Made by a program: the position numbers and the translations under genes
Notes under the pieces: model-generated
Told to the model about the DNA's origin: nothing
Seen by the model: the letters and a program-made list of their open reading frames with translations, nothing else
The model's database searches: none
Assembly (NCBI RefSeq): GCF_000299035.1
Contig: NZ_JH921518.1
Location: 186,001 to 250,000 of the forward strand
Length of the DNA: 64,000 bases
Direction of reading: 5' to 3'
From: Bacillus bingmayongensis
GTDB lineage: Bacteria; Bacillota; Bacilli; Bacillales; Bacillaceae_G
Part shown: piece after piece, positions 1-64,000 of the stretch
Layout of the letters: each line of letters begins with the position of its first letter
How positions within the stretch are numbered: the stretch's first letter is position 1

Positions 1-198
1 CATACAATGACCGAATGAAACAATTCCTGTATATCCAAGAAGAATATCAAAACTCATTGCAAATATTGCAAAGATGAAAATTTGTGTGAACAAAATGAGT
101 AAGCTCCGTGAATCATTTACGAAAGGGAATACACTTAAACAAATCAATACGGCTATCCCAAAATATATCCCGGCCCGATTAAATGTGATGTTCACCAT
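1..198 (-). CDS. livM: Branched-chain amino acid ABC transporter permease (LivM type), 5' part only
   Basis: The minus strand reads ATG at 198 and continues off the window edge for 66 codons of hydrophobic protein beginning MVNITFNRAG and including the segment GYTGIVSFGHC. Glycine/serine-rich text of this kind near the N-terminus is usual in LivM-type inner-membrane permeases. The start lies one base past the TGA of the upstream livH-like gene, so the two are translationally coupled. It would be the second membrane subunit of the importer encoded by the four genes behind it. The C-terminal part is outside the window, so integrity cannot be judged. Confidence 0.8.
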   Translation of the reverse strand, partial: MVNITFNRAGIYFGIAVLICLSVFPFVNDSRSLLILFTQIFIFAIFAMSFDILLGYTGIVSFGHCM

Positions 199-199
199 T

Positions 200-1060
200 T
201 CACCCCTTTTCACCAACAAGTCCCGTTGGCTTGACTATCAAGAAAAATAATAACATTAACATATTTATTGCGAGTGATAAATCAGGTATATAATACGCTG
301 TAAACGCTCCAGCCAAACCAACAATTAATGATGCGATTGCTGAACCTTGCACACTGCCTAATCCTCCAATAATGACCACAATAAAAGCTAAAATAGCATA
401 CTGCATCCCCATTTCAGCAAAAATAACCCCTGAATATGGTGCAAGAAGAAACCCGCCTAACGCCGCCATTCCAGCCCCTAATAAAAAGACAAATGAAAAT
501 ATAGCCTTTATGTTAATGCCAAGAGCTTGAACCATCTCCTTATCTATTACACCCGCACGAATCATAAGGCCAATTTTGGTTTTACGTAGCAACAACATCA
601 AGCCAATATAAATCAGTACCCCAACAACAATAACAAACAATCGATACTTTATTAATATAATTCCATCAAATGTGAAGCTCCCTTGTAACCATGATGGTAA
701 TTTAGCTCCAATTGGATTCGGTCCCCAAAATACTTTTATACATTCACTAAGTACGAGCATTCCACCAAGTGTAACAAGAAGTTGGCGAACATGATTTCCA
801 TAGACAGGCCGAATGAGAAATCTTTCTAAAACGAAACCAAGGAACATTCCCATCACAACTGCTCCAATTAATGCAAGTATATAACTACCGGTCATGTTGA
901 ATAACCAAACCCCTGTAAAGGCTCCCCATGCAAACAAGCCACCATGGGCAAAATTAAGGACGCTCATTAAGCCAAAAATAAGTGACAGTCCAGATGCTAA
1001 CAAGAAAATAAGCATACCTGTTGAAACGCCGTTGACAAACAAGTTAACTAACACGTCCAC
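200..1060 (-). CDS. livH: Branched-chain amino acid ABC transporter permease (LivH type)
   Basis: A 286-residue, strongly hydrophobic protein with about eight predicted membrane segments. The N-terminal SGLSLIFGLMSVLNFAHGG and the internal GGLGSVQGSAIASLIVG are hallmark stretches of the LivH family (BPD_transp_2). Length is normal for the family. It lies between livF and livM in a five-gene minus-strand operon and should pair with LivM to form the translocation pore for branched-chain amino acids or related hydrophobic amides. The substrate cannot be fixed from sequence; urea or amide importers share this architecture. Confidence 0.88.
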   Translation of the reverse strand: MDVLVNLFVNGVSTGMLIFLLASGLSLIFGLMSVLNFAHGGLFAWGAFTGVWLFNMTGSYILALIGAVVMGMFLGFVLERFLIRPVYGNHVRQLLVTLGGMLVLSECIKVFWGPNPIGAKLPSWLQGSFTFDGIILIKYRLFVIVVGVLIYIGLMLLLRKTKIGLMIRAGVIDKEMVQALGINIKAIFSFVFLLGAGMAALGGFLLAPYSGVIFAEMGMQYAILAFIVVIIGGLGSVQGSAIASLIVGLAGAFTAYYIPDLSLAINMLMLLFFLIVKPTGLVGEKG

Positions 1061-1085
1061 GTCCTATACCTCCTCCGCATCAATG

Positions 1086-1790
1086 TTAAGAAATCCCTAG
1101 ATATTTATGACATGTTTCCTTATCTTCTTTCAGTTCATTCATTGGACCTTTGTGTACGATTTTCCCATTATCCATAATGTAAAAATAATCACCTATTTGA
1201 CTTGCCATCATAAAATTTTGTTCCACAAGTAAAACAGTTGTTTTCTCTTTCATTTTCAAAATAGCCGACATTAACTTTTCAATCATAATTGGTGCTAACC
1301 CTTTACTTGGCTCATCGATAAGCAACAATCCCTCACTATTAATGAACGCCCTTGAAATTGCTAGCATTTGCTTTTGCCCTCCGCTTAAAAATCCACTCTT
1401 TTTATGCCAATATTGTTTTAAGTCTGGAAATAAATCGAGCATCCATTCTACCTTTTCCGCATATTCTATCCCTTTCTTCGCTCCAGCAAGAGCAAATGTT
1501 TCTTCTACCGTTAAATCATGAAAGATTCCTTGATTCTCTGGCACATACCCCATACCTTTTCGCGAAATTAAATGAGTGGATAAACCATTTACTTTTTCAT
1601 CACCATAATAAACCTCTCCATTAGAAATCCGATGAAATCCCATGATAGAACGTAAAGTTGTTGTTTTTCCAGCACCGTTTCTTCCGAACAACACTGTGAT
1701 TGTTCCTTTCTCAACCTCAAAAGAAACACCTTGCAAAATATGAAACTGATCCAAATACGTTTCTATATTATCCACTTTTAATAGTGTCAC
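1086..1790 (-). CDS. livF: Branched-chain amino acid ABC transporter ATP-binding protein (LivF type)
   Basis: A 234-residue ABC ATPase: Walker A GRNGAGKTT near residue 37, signature LSGGQKQML near 140, Walker B LLLIDEPSKGLAP near 158 and the H-loop equivalent in VLLVEQN (Gln/Asn after Glu, as usual for LivF). The start is a GTG at 1790, supported by AGGAGG eight bases upstream, inside the end of the preceding ATPase gene; the two reading frames overlap by 23 bases. It energises uptake through the LivH/LivM pore together with the LivG-type ATPase. Membrane-associated on the cytoplasmic side. Confidence 0.9.
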   Translation of the reverse strand: MTLLKVDNIETYLDQFHILQGVSFEVEKGTITVLFGRNGAGKTTTLRSIMGFHRISNGEVYYGDEKVNGLSTHLISRKGMGYVPENQGIFHDLTVEETFALAGAKKGIEYAEKVEWMLDLFPDLKQYWHKKSGFLSGGQKQMLAISRAFINSEGLLLIDEPSKGLAPIMIEKLMSAILKMKEKTTVLLVEQNFMMASQIGDYFYIMDNGKIVHKGPMNELKEDKETCHKYLGIS

Positions 1791-2541
1791 CGTGTAATCC
1801 TCCTAAATATGCCGTTTGTACACGCTCATCCTTCATAATTTCCTCTGGCACTCCTTCAGCTAATAATTCACCATGGAATAATACAATAAGATGATCTGAC
1901 AAATGCAAAATCATATCCATTTTGTGTTCAATAAGTACAATTGTATTCTCTCGATTTTTCTTTATATTCTCTATTACTTGAAGAATAGCCGGGACTTCCT
2001 CAACAGAAATACCTGCTGTCGGTTCATCAAGAAGCAATACATCTGTCCTGAGTGCCAACAGCATAGCCAGTTCTAATTTCCTCTTTTCGCCATGTGCTAA
2101 ATCTTTCGCTAACACTTCTTCTTTTTCATGAAGCAATACTGTCTTCAAAAGCCGCCTTGCCTCTCCCATCTGTTGTTTCAATCGAGAGGAACTTGGAAAA
2201 AAACGATAATAATCTTGGACAAAAGACTGTACACTTAAACGTACATTTTCAATCACTGTTAATTCTGGAAAGATGTTCGTGAGCTGAAAAGAACGCCCCA
2301 TTCCAAGGCGCGTTCGCTCTGGAATCGATAACTTTGTAATATCACGTTCTTTAAAATAAATCTCTCCTTTTGTTGGAGTAATCTGTCCACTTAACAAGTT
2401 AAATAGAGTTGTCTTTCCTGCTCCATTCGGTCCAATGATAGAAATAAGTTTCCCTTTTTGTATCGTCAAATTTACATTTTTAATAACATGATGTTCTCCA
2501 AATGAGACACAAAGGTCTCTAGTCTCTAACAAATTCTTCAC
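1768..2541 (-). CDS. livG: Branched-chain amino acid ABC transporter ATP-binding protein (LivG type)
   Basis: ABC ATPase of about 257 residues: Walker A GPNGAGKTTLFN, the LivG-typical GMGRSFQLTNIFPELTV segment, Walker B VLLLDEPTAGIS and H-loop VLIEHKMD. I prefer the GTG at 2541 over the ATG at 2559, because GGGGAGG sits eight bases before the GTG and nothing resembling a binding site precedes the ATG. It is the partner ATPase of the LivF-type protein encoded immediately downstream and overlapping it. Confidence 0.88.
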   Translation of the reverse strand: MKNLLETRDLCVSFGEHHVIKNVNLTIQKGKLISIIGPNGAGKTTLFNLLSGQITPTKGEIYFKERDITKLSIPERTRLGMGRSFQLTNIFPELTVIENVRLSVQSFVQDYYRFFPSSSRLKQQMGEARRLLKTVLLHEKEEVLAKDLAHGEKRKLELAMLLALRTDVLLLDEPTAGISVEEVPAILQVIENIKKNRENTIVLIEHKMDMILHLSDHLIVLFHGELLAEGVPEEIMKDERVQTAYLGGLHGDTIKSG

Positions 2542-2652
2542 TCTATTGTCCTCCCCCATAAAAATTTTTATTTTTAGGGTAAAAAAAGAGAGACGGATGT
2601 AAAGAGAGTTATCCTTCTCTCCTTACACCTTTTAATTTAATAAATATTCTGT

Positions 2653-3870
2653 TTATTTTTTTTGAATTGGTGGCTCTGTTTCTTCCATTGTTAGTTCGCG
2701 CTCTAGAACAGGTACTGGATAATCAACACCATCTTGTTTTTGCAACGTTATAGAATAAAGCGTTTGCAAAGCTTGGTGGTCTTTCTCTCTAAATTTCATT
2801 TTTCCCTTTGGCGTATCAAATTCCATTCCTTCCATTTTCTTAATAAGTGTATCAACATCTGTATCGCCTTTCGTTTTCTTTAAGGCTTCAACAATGGAAA
2901 TTGCCGCTGACATTCCTCCAGCTGTAAATAAATCTGGAACTGTTCCATTGAAACGCTTCTTATGTTCTTCTACTAACCAATCGTTTACTTTATTTTTCGG
3001 AAGGGTATGATAATACACTGAAAATCCTTGCATACCTACTAATGCATCCATCGTTTTTAATGCTGGTATGTCCGGTGCTCCCGTTGAAATCTTAATCCCT
3101 TGTGCCTCCACGTTCATATCTTTTAACTGCTTCCATGGTGAGTTTGCACCAGCCCAAACAATGAATAAATAATCCGGTTTTGAACTAATGATATTTTGAA
3201 TATTTGCCGTAAAATCAGTAGAATTCGTATCAGCATATTGTTCGTTTACTATATTCGCACCTAATTTCTTTGCCCCAGCTTTAAATGCAGCAACCCCTTC
3301 ACGACCAAATGCATTATCTGGTGCGAACGTTGCAATCTTCACATCTTTTTTAGCAATTGATGCAGCGCCAGCAATTGCATCTTGAGATGAATTTCTTCCC
3401 GTTCTAAAAATGTATTTATTCCAGTTCTTACCTGTAATACTATCTGCAACTGCAGGCTCAACGACCATTACTTTTTCATACTCTTCCGCTAGTGGTAACA
3501 CTGCTAATGTATCACTTGAACTTGAAGATCCAACGAGAAAGTCAACCTTATCTTCTTCTAATAGTTTCGTAGCTTTTTTAACCGCTACATCCGCTTTCGT
3601 TTCCGTATCCTCTACAACAAACTTAATCTTCTTTCCTTCGACTTTCCCTGTTCCACCTGTTGCATAATCGAGTCCTAGTTCAAATCCATTTACTGTTTGT
3701 TTCCCATACGATTCAAGCGGACCCGTTAACGAAGCAAGAACACCTACCTTAATCGTTTTCTCATTGTCTGTACTTACTTTTTCTCCCGAACAACCGGCTG
3801 TTACTAACAATGAGCCAAGAATACATCCCGTAAACACCATTTTTAGCCACTTACGTTTTTTTGCTGACAT
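2653..3870 (-). CDS. Amino-acid ABC transporter substrate-binding lipoprotein (LivK type)
   Basis: About 405 residues. The N-terminus has a positive stretch, a hydrophobic core and a lipobox LVTAGC, so the mature protein is a membrane-anchored lipoprotein. The rest is a type-1 periplasmic-binding fold (Peripla_BP_6): IKVGVLASLTGPLESYG opens the first lobe. I place the start at the ATG at 3870, preceded by GGGGAGG with seven bases between, five codons inside the longest frame. First gene of the operon; it delivers the solute to the permease encoded downstream. Ligand may be branched-chain amino acids, but LivK-like proteins also bind amides and urea. Confidence 0.88.
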   Translation of the reverse strand: MSAKKRKWLKMVFTGCILGSLLVTAGCSGEKVSTDNEKTIKVGVLASLTGPLESYGKQTVNGFELGLDYATGGTGKVEGKKIKFVVEDTETKADVAVKKATKLLEEDKVDFLVGSSSSSDTLAVLPLAEEYEKVMVVEPAVADSITGKNWNKYIFRTGRNSSQDAIAGAASIAKKDVKIATFAPDNAFGREGVAAFKAGAKKLGANIVNEQYADTNSTDFTANIQNIISSKPDYLFIVWAGANSPWKQLKDMNVEAQGIKISTGAPDIPALKTMDALVGMQGFSVYYHTLPKNKVNDWLVEEHKKRFNGTVPDLFTAGGMSAAISIVEALKKTKGDTDVDTLIKKMEGMEFDTPKGKMKFREKDHQALQTLYSITLQKQDGVDYPVPVLERELTMEETEPPIQKK

Positions 3871-4010
3871 TGTGATCCTCCCCATACTTTACTTTCTGAT
3901 AGAATCAAATACGCCATAGTAAACCATCCGTAATCATGACTTTTCGCTTTTAACAATGTGAATTATGTTATCAATAGAAAATTCTCGAAGTACTTCTACA
4001 TTCGCCAGGC

Positions 4011-4042
4011 ATTTACAAATCCCTTCCAATGCATTTGTAAAT
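4011..4042. repeat. 10-bp perfect inverted repeat upstream of the liv-type operon
   Basis: ATTTACAAAT at 4011-4020 is repeated inverted as ATTTGTAAAT at 4033-4042, with 12 bases between. It lies about 140 bp upstream of the lipoprotein start, in the only stretch that can hold the operon's promoter. An operator is plausible; the protein that would bind it is unknown. Confidence 0.4.
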
Positions 4043-4109
4043 ATTCATACAATTATTTAAATTATACATTTAAATAACTGTTCTCTTCCTCTAATATATT
4101 AGCCCTACA

Positions 4110-4145
4110 AAAAAAGACTAACTTCCAAAGTGAGTTAGTCTTTTC
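4110..4145 (-). terminator. Intrinsic terminator of the serine hydrolase gene
   Basis: GACTAACT (4116-4123) and AGTTAGTC (4133-4140) form an 8-bp stem; A-run on the left and T-run on the right make it usable from both strands. It directly follows the stop at 4163 on the minus strand. Confidence 0.75.
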
Positions 4146-4162
4146 CACCAATCGCACTACTC

Positions 4163-5386
4163 TTAAGACACTTTACGTAAAAAGTCTACTATTGCACGAT
4201 AAATGGCATACATTTCGTAGTGATGTTTTTCAAAACTAGGATCAGCACTTGTTCTCACAATAACAAGGTTTTCTGGTTGGTTTATATAAATATTCTGACC
4301 CCAAATTCCTATAGCAAGAAATTCTCCGACTATATAATCTGGTCCAGGAGTCCACCATTGATACTGATAGTTATCAGTGAAATGAGATTGATTATCTTTC
4401 AGTAGATTATGTCTTTCAGGTATGGTTGATTCTCGAATCCACTCTTGTGAAATAATCTGTTTCCTCTTCCAATTTCCATTATGTAAGTAGAGCAATCCAA
4501 ATCTAGCAAAATCTCTCAACGTAGCATTCAAGAAAGAATAAGGTATCGTGCTCCCATCACTACCTATATTCCAAAATGCATGTGACTCCATTCCAAGCGG
4601 TTCCCATATTTTCTCTTGTAAATATTGTGCTAAATTCCGTCCAGTTGCTTTCGCAACCAGCATCCCTAACACTTGTGTATCTATACTTTTATAAGAAAAT
4701 TTCCCAGAAAATTCTTTATACTTAAATCGGTTTATATAATTATTCACACCCTTACTTGTAATCAATGATGCCTGCATTAGCATATAAAAATCTGATGAAA
4801 AATTATGATAATCTTCATTGAAATAAATGCCAGAACACATCTGTAGACATTCCTTAATAGAAACATTCTTATATCCCGAGTCCCTTAACTCTGGCAAATA
4901 AGTGATGATTAAATCTTGCACTGATTTGATGTGCCCTTCATCAATCGCTATACCTACTAAAGCTGATAAAAAAGATTTTGCGAGAGACCATGATGTATTA
5001 AGTGATTCACATGTATTTCCATGAAAGTATTGTTCATTTACAACTTTATGATCTTTCATGATGATAAAACCCGTTGTGATCGTATTTTTAAGAAACTCAT
5101 CAAGAGTTGATTGCTTCCCATTATAGCTATACGTAACATTCATATCCTTCAAATCATAATCAAATTGAGAAATAGCTCCTTTACGTTTCACCTTTTGAGC
5201 TGGATATATTTTATAAAGATTGCGGAAATTTTCAATTGTGTTTTTCTTATCGAATAGTGTAAAAAAATCCATAAAACCCTTCTTATCTGTGGTCTTCCTA
5301 TTCCTTACAATCAGTAAATCGTTTAAACTAACAGCTATTGAAGCCGGAACACTAATAGTTCTTGTAAAACTATATTTCTTATTCAT
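4163..5386 (-). CDS. Beta-lactamase-family serine hydrolase (class C / 6-aminohexanoate-dimer hydrolase-like)
   Basis: A 407-residue protein of the Beta-lactamase (PF00144) family. The catalytic SxxK is visible as S134-L-A-K137 in TSWSLAKSF, after a region (FIIMKDHKVVNEQYFHGN) typical of NylB-like enzymes; the second motif reads YKSI near 235, where many relatives have YSN or YxS. No clear signal peptide precedes the domain, so it may be cytoplasmic. Members hydrolyse esters, amides or D-amino acid peptides; the substrate here is unknown. Isolated gene with its own terminator. Confidence 0.75.
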   Translation of the reverse strand: MNKKYSFTRTISVPASIAVSLNDLLIVRNRKTTDKKGFMDFFTLFDKKNTIENFRNLYKIYPAQKVKRKGAISQFDYDLKDMNVTYSYNGKQSTLDEFLKNTITTGFIIMKDHKVVNEQYFHGNTCESLNTSWSLAKSFLSALVGIAIDEGHIKSVQDLIITYLPELRDSGYKNVSIKECLQMCSGIYFNEDYHNFSSDFYMLMQASLITSKGVNNYINRFKYKEFSGKFSYKSIDTQVLGMLVAKATGRNLAQYLQEKIWEPLGMESHAFWNIGSDGSTIPYSFLNATLRDFARFGLLYLHNGNWKRKQIISQEWIRESTIPERHNLLKDNQSHFTDNYQYQWWTPGPDYIVGEFLAIGIWGQNIYINQPENLVIVRTSADPSFEKHHYEMYAIYRAIVDFLRKVS

Positions 5387-5504
5387 CTTATTCTCCTTGA
5401 ATTAAAACATATTCAACCCGATATCGTTAATTATGAACAGCAAGGAAAGATCTCCAAAAAATTCATTCCAATGTGATTATGATTAACTTCAAAAATACAA
5501 AATA

Positions 5505-5801
5505 TACAGTGCCATTTACAGTTCATGTATGAATCTATTCACAAAGCTCTTAGCTGCTTTAGAATTGGCTTAATACGGTATTCACGTGATTGCATTAGCA
5601 CTGGATGCCATTGATACACCCATTATTCAAGGCTATAAAGATTTAAGGTTAATTGATGCAATGAAAGCAAAAGTAATGGGAAATAAATTAACTCAACCTG
5701 AGCAAATCGCAGATACTATTCATCTTATTTCATTGGAGGAAGCAAGTACAATTAACGGGAGTGTTGTTATTGCAGATGAAGGTTACGCTTCCTTTAAATA
5801 A
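5505..5801 (+). pseudogene. Remnant of a short-chain dehydrogenase/reductase (C-terminal third)
   Basis: The frame reads KIYSAIYSSCMNLFTKLLAA, then LELA, a TAA stop at 5571, then YGIHVIALALDAIDTP and a clean C-terminus ending at 5801. This is the SDR layout YSxSK...ALELAxYGIxV...PGxIDTP, ending with a normal GSVVIADEGY-type tail. The stop codon, loss of the spacing around the catalytic Tyr-Lys, and absence of the NAD-binding N-terminal half show it is dead. The last 71 codons are open but lack the active site. Confidence 0.75.
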
Positions 5802-5837
5802 TATTAACTTTCCAATCACTATCATTTTCACACATGC

Positions 5838-5874
5838 AAAAGCAGCGTAGAATCTATAATTCTACGCTGCTTTT
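5838..5874. terminator. Strong bidirectional terminator
   Basis: Perfect 16-bp inverted repeat (5838-5853 against 5859-5874; stem AAAAGCAGCGTAGAAT, loop CTATA) with A and T runs at the two ends. Serves the CobW-family gene on the minus strand and whatever crosses the SDR remnant on the plus strand. Confidence 0.9.
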
Positions 5875-5889
5875 CTATATCAACACAAA

Positions 5890-6828
5890 TTATGAAATTG
5901 AGTTACTCTCTAAACCATCTAATCCTTCTGCCAATTGTTTCTTATCTAAATTCTCACCAATCATCACAAGATTTGTTGGGAACCCAAAGTCCTGCTCCAA
6001 TAAAATGGGTACACCAAATGAGTATTGTAATAGGTGCGGATATTTATCTCCATGAAATTTCACAAATCCCTTAACTCGATAAATCTCCTGTGGCAAATTG
6101 GAAAGCCATTCGTATAGTTGATCTTGATCGATTGACTTTGCAAATTGATATGTCATCGTTTGTATATGTAAATGCTGTTTCACATGTAACGTTTTATGTT
6201 CTTCATTACCTTCTAATTTCACGCCTTCTATATCTTCTAAAGATATATTGCAATACTGTGTTTCATACAATTTTGCATATTTATTTATCGCTGCTACTTC
6301 TTCTAAAATCTGTTTCTTTTCCTCATCTTTTAGCAAGTCTGATTTATTAATAAGAATATGGCTTCCGTATTTGATTTGTTCATTTAGAAGTTGTTGAACA
6401 TTTTTACTTAATGTATCACGATTTAACCATCTCATTGCATCTAATACAACAACAATTGACTTCACTTCAAGAAACGGAGCTAAAATAGGTGATAAGCATG
6501 CATCCAACACTTCAATTGGATGAGCAACTCCCGTTGTTTCTATATAAATTACATCCGGTCTTTCTTGTTGATATAAAGAATGTAACTGAATCTCAAGTTC
6601 ATCTTTCAACGTACAACAAATACAACCTTTGAGAAGTTCTCTTAAAACATTCTCTTTCCCTATAATATCTGTATCTACCGAGTATTCTCCTATTTCATTC
6701 ATTAAAACAGCAACTTTTCGATTTTTCTTTTTTTCTGCTAATAATAAATTTTGTAGCAGTGTTGATTTCCCGCTACCTAAAAAGCCACCTAATATGTGAA
6801 TTTCTACTTTACTCATATGACCAACCAT
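5890..6828 (-). CDS. COG0523/CobW-family metallochaperone GTPase
   Basis: A 312-residue P-loop GTPase: Walker A GGFLGSGKST at residues 14-23, the family metal-binding motif C69-I-C-C72, Walker B region VVVLDA and base-recognition NKSD, then a CobW C-terminal domain after about 200. The CxCC motif is known to bind zinc in this family. The gene is preceded by a sigma-A promoter overlapping a near-perfect Zur box (6929-6949), so it is probably derepressed by zinc starvation and supplies zinc to a client protein, like YciC/ZagA of B. subtilis, which is longer. Start uncertain: ATG 6828 or ATG 6816, both with weak binding sites. Confidence 0.85.
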   Translation of the reverse strand: MVGHMSKVEIHILGGFLGSGKSTLLQNLLLAEKKKNRKVAVLMNEIGEYSVDTDIIGKENVLRELLKGCICCTLKDELEIQLHSLYQQERPDVIYIETTGVAHPIEVLDACLSPILAPFLEVKSIVVVLDAMRWLNRDTLSKNVQQLLNEQIKYGSHILINKSDLLKDEEKKQILEEVAAINKYAKLYETQYCNISLEDIEGVKLEGNEEHKTLHVKQHLHIQTMTYQFAKSIDQDQLYEWLSNLPQEIYRVKGFVKFHGDKYPHLLQYSFGVPILLEQDFGFPTNLVMIGENLDKKQLAEGLDGLESNSIS

Positions 6829-6882
6829 CCATTTCGTTTTAACTACTTTTTATCATTTCTTATTTCATTATTATTGTTTTTC

Positions 6883-6915
6883 TTACTTTTTACAACTAAG
6901 AAAAGAGGATTCCAT
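6883..6915 (-). CDS. Possible 10-codon leader ORF under the Zur-type promoter
   Basis: ATG at 6915 follows GGGGAGGG with five bases between and encodes MESSFLSCKK before TAA at 6883. The binding site is much better than that of the downstream CobW-family gene. It begins within about 20 bases of the Zur box. It could be a leader peptide or a remnant of a zinc-regulated small ribosomal protein gene; too short to decide. Confidence 0.3.
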   Translation of the reverse strand: MESSFLSCKK

Positions 6916-6928
6916 AACAACCCTCCCC

Positions 6929-6987
6929 AAACAGTAATCATTACGATTTATGAAATCTATTCTATTAAAATCTTTTTCATTTGTAAA
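6929..6987 (-). promoter_or_regulatory. Sigma-A promoter with Zur box for the CobW-family gene
   Basis: On the minus strand, -35 TTTACA (6982-6987), 17-bp spacer, -10 TAGAAT (6959-6964). Just downstream, centred on 6939, is an interrupted palindrome with core CAGTAATCATTACGA and A/T-rich wings; the B. subtilis Zur consensus core is TCGTAATNATTACGA. Only two positions break the symmetry. Placement over the transcription start fits repression by zinc-loaded Zur. Confidence 0.75.
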
Positions 6988-7040
6988 TAAAAAATGATAA
7001 TCTATTTCAATTAATGCTTTAAAATACAAGTCACGATTAA

Positions 7041-7072
7041 GGGTCTAATTCATATTTATATAATTTAGACCC
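7041..7072 (-). terminator. Possible terminator of the amine oxidase gene
   Basis: GGGTCTAA (7041-7048) pairs with TTAGACCC (7065-7072). The T-run after the stem on the minus strand is short, so this may be only a hairpin. Confidence 0.4.
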
Positions 7073-7095
7073 CTACTTATGAACATTTGATATAT

Positions 7096-8550
7096 TCATT
7101 TGGGTAAGTCATTTACTTCATATGCAACCCGTATTCCAGATTCAATTGCTCCTTGCATCCAACCATGAGTGAGTGTTGTATGCTCACCTGCAAAATGTAT
7201 TCTCCCTTCAGGTGTCGGCATATAAGGGAATAGTTCCAGTTCTTGCCCTGATTCAAAAGCAGTAAATGCTCCACAAGAATAAGGATTTTGCCCCCAGCTA
7301 AACGATGTACCTGTTACAAATTCAGCATAAACTTGATTTCCGTAAATTCTCGCTAAATTTCTTAATGCATAGCGAATACGTTCTTCATTAGACAGACTGT
7401 CCCACGTTAATGCTTCATCTGCCCATGTATAACTTGCTAACAGTACAGCTACTCCCGCTGTATGGATCCCTCGGCTCGGATAATATGTAAATCGAATTGG
7501 TAAGTCCGTTATCGATTTTCCGCCATATTGCCCCGCCTTTTCCCAAAATCGACTTTTAAATTCAATTGCAATTTTTGTTGAAGCCATATAGTTAAGCTCA
7601 CGAATCGCTCTTCGTTTGTAATAAGAAAAAGAATGATACGGTTCAATTTCTACAAAACGCAAAGCAGAAAATGGGATTGTTATAATCGCAAGATCTCCTA
7701 TCGCCATAAACTGTTCTAAAGTTTGCTCGTGATTTGTCTGGATCGCAACACTGTTATCGTATTGTATTATTTTAGTCATTTTGTAATTTAAAAATATATT
7801 TTCCTTTAACTGTGGTAAAAATGCTTTGGGTAATGCATCCATCCCACCTGTAATCTCATAAAACTTCGTGGTAGATGTAAAAAAAATCATTTCTCGCAAT
7901 ACTTCGATTAAAGATATTCCCATAAAAGCTTCCATATCAAGAAGTACACCAATCATATCAATTGCCCCATCTGAAAAATAACAACTTAAGAAAGTACCTA
8001 ATGAATATCTTCTATATTGTTTTTCTACAATAGTCCAATTTTTATCTGGGTCTTTCTTAATGAAATCAATAATCGGCTGTAGTGCTAAATTCATTAAGTC
8101 TTCCGCGGTTTTCCCTTTTTCCTCTAGTCTAACTGGATAATGTAAAACACTCGGATTTTGTTCAAATGTATGAAGGCGTGTTCGAATACCATTTGTATAA
8201 ATGATATCCATAGGAGTTCGATTTATAAATTCGTTCATTGGCAAACGAAATTTATTTATATATCCTAAAGTTAAAGTCTGTACATCAGGGATACGCATTG
8301 GTCCTGCATTAAAATATAGTCCCTTACTGAAAGGAGCCCGCAGCGTAAGTACTCTTCCTCCTATTCTGTTATTCGCTTCAAGAATTTTAACTTTATGACC
8401 AGCATCCTTTAAAAGCGAGGCACTAACTAATCCCGCTAATCCAGCCCCCACAATAATAATATTTTTAGGGGCTTGCGACTTAGAAAGTCCTTCTTTAATG
8501 ATTCGTAGCATTTGTTCCGTCGTTAATTTGTTATTCATATTATGAGGCAT
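7096..8550 (-). CDS. Flavin-containing amine oxidase (L-amino-acid oxidase/monoamine oxidase family)
   Basis: 484 residues. The FAD-binding Rossmann motif [14 protein letters not shown] is at 31-44, followed by the acidic end of the second strand ([11 protein letters not shown]). The C-terminal flavin motif is [21 protein letters not shown]. Together these define the FAD-dependent amino oxidase family (PF01593). No signal peptide; likely cytoplasmic. GAGGAG nine bases before the ATG supports the start. It stands alone. The reaction would be oxidative deamination of an amine or amino acid to an imine with H2O2; the substrate cannot be told. Confidence 0.85.
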
Positions 8551-8714
8551 CCTAATTTTCTCCTCTTCAAAAGGATTTCATTGCATTATATTCAATGAAA
8601 AAGATGCCTATGTTTAATTCTTCATGTTTTAAAAAGATTATAATGGATGAATTTTCAAATACTTGAATATCTTTTATGAAATGTAATAAACTAGTTTTGA
8701 ATCTGTCGAAGTAA

Positions 8715-9737
<1,023 letters not shown>

Positions 9738-9775
9738 AGAGAATTGCTCTTTCATTAAAAAATTTATGTTTTTAT

Positions 9776-9828
9776 AAGGGTGTCCTAAAAGATTGATGAA
9801 ATCGCCCTTTTAGGACACCCTTTTTTCC
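9776..9828. terminator. Strong terminator after ldh
   Basis: 16-bp perfect stem (AAGGGTGTCCTAAAAG at 9776-9791 against 9807-9822) followed by a T-run. Also suited to terminate the minus-strand pseudogene that ends at 9833. Confidence 0.9.
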
Positions 9829-9832
9829 TGCT

Positions 9833-10858
9833 TTAGTACGTAAATGTAATTGTCACCAATGAATATCCAACTTGTGCGCTATAAGGTGCTGCTTGATAAG
9901 ATACTTGTTTTGCACCTATAGGCCAAGAGATTTCATTTAATGCTTTCTTAATATCTTGAATTGCTCCATTCATAGACTGCCTATAACGAATTTCAACTTT
10001 CGTTGGTTTTGATGCAAATTGCTGCTGCAATTTCCCTTTAAATTCATTGTAGTTTTCCGCTCCATATTGAGCAGATAAATAAAGAAGGTTTGTATCGTGT
10101 AACATTTGTTGATATACCAAAGCTTTCGGACTACCTGCCTTTATTTTATAATTCACCATAGTAATTTGTTACTGCTTTCGGGAATGCACTACGGTCCAAT
10201 TGTTGATCTTTACTTAATTGTTCATCTGACATGTTTAAGTAAGAGTACATAACTCGCCCTTGTTTATCGGGAACAGGGTCATCAAACATTGTATCAAGAT
10301 GATACCATTTCCTTTCAATTTTCACTAAATTCCAAGCATGCGGTTCTCCATTTCCTGTTCCTTTACATATTGCGTTTGTTCTTTTGATTCACGATATGTA
10401 ATATTCAATGTGAATACATAGTTTCCAGGTATACCACGTATTGAATACTTTGTACTTGCTACATTATGTTTTAAATATTCATCTGAATCTACTGTCTTAC
10501 CGTATTCTTTAACAAGCGTATCCATAACTTCTTGAAGATTATTATGATTTGTTTTATATGTAATTGTAATGTTTTCTTCTCGATTATCAATATGCTGCTT
10601 TAATTCTTGCTGAAACCCTTTTAATAAATTTGTATCACTAGAATTTTTCTCATCAGGCAACACATTCTCGTTAAGACGTTTCTTATACTCCAATGCATTA
10701 TATAAAAACTGTGCGTATTGTTCACGAGTTACTGTCTTATTTGGTTCAAATTTCCCATCACTGGTTCCTGATGCAATGCCATTTGACTGCACTGCACTAA
10801 TAGCTCCCTTTGCCCAAGATGTTTTTGGCACATCATTGAAGGTATGCTCATTAAGCAC
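9833..10858 (-). pseudogene. Broken S-layer-homology / transglutaminase-like protein gene
   Basis: Three reading-frame pieces belong to one ancestral gene. 10858-10325: one SLH domain (FNDVPKTSWAKGAISAV...) then a charged region. Near 10355 the frame jumps to GTGNGEPHAWN and YHLDTMFDDPVPDKQGRV, which are the His and Asp parts of a transglutaminase-like core. The catalytic-Cys part (usually VCQGYA) is missing, so an internal deletion has joined the linker to the end of the core. A second frameshift follows TNYYGE (~10160), after which the C-terminal domain (10159-9833) runs in another frame. The signal peptide and any further SLH copies are absent upstream, where repeat DNA begins. A cell-wall-bound protein originally; not functional now. 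Confidence 0.8.
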
Positions 10859-10980
10859 AGGAACTTTGAAAGCATTCTTGATTAGAGGAGATTCTCATCC
10901 TCCTCTAATCATTATCTTTCACCAGTCGAACCTTTATGACAGCTTCTTTCTAACTTCTTGTAGGGTTCTTACTTGATAAA
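10859..10980 (+). repeat. Degenerate bcr-like repeat element
   Basis: Contains the hairpin GATTAGAGGAG/CTCCTCTAATC (10881-10911), then ATTAT-CTTTCACCAGTCGAACCTTTATGACAGC-type text and an end ...TTCTTACTTGATAAA. Order and spacing match the four better-preserved copies (22845, 39724, 58093, 63719), but identity is low. It abuts the truncated 5' end of the S-layer pseudogene. Confidence 0.45.
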
Positions 10981-11038
10981 ATCGACTTAGAGAATAAGCA
11001 TACTTATATCATTCTCTGAAGAAATCTCTAATTCATTG

Positions 11039-12073
11039 CTATTTATTATGGATACGATCCTCTTCTTCATTATTCACCTCAAGCACATCAAGTAAAAAGA
11101 TAAAAATCGGAATCCCAATAATAAGGCCCCATATCCCTAAAAAATGCTCCGAAAATATAAGAACCATAAATGTATAAAAAATTGGCAAATTCGTTTTTGC
11201 AGACATAAATTTCGGATTTAATAAATAGCTTTCAATCGCATGAATAACTGTAATGAAAATTAATATGTATACGACATACGCAATCCCACCAATGTTATAA
11301 GCGATGATACAAAGTGGAAATAGTGAAATAATAACACCTGCAACAGGAATAAGACCGAGCAGAAAAATCATAACTGCTAATACAAGTAGCTGCGGGAATC
11401 CTAGAAATACAAGGGCAATGACAGAAAGAATACAGTTTACAACTGCGATTAAAAACTGTGCCTCAATAACTTTTCCAAATGAACGGACAAATTTCTGACC
11501 AAAGTATGCAATTTCCTCATAAAAAATACTAAGTTTACTATCCCTACATTTAGAAGTAAAAGCAATAATACGCTCTTTTTCTAACAAGAAAAATAAACTT
11601 AAAATAAGAGAAAGGAAAATTTGGAAACTTACCTTTCCGATATTCGCTAACGATTGATAAATCACATCCACACCTTGTTCAATATACTTCGATACTTCCA
11701 TCTGATTAATTGCAGCAAGCACATATCTGATCATTTCATTATCAGGAGGATTTTTAAAAAACAGCTTAAATTGGTGAATCAATTGTGAAATTTGTATTGT
11801 TAATACAGGTAAATATTTATATAAGGTAGTAATAATAAACGCTACTAAAACAATGTATAAAAAAGCGATAATCACTTTCCTATTTATCCGTACAAAACGA
11901 TTAATCTTTTCAGAAATAAACCTTTGAAACCGATCCATTAAAAACGTAAGGATAAAGGTAATTAATATTAAATTAATCATACTTTTTAGCCCGTATAGTA
12001 TAAGAGCCAAAATGACTAATACAAGAAGCCGCTGAAACCCTCTACTTTGAAAGAAATTTTTCATTTGCATCAT
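11039..12073 (-). CDS. AI-2E-family (UPF0118) membrane transporter
   Basis: 344 residues with seven to eight hydrophobic segments: a pair at the N-terminus, a long extracytoplasmic stretch of 140 residues, then a tight C-terminal cluster including LLGLIPVAGVIISLFPLCIIAY, characteristic of the AI-2E transporter family (PF01594; YtvI/TqsA relatives). GGGGGAGG ten bases upstream supports ATG 12073. Family members export autoinducer-2 or act as Na+/H+ antiporters; substrate unknown. Monocistronic. Confidence 0.85.
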   Translation of the reverse strand: MMQMKNFFQSRGFQRLLVLVILALILYGLKSMINLILITFILTFLMDRFQRFISEKINRFVRINRKVIIAFLYIVLVAFIITTLYKYLPVLTIQISQLIHQFKLFFKNPPDNEMIRYVLAAINQMEVSKYIEQGVDVIYQSLANIGKVSFQIFLSLILSLFFLLEKERIIAFTSKCRDSKLSIFYEEIAYFGQKFVRSFGKVIEAQFLIAVVNCILSVIALVFLGFPQLLVLAVMIFLLGLIPVAGVIISLFPLCIIAYNIGGIAYVVYILIFITVIHAIESYLLNPKFMSAKTNLPIFYTFMVLIFSEHFLGIWGLIIGIPIFIFLLDVLEVNNEEEDRIHNK

Positions 12074-12487
12074 TTATTTCAAACCTCCCCCTTCCAGTTT
12101 CTTTATCCTGTTCATCATGAATAGTTCTATCAATTCTTAAATAATAAAACACTCTATTTAAAACATCTTATGAATAAAACTCTTCAATCTTTCTTTTAAC
12201 TTTGAAAAGTCTCATTTTCCATCTGTATTATAAAATTCTCAAACAACTCTCACTTCACATATTATTATAATTCTCTAAAACTCTCCATTCACAATCTTAT
12301 GTATTCTATCATTTATCTTTATTTATATGTAAGCACTCTCCCACTTCATATAATCCGTAGCGAGAGAGTGCAAATTACACTTTTCTTTATATACATTGTG
12401 TTCTTTCTAAATCGTATAATCCCTCTTTATATTTGTACACACAAATATAAAGCATCACTACCCTTTTTCTAGATTTTGGGAGATTCC
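12074..12487. other. Intergenic stretch, AT-rich
   Basis: Between a permease and a small ORF. One hairpin, GCACTCTC (12333-12340) with GAGAGTGC (12364-12371), lacks a T-run. I see no coding signal, repeat or promoter that I would defend. Confidence 0.5.
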
Positions 12488-12619
12488 CTATTTCCCCTTA
12501 TCGACTTGCTTCGCTAGTAATTCCTTTACTTGATTATACGTTAACCCTGAATTTTTATTTAAGCGTTTCACTTCATCAATATCAGTACCTACAACAGTAT
12601 ATTTCTTCTCTTTATTCAT
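12488..12619 (-). CDS. Small hypothetical protein (43 aa)
   Basis: ATG at 12619 with AAGGA nine bases upstream opens a 43-codon frame ending TAG at 12488. The product begins MNKEKKYTVVGTDIDEVKRL and ends in a lysine-rich helix (YNQVKELLAKQVDKGK). Composition is clean and coding-like. The segment TDIDEVKRLN recalls the TDxxxVKxxN unit of gamma-type small acid-soluble spore proteins, but the similarity is too short to assign a function. It stands alone upstream of the AI-2E gene. Confidence 0.6.
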   Translation of the reverse strand: MNKEKKYTVVGTDIDEVKRLNKNSGLTYNQVKELLAKQVDKGK

Positions 12620-12735
12620 CACGACACATCCTTTTATAAAATTCCACTAAGTCGAGTACATATTATTTGTTATATTTCTTCCCTAAACTAAGAATTCATA
12701 CTCGTTAAATCCTAACTGCTAAAATCATTGCATGA

Positions 12736-12768
12736 AAAAAGAAGCTATTTGGCAAATAGCTTCTTTTT
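12736..12768. terminator. Terminator of the dsbA-nitroreductase operon
   Basis: Perfect stem AAAAAGAAGCTATTT (12736-12750) with its complement at 12754-12768 and T/A runs on both sides, just past the nitroreductase stop at 12790. Confidence 0.88.
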
Positions 12769-12789
12769 CTACTACATATATTTTCCGTA

Positions 12790-13392
12790 TTAATAAAATT
12801 TCACTACATCTTCAATAGGTAAGAACGTTCTTTCACCTGGTTGTTCATTTGGCTCACCAAATGGCATTTGTCCTACTAAGCTCCACTCTGCTGGGATATT
12901 CCAAGTTTCTTTCACTTCAGCATCTACAATTGGATTATAGTGTTGTAATGATGCTCCGATTCCTTCTGCAGATAATAGCATCCATACAGTATGTTGTAGC
13001 ATTGCATTTCCTTGATGAGACCAGAATGGGAACTGTTCTTTATATAATGGTGCATTTTCTTGCATTTGTTTTACTGTCGCTTGATTTTCAAAGAATAATA
13101 CTGTTCCTACTCCTTCGCGGAAACCTTTAAGTCTTTCTACTGTTGCTTCAAAGTTTTCTGCTGGCACGCGAGCTCTAAGCATTTCTTTTACGATATCCCA
13201 AAACTTTTCATGCTCTGCATCCATTAATACAACCATACGACCACTTTGCATATTAAAAGATGTTGGTGCATGTAAAGCTGTTTTTAAAACTTCATTGATT
13301 CTTTCTTTTGTAATCGTAGCATTTTTTGTTACTTTACGAATTGAACGACGGTTCACAATTGCTTCTTTTAAGTTTGTTGTAGTTACTGACAT
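12790..13392 (-). CDS. Nitroreductase-family oxidoreductase
   Basis: 200 residues with the nitroreductase fold: RRSIRKVTKNATITKERI at the N-terminus (FMN phosphate contact), LHAPTSFNMQSGRMVVL in the middle, and GIGASLQHYNP near 150, close to YdgI/YodC-like enzymes. GGAGG precedes ATG 13392. It should bind FMN and reduce nitro compounds, quinones or similar electrophiles with NAD(P)H. It follows the DsbA-family gene by 75 bp and shares its promoter and the Rrf2 operator, suggesting a role in thiol/electrophile stress. Confidence 0.85.
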   Translation of the reverse strand: MSVTTTNLKEAIVNRRSIRKVTKNATITKERINEVLKTALHAPTSFNMQSGRMVVLMDAEHEKFWDIVKEMLRARVPAENFEATVERLKGFREGVGTVLFFENQATVKQMQENAPLYKEQFPFWSHQGNAMLQHTVWMLLSAEGIGASLQHYNPIVDAEVKETWNIPAEWSLVGQMPFGEPNEQPGERTFLPIEDVVKFY

Positions 13393-13467
13393 GTTAATTC
13401 CTCCAAGTATATAAGTTGTATAATTTATTTAAACAAATAGATTTGATTCTTTAATGAAAGATTTGGC

Positions 13468-14118
13468 TTAGCAATATCCGTCAGTCGTACATTGCATTCC
13501 ATCAAATGAATTTGTTTTTTCCTTTTGTATTTCTTTATCAATTACTCTTTCTAACATTTCTTTACTAGCAAGACCTTGAATTACTTCTTCTCCAATCATT
13601 ACAGTTGGAACGGCCATAATATTTGCTTCATCGTATGCATGTTGAATTGCTTTTTGGTGTTGTTCTTTATATTTACGAGTTACTAAAGCTTCTTTAAATT
13701 CAGCTTCAGGAAGCCCCACTTCACCTGCTAATTTTGTTAGTACGTCTATCTCTTCAATATTTTGTTCTTCCTGGAAAAATGCTGTGAACACTCGATGATG
13801 AAAAGCATTCTCCAAGCCATGTTCCTTTGCAAATTGATATCCCTCAAACGCCAAATGCGTATATGGATGAGGAGAAACACGTGGTAGACGCATCTCAACT
13901 CCTAATTTTTTTGCAGTAGGAAGAATGAAGGAATCCCATGATCCTAATTTATCCGGCTCCTGCCAAGGATCAATTTTTGAATATGGACTTGGACGTAATT
14001 CAAATGGCATCCATTCAATTTCTACATCTTTCTCCTTAGCTACTTCATCCAATGGACCTTTTGCTAAGAAACAAAATGGACAAATAAAATCAGAGTACAC
14101 TTTCATTTTTACAGTCAT
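13468..14118 (-). CDS. DsbA-family (FrnE-like) thioredoxin-fold oxidoreductase
   Basis: 216 residues. Active-site motif C-P-F-C in FICPFCFLAKG (Cys 14 and 17), the helical insertion, and cis-Pro segment MAVPTVMIGEEVIQG near 175 define the DSBA/FrnE group (PF01323). No signal peptide, so it is a cytoplasmic disulfide or glutathione-transferase-like enzyme. The C-terminus adds two more cysteines (CTTDGYC). Immediately upstream lies an operator that also occurs in front of the Rrf2 gene, so the pair with the nitroreductase is probably redox controlled. Confidence 0.85.
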   Translation of the reverse strand: MTVKMKVYSDFICPFCFLAKGPLDEVAKEKDVEIEWMPFELRPSPYSKIDPWQEPDKLGSWDSFILPTAKKLGVEMRLPRVSPHPYTHLAFEGYQFAKEHGLENAFHHRVFTAFFQEEQNIEEIDVLTKLAGEVGLPEAEFKEALVTRKYKEQHQKAIQHAYDEANIMAVPTVMIGEEVIQGLASKEMLERVIDKEIQKEKTNSFDGMQCTTDGYC

Positions 14119-14153
14119 ATTATTGCACCTTACTTTCTTTTATTATTAAACGT

Positions 14154-14172
14154 TGTAATCAAATTAGTTACA
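14154..14172 (-). promoter_or_regulatory. Rrf2-type operator in front of the DsbA-family gene
   Basis: TGTAATCAAATTAGTTACA, a palindrome with TGTAA/TTACA arms. Sixteen of 19 positions match the sequence at 14683-14701 that covers the -10 of the Rrf2 gene. On the minus strand it embeds a TAATTT in the position of the -10 hexamer. Confidence 0.75.
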
Positions 14173-14233
14173 TCACTGAGAAAAAAATATGCATTCTCTT
14201 TTTTATAGAGATTTGCATTCCTCAATACTTATT

Positions 14234-14665
14234 TCAAGCATTCATTTTATGTTGTAAAGATTCAAATAACTGCCCCATAGTAATACTTCTCAAAACCTCT
14301 TCCATTGCAGATTGTGCCTGAACTAAAATAACCTCTAAAACTGCTTGAATATTCGCTCCAATCGGGCAATCCGGATTAGGTTGTTCGTGAATGTGAAACA
14401 ACTTATCTTCTTCAACCACATTCACTGCATGATACACATCTAATAATGTGATTTCATTTAAATCCTTTAATAATCCTGCTCCACCTAGGCCTCGATTCAC
14501 ATAAACAAACTTGGCCTGTTTTAAGTAAGACATTATTTTTCGAATCACAACCGGATTTGTATTTACACTTTCAGCCATAAATTCTGAAGTGCAAATAGAT
14601 GATGGATTATTTTTCAAAACAGATAAAATATGAACAGCGATAGAAAAGCGGCTACTAATTTTCAT
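14234..14665 (-). CDS. Rrf2-family transcriptional regulator (YwnA-like)
   Basis: About 143 residues. MKISSRFSIAVHILSVL is the canonical Rrf2 winged-helix start; the recognition helix region follows (NPVVIRKIMSYLKQAKFV) and the wing is RGLGGAGLLKDL. It has one cysteine in SICTSEF and one in NPDCPIG, but not the three-Cys cluster of Fe-S sensing IscR/NsrR. ATG 14665 is chosen as the start: AAGGTGG is eight bases upstream; ATG 14668 is also possible. Its promoter contains the same palindrome as the dsbA-nitroreductase promoter, so it likely represses itself and that operon. Confidence 0.85.
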   Translation of the reverse strand: MKISSRFSIAVHILSVLKNNPSSICTSEFMAESVNTNPVVIRKIMSYLKQAKFVYVNRGLGGAGLLKDLNEITLLDVYHAVNVVEEDKLFHIHEQPNPDCPIGANIQAVLEVILVQAQSAMEEVLRSITMGQLFESLQHKMNA

Positions 14666-14682
14666 CATAATCACCACCTTGA

Positions 14683-14718
14683 TGTAATCATTATAGTTAC
14701 AACAGATAAATAAGTCAA
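14683..14718 (-). promoter_or_regulatory. Promoter and operator of the Rrf2 regulator gene
   Basis: Minus strand: -35 TTGACT (14713-14718), 17-bp spacer, -10 TATAAT (14690-14695). The palindrome TGTAATCATTATAGTTACA (14683-14701) covers the -10, which fits autorepression. Confidence 0.8.
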
Positions 14719-14754
14719 GCCTTTCTAAAAAACTTTTTTAAATACGTGATAGCA

Positions 14755-14787
14755 ATAAAAAGGCATCTCACAAATGAGATACCTTTT
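14755..14787 (-). terminator. Terminator of the LysR gene
   Basis: AAAAGGCATCTCA pairs with TGAGATACCTTTT (one mismatch), four-base loop, T-run on the minus strand right after the stop at 14786. Confidence 0.8.
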
Positions 14788-15658
14788 ACGATTCTGCAAA
14801 CAAAGCTTGAAATTCTTCAATAAATAGTTGAACAGCCAGCGAAGCTTCCTTTAATGAAGGAACAGCTAAAGCAATTTCTCTCCACACTTGTGGTTCTAAT
14901 TCTCTTGTCTGAACATTCGGAGGTATATCTGATAAAGATAATTCAGCTAATATAGCTAAACCCAATCCCTCTTGTATCATATTCAAAGATGTCGTCACAG
15001 TAGACACAACATATTCAATACAAAGCGGTACTGAAGCTTGGTTAAACATTTCTATAATTGGCGGCTCATAGCCACCTTTACAAATAATGATTGGTTCATC
15101 TTCTAAGTCTTTTATTGTAATCGTCGTTTTCTTACACAAAGGATGATCATCTCTTAGAACAACAACCATCTTTCCCTTCGTTAAAGGTACGATCTCCATT
15201 TCTTTATTTGGCAAAATCACAATTCCTACATCAATTACACGTGATAATAGCCATTCTTCCACTTCTTTCAGTGTTCCTTCATGGAGAACCAGCTCTAAAT
15301 TCGGATATTTCTCACGAAAGATATTGATCATTTTAGGCAAGAAATACGCCGATGCACTTGGAAAACTTCCGATTCGAATTGTACCAACTTCATGTCCTTT
15401 CTCCATCGCTACTTCTTGTTCTACTTTCTCAACGCCATTTAAAATTTCTCTAAAATGAACCAAAATACGATTTCCTACATCAGTAAGAATTAAACCTTTT
15501 CTTTTATCACGTATAATAAGTTTCACATCTAATTCCGATTCCACGCTAGAAATAGCATGGCTGACAGCTGGTTGTGTCATATTCAAGATTCGAGCTGCTT
15601 TCGTAAAGCTTCCCAGTTCAACTACTTTTACAAAAACTTGAAGTTGTGTAATCGTCAT
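14786..15658 (-). CDS. LysR-family transcriptional regulator
   Basis: 290 residues: N-terminal winged helix-turn-helix (MTITQLQVFVKVVELGSFTKAARILNMTQPAVS... in the usual spacing) and a LysR substrate-binding domain from about residue 90 (GTIRIGSFPSASAYFLPKM). It is divergently arranged with an EamA-family exporter gene 98 bp away, the standard arrangement for a LysR regulator and its target; the intergenic region would hold the shared operator. Effector unknown. Confidence 0.87.
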   Translation of the reverse strand: MTITQLQVFVKVVELGSFTKAARILNMTQPAVSHAISSVESELDVKLIIRDKRKGLILTDVGNRILVHFREILNGVEKVEQEVAMEKGHEVGTIRIGSFPSASAYFLPKMINIFREKYPNLELVLHEGTLKEVEEWLLSRVIDVGIVILPNKEMEIVPLTKGKMVVVLRDDHPLCKKTTITIKDLEDEPIIICKGGYEPPIIEMFNQASVPLCIEYVVSTVTTSLNMIQEGLGLAILAELSLSDIPPNVQTRELEPQVWREIALAVPSLKEASLAVQLFIEEFQALFAES

Positions 15659-15756
15659 AACTAATTACTTATACTCCTTATAAAAAAGATTCATTTTATT
15701 TATCATGTTCAATATCATATCATAGTGAAATGGAATACAACAAGGAGGGGATTATT

Positions 15757-16668
15757 ATGACACAGCTTTCACGAACAAAAACGGCCTTACTCCTTTCATT
15801 TCTCGTTCTTATGTGGGGGATTAATTGGCCTTTATCTAAATTTGCTTTGCATTATACACCACCCGTATTATTTGCAGGGATCAGAACAGTAATAGGAGGA
15901 TTTATTCTACTTATATTTGCATTACCGAAATACAAACAACTAAATCTAAAAGAAACTTGGCATTTATATTTTATTTCTGCTTTACTCAACATTATTTTAT
16001 TTTACGGACTACAAACTGTCGGACTTCAATATATGCCCGCTGGACTCTTTTCCGCTATTGTATTTCTTCAGCCTGTCTTACTTGGAATTTTCTCTTGGAT
16101 TTGGCTTGAAGAAGCAATGTATGGCTTGAAAATTTTTGGTCTTATCCTTGGATTTACAGGCGTTGCTGTTATTAGTTCTAGCAGCTTAACCGGACATATT
16201 TCTGTCATCGGCATCTTACTTGCTTTAGGATGTGCAATTGGATGGGCCCTTGGTACAGTATTCATTAAAAAGACTGGAAACCGTGTAAATGCAATTTGGA
16301 TGGTCACACTTCAACTTATTATTGGAGGATTTTGCTTAATTGGATTTGGTTCAGGGTTTGAAAACTGGTCCAGTATTGCTTGGAGCATACCATTTGTAAT
16401 CGTACTATTATTCATTTCAATCTTTGTGATTGCAATGGGCTGGCTAGCTTACTTTACACTTGTCGGAGCTGGAGAAACGAGTAAGGTTGGTGCCTATACA
16501 TTTCTCATTCCCCTTATTGCAATTATTGTAAGTTCTATCTTTCTACATGAAGCAATCACAATTAGCTTATTTGTCGGCCTTTTATTTATTGTCGTAAGTA
16601 TTTGCTTTGTGAATATAAAACCTAAATCACTCATGATGAAACAATCGGTTGAACCTAAAAGGTGCTAA
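15757..16668 (+). CDS. EamA/DMT-family membrane transporter
   Basis: 303 residues with ten hydrophobic segments arranged as two EamA repeats (first begins LLSFLVLMWGINWPLSKFAL; second begins VIGILLALGCAIGWALGTVF). ATG 15757 has AAGGAGG eight bases upstream; nine codons further upstream the frame is open but has no ribosome site. Probably an exporter of amino acids or metabolites, controlled by the divergent LysR protein. Positively charged tail. Confidence 0.87.
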   Translation: MTQLSRTKTALLLSFLVLMWGINWPLSKFALHYTPPVLFAGIRTVIGGFILLIFALPKYKQLNLKETWHLYFISALLNIILFYGLQTVGLQYMPAGLFSAIVFLQPVLLGIFSWIWLEEAMYGLKIFGLILGFTGVAVISSSSLTGHISVIGILLALGCAIGWALGTVFIKKTGNRVNAIWMVTLQLIIGGFCLIGFGSGFENWSSIAWSIPFVIVLLFISIFVIAMGWLAYFTLVGAGETSKVGAYTFLIPLIAIIVSSIFLHEAITISLFVGLLFIVVSICFVNIKPKSLMMKQSVEPKRC

Positions 16669-16677
16669 TCAAAAATA

Positions 16678-16717
16678 AAAAAGAAAGAGCCTACCATCTC
16701 ATAGGCTCTTTCTTTTT
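16678..16717. terminator. Bidirectional terminator between the EamA gene and ycnI
   Basis: Perfect 16-bp stem AAAAAGAAAGAGCCTA (16678-16693) with 16702-16717, eight-base loop, flanked by A and T runs. Ends both convergent genes. Confidence 0.92.
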
Positions 16718-17351
16718 ACCGCTTTTTACGACGTAATACAAAGATACATGTACCGAATGATACTATAATAGAAAGCATGGATAAAATAATAGCTATTGTT
16801 TGCAGGCTTGCATTTTCTTTCTCTTTCACATCCGATGCTTTTGACTCTCCATGTTCCCCTGTTAGTGTTGTACCTTTTGTAATTGTAGTAAGTGAATGCG
16901 GTTTATGCGGTTTATCCGCTTTCTCATCACCTGTCCATTCTACAATATCTCCATCCTTATACTGTTGATATGCATCCCAAACTACTTTTTGTTCTTTATC
17001 TGGGTTTTTCGCAACAAAAGTAAATTGTTGGAATTGACCAGGTAAAATCCCTTCTCCAGTCGCTTCCCATATAACAGATTTAACTTTCCCAGATGTATCT
17101 TTTTGTTCATTAACTTTCCATCCCGGTACAGGTTCATACTGCTGGAACTCGACTCCCGCTGGTATTTTAAGGGTAACTTTCGTTGTTGCTATATCCTTTT
17201 CAACAGGCACTTTTATTGTATACGTTTCCCAAGAGCTAATTCCAGAAGTAGCTGGTTTCACCGTTACATGTGCACTAACAGGTAACGAGAAAAGTCCCAT
17301 TGCAATTACTGTTGCTATCATTGTTGTTCCAAATTTTTTTATACGTTTCAT
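16716..17351 (-). CDS. ycnI: YcnI-like copper-binding membrane protein (DUF1775)
   Basis: About 211 residues from the ATG at 17351, which has AAAGGAG ten bases upstream (the frame is open 22 codons further). A signal peptide ends ...LPVSAHVTVKP; after cleavage the N-terminal histidine and a nearby tryptophan are the known Cu(II) site of YcnI. The DUF1775 domain follows, and a C-terminal membrane helix with an RRKKR tail anchors the protein outside the cell. It is encoded just downstream of ycnJ; the pair handles copper at the cell surface. Confidence 0.88.
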   Translation of the reverse strand: MKRIKKFGTTMIATVIAMGLFSLPVSAHVTVKPATSGISSWETYTIKVPVEKDIATTKVTLKIPAGVEFQQYEPVPGWKVNEQKDTSGKVKSVIWEATGEGILPGQFQQFTFVAKNPDKEQKVVWDAYQQYKDGDIVEWTGDEKADKPHKPHSLTTITKGTTLTGEHGESKASDVKEKENASLQTIAIILSMLSIIVSFGTCIFVLRRKKR

Positions 17352-17406
17352 TTTCTTACGACTCCTTTTTGACTCTCTATAAGTAGCTGGTTTTAGACGC
17401 TTTATT

Positions 17407-19056
17407 TTATCGTCCACCTACCATAAATTGAAAATCCGTATCAAAGTTATCAAGATCTTTCGTTAATCCATGGACATGTATATTCCACTTACCTGTCATG
17501 TTAATATACAGTCCTTCTGCTTGATACGATCCTGGTGAAACTGAAGAAACTCTAAACGTACCTTTTCCCATATCCATATCTAAAGATTTTGTTGTCAGTA
17601 CGATTTGCTCCATGTTGGTAACAGGCTGACCATTTATATCCTTTAAATCAATACGAAATGTATTCATTCCTACCTTATTTGGACTTACATGTAAAGTAAG
17701 CTCATATCCATTATCGAGTTTCTGACTTTCTGTAAAAGGTCCCGTCGGCGGCATTGGTGGCGTTTGTACATTCGTTAAAAAGGCTACTACTATAAAAATA
17801 GCGATCCCTACGCCAAACTCGATTTTCACCGTAGCACCCAATCTTTTCTGCCCTCTCATCCTTCCCTTTACATGATGAATAAGTCCCAATATCCCCATAC
17901 TAATAAATAAAATGACTTTCGTTAACAATGCTAATCCATAACTTGTATCAAATAATGAATGGACTGTTGGAATAAAGAATGTACTATTAAAGAGACCAGT
18001 TACAAAAATAATAATCACCGCGCATATTGCCCATGGTGAAAAACGTTTAATGGCATCCCAATACATCGTCCATTTCCCATTCTCATGATCTTTAGGTAAA
18101 AGAAGAACGATTGCCGCTAGTCCTCCAATCCATAGCGAAGCTGCAAGTAAATGTAAAAAATCCATAGTTACAGCAATTTCTTTATACTTTAAACCATATG
18201 CATGACTATTTATGGCTTTCATTATGAGTAAACCAATAAACAACAAAATCGGAATTGTCCATACTTTAAAAGATGAGAACTTTTCACGTTTCAAAGCAAA
18301 GTATGTAACAATAATGAGCGTACTAATAAGGCCAATTTGAGTCATCCATACATATCCAAAAACAGATAACCGTAATGTTTCTTTTAATAATAAAGGGTGG
18401 AAGGCTTCCAACCATGAAACATCAGCGTTAATTTTCGCTTGCAATGGTAGATTGAATAGTAAACTAATGAATATACCAAATAAGGTTAACCATATTAATT
18501 TCTTACTTCTTGATTGAACTTGAATTGCATTCTCTTTATAAATGATAAGATTAAAAAATAGAACACCTATAAATAAGGAAAGACTTGTATATAAAATTCC
18601 GCGTTCCATAATCATATCTATTTGCGGAACATAACCCATCTCTTCTACTTGTATGTCATCTGTTCCCTCTCCTGCTGATCCAATACGGAATGGAATAACT
18701 CCTTGAATTGGATGCCCATCGGCTGAAATAGCTTTCCACTGAATAGAATACAGACCATTTTTTATGTTCTCTTTTAAACCAGCTTCTAATAACTTTTTAT
18801 TTCTTTTATCAATATGAGCATCTTTTAAATCTACCCTTTTACCTGAAGCATCCCTTACGAACAATGTATTAAAATGCGAAACTTGTATCTCCTCATCGAA
18901 CTCAATTTTCACAACAGAAGGTGCTTTTTTCAGCGTTTCATTTTCAGTAGGGTTTGATTTCACAACATACGCATGAGCAGAAGCGTTTTTTGGTATCAAT
19001 ATTATTAACACGCACGCTACTAAGATCCATGCCCCCAGTTTTTTTACCACTCTCAT
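17407..19056 (-). CDS. ycnJ: YcnJ-like copper transport protein (CopC-CopD fusion)
   Basis: About 549 residues. Signal peptide, then a CopC domain that starts with the metal-binding His (SAHAYVVKSNPTENE), followed by eight membrane segments of a CopD domain (e.g. FLHLLAASLWIGGLAAIVLL) and a C-terminal extracytoplasmic YtkA-like domain (GYELTLHVSPNKVGMNTF). This is the architecture of B. subtilis YcnJ, which imports copper. I prefer ATG 19056 (MRVVKK...) because the signal peptide then has normal length; ATG 19086 is the alternative. The regulator YcnK is not in the neighbourhood. Confidence 0.88.
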   Translation of the reverse strand: MRVVKKLGAWILVACVLIILIPKNASAHAYVVKSNPTENETLKKAPSVVKIEFDEEIQVSHFNTLFVRDASGKRVDLKDAHIDKRNKKLLEAGLKENIKNGLYSIQWKAISADGHPIQGVIPFRIGSAGEGTDDIQVEEMGYVPQIDMIMERGILYTSLSLFIGVLFFNLIIYKENAIQVQSRSKKLIWLTLFGIFISLLFNLPLQAKINADVSWLEAFHPLLLKETLRLSVFGYVWMTQIGLISTLIIVTYFALKREKFSSFKVWTIPILLFIGLLIMKAINSHAYGLKYKEIAVTMDFLHLLAASLWIGGLAAIVLLLPKDHENGKWTMYWDAIKRFSPWAICAVIIIFVTGLFNSTFFIPTVHSLFDTSYGLALLTKVILFISMGILGLIHHVKGRMRGQKRLGATVKIEFGVGIAIFIVVAFLTNVQTPPMPPTGPFTESQKLDNGYELTLHVSPNKVGMNTFRIDLKDINGQPVTNMEQIVLTTKSLDMDMGKGTFRVSSVSPGSYQAEGLYINMTGKWNIHVHGLTKDLDNFDTDFQFMVGGR

Positions 19057-19332
19057 ACTTATTTCACTTCTTTCTCCGTACTTCATTTTATTCCCAAGTT
19101 AATAACTTAACCTCATTAAGTATTAGAAACTATATAACATTACACTCTATCTATCCCTCACCTTTTAACTTACAATATATTAGTAACTACTAACTAAAAT
19201 ACAACTTATATTTTTAAAGTCAATTATTATTATAACATAAAATATATTTATATAAGTTTCTCAAGAAGAAAAGATATCGTGAATCATTTGTGAAGAAAAT
19301 GTGAAATCCTCTTATATATAACACAATATCTA

Positions 19333-19366
19333 ATTCAAAAAAGTGCTACGTTAATACGTAACACCT
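19333..19366 (-). terminator. Terminator of the epimerase gene
   Basis: Minus strand stem GTGTTACGT/ACGTAGCAC (one G-T pair) with a four-base loop and six Ts. The 270 bp between here and ycnJ hold only AT-rich promoter DNA with no motif I can name. Confidence 0.7.
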
Positions 19367-19387
19367 TTGCTCACGATTAAAATCCCT

Positions 19388-19807
19388 TTATTTTTCTTCC
19401 GGGTAATCACAATACTCAATAATTGTACCTTCTGTATCCGCTGGGTTAAGGTAAATAAGTCTTCTACCATGCTTATTTATACGAAGAGTATGCTCTAACG
19501 TTCGAATTCCTTGTCTTTTTAACTCTTCTAAAGCTTGATCTAAATCATCTACGCGATAAGCGATATGATGAACACCTTTCCCTTTTTGCTTTATAAATCT
19601 TGCTATTGGTGAAGTCGTATTATTAGTCGGTGCAAGTAACTCAATTCTATCTCCATTCATTTCAAGAATAGCTACTTCACTTTCAACACCCGGTGCCTCA
19701 CTTACATAACGATCTATTAAAGTTCCTTGTAAAACCTTTTCGTAAAAGCTTATGGTACTATCTATATCACGAACCGCAATACCGATATGATCCATTTTTT
19801 TATTCAT
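19388..19807 (-). CDS. mce: Methylmalonyl-CoA epimerase (VOC family)
   Basis: About 139 residues from the ATG at 19807 (AGGAG seven bases upstream). Two betaalphabetabetabeta modules of the vicinal oxygen chelate fold: MDHIGIAVRDIDSTISFYEKVL and GVHHIAYRVDDLDQALEELKRQG. Metal ligands are expected at the two HIxxxV/HIAYxV histidines and the terminal Glu (GTIIEY). The enzyme interconverts (R)- and (S)-methylmalonyl-CoA in propionyl-CoA metabolism. The mutase genes are not in this window. Confidence 0.8.
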   Translation of the reverse strand: MNKKMDHIGIAVRDIDSTISFYEKVLQGTLIDRYVSEAPGVESEVAILEMNGDRIELLAPTNNTTSPIARFIKQKGKGVHHIAYRVDDLDQALEELKRQGIRTLEHTLRINKHGRRLIYLNPADTEGTIIEYCDYPEEK

Positions 19808-19957
19808 TTCATTTCTCCTAGTTTCATATTTATTTCTCTTATATGAAAGATATGTAATCATCATATTACAAAATACATTTTACAGTTCAATTTTATATTC
19901 AAATAAAATTATATTACTTTCTTTCAAAAATACTTTCATATCATTTAAATAGTAACA

Positions 19958-19992
19958 AAAAAAGTTATAGAAAGAAATTCTATAACTTTTTT
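19958..19992 (-). terminator. Terminator of brnQ
   Basis: Perfect 15-bp stem AAAAAAGTTATAGAA (19958-19972) with 19978-19992, twelve bases beyond the brnQ stop. Confidence 0.85.
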
Positions 19993-20004
19993 AATACAAT
20001 ATCA

Positions 20005-21354
20005 TTACTTATTTACTTTAGCTGTAGAATGGATTTGATTTTTTGTTTTTAAAACACTAATACCATATCCGATAAATCCACCAATAATAGCCGGGAAGAT
20101 CCATCCTAAACCTACTTCATGCATCGGAAGAAACTTCGTGAATAACTGATTTACTACTTGGATGTTTACTCCAGCTGCATTTAACCCATCGAATAAACTG
20201 ATGATAAACGTTATAATCAAACTCACTTGATAAACTTCAGCCCTTCCTTTAAATAATGAGTGGAAGAATGTTAAGAAAATCAACACGATTGCTAGTGGAT
20301 AAATCGCTGTTAATACAGGAACAGAAACTGCGATTAATTGCGTTAAACCTACATTTGCAACAATGGCACTAAATACACATAACATAATTGCAATTGCTTT
20401 ATATGGAACCTTCGGGAACAACTTATGGAAAAATGAAGAACATGCTGATACAAGCCCAACACTAGTTGTTAAACAAGCTACTGTAATCATTAACCCTAAT
20501 AGTATCCCTCCATATGATCCGAAATAATAATTTGAAACCTTCGCTAACACTTCTCCACCATTTTCTAAATGCCCAAGCTTTGCTACACTTGAAGCTCCCA
20601 TATAAGAAAGTGCTGTATAAATAATCGCTAAAACGGATGCAGCAATGATAGTTGCTTTTGCACAAACAACCATAATTTGCTTTTTCGTTTTCGCACCTTT
20701 TTCTTTAATTGCATTAATGATTATAATGCCAAATACGAAAGATGCAAGCGTATCCATTGTTAAGTATCCTTCTTGAAAACCTTTAAAAAACGCGTTAGAT
20801 GTATACGTCTCAACAGGTGCTTGCATATCCCCTATTGGATGAATGAAAGCAACGATTACTAGAATTCCAATGAACGTTAATTTAATTGGCGTTAAGATTT
20901 TTCCAACAATATCGACAATTTTCGCAGGATTGAGCGAAAAAAAACAAGTAATGCTAAAGAATATAATTGTAAAAATAATTAAAGGCAGAGAACCAACATT
21001 TTCTGATAAGAAAGGTTTAACCCCAATCTCAAAAGAAACATTACCCGTTCTCGGTATAGCAAATAAAGGACCAATTGCTAAATACAAAGTTGTTGTAAAC
21101 ACAATTCCAAAAACAGGGTGAACACGACTTGCTAATGATTGTAAATCTTCTTTACCTGAAATTCCAAATGCTAATACGCCAAGTAATGGTAGCCCAACTC
21201 CGGTTACTAAAAACCCTGCATTTGCTGACCAAATATTAGTTCCAGCTGATTGACCAAGCATCGCTGGGAAAATTAAATTTCCTGCCCCAAAGAATAGAGC
21301 AAATAACATTAACCCTATAACGACTATGAACGAGAACGGTACTTTATTCGTCAT
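20005..21354 (-). CDS. brnQ: Branched-chain amino acid:cation symporter (BrnQ/LIVCS family)
   Basis: 449 residues and twelve membrane segments. The N-terminal LFFGAGNLIFPAMLGQSAG is the family signature, and the closing segment GLGWIFPAIIGGFIGYGIS is typical. It imports leucine, isoleucine and valine with Na+ or H+. Monocistronic; the promoter lies within a perfect 15-bp inverted repeat (see 21431-21479), which points to repression, plausibly by a nutrient-responsive regulator. Confidence 0.92.
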   Translation of the reverse strand: MTNKVPFSFIVVIGLMLFALFFGAGNLIFPAMLGQSAGTNIWSANAGFLVTGVGLPLLGVLAFGISGKEDLQSLASRVHPVFGIVFTTTLYLAIGPLFAIPRTGNVSFEIGVKPFLSENVGSLPLIIFTIIFFSITCFFSLNPAKIVDIVGKILTPIKLTFIGILVIVAFIHPIGDMQAPVETYTSNAFFKGFQEGYLTMDTLASFVFGIIIINAIKEKGAKTKKQIMVVCAKATIIAASVLAIIYTALSYMGASSVAKLGHLENGGEVLAKVSNYYFGSYGGILLGLMITVACLTTSVGLVSACSSFFHKLFPKVPYKAIAIMLCVFSAIVANVGLTQLIAVSVPVLTAIYPLAIVLIFLTFFHSLFKGRAEVYQVSLIITFIISLFDGLNAAGVNIQVVNQLFTKFLPMHEVGLGWIFPAIIGGFIGYGISVLKTKNQIHSTAKVNK

Positions 21355-21430
21355 GATATTACCTCCACTACAAAAATAATTATCTCATTTCCAATTTTAA
21401 CTAATTGAAGATTCTGAATATTTAATTTAC

Positions 21431-21479
21431 AAATAAATTATTCTTTACTTATTATAGTCTTAAGAATAATTTATTTCAA
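21431..21479 (-). promoter_or_regulatory. brnQ promoter embedded in a 15-bp inverted repeat
   Basis: Minus strand: -35 TTGAAA (21474-21479), 17-bp spacer, -10 TATAAT (21451-21456). The arms AAATAAATTATTCTT (21431-21445) and its exact complement (21462-21476) flank the -10, with 16 bases between them; one arm touches the -35. A dimeric repressor bound here would block the polymerase completely. Confidence 0.75.
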
Positions 21480-21766
21480 TACTATTTTTTGAATTTTTTA
21501 ATTAAATTTATTTTCATCATAAAAAACCGAAAAAATATTACAGATTTAAAGCATCGTTGAAAGTTATCTAAAATCTTTATTAACGTCTTCATATTATTCA
21601 TCTTTATATGCAATACCCTTCCCTCTTACATGTTTTTCTGTATTCCCATAAAAAAGAATTTAAAACACTAACCATATTTTTTCTGATTGTAGCTATAATT
21701 CATTACTATTTGAATAAACCTAATAATTCATCTAAAATAATGAATCCGCACCGTATAAAAAGCAAC

Positions 21767-21798
21767 TTAAAAAGAGGTCCATTTTACCCGAACCTCTT
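21767..21798 (-). terminator. Terminator of the permease pseudogene
   Basis: AAGAGGT (21772-21778) pairs with ACCTCTT (21792-21798); the minus strand continues with five Ts. No gene lies between here and brnQ on either strand. Confidence 0.65.
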
Positions 21799-21866
21799 AC
21801 ACATAAATTTCATTTTTTTATTTTCACTATAATGTTAACAAGTTTTCTACTCATTACAAAGTTATA

Positions 21867-22522
21867 CTAAACTACTTTACTTGTAGACGTATATCTATTC
21901 TTGCCTTCTTCATGTAATAAAACTCCATTCACTTTTTCAGCTTCTTTCATATATTTTGTATATCGTCCACTTCGCACTCCCCAATAATAAAAGAATAGTG
22001 CCAATGCAGTAATTAGAAGTAAATCCCAACCATATGGAATAAAATTATGTCCACCAAATTTATTACTTCCACAATATGATATCGTTATCATACATAATAA
22101 ATATGCAATCAACCAAATCCCAGAACAGAACTGATTTTTAAAATCATGCCATTTATTTTTAGCTTGGTAATAAAAATATACTGGTAATCCAATTGCCATA
22201 ATGAAAAGAACTTCACCTGTCAGCGGCCAGCGGGCCCAGTACAAAGTAAGAGAGGCAAAAATCCAACAAACGAATCTTGAGAATACTGTGGATACTTCAC
22301 CATTCCTCCCGTTTCAGGAAACATAGCACCTAGTTCCGCATAAGACAAAGCAATAAATAAAATAACAACCATACCTATGATCCAAGAAAAAATAGCAGCC
22401 GGCCCTGCAATTTCAGCAGCTCTCCAAGCTCCGAATAACCATCCTGAACCAATCATAGAACCGAGCCCTGTCATTGTAAGAGCAAAAGTCCCCATCTTCT
22501 TGTGTTTAGAATTCATCCCCAT
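21867..22522 (-). pseudogene. Amino-acid permease (APC superfamily) with internal deletion
   Basis: The 5' piece (22522-22220) starts normally with GMNSKHKKMGTFALTMTGLG and encodes two membrane segments (...SYAELGAMFPETGGMVKYP), then runs into frame-shifted junk after SFVGFLP. The 3' piece (22244-21867) resumes at a late membrane region (PLTGEVLFIMAIGLPVYFYY) and ends with a normal tail. An APC carrier needs about 500 residues and twelve helices; roughly 90 N-terminal and 120 C-terminal residues remain, so the middle eight or so helices are deleted. A ZTP-like riboswitch and a promoter still precede it. Confidence 0.85.
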
Positions 22523-22542
22523 CTACTCCTTTATTTTTTTAG

Positions 22543-22580
22543 AAAAATAAAAAGCACTTGATTAAAAATATCAAGTGCTT
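22543..22580 (-). terminator. Riboswitch expression-platform terminator
   Basis: AAGCACTTGAT (22552-22562) against ATCAAGTGCTT (22570-22580), perfect 11-bp stem, seven-base loop, then TTATTTTT on the minus strand. It starts at the last base of the aptamer, as expected for a transcription-terminating ZTP switch. Confidence 0.88.
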
Positions 22581-22650
22581 GCCTAGGCGCGCGGCTCATA
22601 ATCCATATGCTCCCTCATGGTAATCCATGTTGCGCCAGTTACATATGGGA
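22581..22650 (-). promoter_or_regulatory. ZTP (pfl-type) riboswitch aptamer
   Basis: Read on the minus strand: P1 CCATATG/CATATGG encloses the conserved AACTGGCG, a P2 hairpin CATGG/CCATG, and GGGAGC; then the P3 domain GAGCCGCGCGCC followed by a loop. These blocks and their order are the established ZTP/ZMP aptamer, which senses purine-pathway stalling under folate shortage. The last block reads CCTAGGC where the consensus is CCUGGGC, a change in a highly conserved loop. It controls a permease gene that is now a pseudogene. Confidence 0.85.
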
Positions 22651-22666
22651 ATTCAATTCTTCATTT

Positions 22667-22695
22667 AATATACAATTTTATCTCAAACTTAACAA
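22667..22695 (-). promoter_or_regulatory. Promoter of the riboswitch-permease unit
   Basis: Minus strand -35 TTGTTA (22690-22695), 17-bp spacer, -10 TATATT (22667-22672); transcription would begin about ten bases before the aptamer. Confidence 0.65.
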
Positions 22696-22779
22696 TATTT
22701 TCGTGAATTTAAAATACCTAGAAAAATAATACCTCCCTCTAAAATCGATTCATTTCAAATATCTTTTACATTTCCCTCC

Positions 22780-22822
22780 TATTCTTCATAATTTCTGGTC
22801 ATTATCCAAATTATGAAGAATA
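22780..22822. repeat. 15-bp perfect inverted repeat upstream of nupC
   Basis: TATTCTTCATAATTT (22780-22794) and its exact complement (22808-22822) with a 13-base loop, followed on the plus strand by AGAGC and a run of Ts. Could be a terminator for plus-strand transcription or an operator; no gene ends here on the plus strand. Confidence 0.5.
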
Positions 22823-22844
22823 AGAGCTTTTTTATATACAAAGA

Positions 22845-23003
22845 ATAAAGTGGAACTTTAATCAGTGGGGGGGTTCTTCATCCTCCACTGATTATTAGCA
22901 CTAACCAATTGGAATTTTACGAGCAGTTGATCCTCCACCTAACATTTTTGCTACCACTAAATTTCAAGGTAGGGATCTTACTGCCCGCGAATAGCGGGAT
23001 AAA
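22845..23003 (+). repeat. bcr1-like dispersed repeat, copy 1 (5' side of nupC)
   Basis: About 159 bp bounded by direct repeats of ATAAA. It opens GTGGAACTTTAATCAGTGGGG, hairpin-forming with CCTCCACTGATTATTA, then a second long hairpin whose closing arm is GGGATCTTACTGCCCGCGAATAGCGGGATAAA-type text. Same element at 39724, 58093 and 63719. From memory, bcr1 of the B. cereus group is about 155 bp with TTTAT target duplications and a conserved RNA fold. Here it ends just before the nupC ribosome site, so it must be part of the nupC leader if transcription starts upstream. Confidence 0.8.
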
Positions 23004-23021
23004 TCTCAAGGAGTTGTTGAC

Positions 23022-24215
23022 ATGAATTTGATATTAAACATTATAGGGATTTTTATTGTATTATTAGTAATTTTCTTATGTTCGCCTAATAAAAGAAAAA
23101 TAAAGTGGAAACCAATCATTATTCTGATAATACTTGAAATTTTTATTACTTGGTTTATGTTAGGGACCAAATTTGGAAACATCATAATTGATAAAATCGC
23201 ATCATTTTTCACTTGGCTAATATCGTGCGCGAATGAAGGTATTCGATTTGCATTTCCATCAGCTATGGAAAATCAAACGATTGACTTTTTCTTTAGCGCA
23301 TTACTTCCCATCATTTTTGTTATTACATTTTTTGATATTCTTTCTTATTTTGGAATCTTAACTTGGATTATTGATAAAGTAGGTGCAATTATTTCAAAAA
23401 TTTCTCGTTTACCAAAGTTAGAAAGTTTCTTTTCCATTCAAATGATGTTTTTAGGAAACACAGAAGCACTTGCTGTTGTTCGTGATCAATTATCTGTTTT
23501 AAAAGAAAATCGTTTATTAACTTTTGGAATTATGAGTATGAGTAGTGTTAGTGGATCCATTCTTGGTGCTTATCTATCGATGGTTCCAGCGACATATATT
23601 TTCAGTGCAATTCCTCTAAACTGTTTAAATGCATTAATTTTGGCAAATGTTTTAAACCCTATAGAAATTACTAAGGAAGAAGATATTGTTTATTCACCAT
23701 CAAAAGAAGAAAAAAAAGATTTTTTCTCTACCATTTCAAACAGTATGTTAGTTGGTATGAATATGGTTATTGTTATTCTAGCCATGGTTATTGGATATGT
23801 AGCATTAACGGCATGTCTAAATGGTATTCTAAGTTTCTTTGTAACAGGTTTAACAATTCAAAAAATCTTTTCTATCATCTTTAGTCCGTTTGCTTTCTTA
23901 CTTGGTTTATCAGGAACTGATGCTATGTATGTAGCTGAATTAATGGGGATAAAAATAACAACTAATGAATTTGTTGCGATGATGGATTTAAAGTCACATT
24001 TACCCTCTTTAGCTTCACATACAGTTGCAGTTGCAACAACATTTCTAGCCTCTTTTGCTAACTTTAGTACAGTTGGTATGATTTATGGGACTTATAATTC
24101 ATTATTTGGTGGGGAAAAATCAGCAATTATCGGTAAGAATGTTTGGAAGCTTCTTGTTAGTGGCATGGCTGTTTCCTTATTAAGCGCTATGCTTGTGGGG
24201 CTTTTTGTATGGTAA
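23022..24215 (+). CDS. nupC: Concentrative nucleoside transporter (NupC/CNT family)
   Basis: 397 residues. N-terminal membrane segment, then the Nucleos_tra2 N and gate domains: SIQMMFLGNTEALAVVRDQL is the QxExL-type substrate region and NEFVAMMDLKSH the conserved NEFVA motif. AAGGAG eight bases before the ATG fixes the start. It imports nucleosides with protons or sodium. It is a paralogue of the nupC in the deo operon (60099-61280). It sits between a bcr1-like element upstream and a foldback element downstream, with no gene partner. Confidence 0.9.
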   Translation: MNLILNIIGIFIVLLVIFLCSPNKRKIKWKPIIILIILEIFITWFMLGTKFGNIIIDKIASFFTWLISCANEGIRFAFPSAMENQTIDFFFSALLPIIFVITFFDILSYFGILTWIIDKVGAIISKISRLPKLESFFSIQMMFLGNTEALAVVRDQLSVLKENRLLTFGIMSMSSVSGSILGAYLSMVPATYIFSAIPLNCLNALILANVLNPIEITKEEDIVYSPSKEEKKDFFSTISNSMLVGMNMVIVILAMVIGYVALTACLNGILSFFVTGLTIQKIFSIIFSPFAFLLGLSGTDAMYVAELMGIKITTNEFVAMMDLKSHLPSLASHTVAVATTFLASFANFSTVGMIYGTYNSLFGGEKSAIIGKNVWKLLVSGMAVSLLSAMLVGLFVW

Positions 24216-24250
24216 TTTTATAATTACTTCACATGAAATTTTTAAACAAC

Positions 24251-24356
24251 TTTATCCTGCATTAATGGGCAGTAAGACCGTAGGATCCCCACCTCAAAAT
24301 TTAGAGAGGGCAAAGAAGTTAGGTGGGAGTATTACTGCCCGTTTATGCGGGATAAA
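24251..24356. repeat. Foldback derivative of the bcr1-like repeat
   Basis: A 106-bp element with inverted ends: TTTATCCTGCAT (24251-24262) against ATGCGGGATAAA (24345-24356), and internal GGGCAGTAAGAC against GTATTACTGCCC, then CCCCACCTC against GTTAGGTGGG. Both halves resemble the 3' end of the bcr1-like element, one inverted relative to the other, so it has no 5' half at all. Confidence 0.65.
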
Positions 24357-24381
24357 ACCCCTCAAGTAATAGAAGATCTAG

Positions 24382-24612
24382 CTAAAAAAGCAGCTTAGAT
24401 TTAACTTTTTTGTGTCCAAAATATTGACTCAAATCCAGTCGAATCGTTATGTCTTGCTTTTCTATTATTAAATAATCTAATCCAATTTCCTCACGTATTT
24501 CGGAAAAAATAGAACCGGAATCATTCCTTTGTCCCTGCCCTATATTGTTCCATATTCTCAAAATCCTTTATTCATATGAGAACATGCTGATAATTTCTTC
24601 AACAAGTACTAG
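24382..24612 (-). other. Unrecognised coding remnant
   Basis: On the minus strand one frame reads VEEIISMFSYE, a TAA, then about 60 codons including SIFSEIREEIGLDYLIIEK before a stop at 24382. The composition is protein-like, but no start, ribosome site or family is recognised. The short REEIGLD resembles part of a Nudix box; that alone proves nothing. It may be the rest of a gene lost when the foldback element inserted. Confidence 0.35.
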
Positions 24613-24613
24613 A

Positions 24614-25169
24614 TTACAAAAAAAACCACATAGTTCTATTCCTACTCTTTTTCATTGCTTCTTTCATTAAAAAATCTATATACAAATCATCATCTTCCAG
24701 CTGAAAAACCTGATAATGCTCGAGTTCCTTACTATCCAATTTCACATGACTTATTACACACCGGACATTAACTAGTGAATTAAGTAATGAAAGATCGTCC
24801 TCATCTCGGATTAAAAAAACTTTTGGGTAAGCCTTCTTCTTATATCCCTCTACGAAAATGATATCTACAGAAAAAAAGTGATATAACTTAATCATTTCCT
24901 CGAGATCCCAATTATCAAAATTAGCACGTATCTATAAGACCCCCTCTCCTTCCACACTAGAAACAACAGCCCCTGCTTCATGGATGACGTATACTGTCTT
25001 TGGAGCTTAATTCAGTATCTGGGGTTCCTCCATGGCCATGATGTTTAATTGATGCAGCCTTTAATCCAGCTATACTAGCTCTAAAAATTAATTTTTCCGT
25101 GAGCGTTGTTTTTCCACTATTTTGGAATCCTACAATCTGCAGGATAGGACAATTTTTCCCCAAGGTCAT
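24614..25169 (-). pseudogene. mobB: mobB (molybdopterin-guanine dinucleotide biosynthesis GTPase), inactivated
   Basis: The 5' piece from 25169 has the MobB P-loop GFQNSGKTTLTEKL and SIKHHGHGG. After DSIRH the frame shifts by one base (a CCA/TGA is read instead of the conserved His-Glu-Ala-Gly-Ala), the continued frame shows EAGAVVSSVEGEGVL then TAG, and the rest (IRANFDNWDLEEMIKLY...VDIIFVEGYKKKAYPKV) is the normal C-terminal half. So one frameshift and one nonsense change inactivate it. MobB aids attachment of GMP to molybdopterin, needed for bis-MGD enzymes such as the formate dehydrogenase encoded nearby. Confidence 0.88.
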
Positions 25170-25321
25170 TCACTCCTTATATTTCTGTTTATATTTTATC
25201 TTCATAAGAAATAATCGCCGATTCCATTCATAAGAGACGAAAAGCTATTTTAGCTAACTAGAAGATTTTTATAAAGAAATTCCCTTCTATTTTTATGAAA
25301 GCCTTTTAGTTTTCTAATAAA

Positions 25322-26371
25322 TTATCCTTTGTAGATAAGATCTTGAGCTAATGATGTAAACATCTCTCCAACAAGCGAATCTTCGTCATATACGGACGAA
25401 CCTTTGTTTTCTTCAGGCTTTGCAAAAGGTATTTGTGCTATCACTTCTGTTTGCAGTTGTTCTGCTAACATTTCGCCGCCACCTTTCCCAAAGAGATAGT
25501 TCCTTGAACCCTCTTGTTCCTCATAATATGCCATATTCTCAACGATACCTAAAATATCGTGTTTTGTATGCTTTGCCATTACCCCTACTCTGGAAGCAAC
25601 AAACGAAGCTACATTATGAGGAGTAGTAACTATAATTTCCTTCGCGTGAGGGATCATCGCAGCCACATCAATCGCAACATCTCCTGTACCAGGAGGCAAA
25701 TCAAGAAGAAGATACTCTAGTTCTCCCCAGTGAGTGTTGGCAAAGAAATTTTGAATCCATTTATTTAGCATTGGCCCTCGCCACATAACTGGGTTATTAT
25801 CCTCTATAAAAAATCCCATTGACATAATTTTAACGCCGTGGCTAACGACCGGAATCGCTGTCTGATCTATCATTGTTGGCTTTTGATTAGCTTCCATCAT
25901 AGCAGGGATACTGAATCCATATATATCTGCATCTAAAATCCCAACCTTTTTCCCAATACGGGCTAAAGCAGTAGCAAGGTTAATCGTCACAGTTGATTTT
26001 CCGACTCCACCTTTTCCACTTGTCACAGCAATAAAACGTACACCTGAATCTGGTCGCAACATACTAGGCATGCCGGTTTCCGTTCTAGAATTTCTCTTTA
26101 AAGTTTCTGTTAATGCAGCTCGTTCTTCCGGTGTCATGGAGCCGAAGGTCAAAGAAACCTTAGAGGCTCCAATGTTCCGCAGAGAGTCTTCAATATCTTG
26201 TTTAATTTTCGCCTTTAATGGACAACCTTGAATAGTTAAAATAACTTCAAGGTAAATCTGTGTGCCATCAATTTGAATATTTCTTACCATGTTTAATTCC
26301 ACGATACTTTTGTGCAACTCTGGATCCTGAACATGGCTTAGAACTTTCATAATTTGTTCATGAGTAAGCAT
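25322..26371 (-). CDS. mrp: Mrp/ApbC-type P-loop ATPase, Fe-S cluster carrier
   Basis: 349 residues. An N-terminal MIP18/DUF59 domain (MLTHEQIMKVLSHVQDPEL) precedes the ATPase domain with deviant Walker A GKGGVGKSTVT near residue 118 and switch text DLPPGTGDVAID. Mrp/ApbC proteins bind and hand over 4Fe-4S clusters. AAAGGA nine bases upstream supports the ATG. Although it follows moaD, it has its own promoter and a structured leader with a terminator (26502-26700) resembling that of fdhA, so it may serve the 4Fe-4S-rich formate dehydrogenase. The housekeeping salA/mrp of Bacillus is normally elsewhere. Confidence 0.85.
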   Translation of the reverse strand: MLTHEQIMKVLSHVQDPELHKSIVELNMVRNIQIDGTQIYLEVILTIQGCPLKAKIKQDIEDSLRNIGASKVSLTFGSMTPEERAALTETLKRNSRTETGMPSMLRPDSGVRFIAVTSGKGGVGKSTVTINLATALARIGKKVGILDADIYGFSIPAMMEANQKPTMIDQTAIPVVSHGVKIMSMGFFIEDNNPVMWRGPMLNKWIQNFFANTHWGELEYLLLDLPPGTGDVAIDVAAMIPHAKEIIVTTPHNVASFVASRVGVMAKHTKHDILGIVENMAYYEEQEGSRNYLFGKGGGEMLAEQLQTEVIAQIPFAKPEENKGSSVYDEDSLVGEMFTSLAQDLIYKG

Positions 26372-26501
26372 AAATCTCAGTCCTTTTTATTATTATTTGA
26401 TAATTTTTAGTACAAATAAAATTACCCTTGAATTCAACGCCTCATATTTAATACCGGAGATAGATTAGTGTATATTTCCTCCTCCGGTCTTAATTTGCAA
26501 A

Positions 26502-26666
26502 CAAAAAAAACACCATGAGTACCCGAACCTACTTAAATAGGCTTGTGTACTCATGGTGGAATAGATTACTAGCAATACTTACTAATATACCAATCCAACC
26601 ATTTATAACATAAATAAAAAGTGATAAAATGATAACAATCCATTATTATCGTTCCATCTATTATAA
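26502..26666 (-). ncRNA. Structured 5' leader of mrp with intrinsic terminator (family shared with fdhA)
   Basis: On the minus strand the RNA begins around 26666 with GATGGAACG, contains hairpins GATAA/TTATC, ATTTAT/ATAAAT and TTAGTA/TGCTAG separated by the conserved GGATTGGTAT, and reaches TTCCACCATGA. That last block can pair with ATGGAA at the start (closing stem) or form the left arm of a terminator (CACCATGAGTAC 26511-26522 with 26547-26558) followed by eight Ts. Alternative pairing of this kind is the layout of an attenuator or riboswitch. The same blocks in the same order precede fdhA. Confidence 0.65.
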
Positions 26667-26671
26667 TCATA

Positions 26672-26700
26672 AATATAGCGTTAACTTTACTAACAAACAA
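26672..26700 (-). promoter_or_regulatory. Promoter of the mrp leader
   Basis: -35 TTGTTT (26695-26700), 17-bp spacer, -10 TATATT (26672-26677) preceded by AACGC, as in the fdhA promoter. It begins two bases after the moaD stop codon. Confidence 0.6.
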
Positions 26701-26702
26701 CA

Positions 26703-26939
26703 TTATCCTCCACTTACAGGCGGGATAAACGCAACTGTATCTCCGTCTTTTACAATATCTTCGTCAACTGCAAATTCTTCGTTGATAGCCGCCATGACTT
26801 GATCCAAAGATTGTAAATGATAACTATCTTTAAGCCATTTTTTTAATTGTTGAACACTAATCTCTTGTTTTTCTCTTATTACCAATTGGTCTACGCCGAC
26901 TTCCTCTCGCAAATTTGCGAACAGTAATATTGTAATCAT
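26703..26939 (-). CDS. moaD: Molybdopterin synthase small subunit MoaD
   Basis: 78 residues from the ATG at 26939, four bases after the moaE stop; the longer open frame upstream is moaE read in another frame. A ubiquitin-like beta-grasp protein ending PPVSGG; the terminal Gly-Gly is the thiocarboxylation site. It carries sulfur to MoaE for conversion of cyclic pyranopterin monophosphate to molybdopterin. Its adenylating partner MoeB, encoded upstream in the same run, is disrupted here. Confidence 0.93.
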   Translation of the reverse strand: MITILLFANLREEVGVDQLVIREKQEISVQQLKKWLKDSYHLQSLDQVMAAINEEFAVDEDIVKDGDTVAFIPPVSGG

Positions 26940-26943
26940 CTTC

Positions 26944-27408
26944 TCATTCTTCCTTCTTTGGTTTTCCTTCTGGATACGGAGTATTTTCAAGCTGGTCTCC
27001 AATCCACATTGTTCCATCTTCCCAAAATTCTTTTTTCCAAATTGGAACAATTTGCTTAATACGTTCGATTGCGTATTCATTCGCTTCATAAGCCACTTTA
27101 CGATGCGGCGACGAAACTGCAATTACAACTGCAATATCCATTATTTCTAATCGTCCCACTCTGTGTGTAATTGCTATTTTTGCATCCGGCCAATTTTTCT
27201 TAATTTCTTCACCAATTTGAGTAAACATTTTTACCGCCATTGATTTATATGCTTCATACTCTAAATGTAAAGTTCGTTTTCCTTTCGTCAATTCTCTTAC
27301 TGTTCCAATAAAGGTTGTAATAGCACCAGCTTCTCTTCTTGCTACCTTATTCGTTATTTCTTCGACTAAAATAGGAGTATCTACTATTTCAAATAATACT
27401 TGTCCCAT
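26944..27408 (-). CDS. moaE: Molybdopterin synthase large subunit MoaE
   Basis: About 154 residues. GAITTFIGTVRELTKGK, YEAYKSMAVK, HRVGRLEI and SSPHRKVAYEA are the MoaE active-site and dimer segments; WKKEFWEDGTMWIG is the C-terminal catalytic Lys region. The ATG at 27408 is preferred over 27414 because AGGAGG is then nine bases upstream. It joins MoaD to make molybdopterin synthase in the cytoplasm. Confidence 0.93.
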   Translation of the reverse strand: MGQVLFEIVDTPILVEEITNKVARREAGAITTFIGTVRELTKGKRTLHLEYEAYKSMAVKMFTQIGEEIKKNWPDAKIAITHRVGRLEIMDIAVVIAVSSPHRKVAYEANEYAIERIKQIVPIWKKEFWEDGTMWIGDQLENTPYPEGKPKKEE

Positions 27409-27440
27409 CAACATGATCCTCCTCTTTTTTTAAAGCTCTA

Positions 27441-28727
27441 TTATTTGTAAGATGGAATAATATTGCTCCAAGGCCATTCACTGCCTTGATTATCTTCTAA
27501 TAAGAGAACATCTACAAACATCCCTTTCTTATATCCTCTTGTACCGCCTGGGAGTACGATAAAAGCGTTTGATTCAGCTAATGAAGAAACCGCACTAGAC
27601 TTATCAAGCCCTGATGGATAGGCGATTAATTGTCCTTCGTTATATTTAAACTTTGCTCGTACAAACCTTGTAAATGGATTAGGTTTTAGAAAATCTTCTC
27701 CTAATAATGCTTTTTCTTTTTTTAAATGTGGCTTTTCACTAAACATATAGGTACGAATGCTAGGTCTTACGAATAACTCAAAGCCTACATAACAAGCAGA
27801 AGGATTACCTGATAATCCAAATAATAGTTTTTTATTTAATTGTGCTACGGTCGTGACGCTACCTGGCCGCATTGCAACTTTATTAAAAAGAACCGATGCT
27901 CCTAATTTTTCGTATATAGCTGGCAAATAATCATAATCCCCTACTGAAACACCACCAGTTGTAATGAACATATCCACTTGGCTTAACGCTTCTTTTACGG
28001 CTGCGTGGCACGTATCAATATCGTCACTAAACTTACCAAAGTATTTCACTCTTCCCCCTGCTCTTCGAATTTGGGACAATATCATGTACGTATTGCTATT
28101 TCGAATTTTTCCAGGTTGTAGTGATTCATTGACATCAAGAAGCTCACTTCCCGTCGCTAATACTCCAATCACAGGCTTTTTGGCAACTGGTACTTCGCTG
28201 TAACCGAATGTAGCAAGGAACGCTGAAATGCCTCGATTAATGTAAGAACCTCTCTTCGCAAGAATCATCCCTTTACGTGTATCTTCACCTTGAAAGGAAA
28301 TATTTTCTCCTTCTTTGAATGAGCGTCTCACTTCCATATATGTTTTACCGACATCCTCATATTGACGAGTCAGTTCTAGCATCACAACTGCGTTACATCC
28401 TTTTGGAATTTGTGCTCCCGTCATGATTCGAACTGCTTGAAATTGACCTACCTCTTGAGGAAATATGGACCCTGCCCCAATTTCGCCAATTACTTCGAAT
28501 AAAGTTGGATTCTCAAAACTTGCCCAGGCAGTATCTTCTGCCCTAATAGCAAATCCATCATATGGTGAGCGATTAAAGGAAGGAACATCATGATCGGCTA
28601 CTAAATCCTCTGCTAATGTACGTCCGTAAGCTAATTCAAGTGGCACCAGTTCTTTTAAACCACGATTGGCAAATTCCATTACTTTACGAACGGCCTCTCC
28701 AACCGCAATCGGCACTCTTCTTTCCAT
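27441..28727 (-). CDS. moeA: Molybdopterin molybdenumtransferase MoeA
   Basis: 428 residues from ATG 28727 (AGAAGGG ten bases upstream). Conserved blocks: VPSFNRSPYDGFAIRAED, MTGAQIPKGCNAVVMLE, the MPT-binding TTGGVSVGDYDY near 255 and GLSGNPSACYVGFELF near 330. It inserts molybdate into adenylylated molybdopterin. Full length and apparently intact, in contrast with its neighbours moeB and mobB. Part of the moeB-moeA-moaE-moaD transcription unit. Confidence 0.93.
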   Translation of the reverse strand: MERRVPIAVGEAVRKVMEFANRGLKELVPLELAYGRTLAEDLVADHDVPSFNRSPYDGFAIRAEDTAWASFENPTLFEVIGEIGAGSIFPQEVGQFQAVRIMTGAQIPKGCNAVVMLELTRQYEDVGKTYMEVRRSFKEGENISFQGEDTRKGMILAKRGSYINRGISAFLATFGYSEVPVAKKPVIGVLATGSELLDVNESLQPGKIRNSNTYMILSQIRRAGGRVKYFGKFSDDIDTCHAAVKEALSQVDMFITTGGVSVGDYDYLPAIYEKLGASVLFNKVAMRPGSVTTVAQLNKKLLFGLSGNPSACYVGFELFVRPSIRTYMFSEKPHLKKEKALLGEDFLKPNPFTRFVRAKFKYNEGQLIAYPSGLDKSSAVSSLAESNAFIVLPGGTRGYKKGMFVDVLLLEDNQGSEWPWSNIIPSYK

Positions 28728-28744
28728 AATTACCAAACCCTTCT

Positions 28745-28878
28745 ATTAACCTAATAAACGATAGTATATTTGTTTCGCTTTTTGAATTTCATTTGTCCCG
28801 TGAATAAATACACGACCATCTTGAAAAATGACCACACGATAATCATCTAATTGACAAGAAAGCAAATACGGGTTTCGA
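28745..28878 (-). pseudogene. moeB: moeB/thiF-family adenylyltransferase, C-terminal fragment
   Basis: 43 codons, RNPYLLSCQLDDYRVVIF...VFIHGTNEIQKAKQIYYRLLG then TAA, the normal end of Bacillus MoeB-type E1 enzymes. It abuts the left inverted repeat of an IS6-family element; the N-terminal fragment lies on the other side (29742-29816). About 270 central residues, including the ATP and zinc sites, are gone. Confidence 0.85.
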
Positions 28879-29741
28879 GGTTCTGGTGCAAAAACTTTAA
28901 ATCTCTTGCAAGTAATCTCCTAAACTTGGACATACTGATAGTATTACTCTAAAAAAGGTGTGTGCTCGGTATGGAAAAGGAAAATTTGTTTAAATGGAAG
29001 CATTATCAGCCTGATGTTATCTTATTAACGGTAAGATGGTACCTGCGGTACAACCTCAGTTTTCGTGATTTAGTCGAAATGATGGAGGAACGGGGCTTAT
29101 CCATTGCTCATACAACGATTATGCGTTGGGTTCACCAATATGGTCCTGAGCTAGATAAGAGAGTTCGTCGTCACCTTAAGAAAACGAATGATTCTTGGCG
29201 AGTAGACGAAACGTATATTAAAGTCAAAGGAAAGTGGATGTACTTATATCGAGCTGTTGATTCCGAAGGAAACACCATTGACTTTATCTTCAGTAAAACA
29301 AGAGATCATAAGGCTGCAAAGCGCTTTTTTAAGAAAGCTTTGCAGTCTTTTCATGTTTCTAAACCTCGTGTTGTGACCGTTGATAAAAATCCAGCTTATC
29401 CTATCGCTATAGAACATTTGAAGAAAGAACAACGGACGCTCGCTGACATCCGAATAAGACGAATAAAATATCTGAATAACATAATCGAGCAAGATCATCG
29501 CTTTATCAAGAAGCGAGTGCGTACCATGTTAGGATTGAAATCTTTTCAATCAGCTAAACGAGTGTTGGCTGGACTGGAAGCGATGAGAATGATTAAAAAA
29601 GGACAGACTTTGCAAGGGGAGAAGTCTGTCAAAAAACAAATCAAGTTAATCAATCAACTCTTCGGTCTCACCGCATAGTAGTAGGTTCCATTAGGAGTCT
29701 ACACTGCTATTTCTAATCTACATATTATTTGCACCAGAACC
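28879..29741 (+). mobile_element. IS6-family insertion sequence (863 bp) inside moeB
   Basis: Perfect 14-bp terminal inverted repeats GGTTCTGGTGCAAA at 28879-28892 and, inverted, at 29728-29741, close to IS6-family ends (GGTTCTGTTGCAAA). One transposase gene fills the element. The 8-bp flanks differ (GGTTTCGA on the left, CTTATTTC on the right), so there is no target duplication; together with the missing middle of moeB this indicates an adjacent deletion or recombination between two copies. Confidence 0.9.
28971..29678 (+). CDS. IS6-family DDE transposase
   Basis: 235 residues from the ATG at 28971. DDE residues lie in WRVDETYIKVKGKW, VTVDKNPAYP and NNIIEQDHRFIKKR, with the RTMLGLKSF segment after the Glu, as in IS240/IS26-type proteins. 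A zinc-finger-like N-terminal part is short, as in the family. No stop or frameshift: the enzyme looks active. The gene points opposite to the Moco genes around it. Confidence 0.93.
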   Translation: MEKENLFKWKHYQPDVILLTVRWYLRYNLSFRDLVEMMEERGLSIAHTTIMRWVHQYGPELDKRVRRHLKKTNDSWRVDETYIKVKGKWMYLYRAVDSEGNTIDFIFSKTRDHKAAKRFFKKALQSFHVSKPRVVTVDKNPAYPIAIEHLKKEQRTLADIRIRRIKYLNNIIEQDHRFIKKRVRTMLGLKSFQSAKRVLAGLEAMRMIKKGQTLQGEKSVKKQIKLINQLFGLTA

Positions 29742-29816
29742 CTTATTTCTAACCTTTTCTTGTCCTTTACTCCCAATAGGAGTGAACAACTGTTGACGTG
29801 AATACCGCTCTATCAT
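29742..29816 (-). pseudogene. moeB: moeB/thiF-family adenylyltransferase, N-terminal fragment
   Basis: 25 codons from ATG 29816 (GGAAGG seven bases upstream): MIERYSRQQLFTPIG...GQEKVRNK, the classical start of MoeB/ThiF E1-like proteins, cut exactly at the insertion-sequence boundary. Translation runs into the IS and stops after GSGANNM. MoeB would adenylate the C-terminus of MoaD. Confidence 0.85.
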
Positions 29817-29886
29817 TAGATGGCCTTCCTTTCTTGTAAATAATTATCAATTAATTAAAAAATCTGCTGCATATATGGTTATTTTT

Positions 29887-30672
29887 TTAGAAATCTTTCT
29901 CTATATGACTTTGTTTCTGATAACAAGAGAAGTAAGCAAATCCAACAAATCCAGCTCCACCAATTACATTTCCGATAAAAACCGGAACAAAATTCTCGAC
30001 AAGATCCATCCATGAAAGGTAACCCGCAAAAATAACTGCTGAGATTACAAACATATTTGCTACGACTTGCTGAAATCCAATCACGACAAATGCCATAATA
30101 GGAATCCAAATCCCGATAATTTTCCCAACAAAATCGTTAGTTCCATAAGCTAACCAAATCGCAAGGCAAACGAGCCAGTTACAACCAATTGCTGAAATTA
30201 ATGTTTTCCCAAACGATTCATGTAATTTCTCTTGGGCTATTGCCACTGTTTTATTTAAATATGCACCCTCCGTCAACCCGCCAAGGTGACCGAAACAATA
30301 AGCTACGAAAAGTGTACCAACAAAGTTAGTTAAAGTTATCCAAATCCAATTATTTAACACACTTTTCAATGAGATTTTTCGCGCATACAGGGCCATGGAC
30401 ACTGACATCATGTTTCCCGTAATTAACTCTCCGCCTGCCAAGACAACAAGCATAAGCCCTATAGGAAAAACTGCTCCTCCCAAAAAATTCACTAGACTTC
30501 CCCAATGCTCCGGTAAATTACCTAAAACTCGAATATTAAGTAAAAACCCTAACGAGATGAATGCTCCTCCTAAAAAACCGAGGATAAGCATGGCGGATAA
30601 CGATTGCCTTACCTTTTGAACACCGGCTTCAATCACAAGCTCAGCGATTTTTTCCGGTTTATGAAATGCCAT
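29887..30672 (-). CDS. Formate/nitrite transporter (FNT family)
   Basis: About 261 residues from the ATG at 30672, which has GGAGG eight bases upstream. Six membrane segments of the FNT pentameric channel: GGAFISLGFLLNIRVLGNLP, LAGGELITGNMMSV, and the second-half GCNWLVCLAIWLAYGTNDFVGK, whose N-x-x-x motif lines the pore. Given its place between fdhA/fdhD/moaA and moeB/moeA, it is most likely a formate channel feeding the dehydrogenase, though nitrite cannot be excluded. A terminator hairpin lies in its leader. Confidence 0.9.
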   Translation of the reverse strand: MAFHKPEKIAELVIEAGVQKVRQSLSAMLILGFLGGAFISLGFLLNIRVLGNLPEHWGSLVNFLGGAVFPIGLMLVVLAGGELITGNMMSVSMALYARKISLKSVLNNWIWITLTNFVGTLFVAYCFGHLGGLTEGAYLNKTVAIAQEKLHESFGKTLISAIGCNWLVCLAIWLAYGTNDFVGKIIGIWIPIMAFVVIGFQQVVANMFVISAVIFAGYLSWMDLVENFVPVFIGNVIGGAGFVGFAYFSCYQKQSHIEKDF

Positions 30673-30695
30673 AACCAATTCCTCCATTTTTTTAA

Positions 30696-30780
30696 AATAA
30701 AAAAGCAGCTTCAATAGACCCTTAACATCGTAAGGATTTTTGAATGCTGCTTAATCTCTCTGCATTTCTCTTACAGAGAT
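30696..30780 (-). promoter_or_regulatory. Leader hairpins and terminator in front of the FNT gene
   Basis: On the minus strand, hairpin TCTCTG/CAGAGA (30757-30779) is followed by AAGCAGCATTCAA (30740-30752) that pairs with TTGAAGCTGCTT (30703-30714, one bulged A) and six Ts, with CCTTA/TAAGG nested inside. The terminator ends about 25 bases before the FNT start, so it must be conditionally passed. Around 100 more bases of leader lie upstream to about 30875. I recognise no known riboswitch consensus. Confidence 0.6.
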
Positions 30781-30923
30781 ATCAATCATCACTTTTACTA
30801 TAAAATAGAAAATCTGCAAAACTTGCACGCTTTCCACTTCGCGACATTTGCTATAATAAGAAGATCTATTAATAGCCTTCTTTCATAGTGTTTTGAATGT
30901 CACCCTAACATATCCTTTATTTC

Positions 30924-31940
30924 TCAACCACCAATATGCGACATTTCAATTTTTGGCAATGTTTTTTTATTTGTATTGCTTAGCCGTTCATCTGAATAGC
31001 GATCTGAACGATTATTCCAAATGTCACGAATAACATCGATAATCTCCTCATCGGTATACCCAGAACGAAGCAATTCTCTAAGATCATTTCCTTTAGAAGC
31101 AAACAAACAAGTATATAATTTTCCTTCTGCGGAAATACGAGCTCTTGTACATGATGAACAAAAAGAATCTGTTACAGATGAAATAATTCCTATTTCCTCA
31201 TCACTACCGATATAACGATAGCGAGTAGCAACTTCGCCAGGATAGTTTGCTTCAATTCGTTCCAGCGGCATAACTTTATTAATCATCTCTAATATCTCTT
31301 GTTTAGAGACTACCTCGTCTAATTCCCAGCCGTTAAAATTCCCGACATCCATATATTCAATAAACCGAAGAATATGCTTATTCTCTTTAAAGTATTGCGC
31401 CATCTGAACGATGTCTTGTTCATTTTTTCCTTTTTGGACAACCATGTTCATTTTAATTTTCATCCCGACTTCCGCTGCAGCCTGTATTCCTCCAAGAACC
31501 GTTTTTACTTTACTTCTATTACCATTTAAATAAGTAAAACGCTCTTCTTCCAAAGAATCCAAACTAACTGTCACACGTGATAAACCCGCCTTATATAAAT
31601 CAGGAGCAAACTTCTTAAGTAAAGATCCATTTGTAGTTAAACCAATATCCTCTACTCCATCAATTTTGTTAAGTCGCTCAATTAGTTCAGGAAGGTTTTT
31701 CCGAAGTAAAGGCTCTCCCCCAGTAATACGCACCTTTCTTACACCTAAAGAAACGAAAATACGTGTTACCCTTTCAATTTCATCAAAAGATAAAATTTTA
31801 TCATTAGACAAAAAAGAATAATCAGGACCAAATATTTCTTCCGGCATACAATATCGACAGCGAAAATTACAGCGATCGGTAACAGAAATACGTAAATCCC
31901 TTAAAGGACGGTGCAATTTGTCTAATGTGACAGATTTCAT
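30924..31940 (-). CDS. moaA: GTP 3',8-cyclase MoaA
   Basis: 338 residues. Radical-SAM cluster C24-x3-C28-x2-C31 in [11 protein letters not shown]-binding GGEPLL, the C-terminal 4Fe-4S site [18 protein letters not shown] and the terminal Gly-Gly of HIGG. It makes the first dedicated intermediate of the cofactor from GTP. GTGAGG eight bases upstream supports the ATG. moaC, which acts next, is not in the window. Confidence 0.95.
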
Positions 31941-32006
31941 GTTTATTGCCTCACTTTTGCATATTTTATGATTTCGTACAAGTTTTATTTGCTAACCACT
32001 TTGCAT

Positions 32007-32804
32007 TTACTTAATATTTACAACCCGCTCTGGATGAGTATATACATTTAAAGATTGATTACGAATAAAGCCTATTGTAGTAATCCCTAATTGTTCTGCT
32101 AGCTCCAGTGCTAACTCAGTTGGAGCAGATTTTGACAATATTATTTCGCAGCCAATTTTCGCAACTTTCAATAGAATTTCAGAAGATATACGGCCACTAA
32201 AAACAATAATTTTATCACTAATAGAAATGTTGTTTTTTAAACAATAGCCGTAAATTTTGTCTAAAGCATTATGTCTTCCTATATCCATTCGGCTTAAAAT
32301 GATTCCATTCACATCGCATAAGGCGGCATTATGAACCCCGCCTGTATGCTGAAAAGTAGCCGCAGATTGCTGCATATCATTCATTAATCGAAAACAATCC
32401 TGGGCAGAGATCTTTACGTGAACATCATCTATCTTCTTCGCAGTCAGTGCATCATTTACGAAAACAAATCCTTGTCTACTCATTCCACAACATGAAGTAA
32501 TATAACGCTTATTTTGGATGTCACGATAATAAGGATTGATCTTTGTCGTTGTTACGTGTACATATCCTTCTTTATCCTGTACCCATATTTCATCAATGTC
32601 TTCATACTTTCGGATAACACCTTCAGATGCTAAAAAGCCTATTACCATATCTTCAATATACTCTGGAGTACTAACCATTGTAACAAATTCCTGTCCGTTA
32701 ATTTTAACCGTAACTGGAAACTCTGTTACAATGCTGTCCTCTATATGCTTAAATTCCCCTTGTTCATACCGGAAAATTTCCCGTTCCATCTGTATCGATT
32801 TCAC
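32007..32804 (-). CDS. fdhD: Formate dehydrogenase accessory sulfurtransferase FdhD
   Basis: 265 residues starting with GTG 32804 (GGAAGG nine bases upstream). FdhD features: FLASEGVIRKYEDI, the cysteine motif TSCCGMSRQGF (the sulfur-carrying CxxC loop region), HTGGVHNAAL, and DIGRHNALDKIYG. It transfers sulfur from the cysteine desulfurase to the molybdenum cofactor of formate dehydrogenase. The gene lies between the DUF2294 gene and moaA in the fdhA run. Confidence 0.93.
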   Translation of the reverse strand: MKSIQMEREIFRYEQGEFKHIEDSIVTEFPVTVKINGQEFVTMVSTPEYIEDMVIGFLASEGVIRKYEDIDEIWVQDKEGYVHVTTTKINPYYRDIQNKRYITSCCGMSRQGFVFVNDALTAKKIDDVHVKISAQDCFRLMNDMQQSAATFQHTGGVHNAALCDVNGIILSRMDIGRHNALDKIYGYCLKNNISISDKIIVFSGRISSEILLKVAKIGCEIILSKSAPTELALELAEQLGITTIGFIRNQSLNVYTHPERVVNIK

Positions 32805-32820
32805 GATCAGTATCCTTCCC

Positions 32821-33165
32821 TCACGTTATATTTTTATCAAAGACAAACACTGAAACTGCAATATCTTCATCCACTTTCATATCCGAAAACAGATGAACTA
32901 ATTTGGCTCCAACAAGTTCCTCCAAATGCTCACGAGAATTGACAGCATAGACCTCCTGAATCATTTTCGTTCTAGCCATATGAACCATTTCCGCACCATC
33001 CAAAGTTCCCGAAATGAATTTCTCAGTAGGTGTCAAATTTCCATAAAGTGTGGCAATAGCCATATTCTCAGCAAATACAGTATGAATTCGTTCCGGTCCT
33101 TTTCCGAACAAATCTTTTCGAAGCTTTCGTATCATATCATTAAACTCATGTACCATTTTTGACAT
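32821..33165 (-). CDS. DUF2294 family protein
   Basis: About 114 residues; ATG 33165 has GGGGAGGA eight bases upstream. HEFNDMIRKLRKDLFGKGP and GAEMVHMARTKMIQEVY match the DUF2294 family (Na+-translocating/YbcI-like), small proteins of unknown role often found beside formate dehydrogenase genes. No membrane segment or cofactor motif. Sixteen bases separate it from fdhD, so they are co-translated. Confidence 0.75.
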   Translation of the reverse strand: MSKMVHEFNDMIRKLRKDLFGKGPERIHTVFAENMAIATLYGNLTPTEKFISGTLDGAEMVHMARTKMIQEVYAVNSREHLEELVGAKLVHLFSDMKVDEDIAVSVFVFDKNIT

Positions 33166-33344
33166 ACTCACATTCCTCCCCGATTCATCAATAATACTTT
33201 TCCAGTACTACTTCATCATAAATATTTTAACAAAATGACCTTTTCGTCTGAATTATTCACTCAAATAATTAAACAAAAAGGCTCATTTTTTAGAATTATT
33301 TCAAACATACATAAAACCTATGAAATAATATTATTGTTGCTTAC

Positions 33345-33827
33345 CTATTCGTCTTTTAACCCCTTACCCATACCTTTTAAGAAATGAAGACCGAATCCGA
33401 TAGTACGGTTAATGTCTGGATCCTTAAGTACTTTCATAAGGTCCAGTATTCCTACTTTTTTATTACTTTGCAGGTGCTTGCTTCCTTCATCCATACCTAT
33501 CAATACACTACTTACAAGTTTTTTAGTAAGTTCCGGATCAAGTTCTGTTAAAGCTCCTGCAGCGCCCATCATATTGTTAATCAAATTCGTGACTGGTTCA
33601 CGAGTGACTTGTCCTAGAATAATTTTTGCGATTTGCTCTTTCGCTTGAAGCATAGAACTTGCAGCTTCCAGCATCCCAATGTCATTCAGTTCACCTACAA
33701 TATTAAACATTTGATTTAAAGCTTCTTCATTATTTGCTAGAAGTACTTTTAAATCTTCTAACTTTTGTTGTCGTTGTTCTTCCTCAGTTGGCTCATCCTT
33801 TCGGATAGCTTTAATAGGTGCTGCCAT
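33345..33827 (-). CDS. DUF1641 protein encoded with formate dehydrogenase (YrhD-like)
   Basis: 160 residues, helical, with VGELNDIGMLEAASSMLQAKEQI and the C-terminal IGFGLHFLKGMGKGL diagnostic of DUF1641. In B. subtilis the homologue yrhD lies directly next to the formate dehydrogenase gene yrhE, and the arrangement is the same here (15-bp gap). It is suspected to be a subunit or electron-transfer partner of the soluble dehydrogenase; its reaction is not known. Confidence 0.83.
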   Translation of the reverse strand: MAAPIKAIRKDEPTEEEQRQQKLEDLKVLLANNEEALNQMFNIVGELNDIGMLEAASSMLQAKEQIAKIILGQVTREPVTNLINNMMGAAGALTELDPELTKKLVSSVLIGMDEGSKHLQSNKKVGILDLMKVLKDPDINRTIGFGLHFLKGMGKGLKDE

Positions 33828-33842
33828 ATTCTTTTCTCCTCC

Positions 33843-36782
33843 CTAGTTATCCGTTAAGTGCACGTATCCTGGACGAGCCCACTTGCGATTTACCTCAATC
33901 CCATTTTGAGGATGACGCTTTTTGTTACGTGGATTCGTTTTTGGCATCGGATTTTCCCCTTCTACTTGTAACACTTCCATACGAACTTTCGTTTGTTTAT
34001 ATGCAGGTGTATTGGTACGTTGATCGACCGCAGGACCCGTTAAGAAATTAATTGCCGATTCGTTGTCTGTCGAGTTCATCGGTAAATAAAGCTCATTTTC
34101 TTTTACACGATCCGTTACAAGTGCACGTAATTTAAGTGCTCCAAAAGGAGAAACCAATCGCACTAACGAACCAGTTTTAACTCCACGTTCTTGTGCAAGT
34201 TTTGGAGAAACTTCAACGAAAACACCAGGTACTTTAGCTTGAATACCATTTGATTTATTTGTCATGTTACCTTCATGGAAATGTTCCAGCATACGACCAT
34301 TATTAATATGAAGATCGTATTCCTCTGGGAATTCAGCTGGATGTACCCAGTCAGCTATAGCGAAACGAGCTTTTTTGTCTGGGAAGTTAAATCCATCTAG
34401 GAAAAGGAGTGGCGTATTCGTTCCTTCAAAGCTTCCCCAATGGAAACTATTCCAGCCTTCAAGCACTTCATAGTTTGCTTGTGCAAAAAGTGGCGATAAA
34501 CTTGCCATTTCAGCGAAGATTTCACTTGGATGACTATAGTTCCAATTTGCGCCTAATTTATTTGCAATCGCTTGTACGATCCACCAGTCTGGTTTCGCAT
34601 CTTCCAGCGTAGGAAGTACTTGATATAATCTTTGTACACGACGCTCTGTATTTGTAAAAGTCCCTTCTTTTTCAAGAGATGGAGTTGCAGGTAACACTAC
34701 ATCGGCATATTGAGCAGTTTTAGAAAGGAAAACATCCTGAACGACAAAGAAATCAAGGCTTGATAGAACTTCATGTACATGATTTGCGTTAGAGTCTACA
34801 AGGGCCATATCCTCTCCGACAAGATACATGGCTTTCATTTTCCCTTCTTCAATTGCGTGAAGCATTTGAATGTTATTCAGACCTGGCTTGTTATCAATTT
34901 TCACCCCGTAAGCTTTTTCAAATTTTTCACGGGCTACATCATCAGTAATGTGCTGATATCCTGGAAGCCATCCTGGGAGAGTTCCCATATCACAAGCACC
35001 TTGTACGTTGTTATGGCCACGAAGTGGATATGCACCAGCACCTGGGCGACGATAATTTCCTGTTGCAAGAAGTAAGTTTGAAATCGCAGCGGAAGTATCT
35101 GATCCACCAGTATTTTGAGTTACACCCATACCCCAAAGAATACAAGTACCATCTGCATCTCGAATCATTTCTGCCATTTGAATGAGCACTTCTTTTGAAA
35201 TGCCTGTAATCTTTTCTGCATATTCAAGTGTATATTCTGCAAGACTATCTTTGAAATCTTCAAAGAAGTTTACATTCTCGTCGATGAACTGTTGATCATG
35301 CCAGCCTTGATCAATCATATATTTGGTAACAGCCATTAACCATACTTGGTCTGTTCCTTGCTTTGGACTGATAAAGACATCTGAACGCTCTGCCATTTCG
35401 GTTTTTCGCAGATCCGCAACAATTAGTTTTTGACCGTGAAGTTTATGCGCACGTTTCACGCGAGTAGCTAAAACCGGGTGGCCTTCTGTTGGATTTGAGC
35501 CAACGATAATAACAAGACCTGCTTGTGCAATATCTTTAATCGTTCCTGCATCTCCGCCCATACCAATTGTACGGAACAATCCATCTGTTGCTGGCGATTG
35601 ACAATAACGAGAGCAGTTATCAATGTTGTTCGTTTCGAATACTTGTCGAGCTAATTTTTGAATAACATAGTTGTCTTCATTCGTAATTTTAGAAGAAGAA
35701 ATAAAACCTACAGAACCGTTACCGTACTCTTGTTTAATAGTGCCTAATTTATTGGCAACTAAATCCAGTGCTTCTTCCCAAGTTGATTCAACAAATGTTC
35801 CATTTTTACGAATTAAAGGCTTAGTAAGACGTTCTTCAGAATTTACGAAATCCCAACCAAATTTTCCTTTAACGCAAGTAGAAATTGCGTTAACCGGTGC
35901 ATCAGAAGTTGGTTGGACTTTCAAAATTTTACGACCCTTCGTCCACACTTCAAATGAGCACCCTACACCACAGAACGTACATACTGTTTTCGTTTTCTTC
36001 GTACGAGTTTCACGCATCGCAGCTTCTACTTCTGAAACTGCGAAAATACCGCTGTATCCAGGTTCAACTTCTTTTATAAGATCAACCATAGGCTCAAGAA
36101 TGTCCGGCTTCAGCCCAGTCATAAATCCAGCTTCTCCAAGCATCGATTTCTCCATCAAAGCATTACAAGGACAAATGGTTACACATTGACCACAGCTTAC
36201 ACATGAAGAATCGTTAATAGCCGCTCCGTCATCCCAAATAACACGAGGACGCTCTGCCTCCCAATCAATAGATAAAGTTTCATTTACTTGCAAGTTTTGA
36301 CAAACTTCTACACATTGACCACACGCAATACATTGATTAGGATCATAGCGATAAAATGGATGAGACATGTCAACTTCACTTACATCTACTTTTGGCGTGT
36401 AAGGATATTTTTGATGCTCAATTTCCATTAATTCTGCCGTATTATGCAATTTGCAGTTCCCATTATTGTTGTCACAGACCGTACAATAAAGTAAATGGTT
36501 TTCCAATAAGCGGTCCATCGCCTCCGTTTGTGCTGCCTTGGCACTAATAGAGGACAACTCAATATTCATACCGTTCTTTGCTACTGCCGAGCAGGATCGC
36601 ACAAGTTTTCCATCAACTTCTACAATACAAGTATCACACGTTTGAATAGGATCCACTTCAGGCACGTAACAGATTTGTGGATGTTCTATCCCGTTTTGAT
36701 TAATGATGCCCAAGATAGTTGAACCCGGCTCAGCTGTATACCTTTTTCCGTCGATTGTAATATGAACCATGCTGTCGTTCAT
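33843..36782 (-). CDS. Molybdopterin formate dehydrogenase, catalytic subunit (FdhA/YrhE type)
   Basis: 979 residues from ATG 36782 (GGGAGG seven bases upstream; the frame extends 34 codons into the leader but without a site). Domains: 2Fe-2S ferredoxin (TCDTCIVEVDGK...SCSA), His/Cys 4Fe-4S segment (CTVCDNNNGNCKLH), two 4Fe-4S motifs CIACGQCVEVCQ and CVSCGQCVTICP, the molybdopterin domain's own cluster CTFCGVGCSFEV, and active-site Cys in SRYCQSPATDG (Cys, not selenocysteine). C-terminal MGD-binding domain LHINNGRMLEHFHEG. NAD-linked or ferredoxin-linked oxidation of formate to CO2. Confidence 0.92.
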   Translation of the reverse strand: MNDSMVHITIDGKRYTAEPGSTILGIINQNGIEHPQICYVPEVDPIQTCDTCIVEVDGKLVRSCSAVAKNGMNIELSSISAKAAQTEAMDRLLENHLLYCTVCDNNNGNCKLHNTAELMEIEHQKYPYTPKVDVSEVDMSHPFYRYDPNQCIACGQCVEVCQNLQVNETLSIDWEAERPRVIWDDGAAINDSSCVSCGQCVTICPCNALMEKSMLGEAGFMTGLKPDILEPMVDLIKEVEPGYSGIFAVSEVEAAMRETRTKKTKTVCTFCGVGCSFEVWTKGRKILKVQPTSDAPVNAISTCVKGKFGWDFVNSEERLTKPLIRKNGTFVESTWEEALDLVANKLGTIKQEYGNGSVGFISSSKITNEDNYVIQKLARQVFETNNIDNCSRYCQSPATDGLFRTIGMGGDAGTIKDIAQAGLVIIVGSNPTEGHPVLATRVKRAHKLHGQKLIVADLRKTEMAERSDVFISPKQGTDQVWLMAVTKYMIDQGWHDQQFIDENVNFFEDFKDSLAEYTLEYAEKITGISKEVLIQMAEMIRDADGTCILWGMGVTQNTGGSDTSAAISNLLLATGNYRRPGAGAYPLRGHNNVQGACDMGTLPGWLPGYQHITDDVAREKFEKAYGVKIDNKPGLNNIQMLHAIEEGKMKAMYLVGEDMALVDSNANHVHEVLSSLDFFVVQDVFLSKTAQYADVVLPATPSLEKEGTFTNTERRVQRLYQVLPTLEDAKPDWWIVQAIANKLGANWNYSHPSEIFAEMASLSPLFAQANYEVLEGWNSFHWGSFEGTNTPLLFLDGFNFPDKKARFAIADWVHPAEFPEEYDLHINNGRMLEHFHEGNMTNKSNGIQAKVPGVFVEVSPKLAQERGVKTGSLVRLVSPFGALKLRALVTDRVKENELYLPMNSTDNESAINFLTGPAVDQRTNTPAYKQTKVRMEVLQVEGENPMPKTNPRNKKRHPQNGIEVNRKWARPGYVHLTDN

Positions 36783-36805
36783 GGTCTTTCCTCCCTTTTT
36801 TGAGA

Positions 36806-36966
36806 ATAAAAAAACTCCACCACGAAAATATACGTACCGAATTAATAGGTACGATATCATCATGGTGGAGTAGTTCATTAGCACATCTTGCTAAAATACC
36901 AATCCATTTATTCATAAATAAAATGATAGATTCATAACAGGTCATATCACGATTCCATCTTTAACA
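36806..36966 (-). ncRNA. Structured 5' leader of fdhA with intrinsic terminator (family shared with mrp)
   Basis: Minus strand, starting about 36966: GATGGAATCG, hairpins TGATA/TATCA, ATTTAT/ATAAAT and TTAGCA/TGCTAA around the conserved GGATTGGTAT, then CTCCACCATGA, which is both the partner of GATGGA and the left arm of a 24-bp imperfect terminator (36848-36871 with 36814-36838) with an inner CGTACC/GGTACG hairpin and seven Ts. The terminator lies 24 bp before the fdhA start. Order and loop sequences agree with the mrp leader, whereas the terminator interiors differ. Confidence 0.68.
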
Positions 36967-36971
36967 CTATA

Positions 36972-37000
36972 ATTATAGCGTTTAATCAATAAATACACAA
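36972..37000 (-). promoter_or_regulatory. Promoter of the fdhA leader
   Basis: -35 TTGTGT (36995-37000), 17-bp spacer, -10 TATAAT (36972-36977) preceded by AACGC, like the mrp promoter. The -35 is weak, so an activator may be involved. Confidence 0.6.
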
Positions 37001-37196
37001 TATAAAATTCGTAAAAAATCACAACACTCCATGCTCTGACTTTTTTAGATATATTCGTTTAATCACTAAGCCATGCATTAACAATGCATAATTGCGCCGC
37101 ACGTCGCTGAGCTTTCGGTGAATTAACTTTTCAGTCTCTAACTATCATTAATTCTTCAAAACCTCTTAAAATCCTTTCTCACTTTGCAATTATAAA
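37001..37196 (-). other. Region between topB and the fdhA promoter; short coding remnant
   Basis: Minus strand text MIVRD, TGA, then KVNSPKAQRRAAQLCIVNAW-LSD and TAA (37059). It reads like the C-terminus of a real protein with one nonsense change, but I do not recognise the family and there is no gene-length frame. Confidence 0.3.
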
Positions 37197-37228
37197 ATAA
37201 AAAAGCATGACATTTTATCGTCATGCTT
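37197..37228 (-). terminator. Terminator downstream of topB
   Basis: AAGCATGAC (37203-37211) with GTCATGCTT (37220-37228), eight-base loop, T-run on the minus strand. Confidence 0.8.
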
Positions 37229-37319
37229 CACCTCATTGTTTTCAATGAATAATCTTTTTTAGTCCTAACTTATTAAGAACCTTTTACCCAGTAAAGGACT
37301 TTTTTATTTGTTGACACTC

Positions 37320-39464
37320 TCACTTCTCAAATACAAAATTAATTTTATTCTCTTTCCACTCTAGCTTCGCATCAAACGTTTTATCATTCTTCTTAAACCC
37401 TTTAATTAAATCTGTCAGTTCGTCTTTTAAGAGCTTATTCATATTCTTTTGCGAAATCGTTTTTCCTAGTATCTTTTTAGAAATAGTAAAGTCACACTGC
37501 GTTGTATTATAATTCGAACAACCGTAAAAAGTAGATTTGTCAATCACATCACCATCACACTTTTTACATTTCCCTACTTTTTTACCTGTTGTAAATTTCG
37601 AGCCTTTACGTTCAATCGATTCAACATGTAATCCGGTAAAATCCCATTTCTCAGACATTTCAACCGCATCTTCAATAATCTTCGCTGATAATTTTTTCGT
37701 TTGTTCCATAAAAGTTGCTGGTGAAGCTGTCCCTTCCCCAATTTCTGCAAGACGCTGCTCCCACTTTGCTGTCATTTCTGGAGAGGCTAAAATTTTATCC
37801 CCAATTGCGGTAATTAATACTTTCCCTTTATCGGTTGCATACACTTGGTTTTTCTTCACATCAATATACTTACGGTCTTTCAACATTGTAATGATGCCTG
37901 CACGAGTCGCTTCAGTCCCTAAACCTTCTGTCTTTTTTAAGACCTTCTCAAGCTCTTCATTATCTAAATACTTCCCAGCTGTCTTCATTAGCGTAATAAG
38001 TTGTCCTTCTGTATAACGCTTTGGCGGCTGCGTTTTTCCTTCTTTCACTTTCACCTTTACAACTTTTCCTTGTTCACCTTCTGCTACGATTGGAAGAATG
38101 GTTTCATCGTCCTTATCATCTTGGAAAATAACTTTGCGCCATCCTTCTTGAATTTGCTGCTTCCCTTTTGAAATAAATTCCGCACGTCCATCAACAAGTG
38201 TTGTAATTGTTGTATAGTCAAAAATCGCAACTTCATAATGAGCCGCAATTAATCTTCTAACAATCATATCGTAAATTTTCTTTTCATCCCCAGATAGTTT
38301 ACCTGGATTTGTAACCTGTTCCGTTGGAATGATAGCGTAGTGATCCGTAACCTTTTTCTCATTTACATACCGCTTATTATTCATAATAGATTCAATCGGT
38401 GCTGGTAACAATTCTTTATAATCATCAAATTGGCTTAATTTTTGTAAGATGTCAGGAAACGTTGCTGCTTCCCCTTTTGTTACATAGTTAGAATCCGAAC
38501 GTGGGTAAGAAACAATCCCTTTTTGATATAACGCTTGTGTAATATCAAGAGTCTTTTTCGGCGAAAACTTAAATGCTTTGTTTGCAGTTGCTTGCAGTGA
38601 TGATAAGTTAAATAAAAACGGTGGTTGAAACTCTTTCCGCTCCGTTTTCATTTCTTTTACTTCAGCCGGTTTATTTTGGCAAAATGCTGCAATTTTATTT
38701 GCCATATCAGGATCTTTTAAGCGGGACTCATTATCTTTCTCCCACTTTCCTTCATATTTCTTTCCTTCTATATTAAAAGTTGCAAACACTTCCCAAAATG
38801 GTTCTGATTTAAAGTTTTCAATTTCCTTTTCACGTTTTACGATTAAAGCTAGTGTCGGCGTTTGTACACGTCCAGCCGAAAACACATCATTCATTCCTTT
38901 TTTCTTTAACAAGATACTAAAGACACGTGATGCATTCATTCCAACGACCCAGTCAGCACAAGACCGTGTATATGCTTCATAATATGTATTGATTGTATCT
39001 GATTCATCGAGTAAATTTTTGAATCCTTGGTAAATAGCTTGTTTCGTTAAGGAGGAAATCCACAGACGTTTCATCGGTTTTTGCACGTTACAAAGATTAA
39101 TGATATTTCGTACAATTAATTCCCCTTCACGCCCCGCATCGCCTGCATGAATAATTTCCGTCACTTGCGGATTGTGTAACAACTGTTTCACAACATTAAA
39201 TTGCTTATACTTCGATTTGGTGACTTCAAATTGAAAACGCTCCGGAATCATTGGTAATGTATCTAATGACCATTTTTTCCACTCAGTGTGATAATGTTCC
39301 GGATTACATAACTGCGTCAAATGACCAATTGCCCATGTACAGTAAGCTCCATTTGGAAATAACTCATTTGCTTCCACTTCTAAATAGCCGTCTTTTCGGC
39401 GATATTTAAATTGAGAAACAAGGGCCAAACCTTGATCTGGTTTCTCGGCAATAATTAATTTCAT
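37320..39464 (-). CDS. topB: DNA topoisomerase III
   Basis: 714 residues. Toprim domain (MKLIIAEKPDQGLAL, HAGDAGREGELI), active-site tyrosine in GIVSYPRSDSNYVT, the helical gate domains, and a C-terminal cysteine cluster CKKCDGDVIDKSTFYGC. Length and domain order match B. subtilis TopB. A type IA topoisomerase decatenates single-stranded or nicked DNA intermediates in the cytoplasm. GGGAG seven bases before ATG 39464. Confidence 0.95.
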   Translation of the reverse strand: MKLIIAEKPDQGLALVSQFKYRRKDGYLEVEANELFPNGAYCTWAIGHLTQLCNPEHYHTEWKKWSLDTLPMIPERFQFEVTKSKYKQFNVVKQLLHNPQVTEIIHAGDAGREGELIVRNIINLCNVQKPMKRLWISSLTKQAIYQGFKNLLDESDTINTYYEAYTRSCADWVVGMNASRVFSILLKKKGMNDVFSAGRVQTPTLALIVKREKEIENFKSEPFWEVFATFNIEGKKYEGKWEKDNESRLKDPDMANKIAAFCQNKPAEVKEMKTERKEFQPPFLFNLSSLQATANKAFKFSPKKTLDITQALYQKGIVSYPRSDSNYVTKGEAATFPDILQKLSQFDDYKELLPAPIESIMNNKRYVNEKKVTDHYAIIPTEQVTNPGKLSGDEKKIYDMIVRRLIAAHYEVAIFDYTTITTLVDGRAEFISKGKQQIQEGWRKVIFQDDKDDETILPIVAEGEQGKVVKVKVKEGKTQPPKRYTEGQLITLMKTAGKYLDNEELEKVLKKTEGLGTEATRAGIITMLKDRKYIDVKKNQVYATDKGKVLITAIGDKILASPEMTAKWEQRLAEIGEGTASPATFMEQTKKLSAKIIEDAVEMSEKWDFTGLHVESIERKGSKFTTGKKVGKCKKCDGDVIDKSTFYGCSNYNTTQCDFTISKKILGKTISQKNMNKLLKDELTDLIKGFKKNDKTFDAKLEWKENKINFVFEK

Positions 39465-39723
39465 TTTATAACTCCCTATCTAAATTCCAATACTACTTTA
39501 TTTTATCTCTTTTTTATAAGTGATGAAAAATATCTATCATTTTTATCATTCACAATTCGTCTTATATTTTTTAGACCTATAATATTATACGCTTAATCTT
39601 CACACCTTCACAATAGGGTTAATTATATACGTCTTGTGAACGATAAAAATTTCACTATACTCTTTTCTTTACATTTAACAATTTTTCAATATCTTGAATC
39701 CCTCTTTTTCATAAGCAAATACA

Positions 39724-39882
39724 ATAAAGTGAAACTTTAATCAGTGGGGTTTTCCTTCATCTCCCACTGATTATTAACCCTCATAAATCAGGCTTTTACG
39801 GGCAGCCCGTCCCCCACCTAACTACTTTTCTTTCGCTGAATTTTGAGGTGGGAGTCTTACTACCCGCGAATAGCGGGATAAA
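39724..39882 (+). repeat. bcr1-like dispersed repeat, copy 2
   Basis: Bounded by ATAAA direct repeats; hairpin AATCAGTGGGG/CCCACTGATTATTA, then the CCCCCACCTAACT...GAGGTGGGAGTCTTACTACCC hairpin and GCGAATAGCGGGATAAA end. Lies alone in the topB/yitT intergenic region; nothing else is seen between 39465 and 40041. Confidence 0.82.
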
Positions 39883-40041
39883 GAAGAAATTATTAATACA
39901 TTAATCATCCCAAACATCAGAAAACGTATTCGATACACAGACAGAATCACATCACCTTCTACTTCTTCCTTTCATCCTGATATAATCAATATCCTTAATT
40001 ATTAAACTCTTCTACTAGTAAATCTTTTTACCAACTTAAAC

Positions 40042-40080
40042 AAAAAAGCTGGTCCTCAAAATTTGAAGACCAGCCTTTTT
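40042..40080 (-). terminator. Terminator of the yitT-family gene
   Basis: GCTGGTCCTCAAA (40048-40060) with TTTGAAGACCAGC (40062-40074), one mismatch, T-run on the minus strand. It overlaps the last codons' stop. Confidence 0.85.
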
Positions 40081-40912
40081 AACTCGCTTTAAAGCCACCA
40101 CCTAATACATCACGTACATCGTGAATGACAACAAATGCATTTTCATCTTTTTGACTCACGACTTTCTTTAATTGCACGAGTTCTTGTTTATTAATGACAA
40201 TATATAATACTTCTTTGTTATTTCCTGTGTAACCGCCCTTCCCCTCTAATACTGTTACACCGCGTGTCATATTCTTCATAATAGATTCTCTGATCATGTC
40301 TGGATAGCTTGAAATAATTGTTACAGCAGTCTTTGTATTCAATCCTTCTACAATAAAATCAATAACCTTTGCACCTATAAATACCGCTACAAGCGTATAC
40401 ATAGCCTTTTCCTGTCCAATAATAAATACTGAACCTGCAATAACTACGATATCAATAATCAATACGCCTTTTCCAACGCTCCAGCCTAAATATTGGTTTG
40501 CTAATTGAGCTATGATCGCAGACCCACCTGATGTACCACCTGCACGGAACATAAACCCTAAACCAACACCAACGAAAACACCAGCAAAAAGAGCCGCTAA
40601 TAATGTATCATGATTTACCGGAGTCGCAATATCTTCTGTGATATATAAAAAGAAAGATGAAGAGACAATACCAAGTATTGTATACACCATTGTTTTTTTA
40701 TCAAAAAACTTATACCCAATTGCAAGTAATACTGCATTTATTAAAAGGTTTACAGTACCTGGTGACCATTCAAACAAGTAATATGTAATAACTGTAAGTC
40801 CAATAATGCCACCTTCAGATAATCGATTTGGAATAGCAAAAAAGTTAATTCCAATCGCAAACAACAATGATCCAATTACGACAAGTGCTATTTCTTTTAC
40901 TCGTGCGTTCAT
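40079..40912 (-). CDS. YitT-family membrane protein (DUF2179)
   Basis: 277 residues: five to six membrane segments (FAIGINFFAIPNRLSEGGIIG; GVGLGFMFRAGGTSGGSAII) forming the YitT_membrane domain, then the cytoplasmic DUF2179 beta-alpha domain (KTAVTIISSYPDMI...GYTGNNKEVLYIVI). Function of the family is not established. GGGGG seven bases before ATG 40912. Next to a LysR regulator in the same orientation, 58 bp upstream. Confidence 0.88.
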   Translation of the reverse strand: MNARVKEIALVVIGSLLFAIGINFFAIPNRLSEGGIIGLTVITYYLFEWSPGTVNLLINAVLLAIGYKFFDKKTMVYTILGIVSSSFFLYITEDIATPVNHDTLLAALFAGVFVGVGLGFMFRAGGTSGGSAIIAQLANQYLGWSVGKGVLIIDIVVIAGSVFIIGQEKAMYTLVAVFIGAKVIDFIVEGLNTKTAVTIISSYPDMIRESIMKNMTRGVTVLEGKGGYTGNNKEVLYIVINKQELVQLKKVVSQKDENAFVVIHDVRDVLGGGFKAS

Positions 40913-40970
40913 TACTTTTCCCCCTATCTACCCCAATACATATTTTTTATCCTAATTTCATCTCAGAGAA

Positions 40971-41867
40971 TCAAGCGAATTCTTTCCATTTTTCTGCATG
41001 TTTCTCTATCATTTCAATTAATTTCTTCATTGCAGGAGTTAACCATTTACTTTTATGGTATGCCAATTCAGTTGTAACGAAATCTTCACTATACGTCCAT
41101 GGCAGTACACTTAGCTTTCCTTGCTCGACTTCTTCTTTAACCGTTATAAACGGTAAATAAGATATTCCTAGCCCACACATAACGGTTTGCTTAATCGCCT
41201 CAATACTCCAAAAATGAATATGGGAACAATTAATTCCATCTTCTTTAATCCGTCTTTCTAGCAAATCTCGATAACTCCCTGGCTCTGTGAGCAACAACAT
41301 TTCTCCTTCTAAATCAGCAGGACTAACGCTCACTTTTTTTGTTAACGGATGTTTCGGCGGAGCAATAAGCACAATCTTCTCTTGAACAAGAGAATGAGTA
41401 ACGATGTCTGCCCCCAGTTGTTCCGGATGTGTAAATAAAGCAAAATCAAATTTCCCTGATTTTAATTCATTATGCAACTCTTGACTCTCTGATGGTTGTA
41501 AAATGATATGGACTTGTGGATACTTCCTTTTAAATTCATATAAAACAGCAGGTAATCGATAAATCATTAAAGACTCATTCGCTCCAATGCGTATTGTTCC
41601 TGACGATTTGCCGTTCATTTGAGATGATTCCAATGCTTCGTTTGATAATTCCAATATTTTATGTGCATAAGAAAGCATATGCTCTCCTACCTCAGTTAAA
41701 ATTACTCTTTTGCCAAGACGATCAAATAATGGACTCCCAATCTCTTCTTCTAATGATCGAATATGATTGGTGATTGTCGATTGCGTATACCCAAGTTGTT
41801 CACCGGCCCGTGTAAAGCCACCGCTTTCCGCTACAATAATAAAAGTTTTCAAATGGCGCAGCTCCAT
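40971..41867 (-). CDS. LysR-family transcriptional regulator
   Basis: 298 residues. HTH: MELRHLKTFIIVAESGGFTRAGEQLGYTQS; effector domain from about 90 (GTIRIGANESLMIYRLPAVL). AGGAGGGG is seven bases before ATG 41867. It is transcribed toward the YitT-family gene, so its target is unclear; the 590-bp region upstream could hold its operator but no divergent gene is found there. Confidence 0.87.
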   Translation of the reverse strand: MELRHLKTFIIVAESGGFTRAGEQLGYTQSTITNHIRSLEEEIGSPLFDRLGKRVILTEVGEHMLSYAHKILELSNEALESSQMNGKSSGTIRIGANESLMIYRLPAVLYEFKRKYPQVHIILQPSESQELHNELKSGKFDFALFTHPEQLGADIVTHSLVQEKIVLIAPPKHPLTKKVSVSPADLEGEMLLLTEPGSYRDLLERRIKEDGINCSHIHFWSIEAIKQTVMCGLGISYLPFITVKEEVEQGKLSVLPWTYSEDFVTTELAYHKSKWLTPAMKKLIEMIEKHAEKWKEFA

Positions 41868-42400
41868 ACTTACCCCTCCTGTTGTACAATCATATAATTT
41901 CTTGATGTTTTTCTTGTTGTATCCATATCTCCATAATAATGAGAAAATGAATATGTAAGTTACATCGTTTTCTTCTTACGCGAAAATACAGTCCATTATC
42001 TAACAAGACATCATAAAAGTCATCATTCTCATGCAATTAGTTGGTTTTAGTAACAATTTCATATATTTTCAACTTGAGTGATTCTCTAATAAAATCATTT
42101 ATTCTCTATCCTAACTACTCATTAAATAGCAGTTCCTGTGCACTCACCTAATCGCTATTATATATTTAGAATACAAATAAATAAAATGAATTATTTTAAT
42201 AGAAATCATTTATAAAAATGATGGATGAATTCAAATAAAAAACCATCCTTTTGGTACATATTTAAAAATGTAAGAATGGTCTTTGATATATTTTCAAATC
42301 AAATATTACCGTCTATTTAAGGGGTATGGACAGAATATGAAAAAAGATTACATCGAATTCTATATTCTAAAATATAATAAATTAACGAATTTCATTGATA
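41868..42400. other. Intergenic region without recognisable gene
   Basis: AT-rich. A hairpin-like ACCATCCTT...AAGAATGGT occurs near 42241-42290. A 30-codon plus-strand frame from ATG 42337 has no proper ribosome site and runs into the terminator, so I do not call it. Confidence 0.5.
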
Positions 42401-42440
42401 AAAAACTCTCTTACACCTTATTCTTGTAAGAGAGTTTTTT
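42401..42440. terminator. Bidirectional terminator after the patatin gene
   Basis: Perfect 15-bp stem AAAAACTCTCTTACA (42401-42415) with 42425-42439 and T/A runs on both sides. Confidence 0.9.
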
Positions 42441-42460
42441 ATGTTGAAAGTTAGAATTAA

Positions 42461-43369
42461 TTACCTGTATGTCTTCTTATATTCCTCAAAATCCCACTTT
42501 TCAAGAAAACTTTTAGCTGCTTGATAACCAAATACATAAAGTTTTTCTCTTTCTTCAAGAGTTAAGCGAAAATTTGTACTTACAATTTTCCCGGTGGAGA
42601 TTTTGATGGTGCGCGCATTAGCCTCCGGTGTTAGATGACGAAGGTCATGAGCTTGCATCATTGTTTTAAACATGGCCTTATACATAGAGATAGGATTTCC
42701 ATCCTCAATAGGCTTCCCAATTATTTCATCTTTTACTAAACGAAATCCAAATGTAGGCCATTCTGGATGATCATCAAAAATCCATATTGGAAAATTACTA
42801 AGAATTCCACCATCTACGATATAACAAGGGTGTGTTGATTTCGGAATCTTTAATTTTACTGGTTGAAAGAAGAAAGGTATGGTTCCACTCATCCTTACTG
42901 CTCGAGCTATCGTGACATCCTTATATGACAGTCCATATTGTGATAAATCGTCAGGTATTACTACCATTTTTCCATTACTGATATCTGAAACAATAATTTT
43001 CAATCTCCCATCATTACCTAGGTCATCAAAATAACGGAAGCCTTTTTTTAGCAACAAAGATCCTATCCATTCTTCTTCATGGTCATTTTTATATAAACCA
43101 TTTTGAAAGCAGATGCTCAACCCTCTTCCAATTAAAGGGACTTTATGCATCCATGTTTTACTGATAAATTTTGTATAATCCAAATTACCAATGATGTCTT
43201 TTAATTCTTTTCCTGTATAACCACATGCTAGAAGTGCAGCAACAATGGAGCCAGCAGAGGTTCCTGCTAAACGCGTCCATTCATACCCTTCTTCTTCTAA
43301 AGCACAAACGGCACCAACATGTCCAATACCTCTAACTCCTCCACCTTCAAAAACGCCATCTAGTTTCAT
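42461..43369 (-). CDS. Patatin-like phospholipase
   Basis: 302 residues. Oxyanion loop GGGVRGIGHVGA at 9-20, nucleophile elbow G36-T-S38-A-G40, and catalytic Asp in D185-G-G of VDGGILSNFP: the full Ser-Asp dyad of the patatin family (PF01734). No signal peptide. It hydrolyses acyl esters, probably membrane lipids. Alone in its transcription unit, with GAAAGGAAAG about eleven bases upstream of the ATG. Confidence 0.88.
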   Translation of the reverse strand: MKLDGVFEGGGVRGIGHVGAVCALEEEGYEWTRLAGTSAGSIVAALLACGYTGKELKDIIGNLDYTKFISKTWMHKVPLIGRGLSICFQNGLYKNDHEEEWIGSLLLKKGFRYFDDLGNDGRLKIIVSDISNGKMVVIPDDLSQYGLSYKDVTIARAVRMSGTIPFFFQPVKLKIPKSTHPCYIVDGGILSNFPIWIFDDHPEWPTFGFRLVKDEIIGKPIEDGNPISMYKAMFKTMMQAHDLRHLTPEANARTIKISTGKIVSTNFRLTLEEREKLYVFGYQAAKSFLEKWDFEEYKKTYR

Positions 43370-43968
43370 TCTATGTTAAACTTTCCTTTCAGGTTTCATA
43401 GTGTATTCACTTATATAGGATGACGATAAAATAAATGTTTATACATACATTCGAGCATTCTTTATGTACATGTTCTTTACTTCGGATCATTTGCAAGAAT
43501 CTTTATAGTAATAAAAACAAAAATACATTGCTATATTTCTATTATGAAACTTTCTTATTTGCTTATTCAGAATACATTAGGCTCTTATCAGCTAATGACA
43601 CATGTTTTACTGTGATAAAAACAATCATATTTCTTGCAAAATTTACGCCACGTCAAAGATACATCCACTTTCTTTTTACTTTAATAGGCGTTTCTTCTAC
43701 TCGCTACCAGTTATTTGTTTTCTTCAGAGATAACGAACTCGCTTATCTAATTTCAAAACATGTTGATGAACCTCATAATCATTGTATAGGCGATTACTAA
43801 AGCGTCACTTCCAATCATTAGATATTTTCTTTATCTTCCACCTTTTTAGGTTAATATTAATCAATATGTCGAGATTGAGAGAGGAATTAAAGTTTTGGAA
43901 CTAGAATCAAGATTTTATGCTTATCTTCTTATAGAATATATCCTTCAAAATTCCTCTCAAACCCTCAA
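43370..43968. other. Intergenic region without supported gene
   Basis: A 121-codon plus-strand frame (43435-43800) lacks a ribosome site and has a low-complexity, Phe/Tyr/Ile-rich composition typical of AT-rich noncoding DNA. No terminator or repeat is evident. Confidence 0.5.
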
Positions 43969-45006
43969 TTATACAAATCGAATTTCTGCTACCGGATAAT
44001 AGTTTCTAATAATATTCAAATAATCTCTCCCTTGCTCAGCAAGATATTTACTTCCCCATCTGCTAAAATATCCAATTGGACAAGTTCTTATCCCACTACA
44101 ATATGGGATTAATAACGGTTCAGTACTATAGGGATTTGCAATATATTGGTTATATACCTCATCAACTATACCATCTATTTCTGCAAAAGTATTTTTACCA
44201 TGATTATAAGATTGATCAAATTGAGCAGAACTACTAATTGTAAATCCTCTTACAAAATAATACCCCCTATATATACGGTTCAATGCAAATGATGTCATAC
44301 AAATAATATTGGCCCTTAGAGCTTCTTTCGGCCATGTTGGATATATTTCAGAAGCAGCTACATTTTTTATATAATCTTTAAATGACACTCTATATCTCGG
44401 AGCTTGTGCATGAGGATCACCATCATGGACTATAATAAACTTCGGTATCTTAACATTTACAATCGAAGGAATACAACTAAAATACTGTGGCTGAAATTGC
44501 CGTTCTAGAAATTGTTCAGTTAATTTATGTTCGGGTATATCAATGATTTTTATAGATTGCTGATTTCCTGTCCGGATAATAGGAGCCATTTCAACTTTTT
44601 GTCTAGCTGTAGTATCCGCGAAAATTTGTACACCTCGAATTACTTTAACCCCATAATTAGGAGCTTCAATAGTTAGAATATATTCAGAATAAGGTTTTGG
44701 TCCTAGAGGATCTGAGGCATACTCTTTAGGGGGCGCTGGTAAAGAAACGACATTCGTTTGACCAATTTCATTCGTTTCAATTGTAGTAATAATATGACCG
44801 TTTCCTTCTTGCTTACGAATTGATACTTTAGCTCCCTTAATTGGCTTTTCCGTATTCATTTCATAAACAGATACAATCAGCTTACCTGTCGAAGCACGAT
44901 AGAAATACTCTGCACCATGAGTATAATATTCTTCATTTAAAAAATTGGGTTTTTGATAAAATGACCTTTTTACTACCTCTTGCTGATACGAATTATATCC
45001 AATCAT
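43969..45006 (-). CDS. SpoIID/LytB-domain protein with CNA-B-like N-terminal domain
   Basis: 345 residues. Residues about 35-140 form a transthyretin/carboxypeptidase-regulatory-like domain (GKLIVSVYEMNTEKPIKGAKVSI). From about 195 comes a SpoIID/LytB-like domain (PRYRVSFKDYIKNVAASEIYPTWPKEALRANIICMTSFALNRI split by short gaps). No signal peptide. AAGGAGGGG precedes both TTG 45009 and ATG 45006. It is a shorter tandem paralogue of the next gene, lacking its peptidoglycan-binding and C-terminal parts. Possibly acts on spore or vegetative peptidoglycan in the mother cell. Confidence 0.75.
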   Translation of the reverse strand: MIGYNSYQQEVVKRSFYQKPNFLNEEYYTHGAEYFYRASTGKLIVSVYEMNTEKPIKGAKVSIRKQEGNGHIITTIETNEIGQTNVVSLPAPPKEYASDPLGPKPYSEYILTIEAPNYGVKVIRGVQIFADTTARQKVEMAPIIRTGNQQSIKIIDIPEHKLTEQFLERQFQPQYFSCIPSIVNVKIPKFIIVHDGDPHAQAPRYRVSFKDYIKNVAASEIYPTWPKEALRANIICMTSFALNRIYRGYYFVRGFTISSSAQFDQSYNHGKNTFAEIDGIVDEVYNQYIANPYSTEPLLIPYCSGIRTCPIGYFSRWGSKYLAEQGRDYLNIIRNYYPVAEIRFV

Positions 45007-45076
45007 CAATAGAACCCCTCCTTCCTGTACAACTGTTTTAATTAACCACTCCCTTGCATTTTAATGACCTTAGTAA

Positions 45077-46888
45077 TTAGTAGAAAGGATAATAACCATT
45101 TCCATAATAGGGATGTGTGGGATATGTTGATTTTTGATATGCGGATGTATTAGGGATGCATGGTGTGGAGGATGAATAAATAGACGATGTGTTTGTATAC
45201 GAAGAAGGCTTGTGTTGATTTCCATTTAAACTTGTATGTGTTCCATGAACCATCGAATTATTTGTTACGTTAGGTAAAGAAGTTCGTGACTCCCTTACAG
45301 AAAACTGCATCTCTTCTAGAACTTTCCACAATTCCTTTCTCATCACTCCCGTAATGGTAAAGCCTTTAACTTTCTGAAATTCTTTTACCGATTTATCAGT
45401 TCCCATTCCAAAAACCCCATCTACTTCTCCTACATAAAATCCAAATTTCTTTAATAAAATCTGTAATACTTTAACACTTTCTCCACGGCTACCTATCTGT
45501 AGAATCGGGAAAATCCCCGGAAGATTTGTCACATATACATATATATCAGTAATTTTATTCCAAGTTAGTTCATCCACGACTCCGTTTTCAGGAAGTTTAA
45601 AATGTTTTTGAAAACTTTTCACTGCATTTGTTGTATTCGGATCGAATATTCCATTTACATTTGTTTGAGGAATATCTTTAAACTTTTTCCTTATGTGATA
45701 TAAATACTTTTGGATCGTACGAACAGCTTCTTTTTGATCCCCCTCTTTTAAATTAAATCCAGGGAATGGTTTAACAACTTGTATAAATTCAGCTAAACGA
45801 ATTTCTATTTCCTTATAATAATATTTCAAAATTTCTATATAATTCATCCCTCGCTCTGCAAGACATGCAGTTCCCCACTGATAGAGCATCCCTGGTCGAC
45901 TCGCATATGGACACGGAACCTTCTTACCAGCACGATATTGTGCAAATAACGGTTCAATTTTCCCAGGCTTTGCAATATATTGTTTAAATATTTCTTCCAC
46001 TACATTATCTGTTTCTTCAAAAGTATTCCTACCATGAGTATATTTATGATCAAACTGTGTGATACCTGTAATCGTAAATCCTTTCGCTTCATAATATTCT
46101 GTGTATATACGGTTTAACGTATAAGACGTAACACAAAGGGCATTGGCTACAAGTGCTTCCCTTCTCCACGAAGGATATACTTCAGAAGCAAGCACATTTT
46201 TTATATAATCTTTAAATTTCACCTTATATCTTGGTGCGGGAGCATTAGGATGCCCATCGTGAACAATAACAAATTCAGGTATCAAAACATCATAATCACC
46301 ATTTCGTCTTGTAGACTGCGGTTGTTGTTGTTGTTCTTGCTGTGGATATTGCCCAACTAATGTATGTTCAGGAATATCAATTACTTCCACCGATTGACGC
46401 CCTTCCGTTTCACTAATAGGTATTAGTTCCATCGTTTGTTTCGCCGTAACATCGGCAAAGATTTGTGTACCACGAACTATTACTGGTGCATAACCAGCCG
46501 CTTCAATCGCTACCGTATATTCAAGGTACGGCTTAGGACCTAAAGGGTCTAACGCATGTTCTTTAGAAGGTGCAGGTAAAGCAATTGTAGGTGTCTCACC
46601 AAATTCGTCAGTATTTATTGTAATAACATTATTTTGTCGCGAAGTCACAATTTGCCCTTCTTCTGTCATTTCATAAATCGATATTTTGGCATCCTTAATA
46701 GGTTTTTCTGTGTCCTTTTCATATATTTTTGCAAATAATTTTCCGCTCGGTTGTCGGTACAACGGTTCATTTATATCATTCATGTCATCAGGTCTATTCA
46801 CTAATTGTATATTGCCATAAGCTCCTTCTATAGAAGGGTTTGTTATACTGTTCTCTGAAGAATATTGATGAGAATTATAACCTGTCAA
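45077..46888 (-). CDS. SpoIID/LytB-domain protein with two peptidoglycan-binding domains
   Basis: 603 residues from a TTG at 46888, chosen because AAGGAGAG is seven bases upstream and the start then matches the paralogue (TGYNSHQ against IGYNSYQ). Domains: CNA-B-like (LFAKIYEKDTEKPIKDAKISI), SpoIID/LytB (PRYKVKFKDYIKNVLASEVYP), then two PG_binding_1 repeats (GDQKEAVRTIQKYLY and GSRGESVKVLQILLKKFG), and a Ser/Thr/Tyr/Asn-rich tail. No signal peptide. SpoIID relatives are lytic transglycosylases; whether this domain keeps activity cannot be told. Confidence 0.78.
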   Translation of the reverse strand: MTGYNSHQYSSENSITNPSIEGAYGNIQLVNRPDDMNDINEPLYRQPSGKLFAKIYEKDTEKPIKDAKISIYEMTEEGQIVTSRQNNVITINTDEFGETPTIALPAPSKEHALDPLGPKPYLEYTVAIEAAGYAPVIVRGTQIFADVTAKQTMELIPISETEGRQSVEVIDIPEHTLVGQYPQQEQQQQPQSTRRNGDYDVLIPEFVIVHDGHPNAPAPRYKVKFKDYIKNVLASEVYPSWRREALVANALCVTSYTLNRIYTEYYEAKGFTITGITQFDHKYTHGRNTFEETDNVVEEIFKQYIAKPGKIEPLFAQYRAGKKVPCPYASRPGMLYQWGTACLAERGMNYIEILKYYYKEIEIRLAEFIQVVKPFPGFNLKEGDQKEAVRTIQKYLYHIRKKFKDIPQTNVNGIFDPNTTNAVKSFQKHFKLPENGVVDELTWNKITDIYVYVTNLPGIFPILQIGSRGESVKVLQILLKKFGFYVGEVDGVFGMGTDKSVKEFQKVKGFTITGVMRKELWKVLEEMQFSVRESRTSLPNVTNNSMVHGTHTSLNGNQHKPSSYTNTSSIYSSSTPCIPNTSAYQKSTYPTHPYYGNGYYPFY

Positions 46889-47373
46889 TTCTACTCTCTC
46901 CTTTTTATAAATTTTATTTCTAAACATTACTTTAAACACTACACTTCCTCTCTAGTACATGAACAAAGCAGATAAGGGCCTTTATCCATAATACTATGCT
47001 CAAGTATATTCTTAGGAAATCGTAAAATTGCCCATTTTCATATGCAAATAGGCAATTTTATCTCTTTTGTCAAATACACTCTATAATTTTTAATGTAAAT
47101 AAATGCAGAAAACTTTAGGTAGCACCAGTTGAACTATTTCCAAAATACAATAATTGATTTCTATCTCAGTAAAACAAGAAATGCAAAGGTTACAAATCTC
47201 GTGTCATTATATAGATAAGAATCTACACTTATGTGATAGTAATTAAACAGTTAAAAACAAAAAAGCATACCTGAAGATATGCTTTTTAGACAACAAAAGT
47301 ACTCGAATCATATAGTAGAGCGAGATCATCACTCTATTATACACTATCAACTTACATGTTATTTCTTTTTTTG
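46889..47373. other. Intergenic region with two hairpins
   Basis: AAAATTGCC (47025 onward) pairs with GGCAATTTT near 47051-47060, and AAAAAGCATA (47261-47270) pairs with TATGCTTTTT (47279-47288). The second is a good bidirectional terminator. I see no gene between them. Confidence 0.6.
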
Positions 47374-47691
47374 TTATCCCTTCATTTTTTCTGCAATAGC
47401 CAAATTACGTAAATAATCCAATAAAGGGCGCACTTCCTGCGGAGCTGTTACATCGGTAAATGAAAAGGATTTTTGCTCCTTTCCATCTTCTATCCTTAGC
47501 TGATAAGAAAAAGCATCCGCTCCTTTGGTTGTAGCAACCCCCGCTTTACTTGATTTAAGACTAAAAAGATTAGCTTGCTTGATTAAATCAAGTAATTTCT
47601 TAGCTTTTTCCTTTGGTAACTCGAGTGTATCTGTCTGAAAGATTAAGTCGAAGTTGGCGATTCCCCCGTTACAGATAAATTGGATATGCAT
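47374..47691 (-). CDS. Emfourin-like inhibitor of protealysin-type proteases
   Basis: About 105 residues from ATG 47691; an earlier ATG (47715) is possible. GGAGG lies 12 bases upstream, slightly far. Small beta-rich protein: MHIQFICNGGIANFDLIF, LPKEKAKKLLDLIKQANLF, and a C-terminal helix RPLLDYLRNLA. Emfourin, the known proteinaceous inhibitor of the intracellular M4 protease protealysin, is of this size and is encoded next to its protease; here the M4 gene is 39 bp upstream in the same operon. Function is inferred from size, fold pattern and position. Confidence 0.7.
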   Translation of the reverse strand: MHIQFICNGGIANFDLIFQTDTLELPKEKAKKLLDLIKQANLFSLKSSKAGVATTKGADAFSYQLRIEDGKEQKSFSFTDVTAPQEVRPLLDYLRNLAIAEKMKG

Positions 47692-47729
47692 ATGAATATT
47701 AAGCCTCCAATTCATGATAAAAAATACGA

Positions 47730-48800
47730 CTAATAAGGTAGTCCAACCGTTTTAAAAGCAGATTCTACTGTTTTGGCAGCCGTTTTAGGAACTTCTCCAC
47801 TATCAACAAGTTTTTGTGCTGCTTTCATTACAATTTGGGCAAATTGATTGAAATTTGTAGTTGCAAATAAGCTTTGTATTGCATTATACCATATCAAAGC
47901 TGCTTTCTCTGTTCCAATCTCCATGGATACAAGATAAAACACCTTGTTTGGTATTCCACTATTGATATGGACACCATGGTGATCACGTTCTCCTTGATAA
48001 TAGTTTTTCATATGATCAGGTTGCATATCTTTCCCCATTAGTTTATTGTCAAATGCAGTACCAGGTGCTTTCATTGAACGAAGGGCTTGTCCTTTTAGGG
48101 TTGGCCCCATTATATCAGCACCAATTAGCCAGTCTGCCTCCTGTGCTGTTTGCTTTAAATAAGATTGCTTAATTGCAATTCCAAACACATCCGAAATATG
48201 TTCATTCAAAGCCCCAGATTGACCTTCATATTCTAATCCGTTAGTAAACTGAGTGATACCATGTGTAAGTTCGTGCCCAATAACATCGAGTGAATTTGCA
48301 AAACTAGTAAAAATAACTCCATCTCCATCACCAAACACCATTTCATCACCGTCCCAATAGGCATTTTGAAAGTTATGCCCATAGTGAACATTCAGAATAA
48401 GATCAAGTCCTTTATCATCGATAGAATTACGGTGGAACACATTTTTGAAATAGTCACGCACAACTCCAACATAATCATACGCATGATCAATTACGGTATC
48501 CCCACTTGATCTGTCTCCTTCTTTCCTAACCTCATTCACCCGAAGTTTTGTCCCACCTTTACAATCGTATACATGACGAGCAGATTCTCCTCGCGGCCCT
48601 GTTCCTGCATCAGTTAAGGAAACAACACCAGTAATATCATATTCCTTCAAAATTCTGCGTTTTCGAATTTGTCTACTTTTTGCTAAACTGATTCGTGCTG
48701 CTTCTACTTCGTTTTGTGCTAAATTCTCCAGAACATAGTTAGGTACAATAAAACATTGGCAATTCCTATGTGAACAACGTTTTGTATCCAAATTTTCCAT
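47730..48800 (-). CDS. Protealysin-type M4 metalloprotease without signal peptide
   Basis: 356 residues. Zinc motif H176-E-L-T-H180 with third ligand E200 in GALNEHISDVFG, and active-site His in HHGVHINSGIPNKVFY. There is no signal peptide; a short N-terminal pro-region holds CSHRNCQCFIVPNYVLENLA, equivalent to the short propeptide of protealysins. Such enzymes stay in the cytoplasm and cleave actin or host proteins in some species; the role in Bacillus is open. An emfourin-like inhibitor gene follows. Confidence 0.88.
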   Translation of the reverse strand: MENLDTKRCSHRNCQCFIVPNYVLENLAQNEVEAARISLAKSRQIRKRRILKEYDITGVVSLTDAGTGPRGESARHVYDCKGGTKLRVNEVRKEGDRSSGDTVIDHAYDYVGVVRDYFKNVFHRNSIDDKGLDLILNVHYGHNFQNAYWDGDEMVFGDGDGVIFTSFANSLDVIGHELTHGITQFTNGLEYEGQSGALNEHISDVFGIAIKQSYLKQTAQEADWLIGADIMGPTLKGQALRSMKAPGTAFDNKLMGKDMQPDHMKNYYQGERDHHGVHINSGIPNKVFYLVSMEIGTEKAALIWYNAIQSLFATTNFNQFAQIVMKAAQKLVDSGEVPKTAAKTVESAFKTVGLPY

Positions 48801-49135
48801 CCTTTCATAATACTAGTAAAAAACATCTTTATTAGCTTGATCTTATTACATGAAGTTTAAACATTTATTTGTAACCCTCTTCAAATACCTTAATCCACTC
48901 TTATGTTTGATGCATGTCCATACCTTTCTCATTAACATAAGAGCATAGTCTAAATATTCTAGCTCGTGTTTGAGAGTGCCATATCTTCATAAAACTAATA
49001 TTTTGAAATATCCCCTGAACAAAATATTAGCACTCTCTACAGGTTAATTATGAAAATTATATTTACTTCTAGATTAGAAGCGAATCAATCGTAGGCTTCC
49101 TAGATGATAATTAACTTTAGTGTTATGTTCAAAAA
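48801..49135. other. Intergenic region with nested inverted repeat
   Basis: GAGAGTGC (48972-48979) pairs with GCACTCTC (49030-49037), enclosing CTAATATTTTG (48995-49005) and CAAAATATTAG (49020-49030). No T-run, so not a classical terminator. No gene recognised. Confidence 0.55.
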
Positions 49136-50938
49136 TTAAAATTGTAGGTCTTCAGCAGTCTCAATAACGTGACCTATTGTAGATTCTAATCGAGCTATTG
49201 GATCATGATTTCGTAAATCTCCAAAATCAAGACCTGTTAAAGATTCAATTTTTGAAATTGGTACTTGATATGTTTTATATTCACCGTAAGCGAATTCCAA
49301 ATTATCAATAAGATTTTTTTGAGTCTGTAAATAGGCCATAGCAGATAAACTGTCATCTTCCTTGACAATCACTGCGATTTTCCAGAACTCTGCTGGTATC
49401 TGGACTCCTCGATAAACAACGTCATCACTCCTAAATATTGGACCAGTAAATACTGTTACTTTAAGTTTAGAGTTTTCAGCATTGTTTAAAATATAATCTT
49501 CTAAATCTAGCCAAGTTTTTTGATTTAAATTTTTATGTTGCGGAGAACAGTTTGTAAAGTGGAACGTATCCTCATTTGCTTCTTTTGCTACATTTCCCCA
49601 TACAGGGTCTCGTCTACGTACAAGGTGCCCTTGATCAATATCATTGCCTTGGTATAACTCTGGACCACACTGGTATTTCTTTTCAATACGTGGCTCGAAA
49701 TGCCATTTATCTTTCTCACGTTTAATATTAATCAGTTGCTTTCCATCAATATTAACTACAGTATAATAAGCTAAACGACGTGATTTACTCATAACAATTG
49801 AAAAGTGTGTATAGTTTAATACATTATTGCTATTCTTTACAGGTGCTATGTCCTGTTCAAGATCAGATCTAAATTTCGGATGAGGAACTTCGTAATGATT
49901 GCCAAGAAATTTTGTGTCATAACCAGTTGATTCCTCATGCCATTCGTAGTTTAATTCCTTAATCAACATCTCTTCAAGTTTATGATCCACAAAATCCCTA
50001 TCCTTCAACATGTCATCAACTAACTTTTTCTTATCATCACTTAAACCAGAATATTGCTCCGTGACAAATTTCAAAATACTGCTTATACGAACCCCCTCAT
50101 TAGATATAAATTTGGTATTATCGTTTGGATCTGGAACCCCAGCATGATGAAGGGCAATGACAATCCATTCGTCGTTAAATACAGGCGAGCCAGATGATCC
50201 CTCCATCGTATCTGTTGAGTAGTGAATGTAATCATCAAATATATCCGTAATTTTGTTTTCCCTTATAGCTACAGCTTTAGGTGCACCGGAAGGATGTTGG
50301 ACTATTGATACATATTCACCAACTAAAGCTTTCCCTCTTTGGGATAAAAGAGGCAAGAAATCAAAATCACTCAATTTCGTTCCGTCAGCAGATACTTCTT
50401 CGATAGCGACTAATGTAAAATCAAGGTCTACATCAGTAATAAATAAACGCTTAGGTGCAAAACGAAAACTCTTGATCTGGCGCTCTTTTAAGTTTAAATC
50501 AAGCTCATAGTTAAATTCTGCGAGACTAAACAGCGCCCTATCTTCGTTGTCTAAAACATGATTATTTGTAAGTAATAAGGAAGGCGAAACAAGAAATCCC
50601 GTACCGTGTCCGAGAACTCTCCCAATACTATCGCGGACTTCAATCCTACAAACAGATTTAGCTACATTAAGGCCGGCTTCAAGATAAGAAATAGGAAACA
50701 AATCATTTTGACCAATAAGACGCTCTATCGCCAGTCCATCCCGAGGATGAATAAGCGCCTTACGAAAGGCAACCCGCTCTGGCGTTTCTACTTCAAGAGG
50801 GCTTTTAGTTTCTAGTTCACTAGCGATGTGTTCACGTTCATTAGATCGTTCGATGTAACGCTGTAGCGCTTCTTGTTGTTGCATAAAAACAAGATTACTA
50901 TTCAAATTCTGAAATTCATCAAATCGTATAATAGACAT
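49136..50938 (-). CDS. Fusion of trypsin-like serine protease and DNA/RNA non-specific endonuclease
   Basis: 600 residues from ATG 50938 (AAGGAGG six bases upstream). Residues 90-290: trypsin-like peptidase with His127 (LLLTNNHVLD), Asp173 (DVDLDFTLV) and Ser249 (EGSSGSPVF), all three intact. After a charged helical linker (300-360) comes an NUC1/ENPP-type betabetaalpha-metal nuclease, with D435-Q-G-H438 in NDIDQGHLVRR (consensus DRGH) and the metal-ligand Asn463 in HFTNCSPQ. No signal peptide or membrane segment. The protease may release or activate the nuclease. The order protease-nuclease in one chain is uncommon; function unknown. Confidence 0.85.
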   Translation of the reverse strand: MSIIRFDEFQNLNSNLVFMQQQEALQRYIERSNEREHIASELETKSPLEVETPERVAFRKALIHPRDGLAIERLIGQNDLFPISYLEAGLNVAKSVCRIEVRDSIGRVLGHGTGFLVSPSLLLTNNHVLDNEDRALFSLAEFNYELDLNLKERQIKSFRFAPKRLFITDVDLDFTLVAIEEVSADGTKLSDFDFLPLLSQRGKALVGEYVSIVQHPSGAPKAVAIRENKITDIFDDYIHYSTDTMEGSSGSPVFNDEWIVIALHHAGVPDPNDNTKFISNEGVRISSILKFVTEQYSGLSDDKKKLVDDMLKDRDFVDHKLEEMLIKELNYEWHEESTGYDTKFLGNHYEVPHPKFRSDLEQDIAPVKNSNNVLNYTHFSIVMSKSRRLAYYTVVNIDGKQLINIKREKDKWHFEPRIEKKYQCGPELYQGNDIDQGHLVRRRDPVWGNVAKEANEDTFHFTNCSPQHKNLNQKTWLDLEDYILNNAENSKLKVTVFTGPIFRSDDVVYRGVQIPAEFWKIAVIVKEDDSLSAMAYLQTQKNLIDNLEFAYGEYKTYQVPISKIESLTGLDFGDLRNHDPIARLESTIGHVIETAEDLQF

Positions 50939-51006
50939 GGTTATCCTCCTTAAAATACGCGACAAATCTTTACAACTTCTCACCTCATGTTATATATTTC
51001 CTAGTC

Positions 51007-51027
51007 TCAATTGCATTATGCAATTGA
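51007..51027. promoter_or_regulatory. Perfect 21-bp palindrome upstream of the protease-nuclease gene
   Basis: TCAATTGCAT, a central T, and the exact complement. It lies 69 bp upstream of the start codon, where an operator would be expected. No T-run, so it is not a terminator. Confidence 0.6.
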
Positions 51028-51295
51028 ATAATACGAATAGCTATCCACTGCGTGCTTATACCAAACAAAAGATTCAAGTATTTTCAAGACAGAATATTTA
51101 AAGATAAAAATTTTTTCATTTCTTTTTTAAGTTGCTATCCGGAATAACAACTATTTAGAAGATATGCAAGATTAATATCCCCCTGTATTCAGTCGATATT
51201 ACGTGCCCTTATCAGTAATAAATAAAAAAATTCCTTTTAGTCACTTACTGACGATACAAAAGTTTGACTACCTCAATAACATAAGTAAAACCAAC

Positions 51296-51347
51296 AACTA
51301 TAGAAATACGAGGTACTATATAGCACCTCATATTTCTATAGTTTTAT
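51296..51347. terminator. Hairpin after the repeat-protein gene
   Basis: Nineteen-base arms (51296-51314 and 51325-51343, e.g. ACTATAGAAATA/TATTTCTATAGT) with one mismatch, followed by GTTTTATC on the plus strand. On the minus strand the T-run is poor, so orientation is uncertain. The rest of 51028-51390 shows nothing more. Confidence 0.6.
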
Positions 51348-51390
51348 CATTTTACAATCCTATATGGTCCTCAAGCACAGTGTCAGACAT

Positions 51391-52356
51391 TTAATTATAT
51401 GGGTAGTAACCGTTCACCGACACTAAGCGGTAACCTTGTGCAACCAACCTATCAAACGTCTGTTGGTACTGAGAAGATGTTAAACCATGCCGCGCTTGCC
51501 ATTCCGGACCACCACGTTTCTCCCAAATTGCCGCGAAACGCCCTATACCATTACTACCATAGCCGCTTACTTGTATCAACCGATAGCCTTGCGCAACCAG
51601 TTCGTTGAACGTCCGTTGATATTGCTCTGCTGTCAAGCCATGCCGCGCTTGCCATTCCGGACCACCACGTTTCTCCCAAATAGCAGCATAACGATCCTCA
51701 CCATTGTTTGTGTGACCACTAACATGGATAAGCCGATAGCCTTGTGCAATCAGTTCATTGAACGTTCGCTGATATTGTTCTGCGGTCAAACCATGTCTCG
51801 CTTGCCATTCCGGACCATCACGTTTCTCCCAAATAGCAGCATAGCGATCTTGCCCCCCACTTCCGTAACCACTCACGCATATTAAACGGTAACCTTGTGC
51901 AATCAACCTATCAAACGTCTGCTGGTACTGAGAGGACGTTAAACCATGGCGCGCCTGCCATTCTGGACCACTACTTTTTTCCCAGATTGCAGCATAATAA
52001 TCCTGGCCTTGCACAGTGTAACCGTTTATGCAAATCAAGCGATAGCCTTGCGCAACTAGTTCGTTGAACGTTCGCTGATATTGCTCTGCTGTCAAGCCAT
52101 GTCTCGCTTGCCATTCCGGACCACCACTTCTTTCCCAAATTGCCGCGTATAGTGCCTTATCCTCCTGACGAAGGTTTTCGTAATAATATTCTCCTTCATA
52201 TACAGGAAAAGGAGAACCTAGGTGATTACGATAATCCTGATAAGGTGAATAAGCATAATAGGTATTCATTGGATAAACTGTCTCAACTCCATAATAGGGA
52301 GGATAATACAAGTAAGGATAGGTCCGGTAATACGGAACATACGTAAAGTAACTCAA
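51391..52356 (-). CDS. Tyrosine-rich protein with five BTRD1-like repeats
   Basis: 321 residues from a TTG at 52356, preceded by AAAGGATGTGATGAG (AAGGA nine bases upstream); an ATG at 52374 is the alternative. The first 70 residues are rich in Tyr and Pro (SYFTYVPYYRTYPYLYYPPYYG), like exported coat or surface proteins, but there is no signal peptide. Then five repeats of about 44 residues, each AAIWE(K/R)xxGPEWQARHGLT, QYQxTF, AQGYRL, GY. These match the bacterial tandem repeat domain 1 fold known from polyglycine hydrolase-like proteins; here no hydrolase domain accompanies them. Spore-coat location is a guess. Confidence 0.75.
   Translation of the reverse strand: MSYFTYVPYYRTYPYLYYPPYYGVETVYPMNTYYAYSPYQDYRNHLGSPFPVYEGEYYYENLRQEDKALYAAIWERSGGPEWQARHGLTAEQYQRTFNELVAQGYRLICINGYTVQGQDYYAAIWEKSSGPEWQARHGLTSSQYQQTFDRLIAQGYRLICVSGYGSGGQDRYAAIWEKRDGPEWQARHGLTAEQYQRTFNELIAQGYRLIHVSGHTNNGEDRYAAIWEKRGGPEWQARHGLTAEQYQRTFNELVAQGYRLIQVSGYGSNGIGRFAAIWEKRGGPEWQARHGLTSSQYQQTFDRLVAQGYRLVSVNGYYPYN
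51403..52152 (-). repeat. Five tandem ~132-bp coding repeats
   Basis: The five protein repeats are also very similar in DNA: GGTCCGGAATGGCAAGCGCG-type blocks recur with few changes, in two subtypes (AEQYQRTFNEL in copies 1, 3, 4; SSQYQQTFDRL in copies 2, 5). Recent duplication or gene conversion is likely. Confidence 0.85.
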
Positions 52357-52652
52357 CTCATCACATCCTTTCATCATAAGGATATGATGGTATAACTTGG
52401 CTTGTGTCAAAATGGACTCTTATACGAAAATAATTTGATAAGAAAATAGAACCTAACCTATATTACTTATTCATTCGCAATTTGTGATATCATTTCAAAC
52501 ACCTTATATATTTTTTCCTTTTCCAGTGCTCCATCACCATCAAGTTACCAGAAACAATTTACCCCAGAACAGAACTTTTATGCACCATTAACCAAAATAC
52601 TCATTTTATCGTTTATGCTTAACATAAAACTTTTCTAAATACATTCATCTTA

Positions 52653-53255
52653 TCAGTTTGCATATTCTTGTTTCACCTGTTGATATTTTTCCCATGTATC
52701 AATATCAAAAAATACTTTATCATCTTCAGACAACAATGAAACTCCATTTATCGTAGGTTGCATAAAAATTGTACGTGCTCCCTGATCTCCTTTTATGGAT
52801 TGAAAAAACGGAAATGTTTTTTTTGTAAATAAAACAGGCGGTTGCCTTATTCCTGTATAACTCGCTGCTACAAAATGAATGTTTTTATTTTGTTCATAAC
52901 AACCTATTATCTTATTAATAAACTCAGCTGTAACAAATGGCTGATCCGCCAATAGGACAACCGCTGCATCTACATTCATTTGTTTTGCCATCTCAACACC
53001 ACACTGAAGAGAATACGATTGTCCTTTATCAGCGTTTGGACAAGAAAGAATATGCACATTTTCACGGCACATCCCTTTTAAAATCCACATGGGGTCATTT
53101 GTAACAACAATAATATGAGAGAGCCTTGAAGAAATTGCTGCTTGTAACGCTAAGTTTCCAAGTGGTTGCCTCTGTAGTGGTAAGTACAATTTATGTATTC
53201 CAGGCCCCATTCTTCGACTGTTTCCAGCAGCTAAATATATCCCTGCAATCTTTAT
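52653..53255 (-). CDS. pucB: PucB-like molybdenum cofactor nucleotidyltransferase, start codon ATA
   Basis: The protein family begins with a nucleotide-binding AGIYLAAGNSRRMG, which is present in frame at 53255-53205, but the codon in the expected start position (AAGGAGG seven bases upstream) is ATA, followed by AAG ATT GCA. The first ATG in frame (53210) would remove the whole nucleotide site. Downstream the gene is intact (VVLLADQPFVTAEFI; IKGDQGAR). 200 residues if begun at 53255. It would make the cytidine dinucleotide form of Moco for xanthine dehydrogenase. Translation may be very weak. Confidence 0.8.
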   Translation of the reverse strand: MKIAGIYLAAGNSRRMGPGIHKLYLPLQRQPLGNLALQAAISSRLSHIIVVTNDPMWILKGMCRENVHILSCPNADKGQSYSLQCGVEMAKQMNVDAAVVLLADQPFVTAEFINKIIGCYEQNKNIHFVAASYTGIRQPPVLFTKKTFPFFQSIKGDQGARTIFMQPTINGVSLLSEDDKVFFDIDTWEKYQQVKQEYAN

Positions 53256-53256
53256 T

Positions 53257-54207
53257 TTACTTCCTCCTTAATTCTTGGATGATTTCAGCTATTATACTAA
53301 TCGCTATTTCAGTTGGCCCTTTTCCCCCAATTGCAAGCCCTACCGGAGAATGAACATTTTTGGGTATCGCCTCTCCTTCTAATAGACGAGCAGTGCGGTG
53401 ACGTGGACCTAAAATACCGATATAGCGAACACATTGTTCCAATAAAAGTTCAACCAATTGCTGATCGCGTTGAAAATGGTGAGTCATAATCACAACAAAA
53501 TCTTCTTCTCTTAATAGAAGTCGTGGTACAATCTCTTTCGGAAAACCATTCATACAAACATCTGCACTCGGAAAATGTGAAGAATTACATAACGATTCAC
53601 GCCAATCACAAACTGTTACAAAAAAGTTTACTTCTTTTGCAAGCCGAACAAGCGGTTTTGCATCCTCTCCCGCTCCAAAAATAAAAAGTCTTGGCTTTGG
53701 TGTAAAGTGTTGATAAAACCATTTACCGTGTAAACCATGTAAGGAATGAGTTGAAAATAAAGCTTCCTCATTCCCAAATGTGTCACCATTCTCACTGATA
53801 AATAAAGTTTGTATTAAAGAAATATTTTTTATCATCCGAACTGAAATACCCTTCTTAAGATATTCATATAGTGTTTCCAAAAAAGCTTTGTACTCCTCAT
53901 CTATATGCTCAACTAATATATGAATGATACCGTTACATCCCATTCCCCAAGATAAATCATCTTCTGCTTTTGTATTAAACTGATGAATAGACCAGGCTTG
54001 ATTCTCTATCACTTCTGCTGCATAAAAAGAAACTTCTTCTTCTAAACACCCTGCACTTAACATTCCGACTTTTGTTCCATCTTCACAAAAAAGCATGATA
54101 GTTCCTTCTTTACAATATGCAGAGCCTTCCACATGGATAATAGTCGCTAAGGCACATCGTTGTTCACATAATAGTAGTGCTTCTAGTACAGTATGAGCAG
54201 AAATCAT
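53257..54207 (-). CDS. pucA: XdhC-family molybdoenzyme maturation factor (PucA-like)
   Basis: 316 residues. N-terminal XdhC segment (EALLLCEQRCALATIIHVEGSAYCKEG) and C-terminal Rossmann domain LFIFGAGEDAKPLVRLAKEV and VGLAIGGKGPTEIAISI. XdhC proteins bind and protect sulfurated molybdenum cofactor before insertion into xanthine dehydrogenase. Start ATG overlaps the TAA of pucE (TAATG), with CGGGAG eight bases upstream. pucB follows after one base. Confidence 0.88.
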   Translation of the reverse strand: MISAHTVLEALLLCEQRCALATIIHVEGSAYCKEGTIMLFCEDGTKVGMLSAGCLEEEVSFYAAEVIENQAWSIHQFNTKAEDDLSWGMGCNGIIHILVEHIDEEYKAFLETLYEYLKKGISVRMIKNISLIQTLFISENGDTFGNEEALFSTHSLHGLHGKWFYQHFTPKPRLFIFGAGEDAKPLVRLAKEVNFFVTVCDWRESLCNSSHFPSADVCMNGFPKEIVPRLLLREEDFVVIMTHHFQRDQQLVELLLEQCVRYIGILGPRHRTARLLEGEAIPKNVHSPVGLAIGGKGPTEIAISIIAEIIQELRRK

Positions 54208-54674
54208 TATTGATTCTCCCGTTGCTTTTGCAAGACAGATTTCACAGCTTCTTCAATCTCTTGATAACTGGTGCACCGGCAAATATTAGAACTTAACCAT
54301 TCTTTAATAACTGAATCATCCACATCCATTTTTTGTGTAACGAGCGCATGACAATTCATAATAAATCCAGGCGTACAGTACCCACACTGAAAAGCCCATT
54401 TGTCTTCAAAAGCTTGCTGAATAGGCGTTTCCCGTAAGCCTTCAATCGTTGTAATCCGCTTACCAATAGCTTCCACAGCTAACATAATACAAGACTTAAT
54501 CGGTAGCCCCTCAACAAGAACTGTACAAGCACCACAATCACCGTTTTCACATCCAGGCTTAGCTCCAGTTAGACCGAGGTTATGTCGTAATGTATATAAT
54601 AGCGTATCTGCCATTCTGACAATCACTTCTCTATCTTCTCCATTCACATGAAGAATAAATTGCCCCTTTCCCAT
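54207..54674 (-). CDS. pucE: Xanthine dehydrogenase iron-sulfur subunit (PucE-like)
   Basis: 155 residues with two 2Fe-2S sites: plant-ferredoxin type GCENGDCGACTVLVEGLPIKSC (split here as in the family: C-x4-C-x2-C...C) and the helical CGYCTPGFIMNCHAL...CRCTSYQ. It passes electrons from the Mo centre to FAD. Its ATG overlaps the pucC stop by one base. Middle gene of the puc operon. Confidence 0.92.
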   Translation of the reverse strand: MGKGQFILHVNGEDREVIVRMADTLLYTLRHNLGLTGAKPGCENGDCGACTVLVEGLPIKSCIMLAVEAIGKRITTIEGLRETPIQQAFEDKWAFQCGYCTPGFIMNCHALVTQKMDVDDSVIKEWLSSNICRCTSYQEIEEAVKSVLQKQRENQ

Positions 54675-55510
54675 TATTTCACCCCTTCAAGCTTCATCAG
54701 CACATCATAAAGGATATGTTGCAAAACAAACATACGATAAGCACGCGAACCTCGTATATCATCTAATATAGGTGCAGGAATATGAAGAAGGGCGCGCTCA
54801 ATTCTCTTCCTTACTGGACTATCCCAATCGTTTAACACTGCCTCCATTACGATCGACCGAAATGGAAAGGCACACAATCCACTAAATGCAATTCGAATGT
54901 TTTCATCACCTTTTAACGCAGCAACTGTTACAAGTGGGTAATCAATTTTCTCTAATTGCCTTTTTTTCACACTGTAATAAGGAGATTCTATATATTTTTG
55001 ATCGGTGATAATTTGTATAAGAAACTCACCTTTTTGCAATTGTAACTTCTCAATAAACGCTTGCTGTGCTTTGATATACTTTACACCTTCTTTTCTTGCA
55101 ATAACAAATGTGCTATCAGCTAGTAAAAAAGGGAGCACTGCTTCTCTATATATAATTTCCCCTGCAATATTGCCACCAAGCGTAATTTTATTTCTTGCTG
55201 TGTGATCTGCAGCTCTTCCGGCAGTCTCTCCAAGAAGAGGGAATACTTTTTCCTCTTGAACTTGTGTTAATGTTAATGCAGCTCCAAGAATAAGCTTTTG
55301 GTCATTCCAAACACAAATATTACATTCGGGAATATCTTTCAAATCAATGATCGCTTTCGCAATCATTTGCTGCAAACGCCCCATTGTAATAATTTCGGTG
55401 CCTCCTCCATAATAAATAGGCCTTTTTCCCTCTTTATCCAGCTGATGAAATAATCGGATTGCTTCTTCAATAGAATTCGGACGATAATATTCAAAGTCAA
55501 ATGGTATCAT
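54674..55510 (-). CDS. pucC: Xanthine dehydrogenase FAD-binding subunit (PucC-like)
   Basis: About 278 residues from ATG 55510 (AAGGAG ten bases upstream, inside the end of pucD). FAD-binding features: YYGGGTEIITMGRLQ near 37 and TARNKITLGGNIAGEI near 105, plus a CO_deh_flav_C domain. Family name CoxM/PucC. It overlaps pucD by 14 bases, so translation is coupled. Confidence 0.9.
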   Translation of the reverse strand: MIPFDFEYYRPNSIEEAIRLFHQLDKEGKRPIYYGGGTEIITMGRLQQMIAKAIIDLKDIPECNICVWNDQKLILGAALTLTQVQEEKVFPLLGETAGRAADHTARNKITLGGNIAGEIIYREAVLPFLLADSTFVIARKEGVKYIKAQQAFIEKLQLQKGEFLIQIITDQKYIESPYYSVKKRQLEKIDYPLVTVAALKGDENIRIAFSGLCAFPFRSIVMEAVLNDWDSPVRKRIERALLHIPAPILDDIRGSRAYRMFVLQHILYDVLMKLEGVK

Positions 55511-57848
55511 ATACACCATTCTCCTTCGCTTGTTTTACTTTCCAAATCAATTCAGGATTAATAGGTAATTGACGAAGTGAAATACTAGCTGCAATAGATA
55601 ACGCATTCGCTAAAGCAGCTGGCATACCGATAATTCCATGCTCACCAAGCCCTCTAGACCCAAATGCAGCTTGATCATGCGGTACTTCCACAAATTCAGC
55701 AATGTATTTTGGGTGTTGCCCATAATGCATCACTTTATAAGAACGAAACTGATTATTAAGAACTCTCCCATACAAGTCATAGTAAAATGTTTCTCTCGTC
55801 GCAAAACTTAACCCCATACTCATAGCCCCTATAATTTGTGTTTCTGCTCCTTTTCTATTTAAAATCTTTCCTGCATCTGCAATCGTTACTGCTTTAATTA
55901 ATTTATACGTATATGTCTGTGGATCAAATTCAACTTCAATCGCTTGTGCTCCCACTCCCCATTCCGTCCCTTGTTGTCCTTTTCCTGTTTCATAATCAAT
56001 CTTTGTAATCCCTTCAAAGACATAAGTACCTCTTCCGATTACTTGTGATCCGACTACATTTCCACTCGAATCAACATATCCAAAAACAATTTTTGAAAAT
56101 GGTACGTAAATATCTGGATTTGTTTTCACATATACAGTCTTGTTCGCAATTGCTAAATCATGTGCCGATGTTCCAAGTAAATAAGCGGCTGTATCTAACA
56201 ATTGGCTCATTGCATCTTCAGCCGCTTTTACCACTGCATTTCCAACAAGATGTGTCGTTCGACTAGCAGCTGTTTTCCAATGTTGCGGTGTTATTTGTGT
56301 ATTAACTTCCATCATAATAGATACATCTTTAACACTCATATTCATTTTTTCTGCAACCATTTGTGTCAAAATCGTTTTCGTTCCTTGTCCAATTTCAACA
56401 GCACCACAATAAATATTTGCACTCCCATCATTATTAAAGGTTAAAGTCGCACCCGCTCCAGCATTATTCGGTGTATTCGAATTTTTCCAAAAGCAACTAA
56501 TTCCTTTTGCTCGTATCCTTCCATTTGGTAAAATAATTCGATTGCCCTCTTCCCAACTAATAAGCGACTTTAACTTTTGTAGGCACGCCTTAATATCCCC
56601 CGTATTACTTTTTGTGACCAATACTTGTGTTGGTGTTGTATCTCCTCGCTCAATTGTATTTTTCATACGAAACTCAAGCGGACATATATTTACTTTCTTT
56701 GCCAATATATCCATCATTCTTTCAATTACAAATGTATACTCGGCATGACTAAATCCACGAAACGATGTCGCATATGGATGATTTGTGTACATACAAAGCG
56801 AATCACACGATACATGCTGAATTGAGTATGGACCTGTACAGTCTAATCCAGCCGCTTTACTCATGGTCACTGCTCGATCAGCATACGCACCGCCATCAAA
56901 TAAATATAAAATTTCTGCAGATTGCAATTTCCCATTCTTTGTACATCCAAGCTTTACTTTTGCTTGTAAACCAATATGAACAGGCGATGTTACAAAATCT
57001 TCTTCTCTACTATTCCGAAGGGTAACACGCCTTCCACCCACTGCTTTAGAAGCAAGATATACTAAATACTCAAGTTGTACCGTTGTTTTTCCACCATACG
57101 CCCCTCCAACTAAAGGCACGTGTACAATTATTTTTTCCTCATCAATTTGAAACGCCTTACTGAGCAATTTTTTAATTTCAAAAGGGGCCTGCGAAGTAGA
57201 ATGAATAATAACCTCTCCATTTGGCTTAATTTCTGCTTTCGCACATCGCGTCTCCATTGCAGTATGATCAGATTGCCGAAAAGAAAACGTTTCCTCTACA
57301 ATAACTTCACTATTTGCAAACCCTTCTCGAATATCTCCCTTACGAATTTTCGTTCTATTTGCAATGTTTGTACGCGCTTCTGGATATACGTCTTCTTTCA
57401 ATTCATATTGTTCTATATTTTCATGTACGAGTATATCCCTTTCTAAATAGGCTTGTAGCGGGGCGTGGACCACAGGAAGTTTCTTATATGTAACACGTAT
57501 TTGCGCTGCTGCATGTTTAGCAATCGCTTCGCTATCCGCTACGACAAGTGCAATAGGCTCACCAAAATACCGAACTTTTTCGTAGGCTAATGGGGGACGA
57601 TCTACAATACTGGAACCGACCAGAATAGGATAATCTACACCTGTTATTACAGCATGAACACCAAGGATTTCCTCAGCTCTTCTTATATCAATACTTTCAA
57701 TAACAGCATGCGCATACACACTCGTTAAGAGTTTTGCGTATAAAGTACCTATCTCAATCTCGTCATCCACATATTTTGCTCTACCCGTTACTTTATCTGC
57801 ACCTTCTTTTCGTTTAATACTTTTTCCAATGATGTGATACGATTTCAT
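55497..57848 (-). CDS. pucD: Xanthine dehydrogenase molybdopterin-binding subunit (PucD-like)
   Basis: 783 residues with the Ald_Xan_dh_C domains: VGGAYGGKTT, SFRGFSHAEYTFVIE, AVEIGQGTKTILTQMVAE and the catalytic Glu near the end in RGLGEHGIIGMPAALANA. First gene of pucDCEAB, with GGAGG eight bases before ATG 57848. It oxidises hypoxanthine and xanthine to urate in purine salvage as a nitrogen source. Related hydroxylases for nicotinate or aldehydes share these motifs, so the substrate is inferred from gene order. Confidence 0.88.
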   Translation of the reverse strand: MKSYHIIGKSIKRKEGADKVTGRAKYVDDEIEIGTLYAKLLTSVYAHAVIESIDIRRAEEILGVHAVITGVDYPILVGSSIVDRPPLAYEKVRYFGEPIALVVADSEAIAKHAAAQIRVTYKKLPVVHAPLQAYLERDILVHENIEQYELKEDVYPEARTNIANRTKIRKGDIREGFANSEVIVEETFSFRQSDHTAMETRCAKAEIKPNGEVIIHSTSQAPFEIKKLLSKAFQIDEEKIIVHVPLVGGAYGGKTTVQLEYLVYLASKAVGGRRVTLRNSREEDFVTSPVHIGLQAKVKLGCTKNGKLQSAEILYLFDGGAYADRAVTMSKAAGLDCTGPYSIQHVSCDSLCMYTNHPYATSFRGFSHAEYTFVIERMMDILAKKVNICPLEFRMKNTIERGDTTPTQVLVTKSNTGDIKACLQKLKSLISWEEGNRIILPNGRIRAKGISCFWKNSNTPNNAGAGATLTFNNDGSANIYCGAVEIGQGTKTILTQMVAEKMNMSVKDVSIMMEVNTQITPQHWKTAASRTTHLVGNAVVKAAEDAMSQLLDTAAYLLGTSAHDLAIANKTVYVKTNPDIYVPFSKIVFGYVDSSGNVVGSQVIGRGTYVFEGITKIDYETGKGQQGTEWGVGAQAIEVEFDPQTYTYKLIKAVTIADAGKILNRKGAETQIIGAMSMGLSFATRETFYYDLYGRVLNNQFRSYKVMHYGQHPKYIAEFVEVPHDQAAFGSRGLGEHGIIGMPAALANALSIAASISLRQLPINPELIWKVKQAKENGVYDTI

Positions 57849-58092
57849 TTTAGCCCTCCCTTCCTTCTACTCTTCTATCAACCTATTCGTAGCCCCCCTC
57901 GTTTAGTACGAAACTCTTTATAGATGTACAATACCATTAGGGGGAACTCCATCTAACCTTGTGGACAGTTTACCAGGTTGAAATAGATAAGAAGCAGACA
58001 GAAAGAGTAATCCTGCAAAACGTTCGATCCACCCCAGCAAATTCTCATTCAAATAGAAAAATGTCTTTCATGAACAGAATTTCAATGGTTAT

Positions 58093-58245
58093 ATAAAGTG
58101 AAACTTTAATCAGTGGGGGGCTTCATCCCCACTGATTATTAGCCCTCACCAATCGGGCTTTTACGGGCAGTTGATCCCCCACCTACCTTCCTTGTTTCTC
58201 TCTGAATCTTGAGGGGGGCTTACTGCCCACAAATAGCGGGATAAA
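58093..58245 (+). repeat. bcr1-like dispersed repeat, copy 3
   Basis: ATAAA...ATAAA bounded, 153 bp, with AATCAGTGGGG/CCCCACTGATTATTA and CCCCCACCT...GAGGGGGG hairpins. Stands between the promoter side of pucD (57849-58092, no other motif seen) and the cdd terminator. Confidence 0.82.
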
Positions 58246-58261
58246 TAAAAGTATATTCTTC

Positions 58262-58311
58262 AAAAAAAGAAGCTCTCCCAACATATGAATTTTAGGACAG
58301 CTTCTTTCTTA
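58262..58311 (-). terminator. Terminator of the deo operon
   Basis: Minus strand AAGAAGCTGTCC and GGGAGAGCTTCTT form a stem with one bulge, ending in seven Ts, directly after cdd. Confidence 0.75.
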
Positions 58312-58325
58312 ATATTCATTTGAAA

Positions 58326-58733
<408 letters not shown>

Positions 58734-58760
58734 TCAAAGTAAATTCCATTCTACTAACCA

Positions 58761-60062
58761 TTAATCAGTAATAATTGTATGAATTAATTTAGGAGTCTCT
58801 GCTTTTTCTGATACAGAAATATTTTCATAAATTTTAGCTTTTACATCTTCAACGTTTTCACGATTTGCATAAATCGTAACAAGTGTTTCCCCTTCTTTTA
58901 CAGCTTCTCCCACTTTTTTGCGTAGCATTAAACCAACCGCTAAATCAATTTCATCTTCTTTTGTTGCACGACCTGCTCCTAGAAGCATTGCCGCAATACC
59001 AATTTCATCTGCAACGATGTTAGACACAACACCTGAATTTTTAGCCGGTACATCAATTACATATTTAGCTTGTGGTAATTTTTCTGGTTGATCTACAATT
59101 GAACTATCCCCACCTTGATTACTTAAGAACTCCTTGAACTTTTCAATTGCTTTTCCATTCTTCATAACTTCTATCAACATTTCACGTGCTTCTTCTAATG
59201 TATTCGCTTTTTTACCAAGTACAACCATTTGACTTCCTAATACAAGTACTAATTCCGTTAAGTCTTCTGGACCTTCTCCTTTTAGTGTATCAATTGCTTC
59301 CTTCACTTCAAGAGCATTACCAATTGCAAAACCAAGAGGTTGTGACATATCTGAAATAACAGCCATTGTTTGACGACCAACATTATTTCCGATTCGTACC
59401 ATCGCATGTGCTAATTCTTTCGCATCCTCTTCTGTTTTCATAAATGCACCTGCACCCGTTTTAACATCAAGAACAATTGCATCAGCACCAGCTGCAATTT
59501 TTTTACTCATAATTGAACTTGCGATTAACGGTATTGAGTTCACCGTTCCAGTAACATCACGGAGTGCGTATATTTTTTTATCAGCAGGCGTTAAATTTCC
59601 TGTTTGACCAATAACTGCAACCTTATCGCGATTTACTAAATCAATAAATTGTTCTTTCGTAATTTCGACATGGAAGCCTTCCACTGCTTCTAATTTATCA
59701 ATCGTACCACCTGTATGACCTAAGCCTCGACCAGACATTTTTGCAACTGGTACATCTAAAGCAGCTACCAATGGTCCTAAAACTAATGTTGTTGTATCCC
59801 CAACACCACCAGTTGAGTGTTTGTCTACTTTAACTCCTTCAATCTCTGATAAATCAATTGTTTCTCCAGAATTCACCATAGCCATCGTTAAGTCAGCACG
59901 TTCACGATCAGACATGTCTTGGAAGAAAATAGCCATCGCAAGAGCACTCACTTGATAATCAGGTATTGATCCATCTGTATACCCTTTAATGAAGAAATGA
60001 ATTTCTTCTGTTGTTAATTCTTTACCATCACGTTTTTTCGCAATAATATCTACCATTCTCAT
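58761..60062 (-). CDS. pdp: Pyrimidine-nucleoside phosphorylase
   Basis: 433 residues from ATG 60062 ([13 protein letters not shown]), the length of B. subtilis Pdp. Phosphate and substrate motifs: [33 protein letters not shown], and [14 protein letters not shown]. It splits uridine, deoxyuridine and thymidine with phosphate. Cytoplasmic; supplies deoxyribose-1-phosphate, which after isomerisation is split by DeoC. Confidence 0.95.
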
Positions 60063-60098
60063 CTTAATCACCATTCCTTTTTATATTCTATGAAACTT

Positions 60099-61280
60099 TT
60101 AATATATTAAGCCAACAATCGTTGCTGATAAGAAACTTACTAATGTTGCACCAAAAAGTAATTTCAAACCGAATCTTGCTACTACATTCCCTTGTTTTTC
60201 ATTTAAGCTCTTAACAGCTCCTGCAATAATTCCAATTGAAGAGAAGTTCGCAAATGAAACAAGGAACACGGATATAATAGCTGTTGTTCTTCCAGAGAAA
60301 TTAAAGTTCCCTTGTGCTAAATCTGTCATTGCCACAAATTCATTCGATACAAGTTTTGTCGCCATGATGTTACCTGCGTTAACAGCTTCATGCCAAGGAA
60401 CTCCCATAATAAATGCAAACGGCGCAAATACATATCCAAGAATTTCTTGGAATGAGATACCAATTACACCTTTAAACACAGCATTGATGAAAGCGATTAA
60501 AGCAACGAATCCAATCAGCATAGCTGCTACTGTAATAGCGACTTTAAAACCATCTATTATATATTCCCCTAATACTTCGAAAAAGCTCTTTTTCTCTTCC
60601 TCTTGTACTTCTAACATATCTTCTTCTTCAGTAACCTCGTAAGGGTTAATGATAGAAGCAATAATAAATCCACCAAACAAGTTAAGTACTAAAGCGGTTA
60701 CAACATACTGTGGTTTTAATAAAACCATGTATGATCCAACAATCGACATAGAAACGGTTGACATTGCAGATGCGCACAATGTATATAATCTTCTTTCCGA
60801 TAATAAACCTAACTGTTTCTTAACCGAAATAAATACTTCTGATTGTCCTAGAATCGCTGAAGCTACAGCATTATACGATTCAAGTTTCCCCATTCCATTT
60901 ATTTTACTTAAAGCTAAACCAATATATTTCACAATAAATGGCAATACCTTAATGTGTTGCAGGATTCCGATTAAAGCTGATATGAAAACAATTGGCATTA
61001 ATACCCCTAAAAAGAATGAAAATTCTTTTTGATTTACTAAACCACCAAATACAAAATTAACACCATCACCAGCATACTTTAACAATTGTCCAAAACCATC
61101 TGCAATTCCAGCGATTAGCACATTCCCGATGCTTGTATTTAATAGTAAAAAACCTAAAATAAACTGCAGTACAATCATCGTTATAATAGGAAGATATTTC
61201 ACTTTTCTTCTATTATTACTAGCAAGCCATGCAATACCTAACACAATGATCAAGCCTATGATACCGATTACATATTTCAT
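60099..61280 (-). CDS. nupC: Pyrimidine nucleoside transporter NupC
   Basis: 393 residues of the CNT family: NAVASAILGQSEVFISVKKQL and SNEFVAMTDLAQG carry the conserved transport motifs. Placed between deoC and pdp as in B. subtilis. Roughly 45 percent similar by eye to the transporter at 23022-24215, and probably the substrate importer for this operon. Confidence 0.93.
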   Translation of the reverse strand: MKYVIGIIGLIIVLGIAWLASNNRRKVKYLPIITMIVLQFILGFLLLNTSIGNVLIAGIADGFGQLLKYAGDGVNFVFGGLVNQKEFSFFLGVLMPIVFISALIGILQHIKVLPFIVKYIGLALSKINGMGKLESYNAVASAILGQSEVFISVKKQLGLLSERRLYTLCASAMSTVSMSIVGSYMVLLKPQYVVTALVLNLFGGFIIASIINPYEVTEEEDMLEVQEEEKKSFFEVLGEYIIDGFKVAITVAAMLIGFVALIAFINAVFKGVIGISFQEILGYVFAPFAFIMGVPWHEAVNAGNIMATKLVSNEFVAMTDLAQGNFNFSGRTTAIISVFLVSFANFSSIGIIAGAVKSLNEKQGNVVARFGLKLLFGATLVSFLSATIVGLIY

Positions 61281-61392
61281 AAAATTCTCCCTCCTTTTCC
61301 GTATCCGCTTACATATTTTTCAATTATTAAAGCAATAGATACACTATGTTCCTTAACATTTTGTGTATCTATTACTTCCCATTTCTTATGAA

Positions 61393-62064
61393 TTAGTAGT
61401 TATCTGAAGCGCCTTCTTTATCATTTAATACAATTGCAACACTTGCACTTGCACCGATTCTAGAAGCACCAGCTTCAACCATCTTTTCTGCATCTTCACG
61501 TGTACGAACGCCTCCAGATGCTTTCACACCAACGTTTGCGCCAACAGTTTTACGCATTAATGCGATATCTTCAGCAGTTGCTCCACCAGTTGAGAATCCA
61601 GTTGAAGTTTTTACAAAATCAGCACCAGCTTTTACTGACAATTCGCAAGCACGTACTTTTTCTTCATCAGTTAATAAGCAAGTTTCAATAATAACTTTTA
61701 CAAGTGCTTTTCCTTTTGCAGCTTGTACAACTTCACGAATATCCTTTTCAACAAATTCATTATCGCCATCTTTTAAAGCACCAACATTGATTACCATGTC
61801 TACTTCAGTTGCACCTTTTGCAATTACATCTTTTGTTTCAAATACTTTTGTCTCAGTTGTATTTGCACCTAAAGGGAATCCGATAACTGTGCAAACATCC
61901 ACATCATGTCCTGCTAATTCTTCAGCAGCTAATTTTACCCATGTAGGATTAATACAAACAGAAGCGAAATTATATTTCTTTGCTTCTTCTAAAACTTTCA
62001 TCACATCTTCTTTTGTTGTATTCGGTTTTAAAACTGTATGATCAATTAACTTTGCAATGTTCAT
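61393..62064 (-). CDS. deoC: Deoxyribose-phosphate aldolase
   Basis: 223 residues from ATG 62064 (GAGGAG eight bases upstream; GTG 62073 is upstream in frame but too close to the site). Schiff-base lysine in [16 protein letters not shown] and [13 protein letters not shown], with [11 protein letters not shown] at the phosphate site. Cleaves deoxyribose-5-phosphate into acetaldehyde and glyceraldehyde-3-phosphate. First gene of the operon, behind a DeoR-regulated promoter. Confidence 0.95.
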
Positions 62065-62096
62065 TTTCTTCACTCCTCATATCTTTTAACAACTTC

Positions 62097-62148
62097 ATTC
62101 TAACCCTTAATTGAACAAATGTAAACACACTTTTGAAATTTTGTTCAA
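62097..62148 (-). promoter_or_regulatory. deo operon promoter with DeoR operator
   Basis: -35 TTTACA (62120-62125), 17-bp spacer, -10 TAGAAT (62097-62102). Upstream palindrome TTGAACAAAATTTCAA (62133-62148), and a further half-site TTTGTTCAA inside the spacer (62111-62119). B. subtilis DeoR binds a palindrome ATTGAACAAAATTTCAAT plus a downstream half-site in the same relative position. Confidence 0.88.
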
Positions 62149-62227
62149 TGTTTTTCAGGAGGAAACTATACCCAATAAAACGAATCTTATTTGTAATATA
62201 AAACGGGAAACAAAGGATGTGAGTCAT

Positions 62228-62590
62228 TTGCTAAAATCGAAACCCTTTATACTAGCATTACTAATATGCATGGCACTATCTATATTCGTCTTTCAAAAAA
62301 GGAAAGTAATTTTCCAAGAAGGGAACCCAATACCATTTGCTATAGCTATTTCAAAAATGGTTATTCAAGATAAAGAAATGGTAGCAGTAGAACCGACAGA
62401 TAATGAATATCCTTACTTAGTAAAACGTGGAAAAATGAAACCGTTTATCAATATGATGGAGGAAGATGGTTGGACTTTTGTGGAAAGAGATATAATGGCT
62501 AACTCCCTAACTTTTGAAAAAGGAGATCAATCGAAGAGTGTTTCTTATAAATACTATACAAGGTACTATCCCCTGATTTACTCATACTAA
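62228..62590 (+). CDS. Hypothetical membrane-anchored protein
   Basis: About 120 residues if begun at TTG 62228 (AAAGGA ten bases upstream); the open frame extends back to 62111 without a binding site. One N-terminal membrane helix (PFILALLICMALSIFVF), then an extracytoplasmic domain ending KYYTRYYPLIYSY. No family recognised. It is divergent from the deo operon and convergent with deoR, so it has an independent promoter. Composition is clean coding. Confidence 0.65.
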   Translation: MLKSKPFILALLICMALSIFVFQKRKVIFQEGNPIPFAIAISKMVIQDKEMVAVEPTDNEYPYLVKRGKMKPFINMMEEDGWTFVERDIMANSLTFEKGDQSKSVSYKYYTRYYPLIYSY

Positions 62591-62607
62591 AATAAACGAT
62601 ATATTCA

Positions 62608-62647
62608 AAAAAGCTCTCTCAAAAGTATTATTTTGAGAGAGCTTTTT
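62608..62647. terminator. Bidirectional terminator between the hypothetical gene and deoR
   Basis: Perfect 17-bp stem AAAAAGCTCTCTCAAAA (62608-62624) with 62631-62647 and a six-base loop. Confidence 0.92.
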
Positions 62648-62651
62648 ACTT

Positions 62652-63599
62652 CTAATTTTTTTTATAATTTAAAAGCTCTTTTGCAGTATGCTGATCGATA
62701 ATCAACACATTCGCATATCCTCCGCTTAATGCACCATCAATTGCTTTTACTTTTCTAGAACCTCCCGCAACAAGAACGGAGCGTTTCTTTAAGCGCAACT
62801 CCTCTAAATCAATGCCAATTGTACGCTGATTAATTTCCTCACTGCAAATATTTCCATCTCCATCGAAGAAACGTGAACAAATGTCACCGACAGCTTGTTC
62901 CTTCAATAAGCTCATTTCTTCTTTATCTAAATAGCCTAATCGAAATAATAGCGCTTCATCCCTAACAGTTCCAACTGTGAAGATTGCAATATTCGCTTGT
63001 TTTCCCATTTCAATAATATGGTGAATATGCCTATCCTGTTCGACTAATTCCTTTGTAACCGCGTTATCAAATATAACTGGAAGCGGTAAGTTTCGTGGTG
63101 TTGTTTGAAAGGCATCTGCAAATAAAGCAATCGTTTCATTCGCATATGTATTAACACTCGAGTGACTAATACCTCCTTTTAGTTGAACAACCTCTACTCC
63201 TTTTACATGCTGAGGTACAATCTTTCGAGCGATTTCATACATCGTCGTTCCCCAACTCACCCCAACAATATCACCATTTGTAACAGTCTTCTCCATATAC
63301 TCAGCAGCATACTTACTAATATATTCCGTAATAGTCGCATACTCTGGTACCGGAGAAAATACGACATGTGCTTCTAATAAATTATATTTTTCTTTAAGTA
63401 GGTTTCCTACATTATCTAAATCAGCAAATGGATCAGCGATGTTAATTTGAACAAAACCTTTTTCTTTTGCATATTTTAACAGCCTTGAGATGGTCGGTCT
63501 GGAGATATTCAGTTTATTAGCAATTTCTTGTTGGCTATAATCCGATTGGTAGTATAATCTTGCAACTTCAACGCTTAATTGTTGTTTCTCTTTATCCAT
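62652..63599 (-). CDS. deoR: Deoxyribonucleoside regulator DeoR (SorC/DeoR family)
   Basis: 315 residues: N-terminal helix-turn-helix (ARLYYQSDYSQQEIANKLNISRPTISRLL read in two blocks) and a sugar-binding domain from about 55 (VGVSWGTTMYEIA, VAGGSRKVKAI). It represses deoC-nupC-pdp-cdd and is released by deoxyribose-5-phosphate. Located one gene upstream of deoC in the same orientation, as in B. subtilis. The start ATG is at 63599. Confidence 0.92.
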   Translation of the reverse strand: MDKEKQQLSVEVARLYYQSDYSQQEIANKLNISRPTISRLLKYAKEKGFVQINIADPFADLDNVGNLLKEKYNLLEAHVVFSPVPEYATITEYISKYAAEYMEKTVTNGDIVGVSWGTTMYEIARKIVPQHVKGVEVVQLKGGISHSSVNTYANETIALFADAFQTTPRNLPLPVIFDNAVTKELVEQDRHIHHIIEMGKQANIAIFTVGTVRDEALLFRLGYLDKEEMSLLKEQAVGDICSRFFDGDGNICSEEINQRTIGIDLEELRLKKRSVLVAGGSRKVKAIDGALSGGYANVLIIDQHTAKELLNYKKN

Positions 63600-63718
63600 A
63601 ATAACTATTTATGTATCCTTTCTATATTTTCTAACATTACATGCATTGTACTTACAAGCATTATACCGCTTTATTCCTGAAAATTCGACCATCTGAATTA
63701 ATAGCCAACTTCCCAAGG

Positions 63719-63874
63719 ATAAAGTGAAACTTTAATCAGTGAGGGGTTCTTTATCCCCACTGATTATTAGCCCTCACCAATCGGGCTTTTACAGGCAGGT
63801 AATCCCTCACCTAACTGCTTTGCTTTCGCTGAATTTTGAGGTAGGGGTCTTACTGCCCGTTAATGCGGGATAAA
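63719..63874 (+). repeat. bcr1-like dispersed repeat, copy 4
   Basis: ATAAA-bounded, 156 bp, with AATCAGTGAGGGG/CCCCACTGATTATTA and CCTCACCTAACTG...GAGGTAGGGGTC hairpins; the end reads GTTAATGCGGGATAAA as in the foldback element. The remaining 63875-64000 shows no gene. Confidence 0.82.
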
Positions 63875-64000
63875 TCACTTCAAAATGACCGAATTATAGC
63901 GTGAAAATTTTCATCATCAAGTTTCTCTTTGTTCTCCTTACTACAACATATACGTTTTCTATATCCTCAATTTATTTTACTTTTACATCCTCATGTAATT

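Follow-up and report, generated by a model that had tools for sequence, protein, structure and literature searches.

A conserved leader RNA with an intrinsic terminator precedes formate dehydrogenase genes in Bacillus-like genera and is linked to the small protein MpsC

Introduction

Within the 64,000-nucleotide stretch of Bacillus bingmayongensis DNA analysed here (the window), two leader regions lie on the minus strand, one before the formate dehydrogenase gene fdhF (about 37000-36805) and one before an mrp gene (about 26700-26503). What kind of regulatory element do they form, and what acts on it? The initial annotation had proposed an aptamer with a switching terminator. Our analysis supported the new RNA and the terminator switch and weakened the aptamer. 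The leader is a real, conserved, structured cis-regulatory RNA with a terminator, absent from Rfam 15, and we favour two-hairpin antitermination with the small protein MpsC over a metabolite riboswitch. Antitermination at two-hairpin leaders is known from the ANTAR proteins EutV, NasR and AmiR, whose leaders carry hexanucleotide loops with a conserved A and G.

Results

Two related leaders in one window

The genes behind the two leaders are the following.

33843..36782, minus strand: fdhF/forC, formate dehydrogenase subunit alpha, first gene after its leader (TIGR01591 above cut-off)
33345..33827, minus strand: DUF1641 protein (PF07849 above cut-off)
32821..33171, minus strand: mpsC (DUF2294), the proposed RNA-binding partner (PF10057, 105 bits; co-occurrence with the RNA)
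32007..32804, minus strand: fdhD (TIGR00129 above cut-off)
30924..31940, minus strand: moaA (TIGR02666 above cut-off)
29887..30714, minus strand: focA-like formate/nitrite transporter (best NCBIfam match fnt, 224.8 bits; cut-off 232.3)
25322..26371, minus strand: mrp/apbC-like Fe-S carrier gene (PF10609 and PF01883 above cut-off)

The mpsC gene sits in the cluster behind fdhF, 3.7 kb from the fdhF leader. The DUF1641 protein is ForE-like by name, according to PMC10433868. An IS6-family transposase lies within the Mo-cofactor cluster (28962-29678, plus strand), and a ZMP/ZTP riboswitch above its gathering score is found at 22574-22652 on the minus strand, about 4 kb from the mrp leader.

The leaders themselves consist of the elements below, where R1 is the covariance model described in the next section.

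36972..37000, minus strand: fdhF leader, promoter-like TTGTGT (37000-36995), 17 nt, TATAAT (36977-36972), by eye
36925..36959, minus strand: fdhF leader, P1 hairpin (fold; 12 of 15 pairs changed on both sides among 34 sequences)
36867..36905, minus strand: fdhF leader, P2-P3 element, the proposed antiterminator (covariation)
36905-36898 with 36874-36867, minus strand: P2 of the fdhF leader; 36894-36889 with 36883-36878: its P3
36808..36871, minus strand: fdhF leader, intrinsic terminator, stem 36871-36814, U-run 36814-36808 (folds; right arm covaries with P2)
26672..26700, minus strand: mrp leader, promoter-like TTGTTT (26700-26695), 17 nt, TATATT (26677-26672), by eye
26623..26658, minus strand: mrp leader, P1 hairpin (fold; within the R1 match)
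26558..26596, minus strand: mrp leader, P2-P3 element (fold, R1 match and pair counts in model hits)
26503..26558, minus strand: mrp leader, terminator, stem 26558-26511, U-run 26510-26503 (folds)

Reading and comparing the two sequences confirmed that the blocks picked out in the initial annotation are shared and stand in identical order before fdhF and mrp. Both leaders folded far better than their dinucleotide shuffles (z of -7.46 for fdhF and -6.50 for mrp, with 0 of 200 shuffles equal in either case). Several hairpins were thus borne out, but most of what had been taken for conserved unpaired text is actually paired: GATGGA is the 5' arm of P1, GGATTGGT the 5' arm of P2, and TTAGCA and TGCTAA form P3. 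The CTACTCC block is both the 3' strand of P2 and the base of the terminator, and in the fdhF leader CUCC is common to the two. A -35/-10 pair is visible by eye in each leader and TATAAT recurs in relatives, although a generic promoter scan called neither promoter. Likewise, folding gave both leaders a strong hairpin plus U-run, but a simple terminator scan called neither. With up to three mismatches allowed, the leader core matched the window nine times (the fdhF and mrp leaders with none, seven places with three) against 9.2 expected; elsewhere in the window it is no more frequent than by chance.

The RNA recurs across Bacillus-like genera

A BLAST search of plasmids found related leaders upstream of fdhF in Priestia megaterium and Bacillus licheniformis; in B. 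badius the leader lies next to mpsC-fdhD. A strict pattern of 22 fixed bases, most P2-P3 letters among them, matched 60 loci among 84,980 species (one genome each), all titled as Bacillus-like genera (Bacillus, Priestia, Geobacillus, Sporosarcina, Paenibacillus, Gottfriedia and others). Because this pattern fixed most of the P2-P3 letters, the invariance of P2-P3 in these first 60 loci was imposed. The strict pattern had no matches in viral contigs, and a further search of viral collections likewise found nothing.

R1 was built from 34 sequences, including the mrp leader, which it matches at 26550-26661 with 85.1 bits. With E up to 0.1, it recovered the RNA in all 13 genomes from which chosen loci came. 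With E up to 0.001, the RNA was found in 47 of 299 genomes from the order of Priestia abyssalis (G001), in 25 of 299 from its class, and in 8 of 296 from the order of a Paenibacillus genome (G003); positive genomes carried one to three matches each. At least one of these matches (L128) looks false, and it was excluded from the pair, overlap, pairing, conserved-column and regulon counts given below.

No Rfam 15 family reached its gathering score at either leader or at ten relative loci, in line with the view that the element belongs to no known family; below that score there were weak matches only, far under the family thresholds. We rejected a dispersed bcr-type repeat, since there are one to three copies per genome and 116 of the 120 distinct copies found by leader sequence precede a gene of the searched reference list. 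The covariance-model search suggested at the outset recovered an RNA that occurs across Bacillus-like genera, has covarying stems, lies outside Rfam and does not behave like a bcr repeat. No paper describing this leader RNA family was found in the literature searched, which covered few subscription journals.

Three covarying stems carry most of the conservation

As anticipated in the initial annotation, the stems covary, and this holds for P1, P2 and P3. P1 has 15 pairs, 12 of them with changes on both sides in the 34 sequences, and over all 28 pairs 94.7% of pair cells in these sequences were standard. On each of five measures, the observed covariation was reached by none of the 500 shuffles or slid controls. 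RNAalifold returned nearly the same fold, plus one further covarying P3 pair. Freer pair counts came from 76 distinct model hits, in an alignment (A4) that, being fitted to the model, favours the model's structure. The inner P2 pair was GC in 57, AU in 14 and GU in 5; the next P2 pair varied, P3 showed UA, AU and CG, and one G-U pair was invariant. The P3 loop of these leaders (type I hereafter) had 5 nt in 31 of the 34 sequences and 6 nt in 3, and the P1 and P3 loops differ in length.

At 90% identity or more, the 76 RNAs had 28 conserved columns. Twenty-four are paired. Of the four that are not, three belong to the terminator arm and one is a loop G. This distribution bears on a metabolite or ion riboswitch, whose aptamer, made up of P1 and P2-P3, would recognise formate, a Mo/W species, Moco or a one-carbon compound; the bound ligand would stabilise P2-P3 and block the terminator, and MpsC would only be a member of the regulon. 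The strong sequence conservation of P2-P3 would suit such an aptamer, but a single conserved unpaired base outside the terminator arm makes it somewhat less likely, although a pocket may also be built from paired bases.

In five copies (L012, L013, L116, L119 and L120), P1 and the promoter were absent and P2-P3 and the terminator intact; the replacing sequence was partly alike between loci and is perhaps a repeat insertion. These degenerate copies and the truncated L032 were also excluded from the analysis of P1/terminator pairing.

The terminator competes with P2

The left arm of the terminator had been thought to pair alternatively with the start of the leader, and this was not upheld. In 76 sequences, each P1 paired with its own terminator no better than with permuted ones (mean -3.62 against -3.79 kcal/mol), and 495 of 500 permutations were at least as strong. 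Instead, the terminator arm covaried with the 3' strand of P2 (CUAYUCC), and a U-run was found in 75 of the 76. A C in this strand went with an arm ending GGAG in 13 of 14 cases, a U with GG, GGA or GGAA in 42 of 47, and an A with GGA or GG in 14 of 14. This covariation indicates that P2 and the terminator are alternatives, except in the B. subtilis group. At two loci (L187 and L191), the outer pairs of P2 and the terminator arm were recoded together.

Folding agreed. In 92 of 116 distinct sequences, the terminator stem reached 1-5 nt into the 3' strand of P2. The 24 with zero overlap comprised seven that were misjudged because the U-run finder stopped too early and 17 from the B. subtilis group; in the latter, terminator and P2 abut without overlap, so that this group falls outside simple competition. 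The logic of an ON switch through stabilisation of a conserved stem, as the initial annotation had it, fits, but the stem is P2 and not a P1/terminator pairing.

Formate-related genes dominate the regulon

Only genes on our reference list were recognisable as downstream genes. For the 120 distinct RNAs found by leader sequence, the first recognised gene was fdhF in 101, Gly_transporter (PF03458) in 7, mpsC in 4, mrp in 3 and focA in 1, with none recognised in 4. Adding five RNAs fetched through MpsC (125 in total) brought fdhF to 104, a YdeP-type gene to 1 and none recognised to 5. These counts tie the leader to formate and Mo genes, unlike a bcr repeat, which would be spread without regard to gene type. 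With formate oxidation and transport at its centre, the regulon would also be natural for a riboswitch.

Gly_transporter-like genes lay under or beside the leaders at L112, L114, L129, L154, L174, L176, L039 and L221 (the PF03458 scan was made for L112 only), and two such loci were in genomes without FdhF at E 1e-100. One genome (G217) had three variants of the RNA (L131, L117 and L114), before fdhF, mrp and Gly_transporter, respectively, and each variant had a separate MpsC paralogue less than 4 kb away.

MpsC accompanies the RNA

Close MpsC, with at least 56% identity and set apart by a gap reaching down to 46%, was encoded by 49 of the 299 genomes from the order of G001. It was present in 46 of 47 RNA genomes and in 3 of 252 without an R1 hit, both counts coming from the same genome draw. 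In those three, weaker candidates for the RNA adjoined fdhF or a YdeP-type gene (G144, E 2.8e-4; G270, E 0.0051; and G178, E 0.098, assessed visually). We also chose a second set of 80 genomes, in which MpsC of at least 52% identity occurred in 44 of 45 RNA genomes and in none of the 35 others. Within 1.2 kb, MpsC was found for 80 of 99 RNAs that had enough flank and had not been fetched through MpsC, and for 83 of 102 with the MpsC-fetched ones included.

FdhF of at least 69% identity followed the RNA in the same 80 genomes about as closely (42 of 45 RNA genomes, 0 of 35 others), which would also suit a riboswitch. Linkage alone could therefore make MpsC a mere regulon member, and we slightly lowered its odds on this account. 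Genomes that separate the two linkages are few. Two (G306 and G513) had the RNA, MpsC and Gly_transporter and no FdhF at E 1e-100, which counts against the riboswitch, and in G427 the FdhF match was only 32%. Conversely, G010 and G248 had the RNA and fdhF without close MpsC, which speaks for a riboswitch or for an RNA-binding protein other than MpsC. G248 has distant double-domain MpsC proteins and G010 only a sub-cut-off MpsC match. The region G248:C12:152940-154615 holds a pair of open frames, of 237 and 273 aa, in both of which the MpsC domain is matched twice.

ANTAR was the one alternative protein tested. Only 15 of 45 RNA genomes and 0 of 14 controls (B. subtilis included) had an ANTAR domain above cut-off, and the loops do not follow the expected hexaloop with conserved A and G, the type I P3 loop mostly having 5 nt and the type II loop described below being CGANC.

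No RNA-binding fold is known for MpsC. A PDB search with MpsC alone found no relative, and one with an MpsC profile gave six matches at E 0.22-0.88, none credible. In the literature searched, most subscription journals lying outside it, a query by the names DUF2294 or PF10057 returned an unrelated paper only, and no function for the family was found beyond deletion and sRNA-target data. Deletion of mpsC in Staphylococcus aureus caused no growth defect (PMC6689103).

Distant MpsC genes sit with a second RNA type

Distant MpsC genes (37-46%) often shared an operon with genes for an MFS transporter and a YdeP-type oxidoreductase (TIGR01701 over cut-off); at L206, MpsC was confirmed in such an operon. 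The MFS gene was named L-lactate MFS transporter (NF049980), and oxalate/formate models stayed below cut-off, which makes formate less sure as a common signal.

Behind these mpsC genes we found a type II RNA, GGYU-GGCACUUGGCAGCGANCCUGCU-AAGACU-ARCC plus a terminator. The pattern occurred in 52 of 299 genomes, once in each, and the reversed pattern in 2. In all 52, it followed a distant mpsC at 29-202 nt, with both on one strand. It was missing from 13 of 65 genomes with distant MpsC, some of which hold variants. Type II RNA had no Rfam match; against plasmids it gave one match, not credible.

Of 19 loci with the MFS gene, the leaders of 18 were examined (L216 was left out), and 17 of these had the loop AG(C/U)G..CCUG twice, at a spacing of 59-75 nt, compared with 1 of 1800 shuffles of these leaders; the loop expression was written after some of the leaders had been seen. 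The type II loop is CGANC and the type I P3 loop NGNNN, and the two types have in common the G-U and G-C pairs of P2 that adjoin GGYA. RNA types I and II sit with different MpsC subgroups. This partition tells against a riboswitch, as does the tandem repetition of one and the same hairpin loop in the type II leaders.

Discussion

We favour a protein-bound two-hairpin antiterminator with MpsC because conservation is concentrated in pairs, hairpins are repeated and the RNA is linked to MpsC. Three observations count against an aptamer: 24 of the 28 conserved columns are paired, the type II loop occurs twice in sister leaders, and the RNA goes with MpsC. Paired conservation, the doubled hairpin loop and the MpsC linkage fit a protein-bound pair of hairpins better than a metabolite pocket. 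For an ANTAR-like two-hairpin antitermination system with MpsC as candidate RNA-binding protein, we estimate a probability of about 0.47.

The leader would work by transcription attenuation, with RNA polymerase making P1 and then P2-P3. If P2-P3 were left unheld, downstream sequence would invade the 3' strand of P2, the terminator would form, and transcription would stop before fdhF (or mrp, mpsC, focA or Gly_transporter). A regulator holding P1 and P2-P3 would block the base of the terminator and let transcription continue. The small protein MpsC (PF10057) is the most likely regulator; it might bind as a dimer to both hairpins, in the manner of ANTAR antitermination but with a different RNA motif and protein. 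It probably responds to formate or to a state linked to formate.

The alternatives fare less well. A metabolite or ion riboswitch is the nearest competitor, although the paired conservation, tandem loops and MpsC subgroups make it less likely. A different RNA-binding protein, for which the two-site hairpin architecture would also be apt, appears unlikely; ANTAR, the one such family tested, had a poor record. A constitutively terminated leader or a small RNA without switching, for example one bound by Hfq, would agree with the 139-nt Hfq-coIP peak at the B. subtilis yrhE leader (PMC3574147) but is very improbable, as the covarying P2-P3 competes with the terminator and the RNA is placed again and again directly upstream of related genes.

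Among known systems, ANTAR leaders are similar in arrangement. They too have two hairpins in the 5' leader, the second exclusive with an intrinsic terminator, a regulator often encoded nearby, and catabolic or respiratory genes downstream; a second hairpin overlapping the terminator is what 92 of 116 type I sequences have. Loops and stems differ (NGNNN in type I and CGANC in type II, not a hexaloop), as does the candidate protein. In ZTP and fluoride strand-displacement riboswitches, the terminator likewise invades the 3' strand of a conserved element and stabilisation gives read-through, but the present RNA has hardly any conserved unpaired base and no Rfam match. The Moco riboswitch shares the Mo-enzyme gene context; neither it nor other Rfam cis-regulatory families reached a gathering score at the leaders or their ten relatives.

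If MpsC acts as proposed, the PF10057/DUF2294 family would gain a function, a non-ANTAR class would be added to two-hairpin antitermination, and the control of formate oxidation and transport in bacilli would be explained. Should MpsC turn out not to be the partner, the leader would still be a well-defined family of orphan regulatory RNAs whose regulon is coherent.

The RNA is present in close relatives of B. subtilis such as B. spizizenii (L048). YrhF, which we take to be the MpsC protein of B. subtilis, fits the gene order. The antitermination model can be tested at once in this species, since its genome carries PF10057 and the gene order in the literature puts yrhF beside the yrhE leader. 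The peak mentioned above has the same position, between yrhF and yrhE, and is listed as 'New sRNA or yrhE leader region'; the accessible part of PMC3574147 presents it as an Hfq-enriched peak, without structure, family or mechanism. In RNAseq after RoxS induction, yrhF mRNA fell to 0.42 and yrhE/yrhD to 0.69 (PMC10433868), and yrhF is a RoxS target (PMC8216469). The joint decrease is as expected if YrhF promotes read-through into yrhED, although this support is indirect.

More broadly, but tentatively, MpsC (DUF2294) proteins may make up a new antitermination family that binds RNA, responds to formate (or to a related signal, either a small acid or a one-carbon compound) and controls a whole superfamily of leaders with two hairpins, with paralogous MpsC-RNA pairs of types I and II having evolved side by side. 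Type I pairs would then serve fdhF, mrp, focA and Gly_transporter, and type II pairs operons of the MFS transporter/mpsC/YdeP type. A possible third RNA type was seen at L197 (about 7290-7340, minus strand) and L221 (about 3890-3930, minus strand), before fdhF or Gly_transporter and beside MpsC of the VGNGPKEI/VGNGPREI group.
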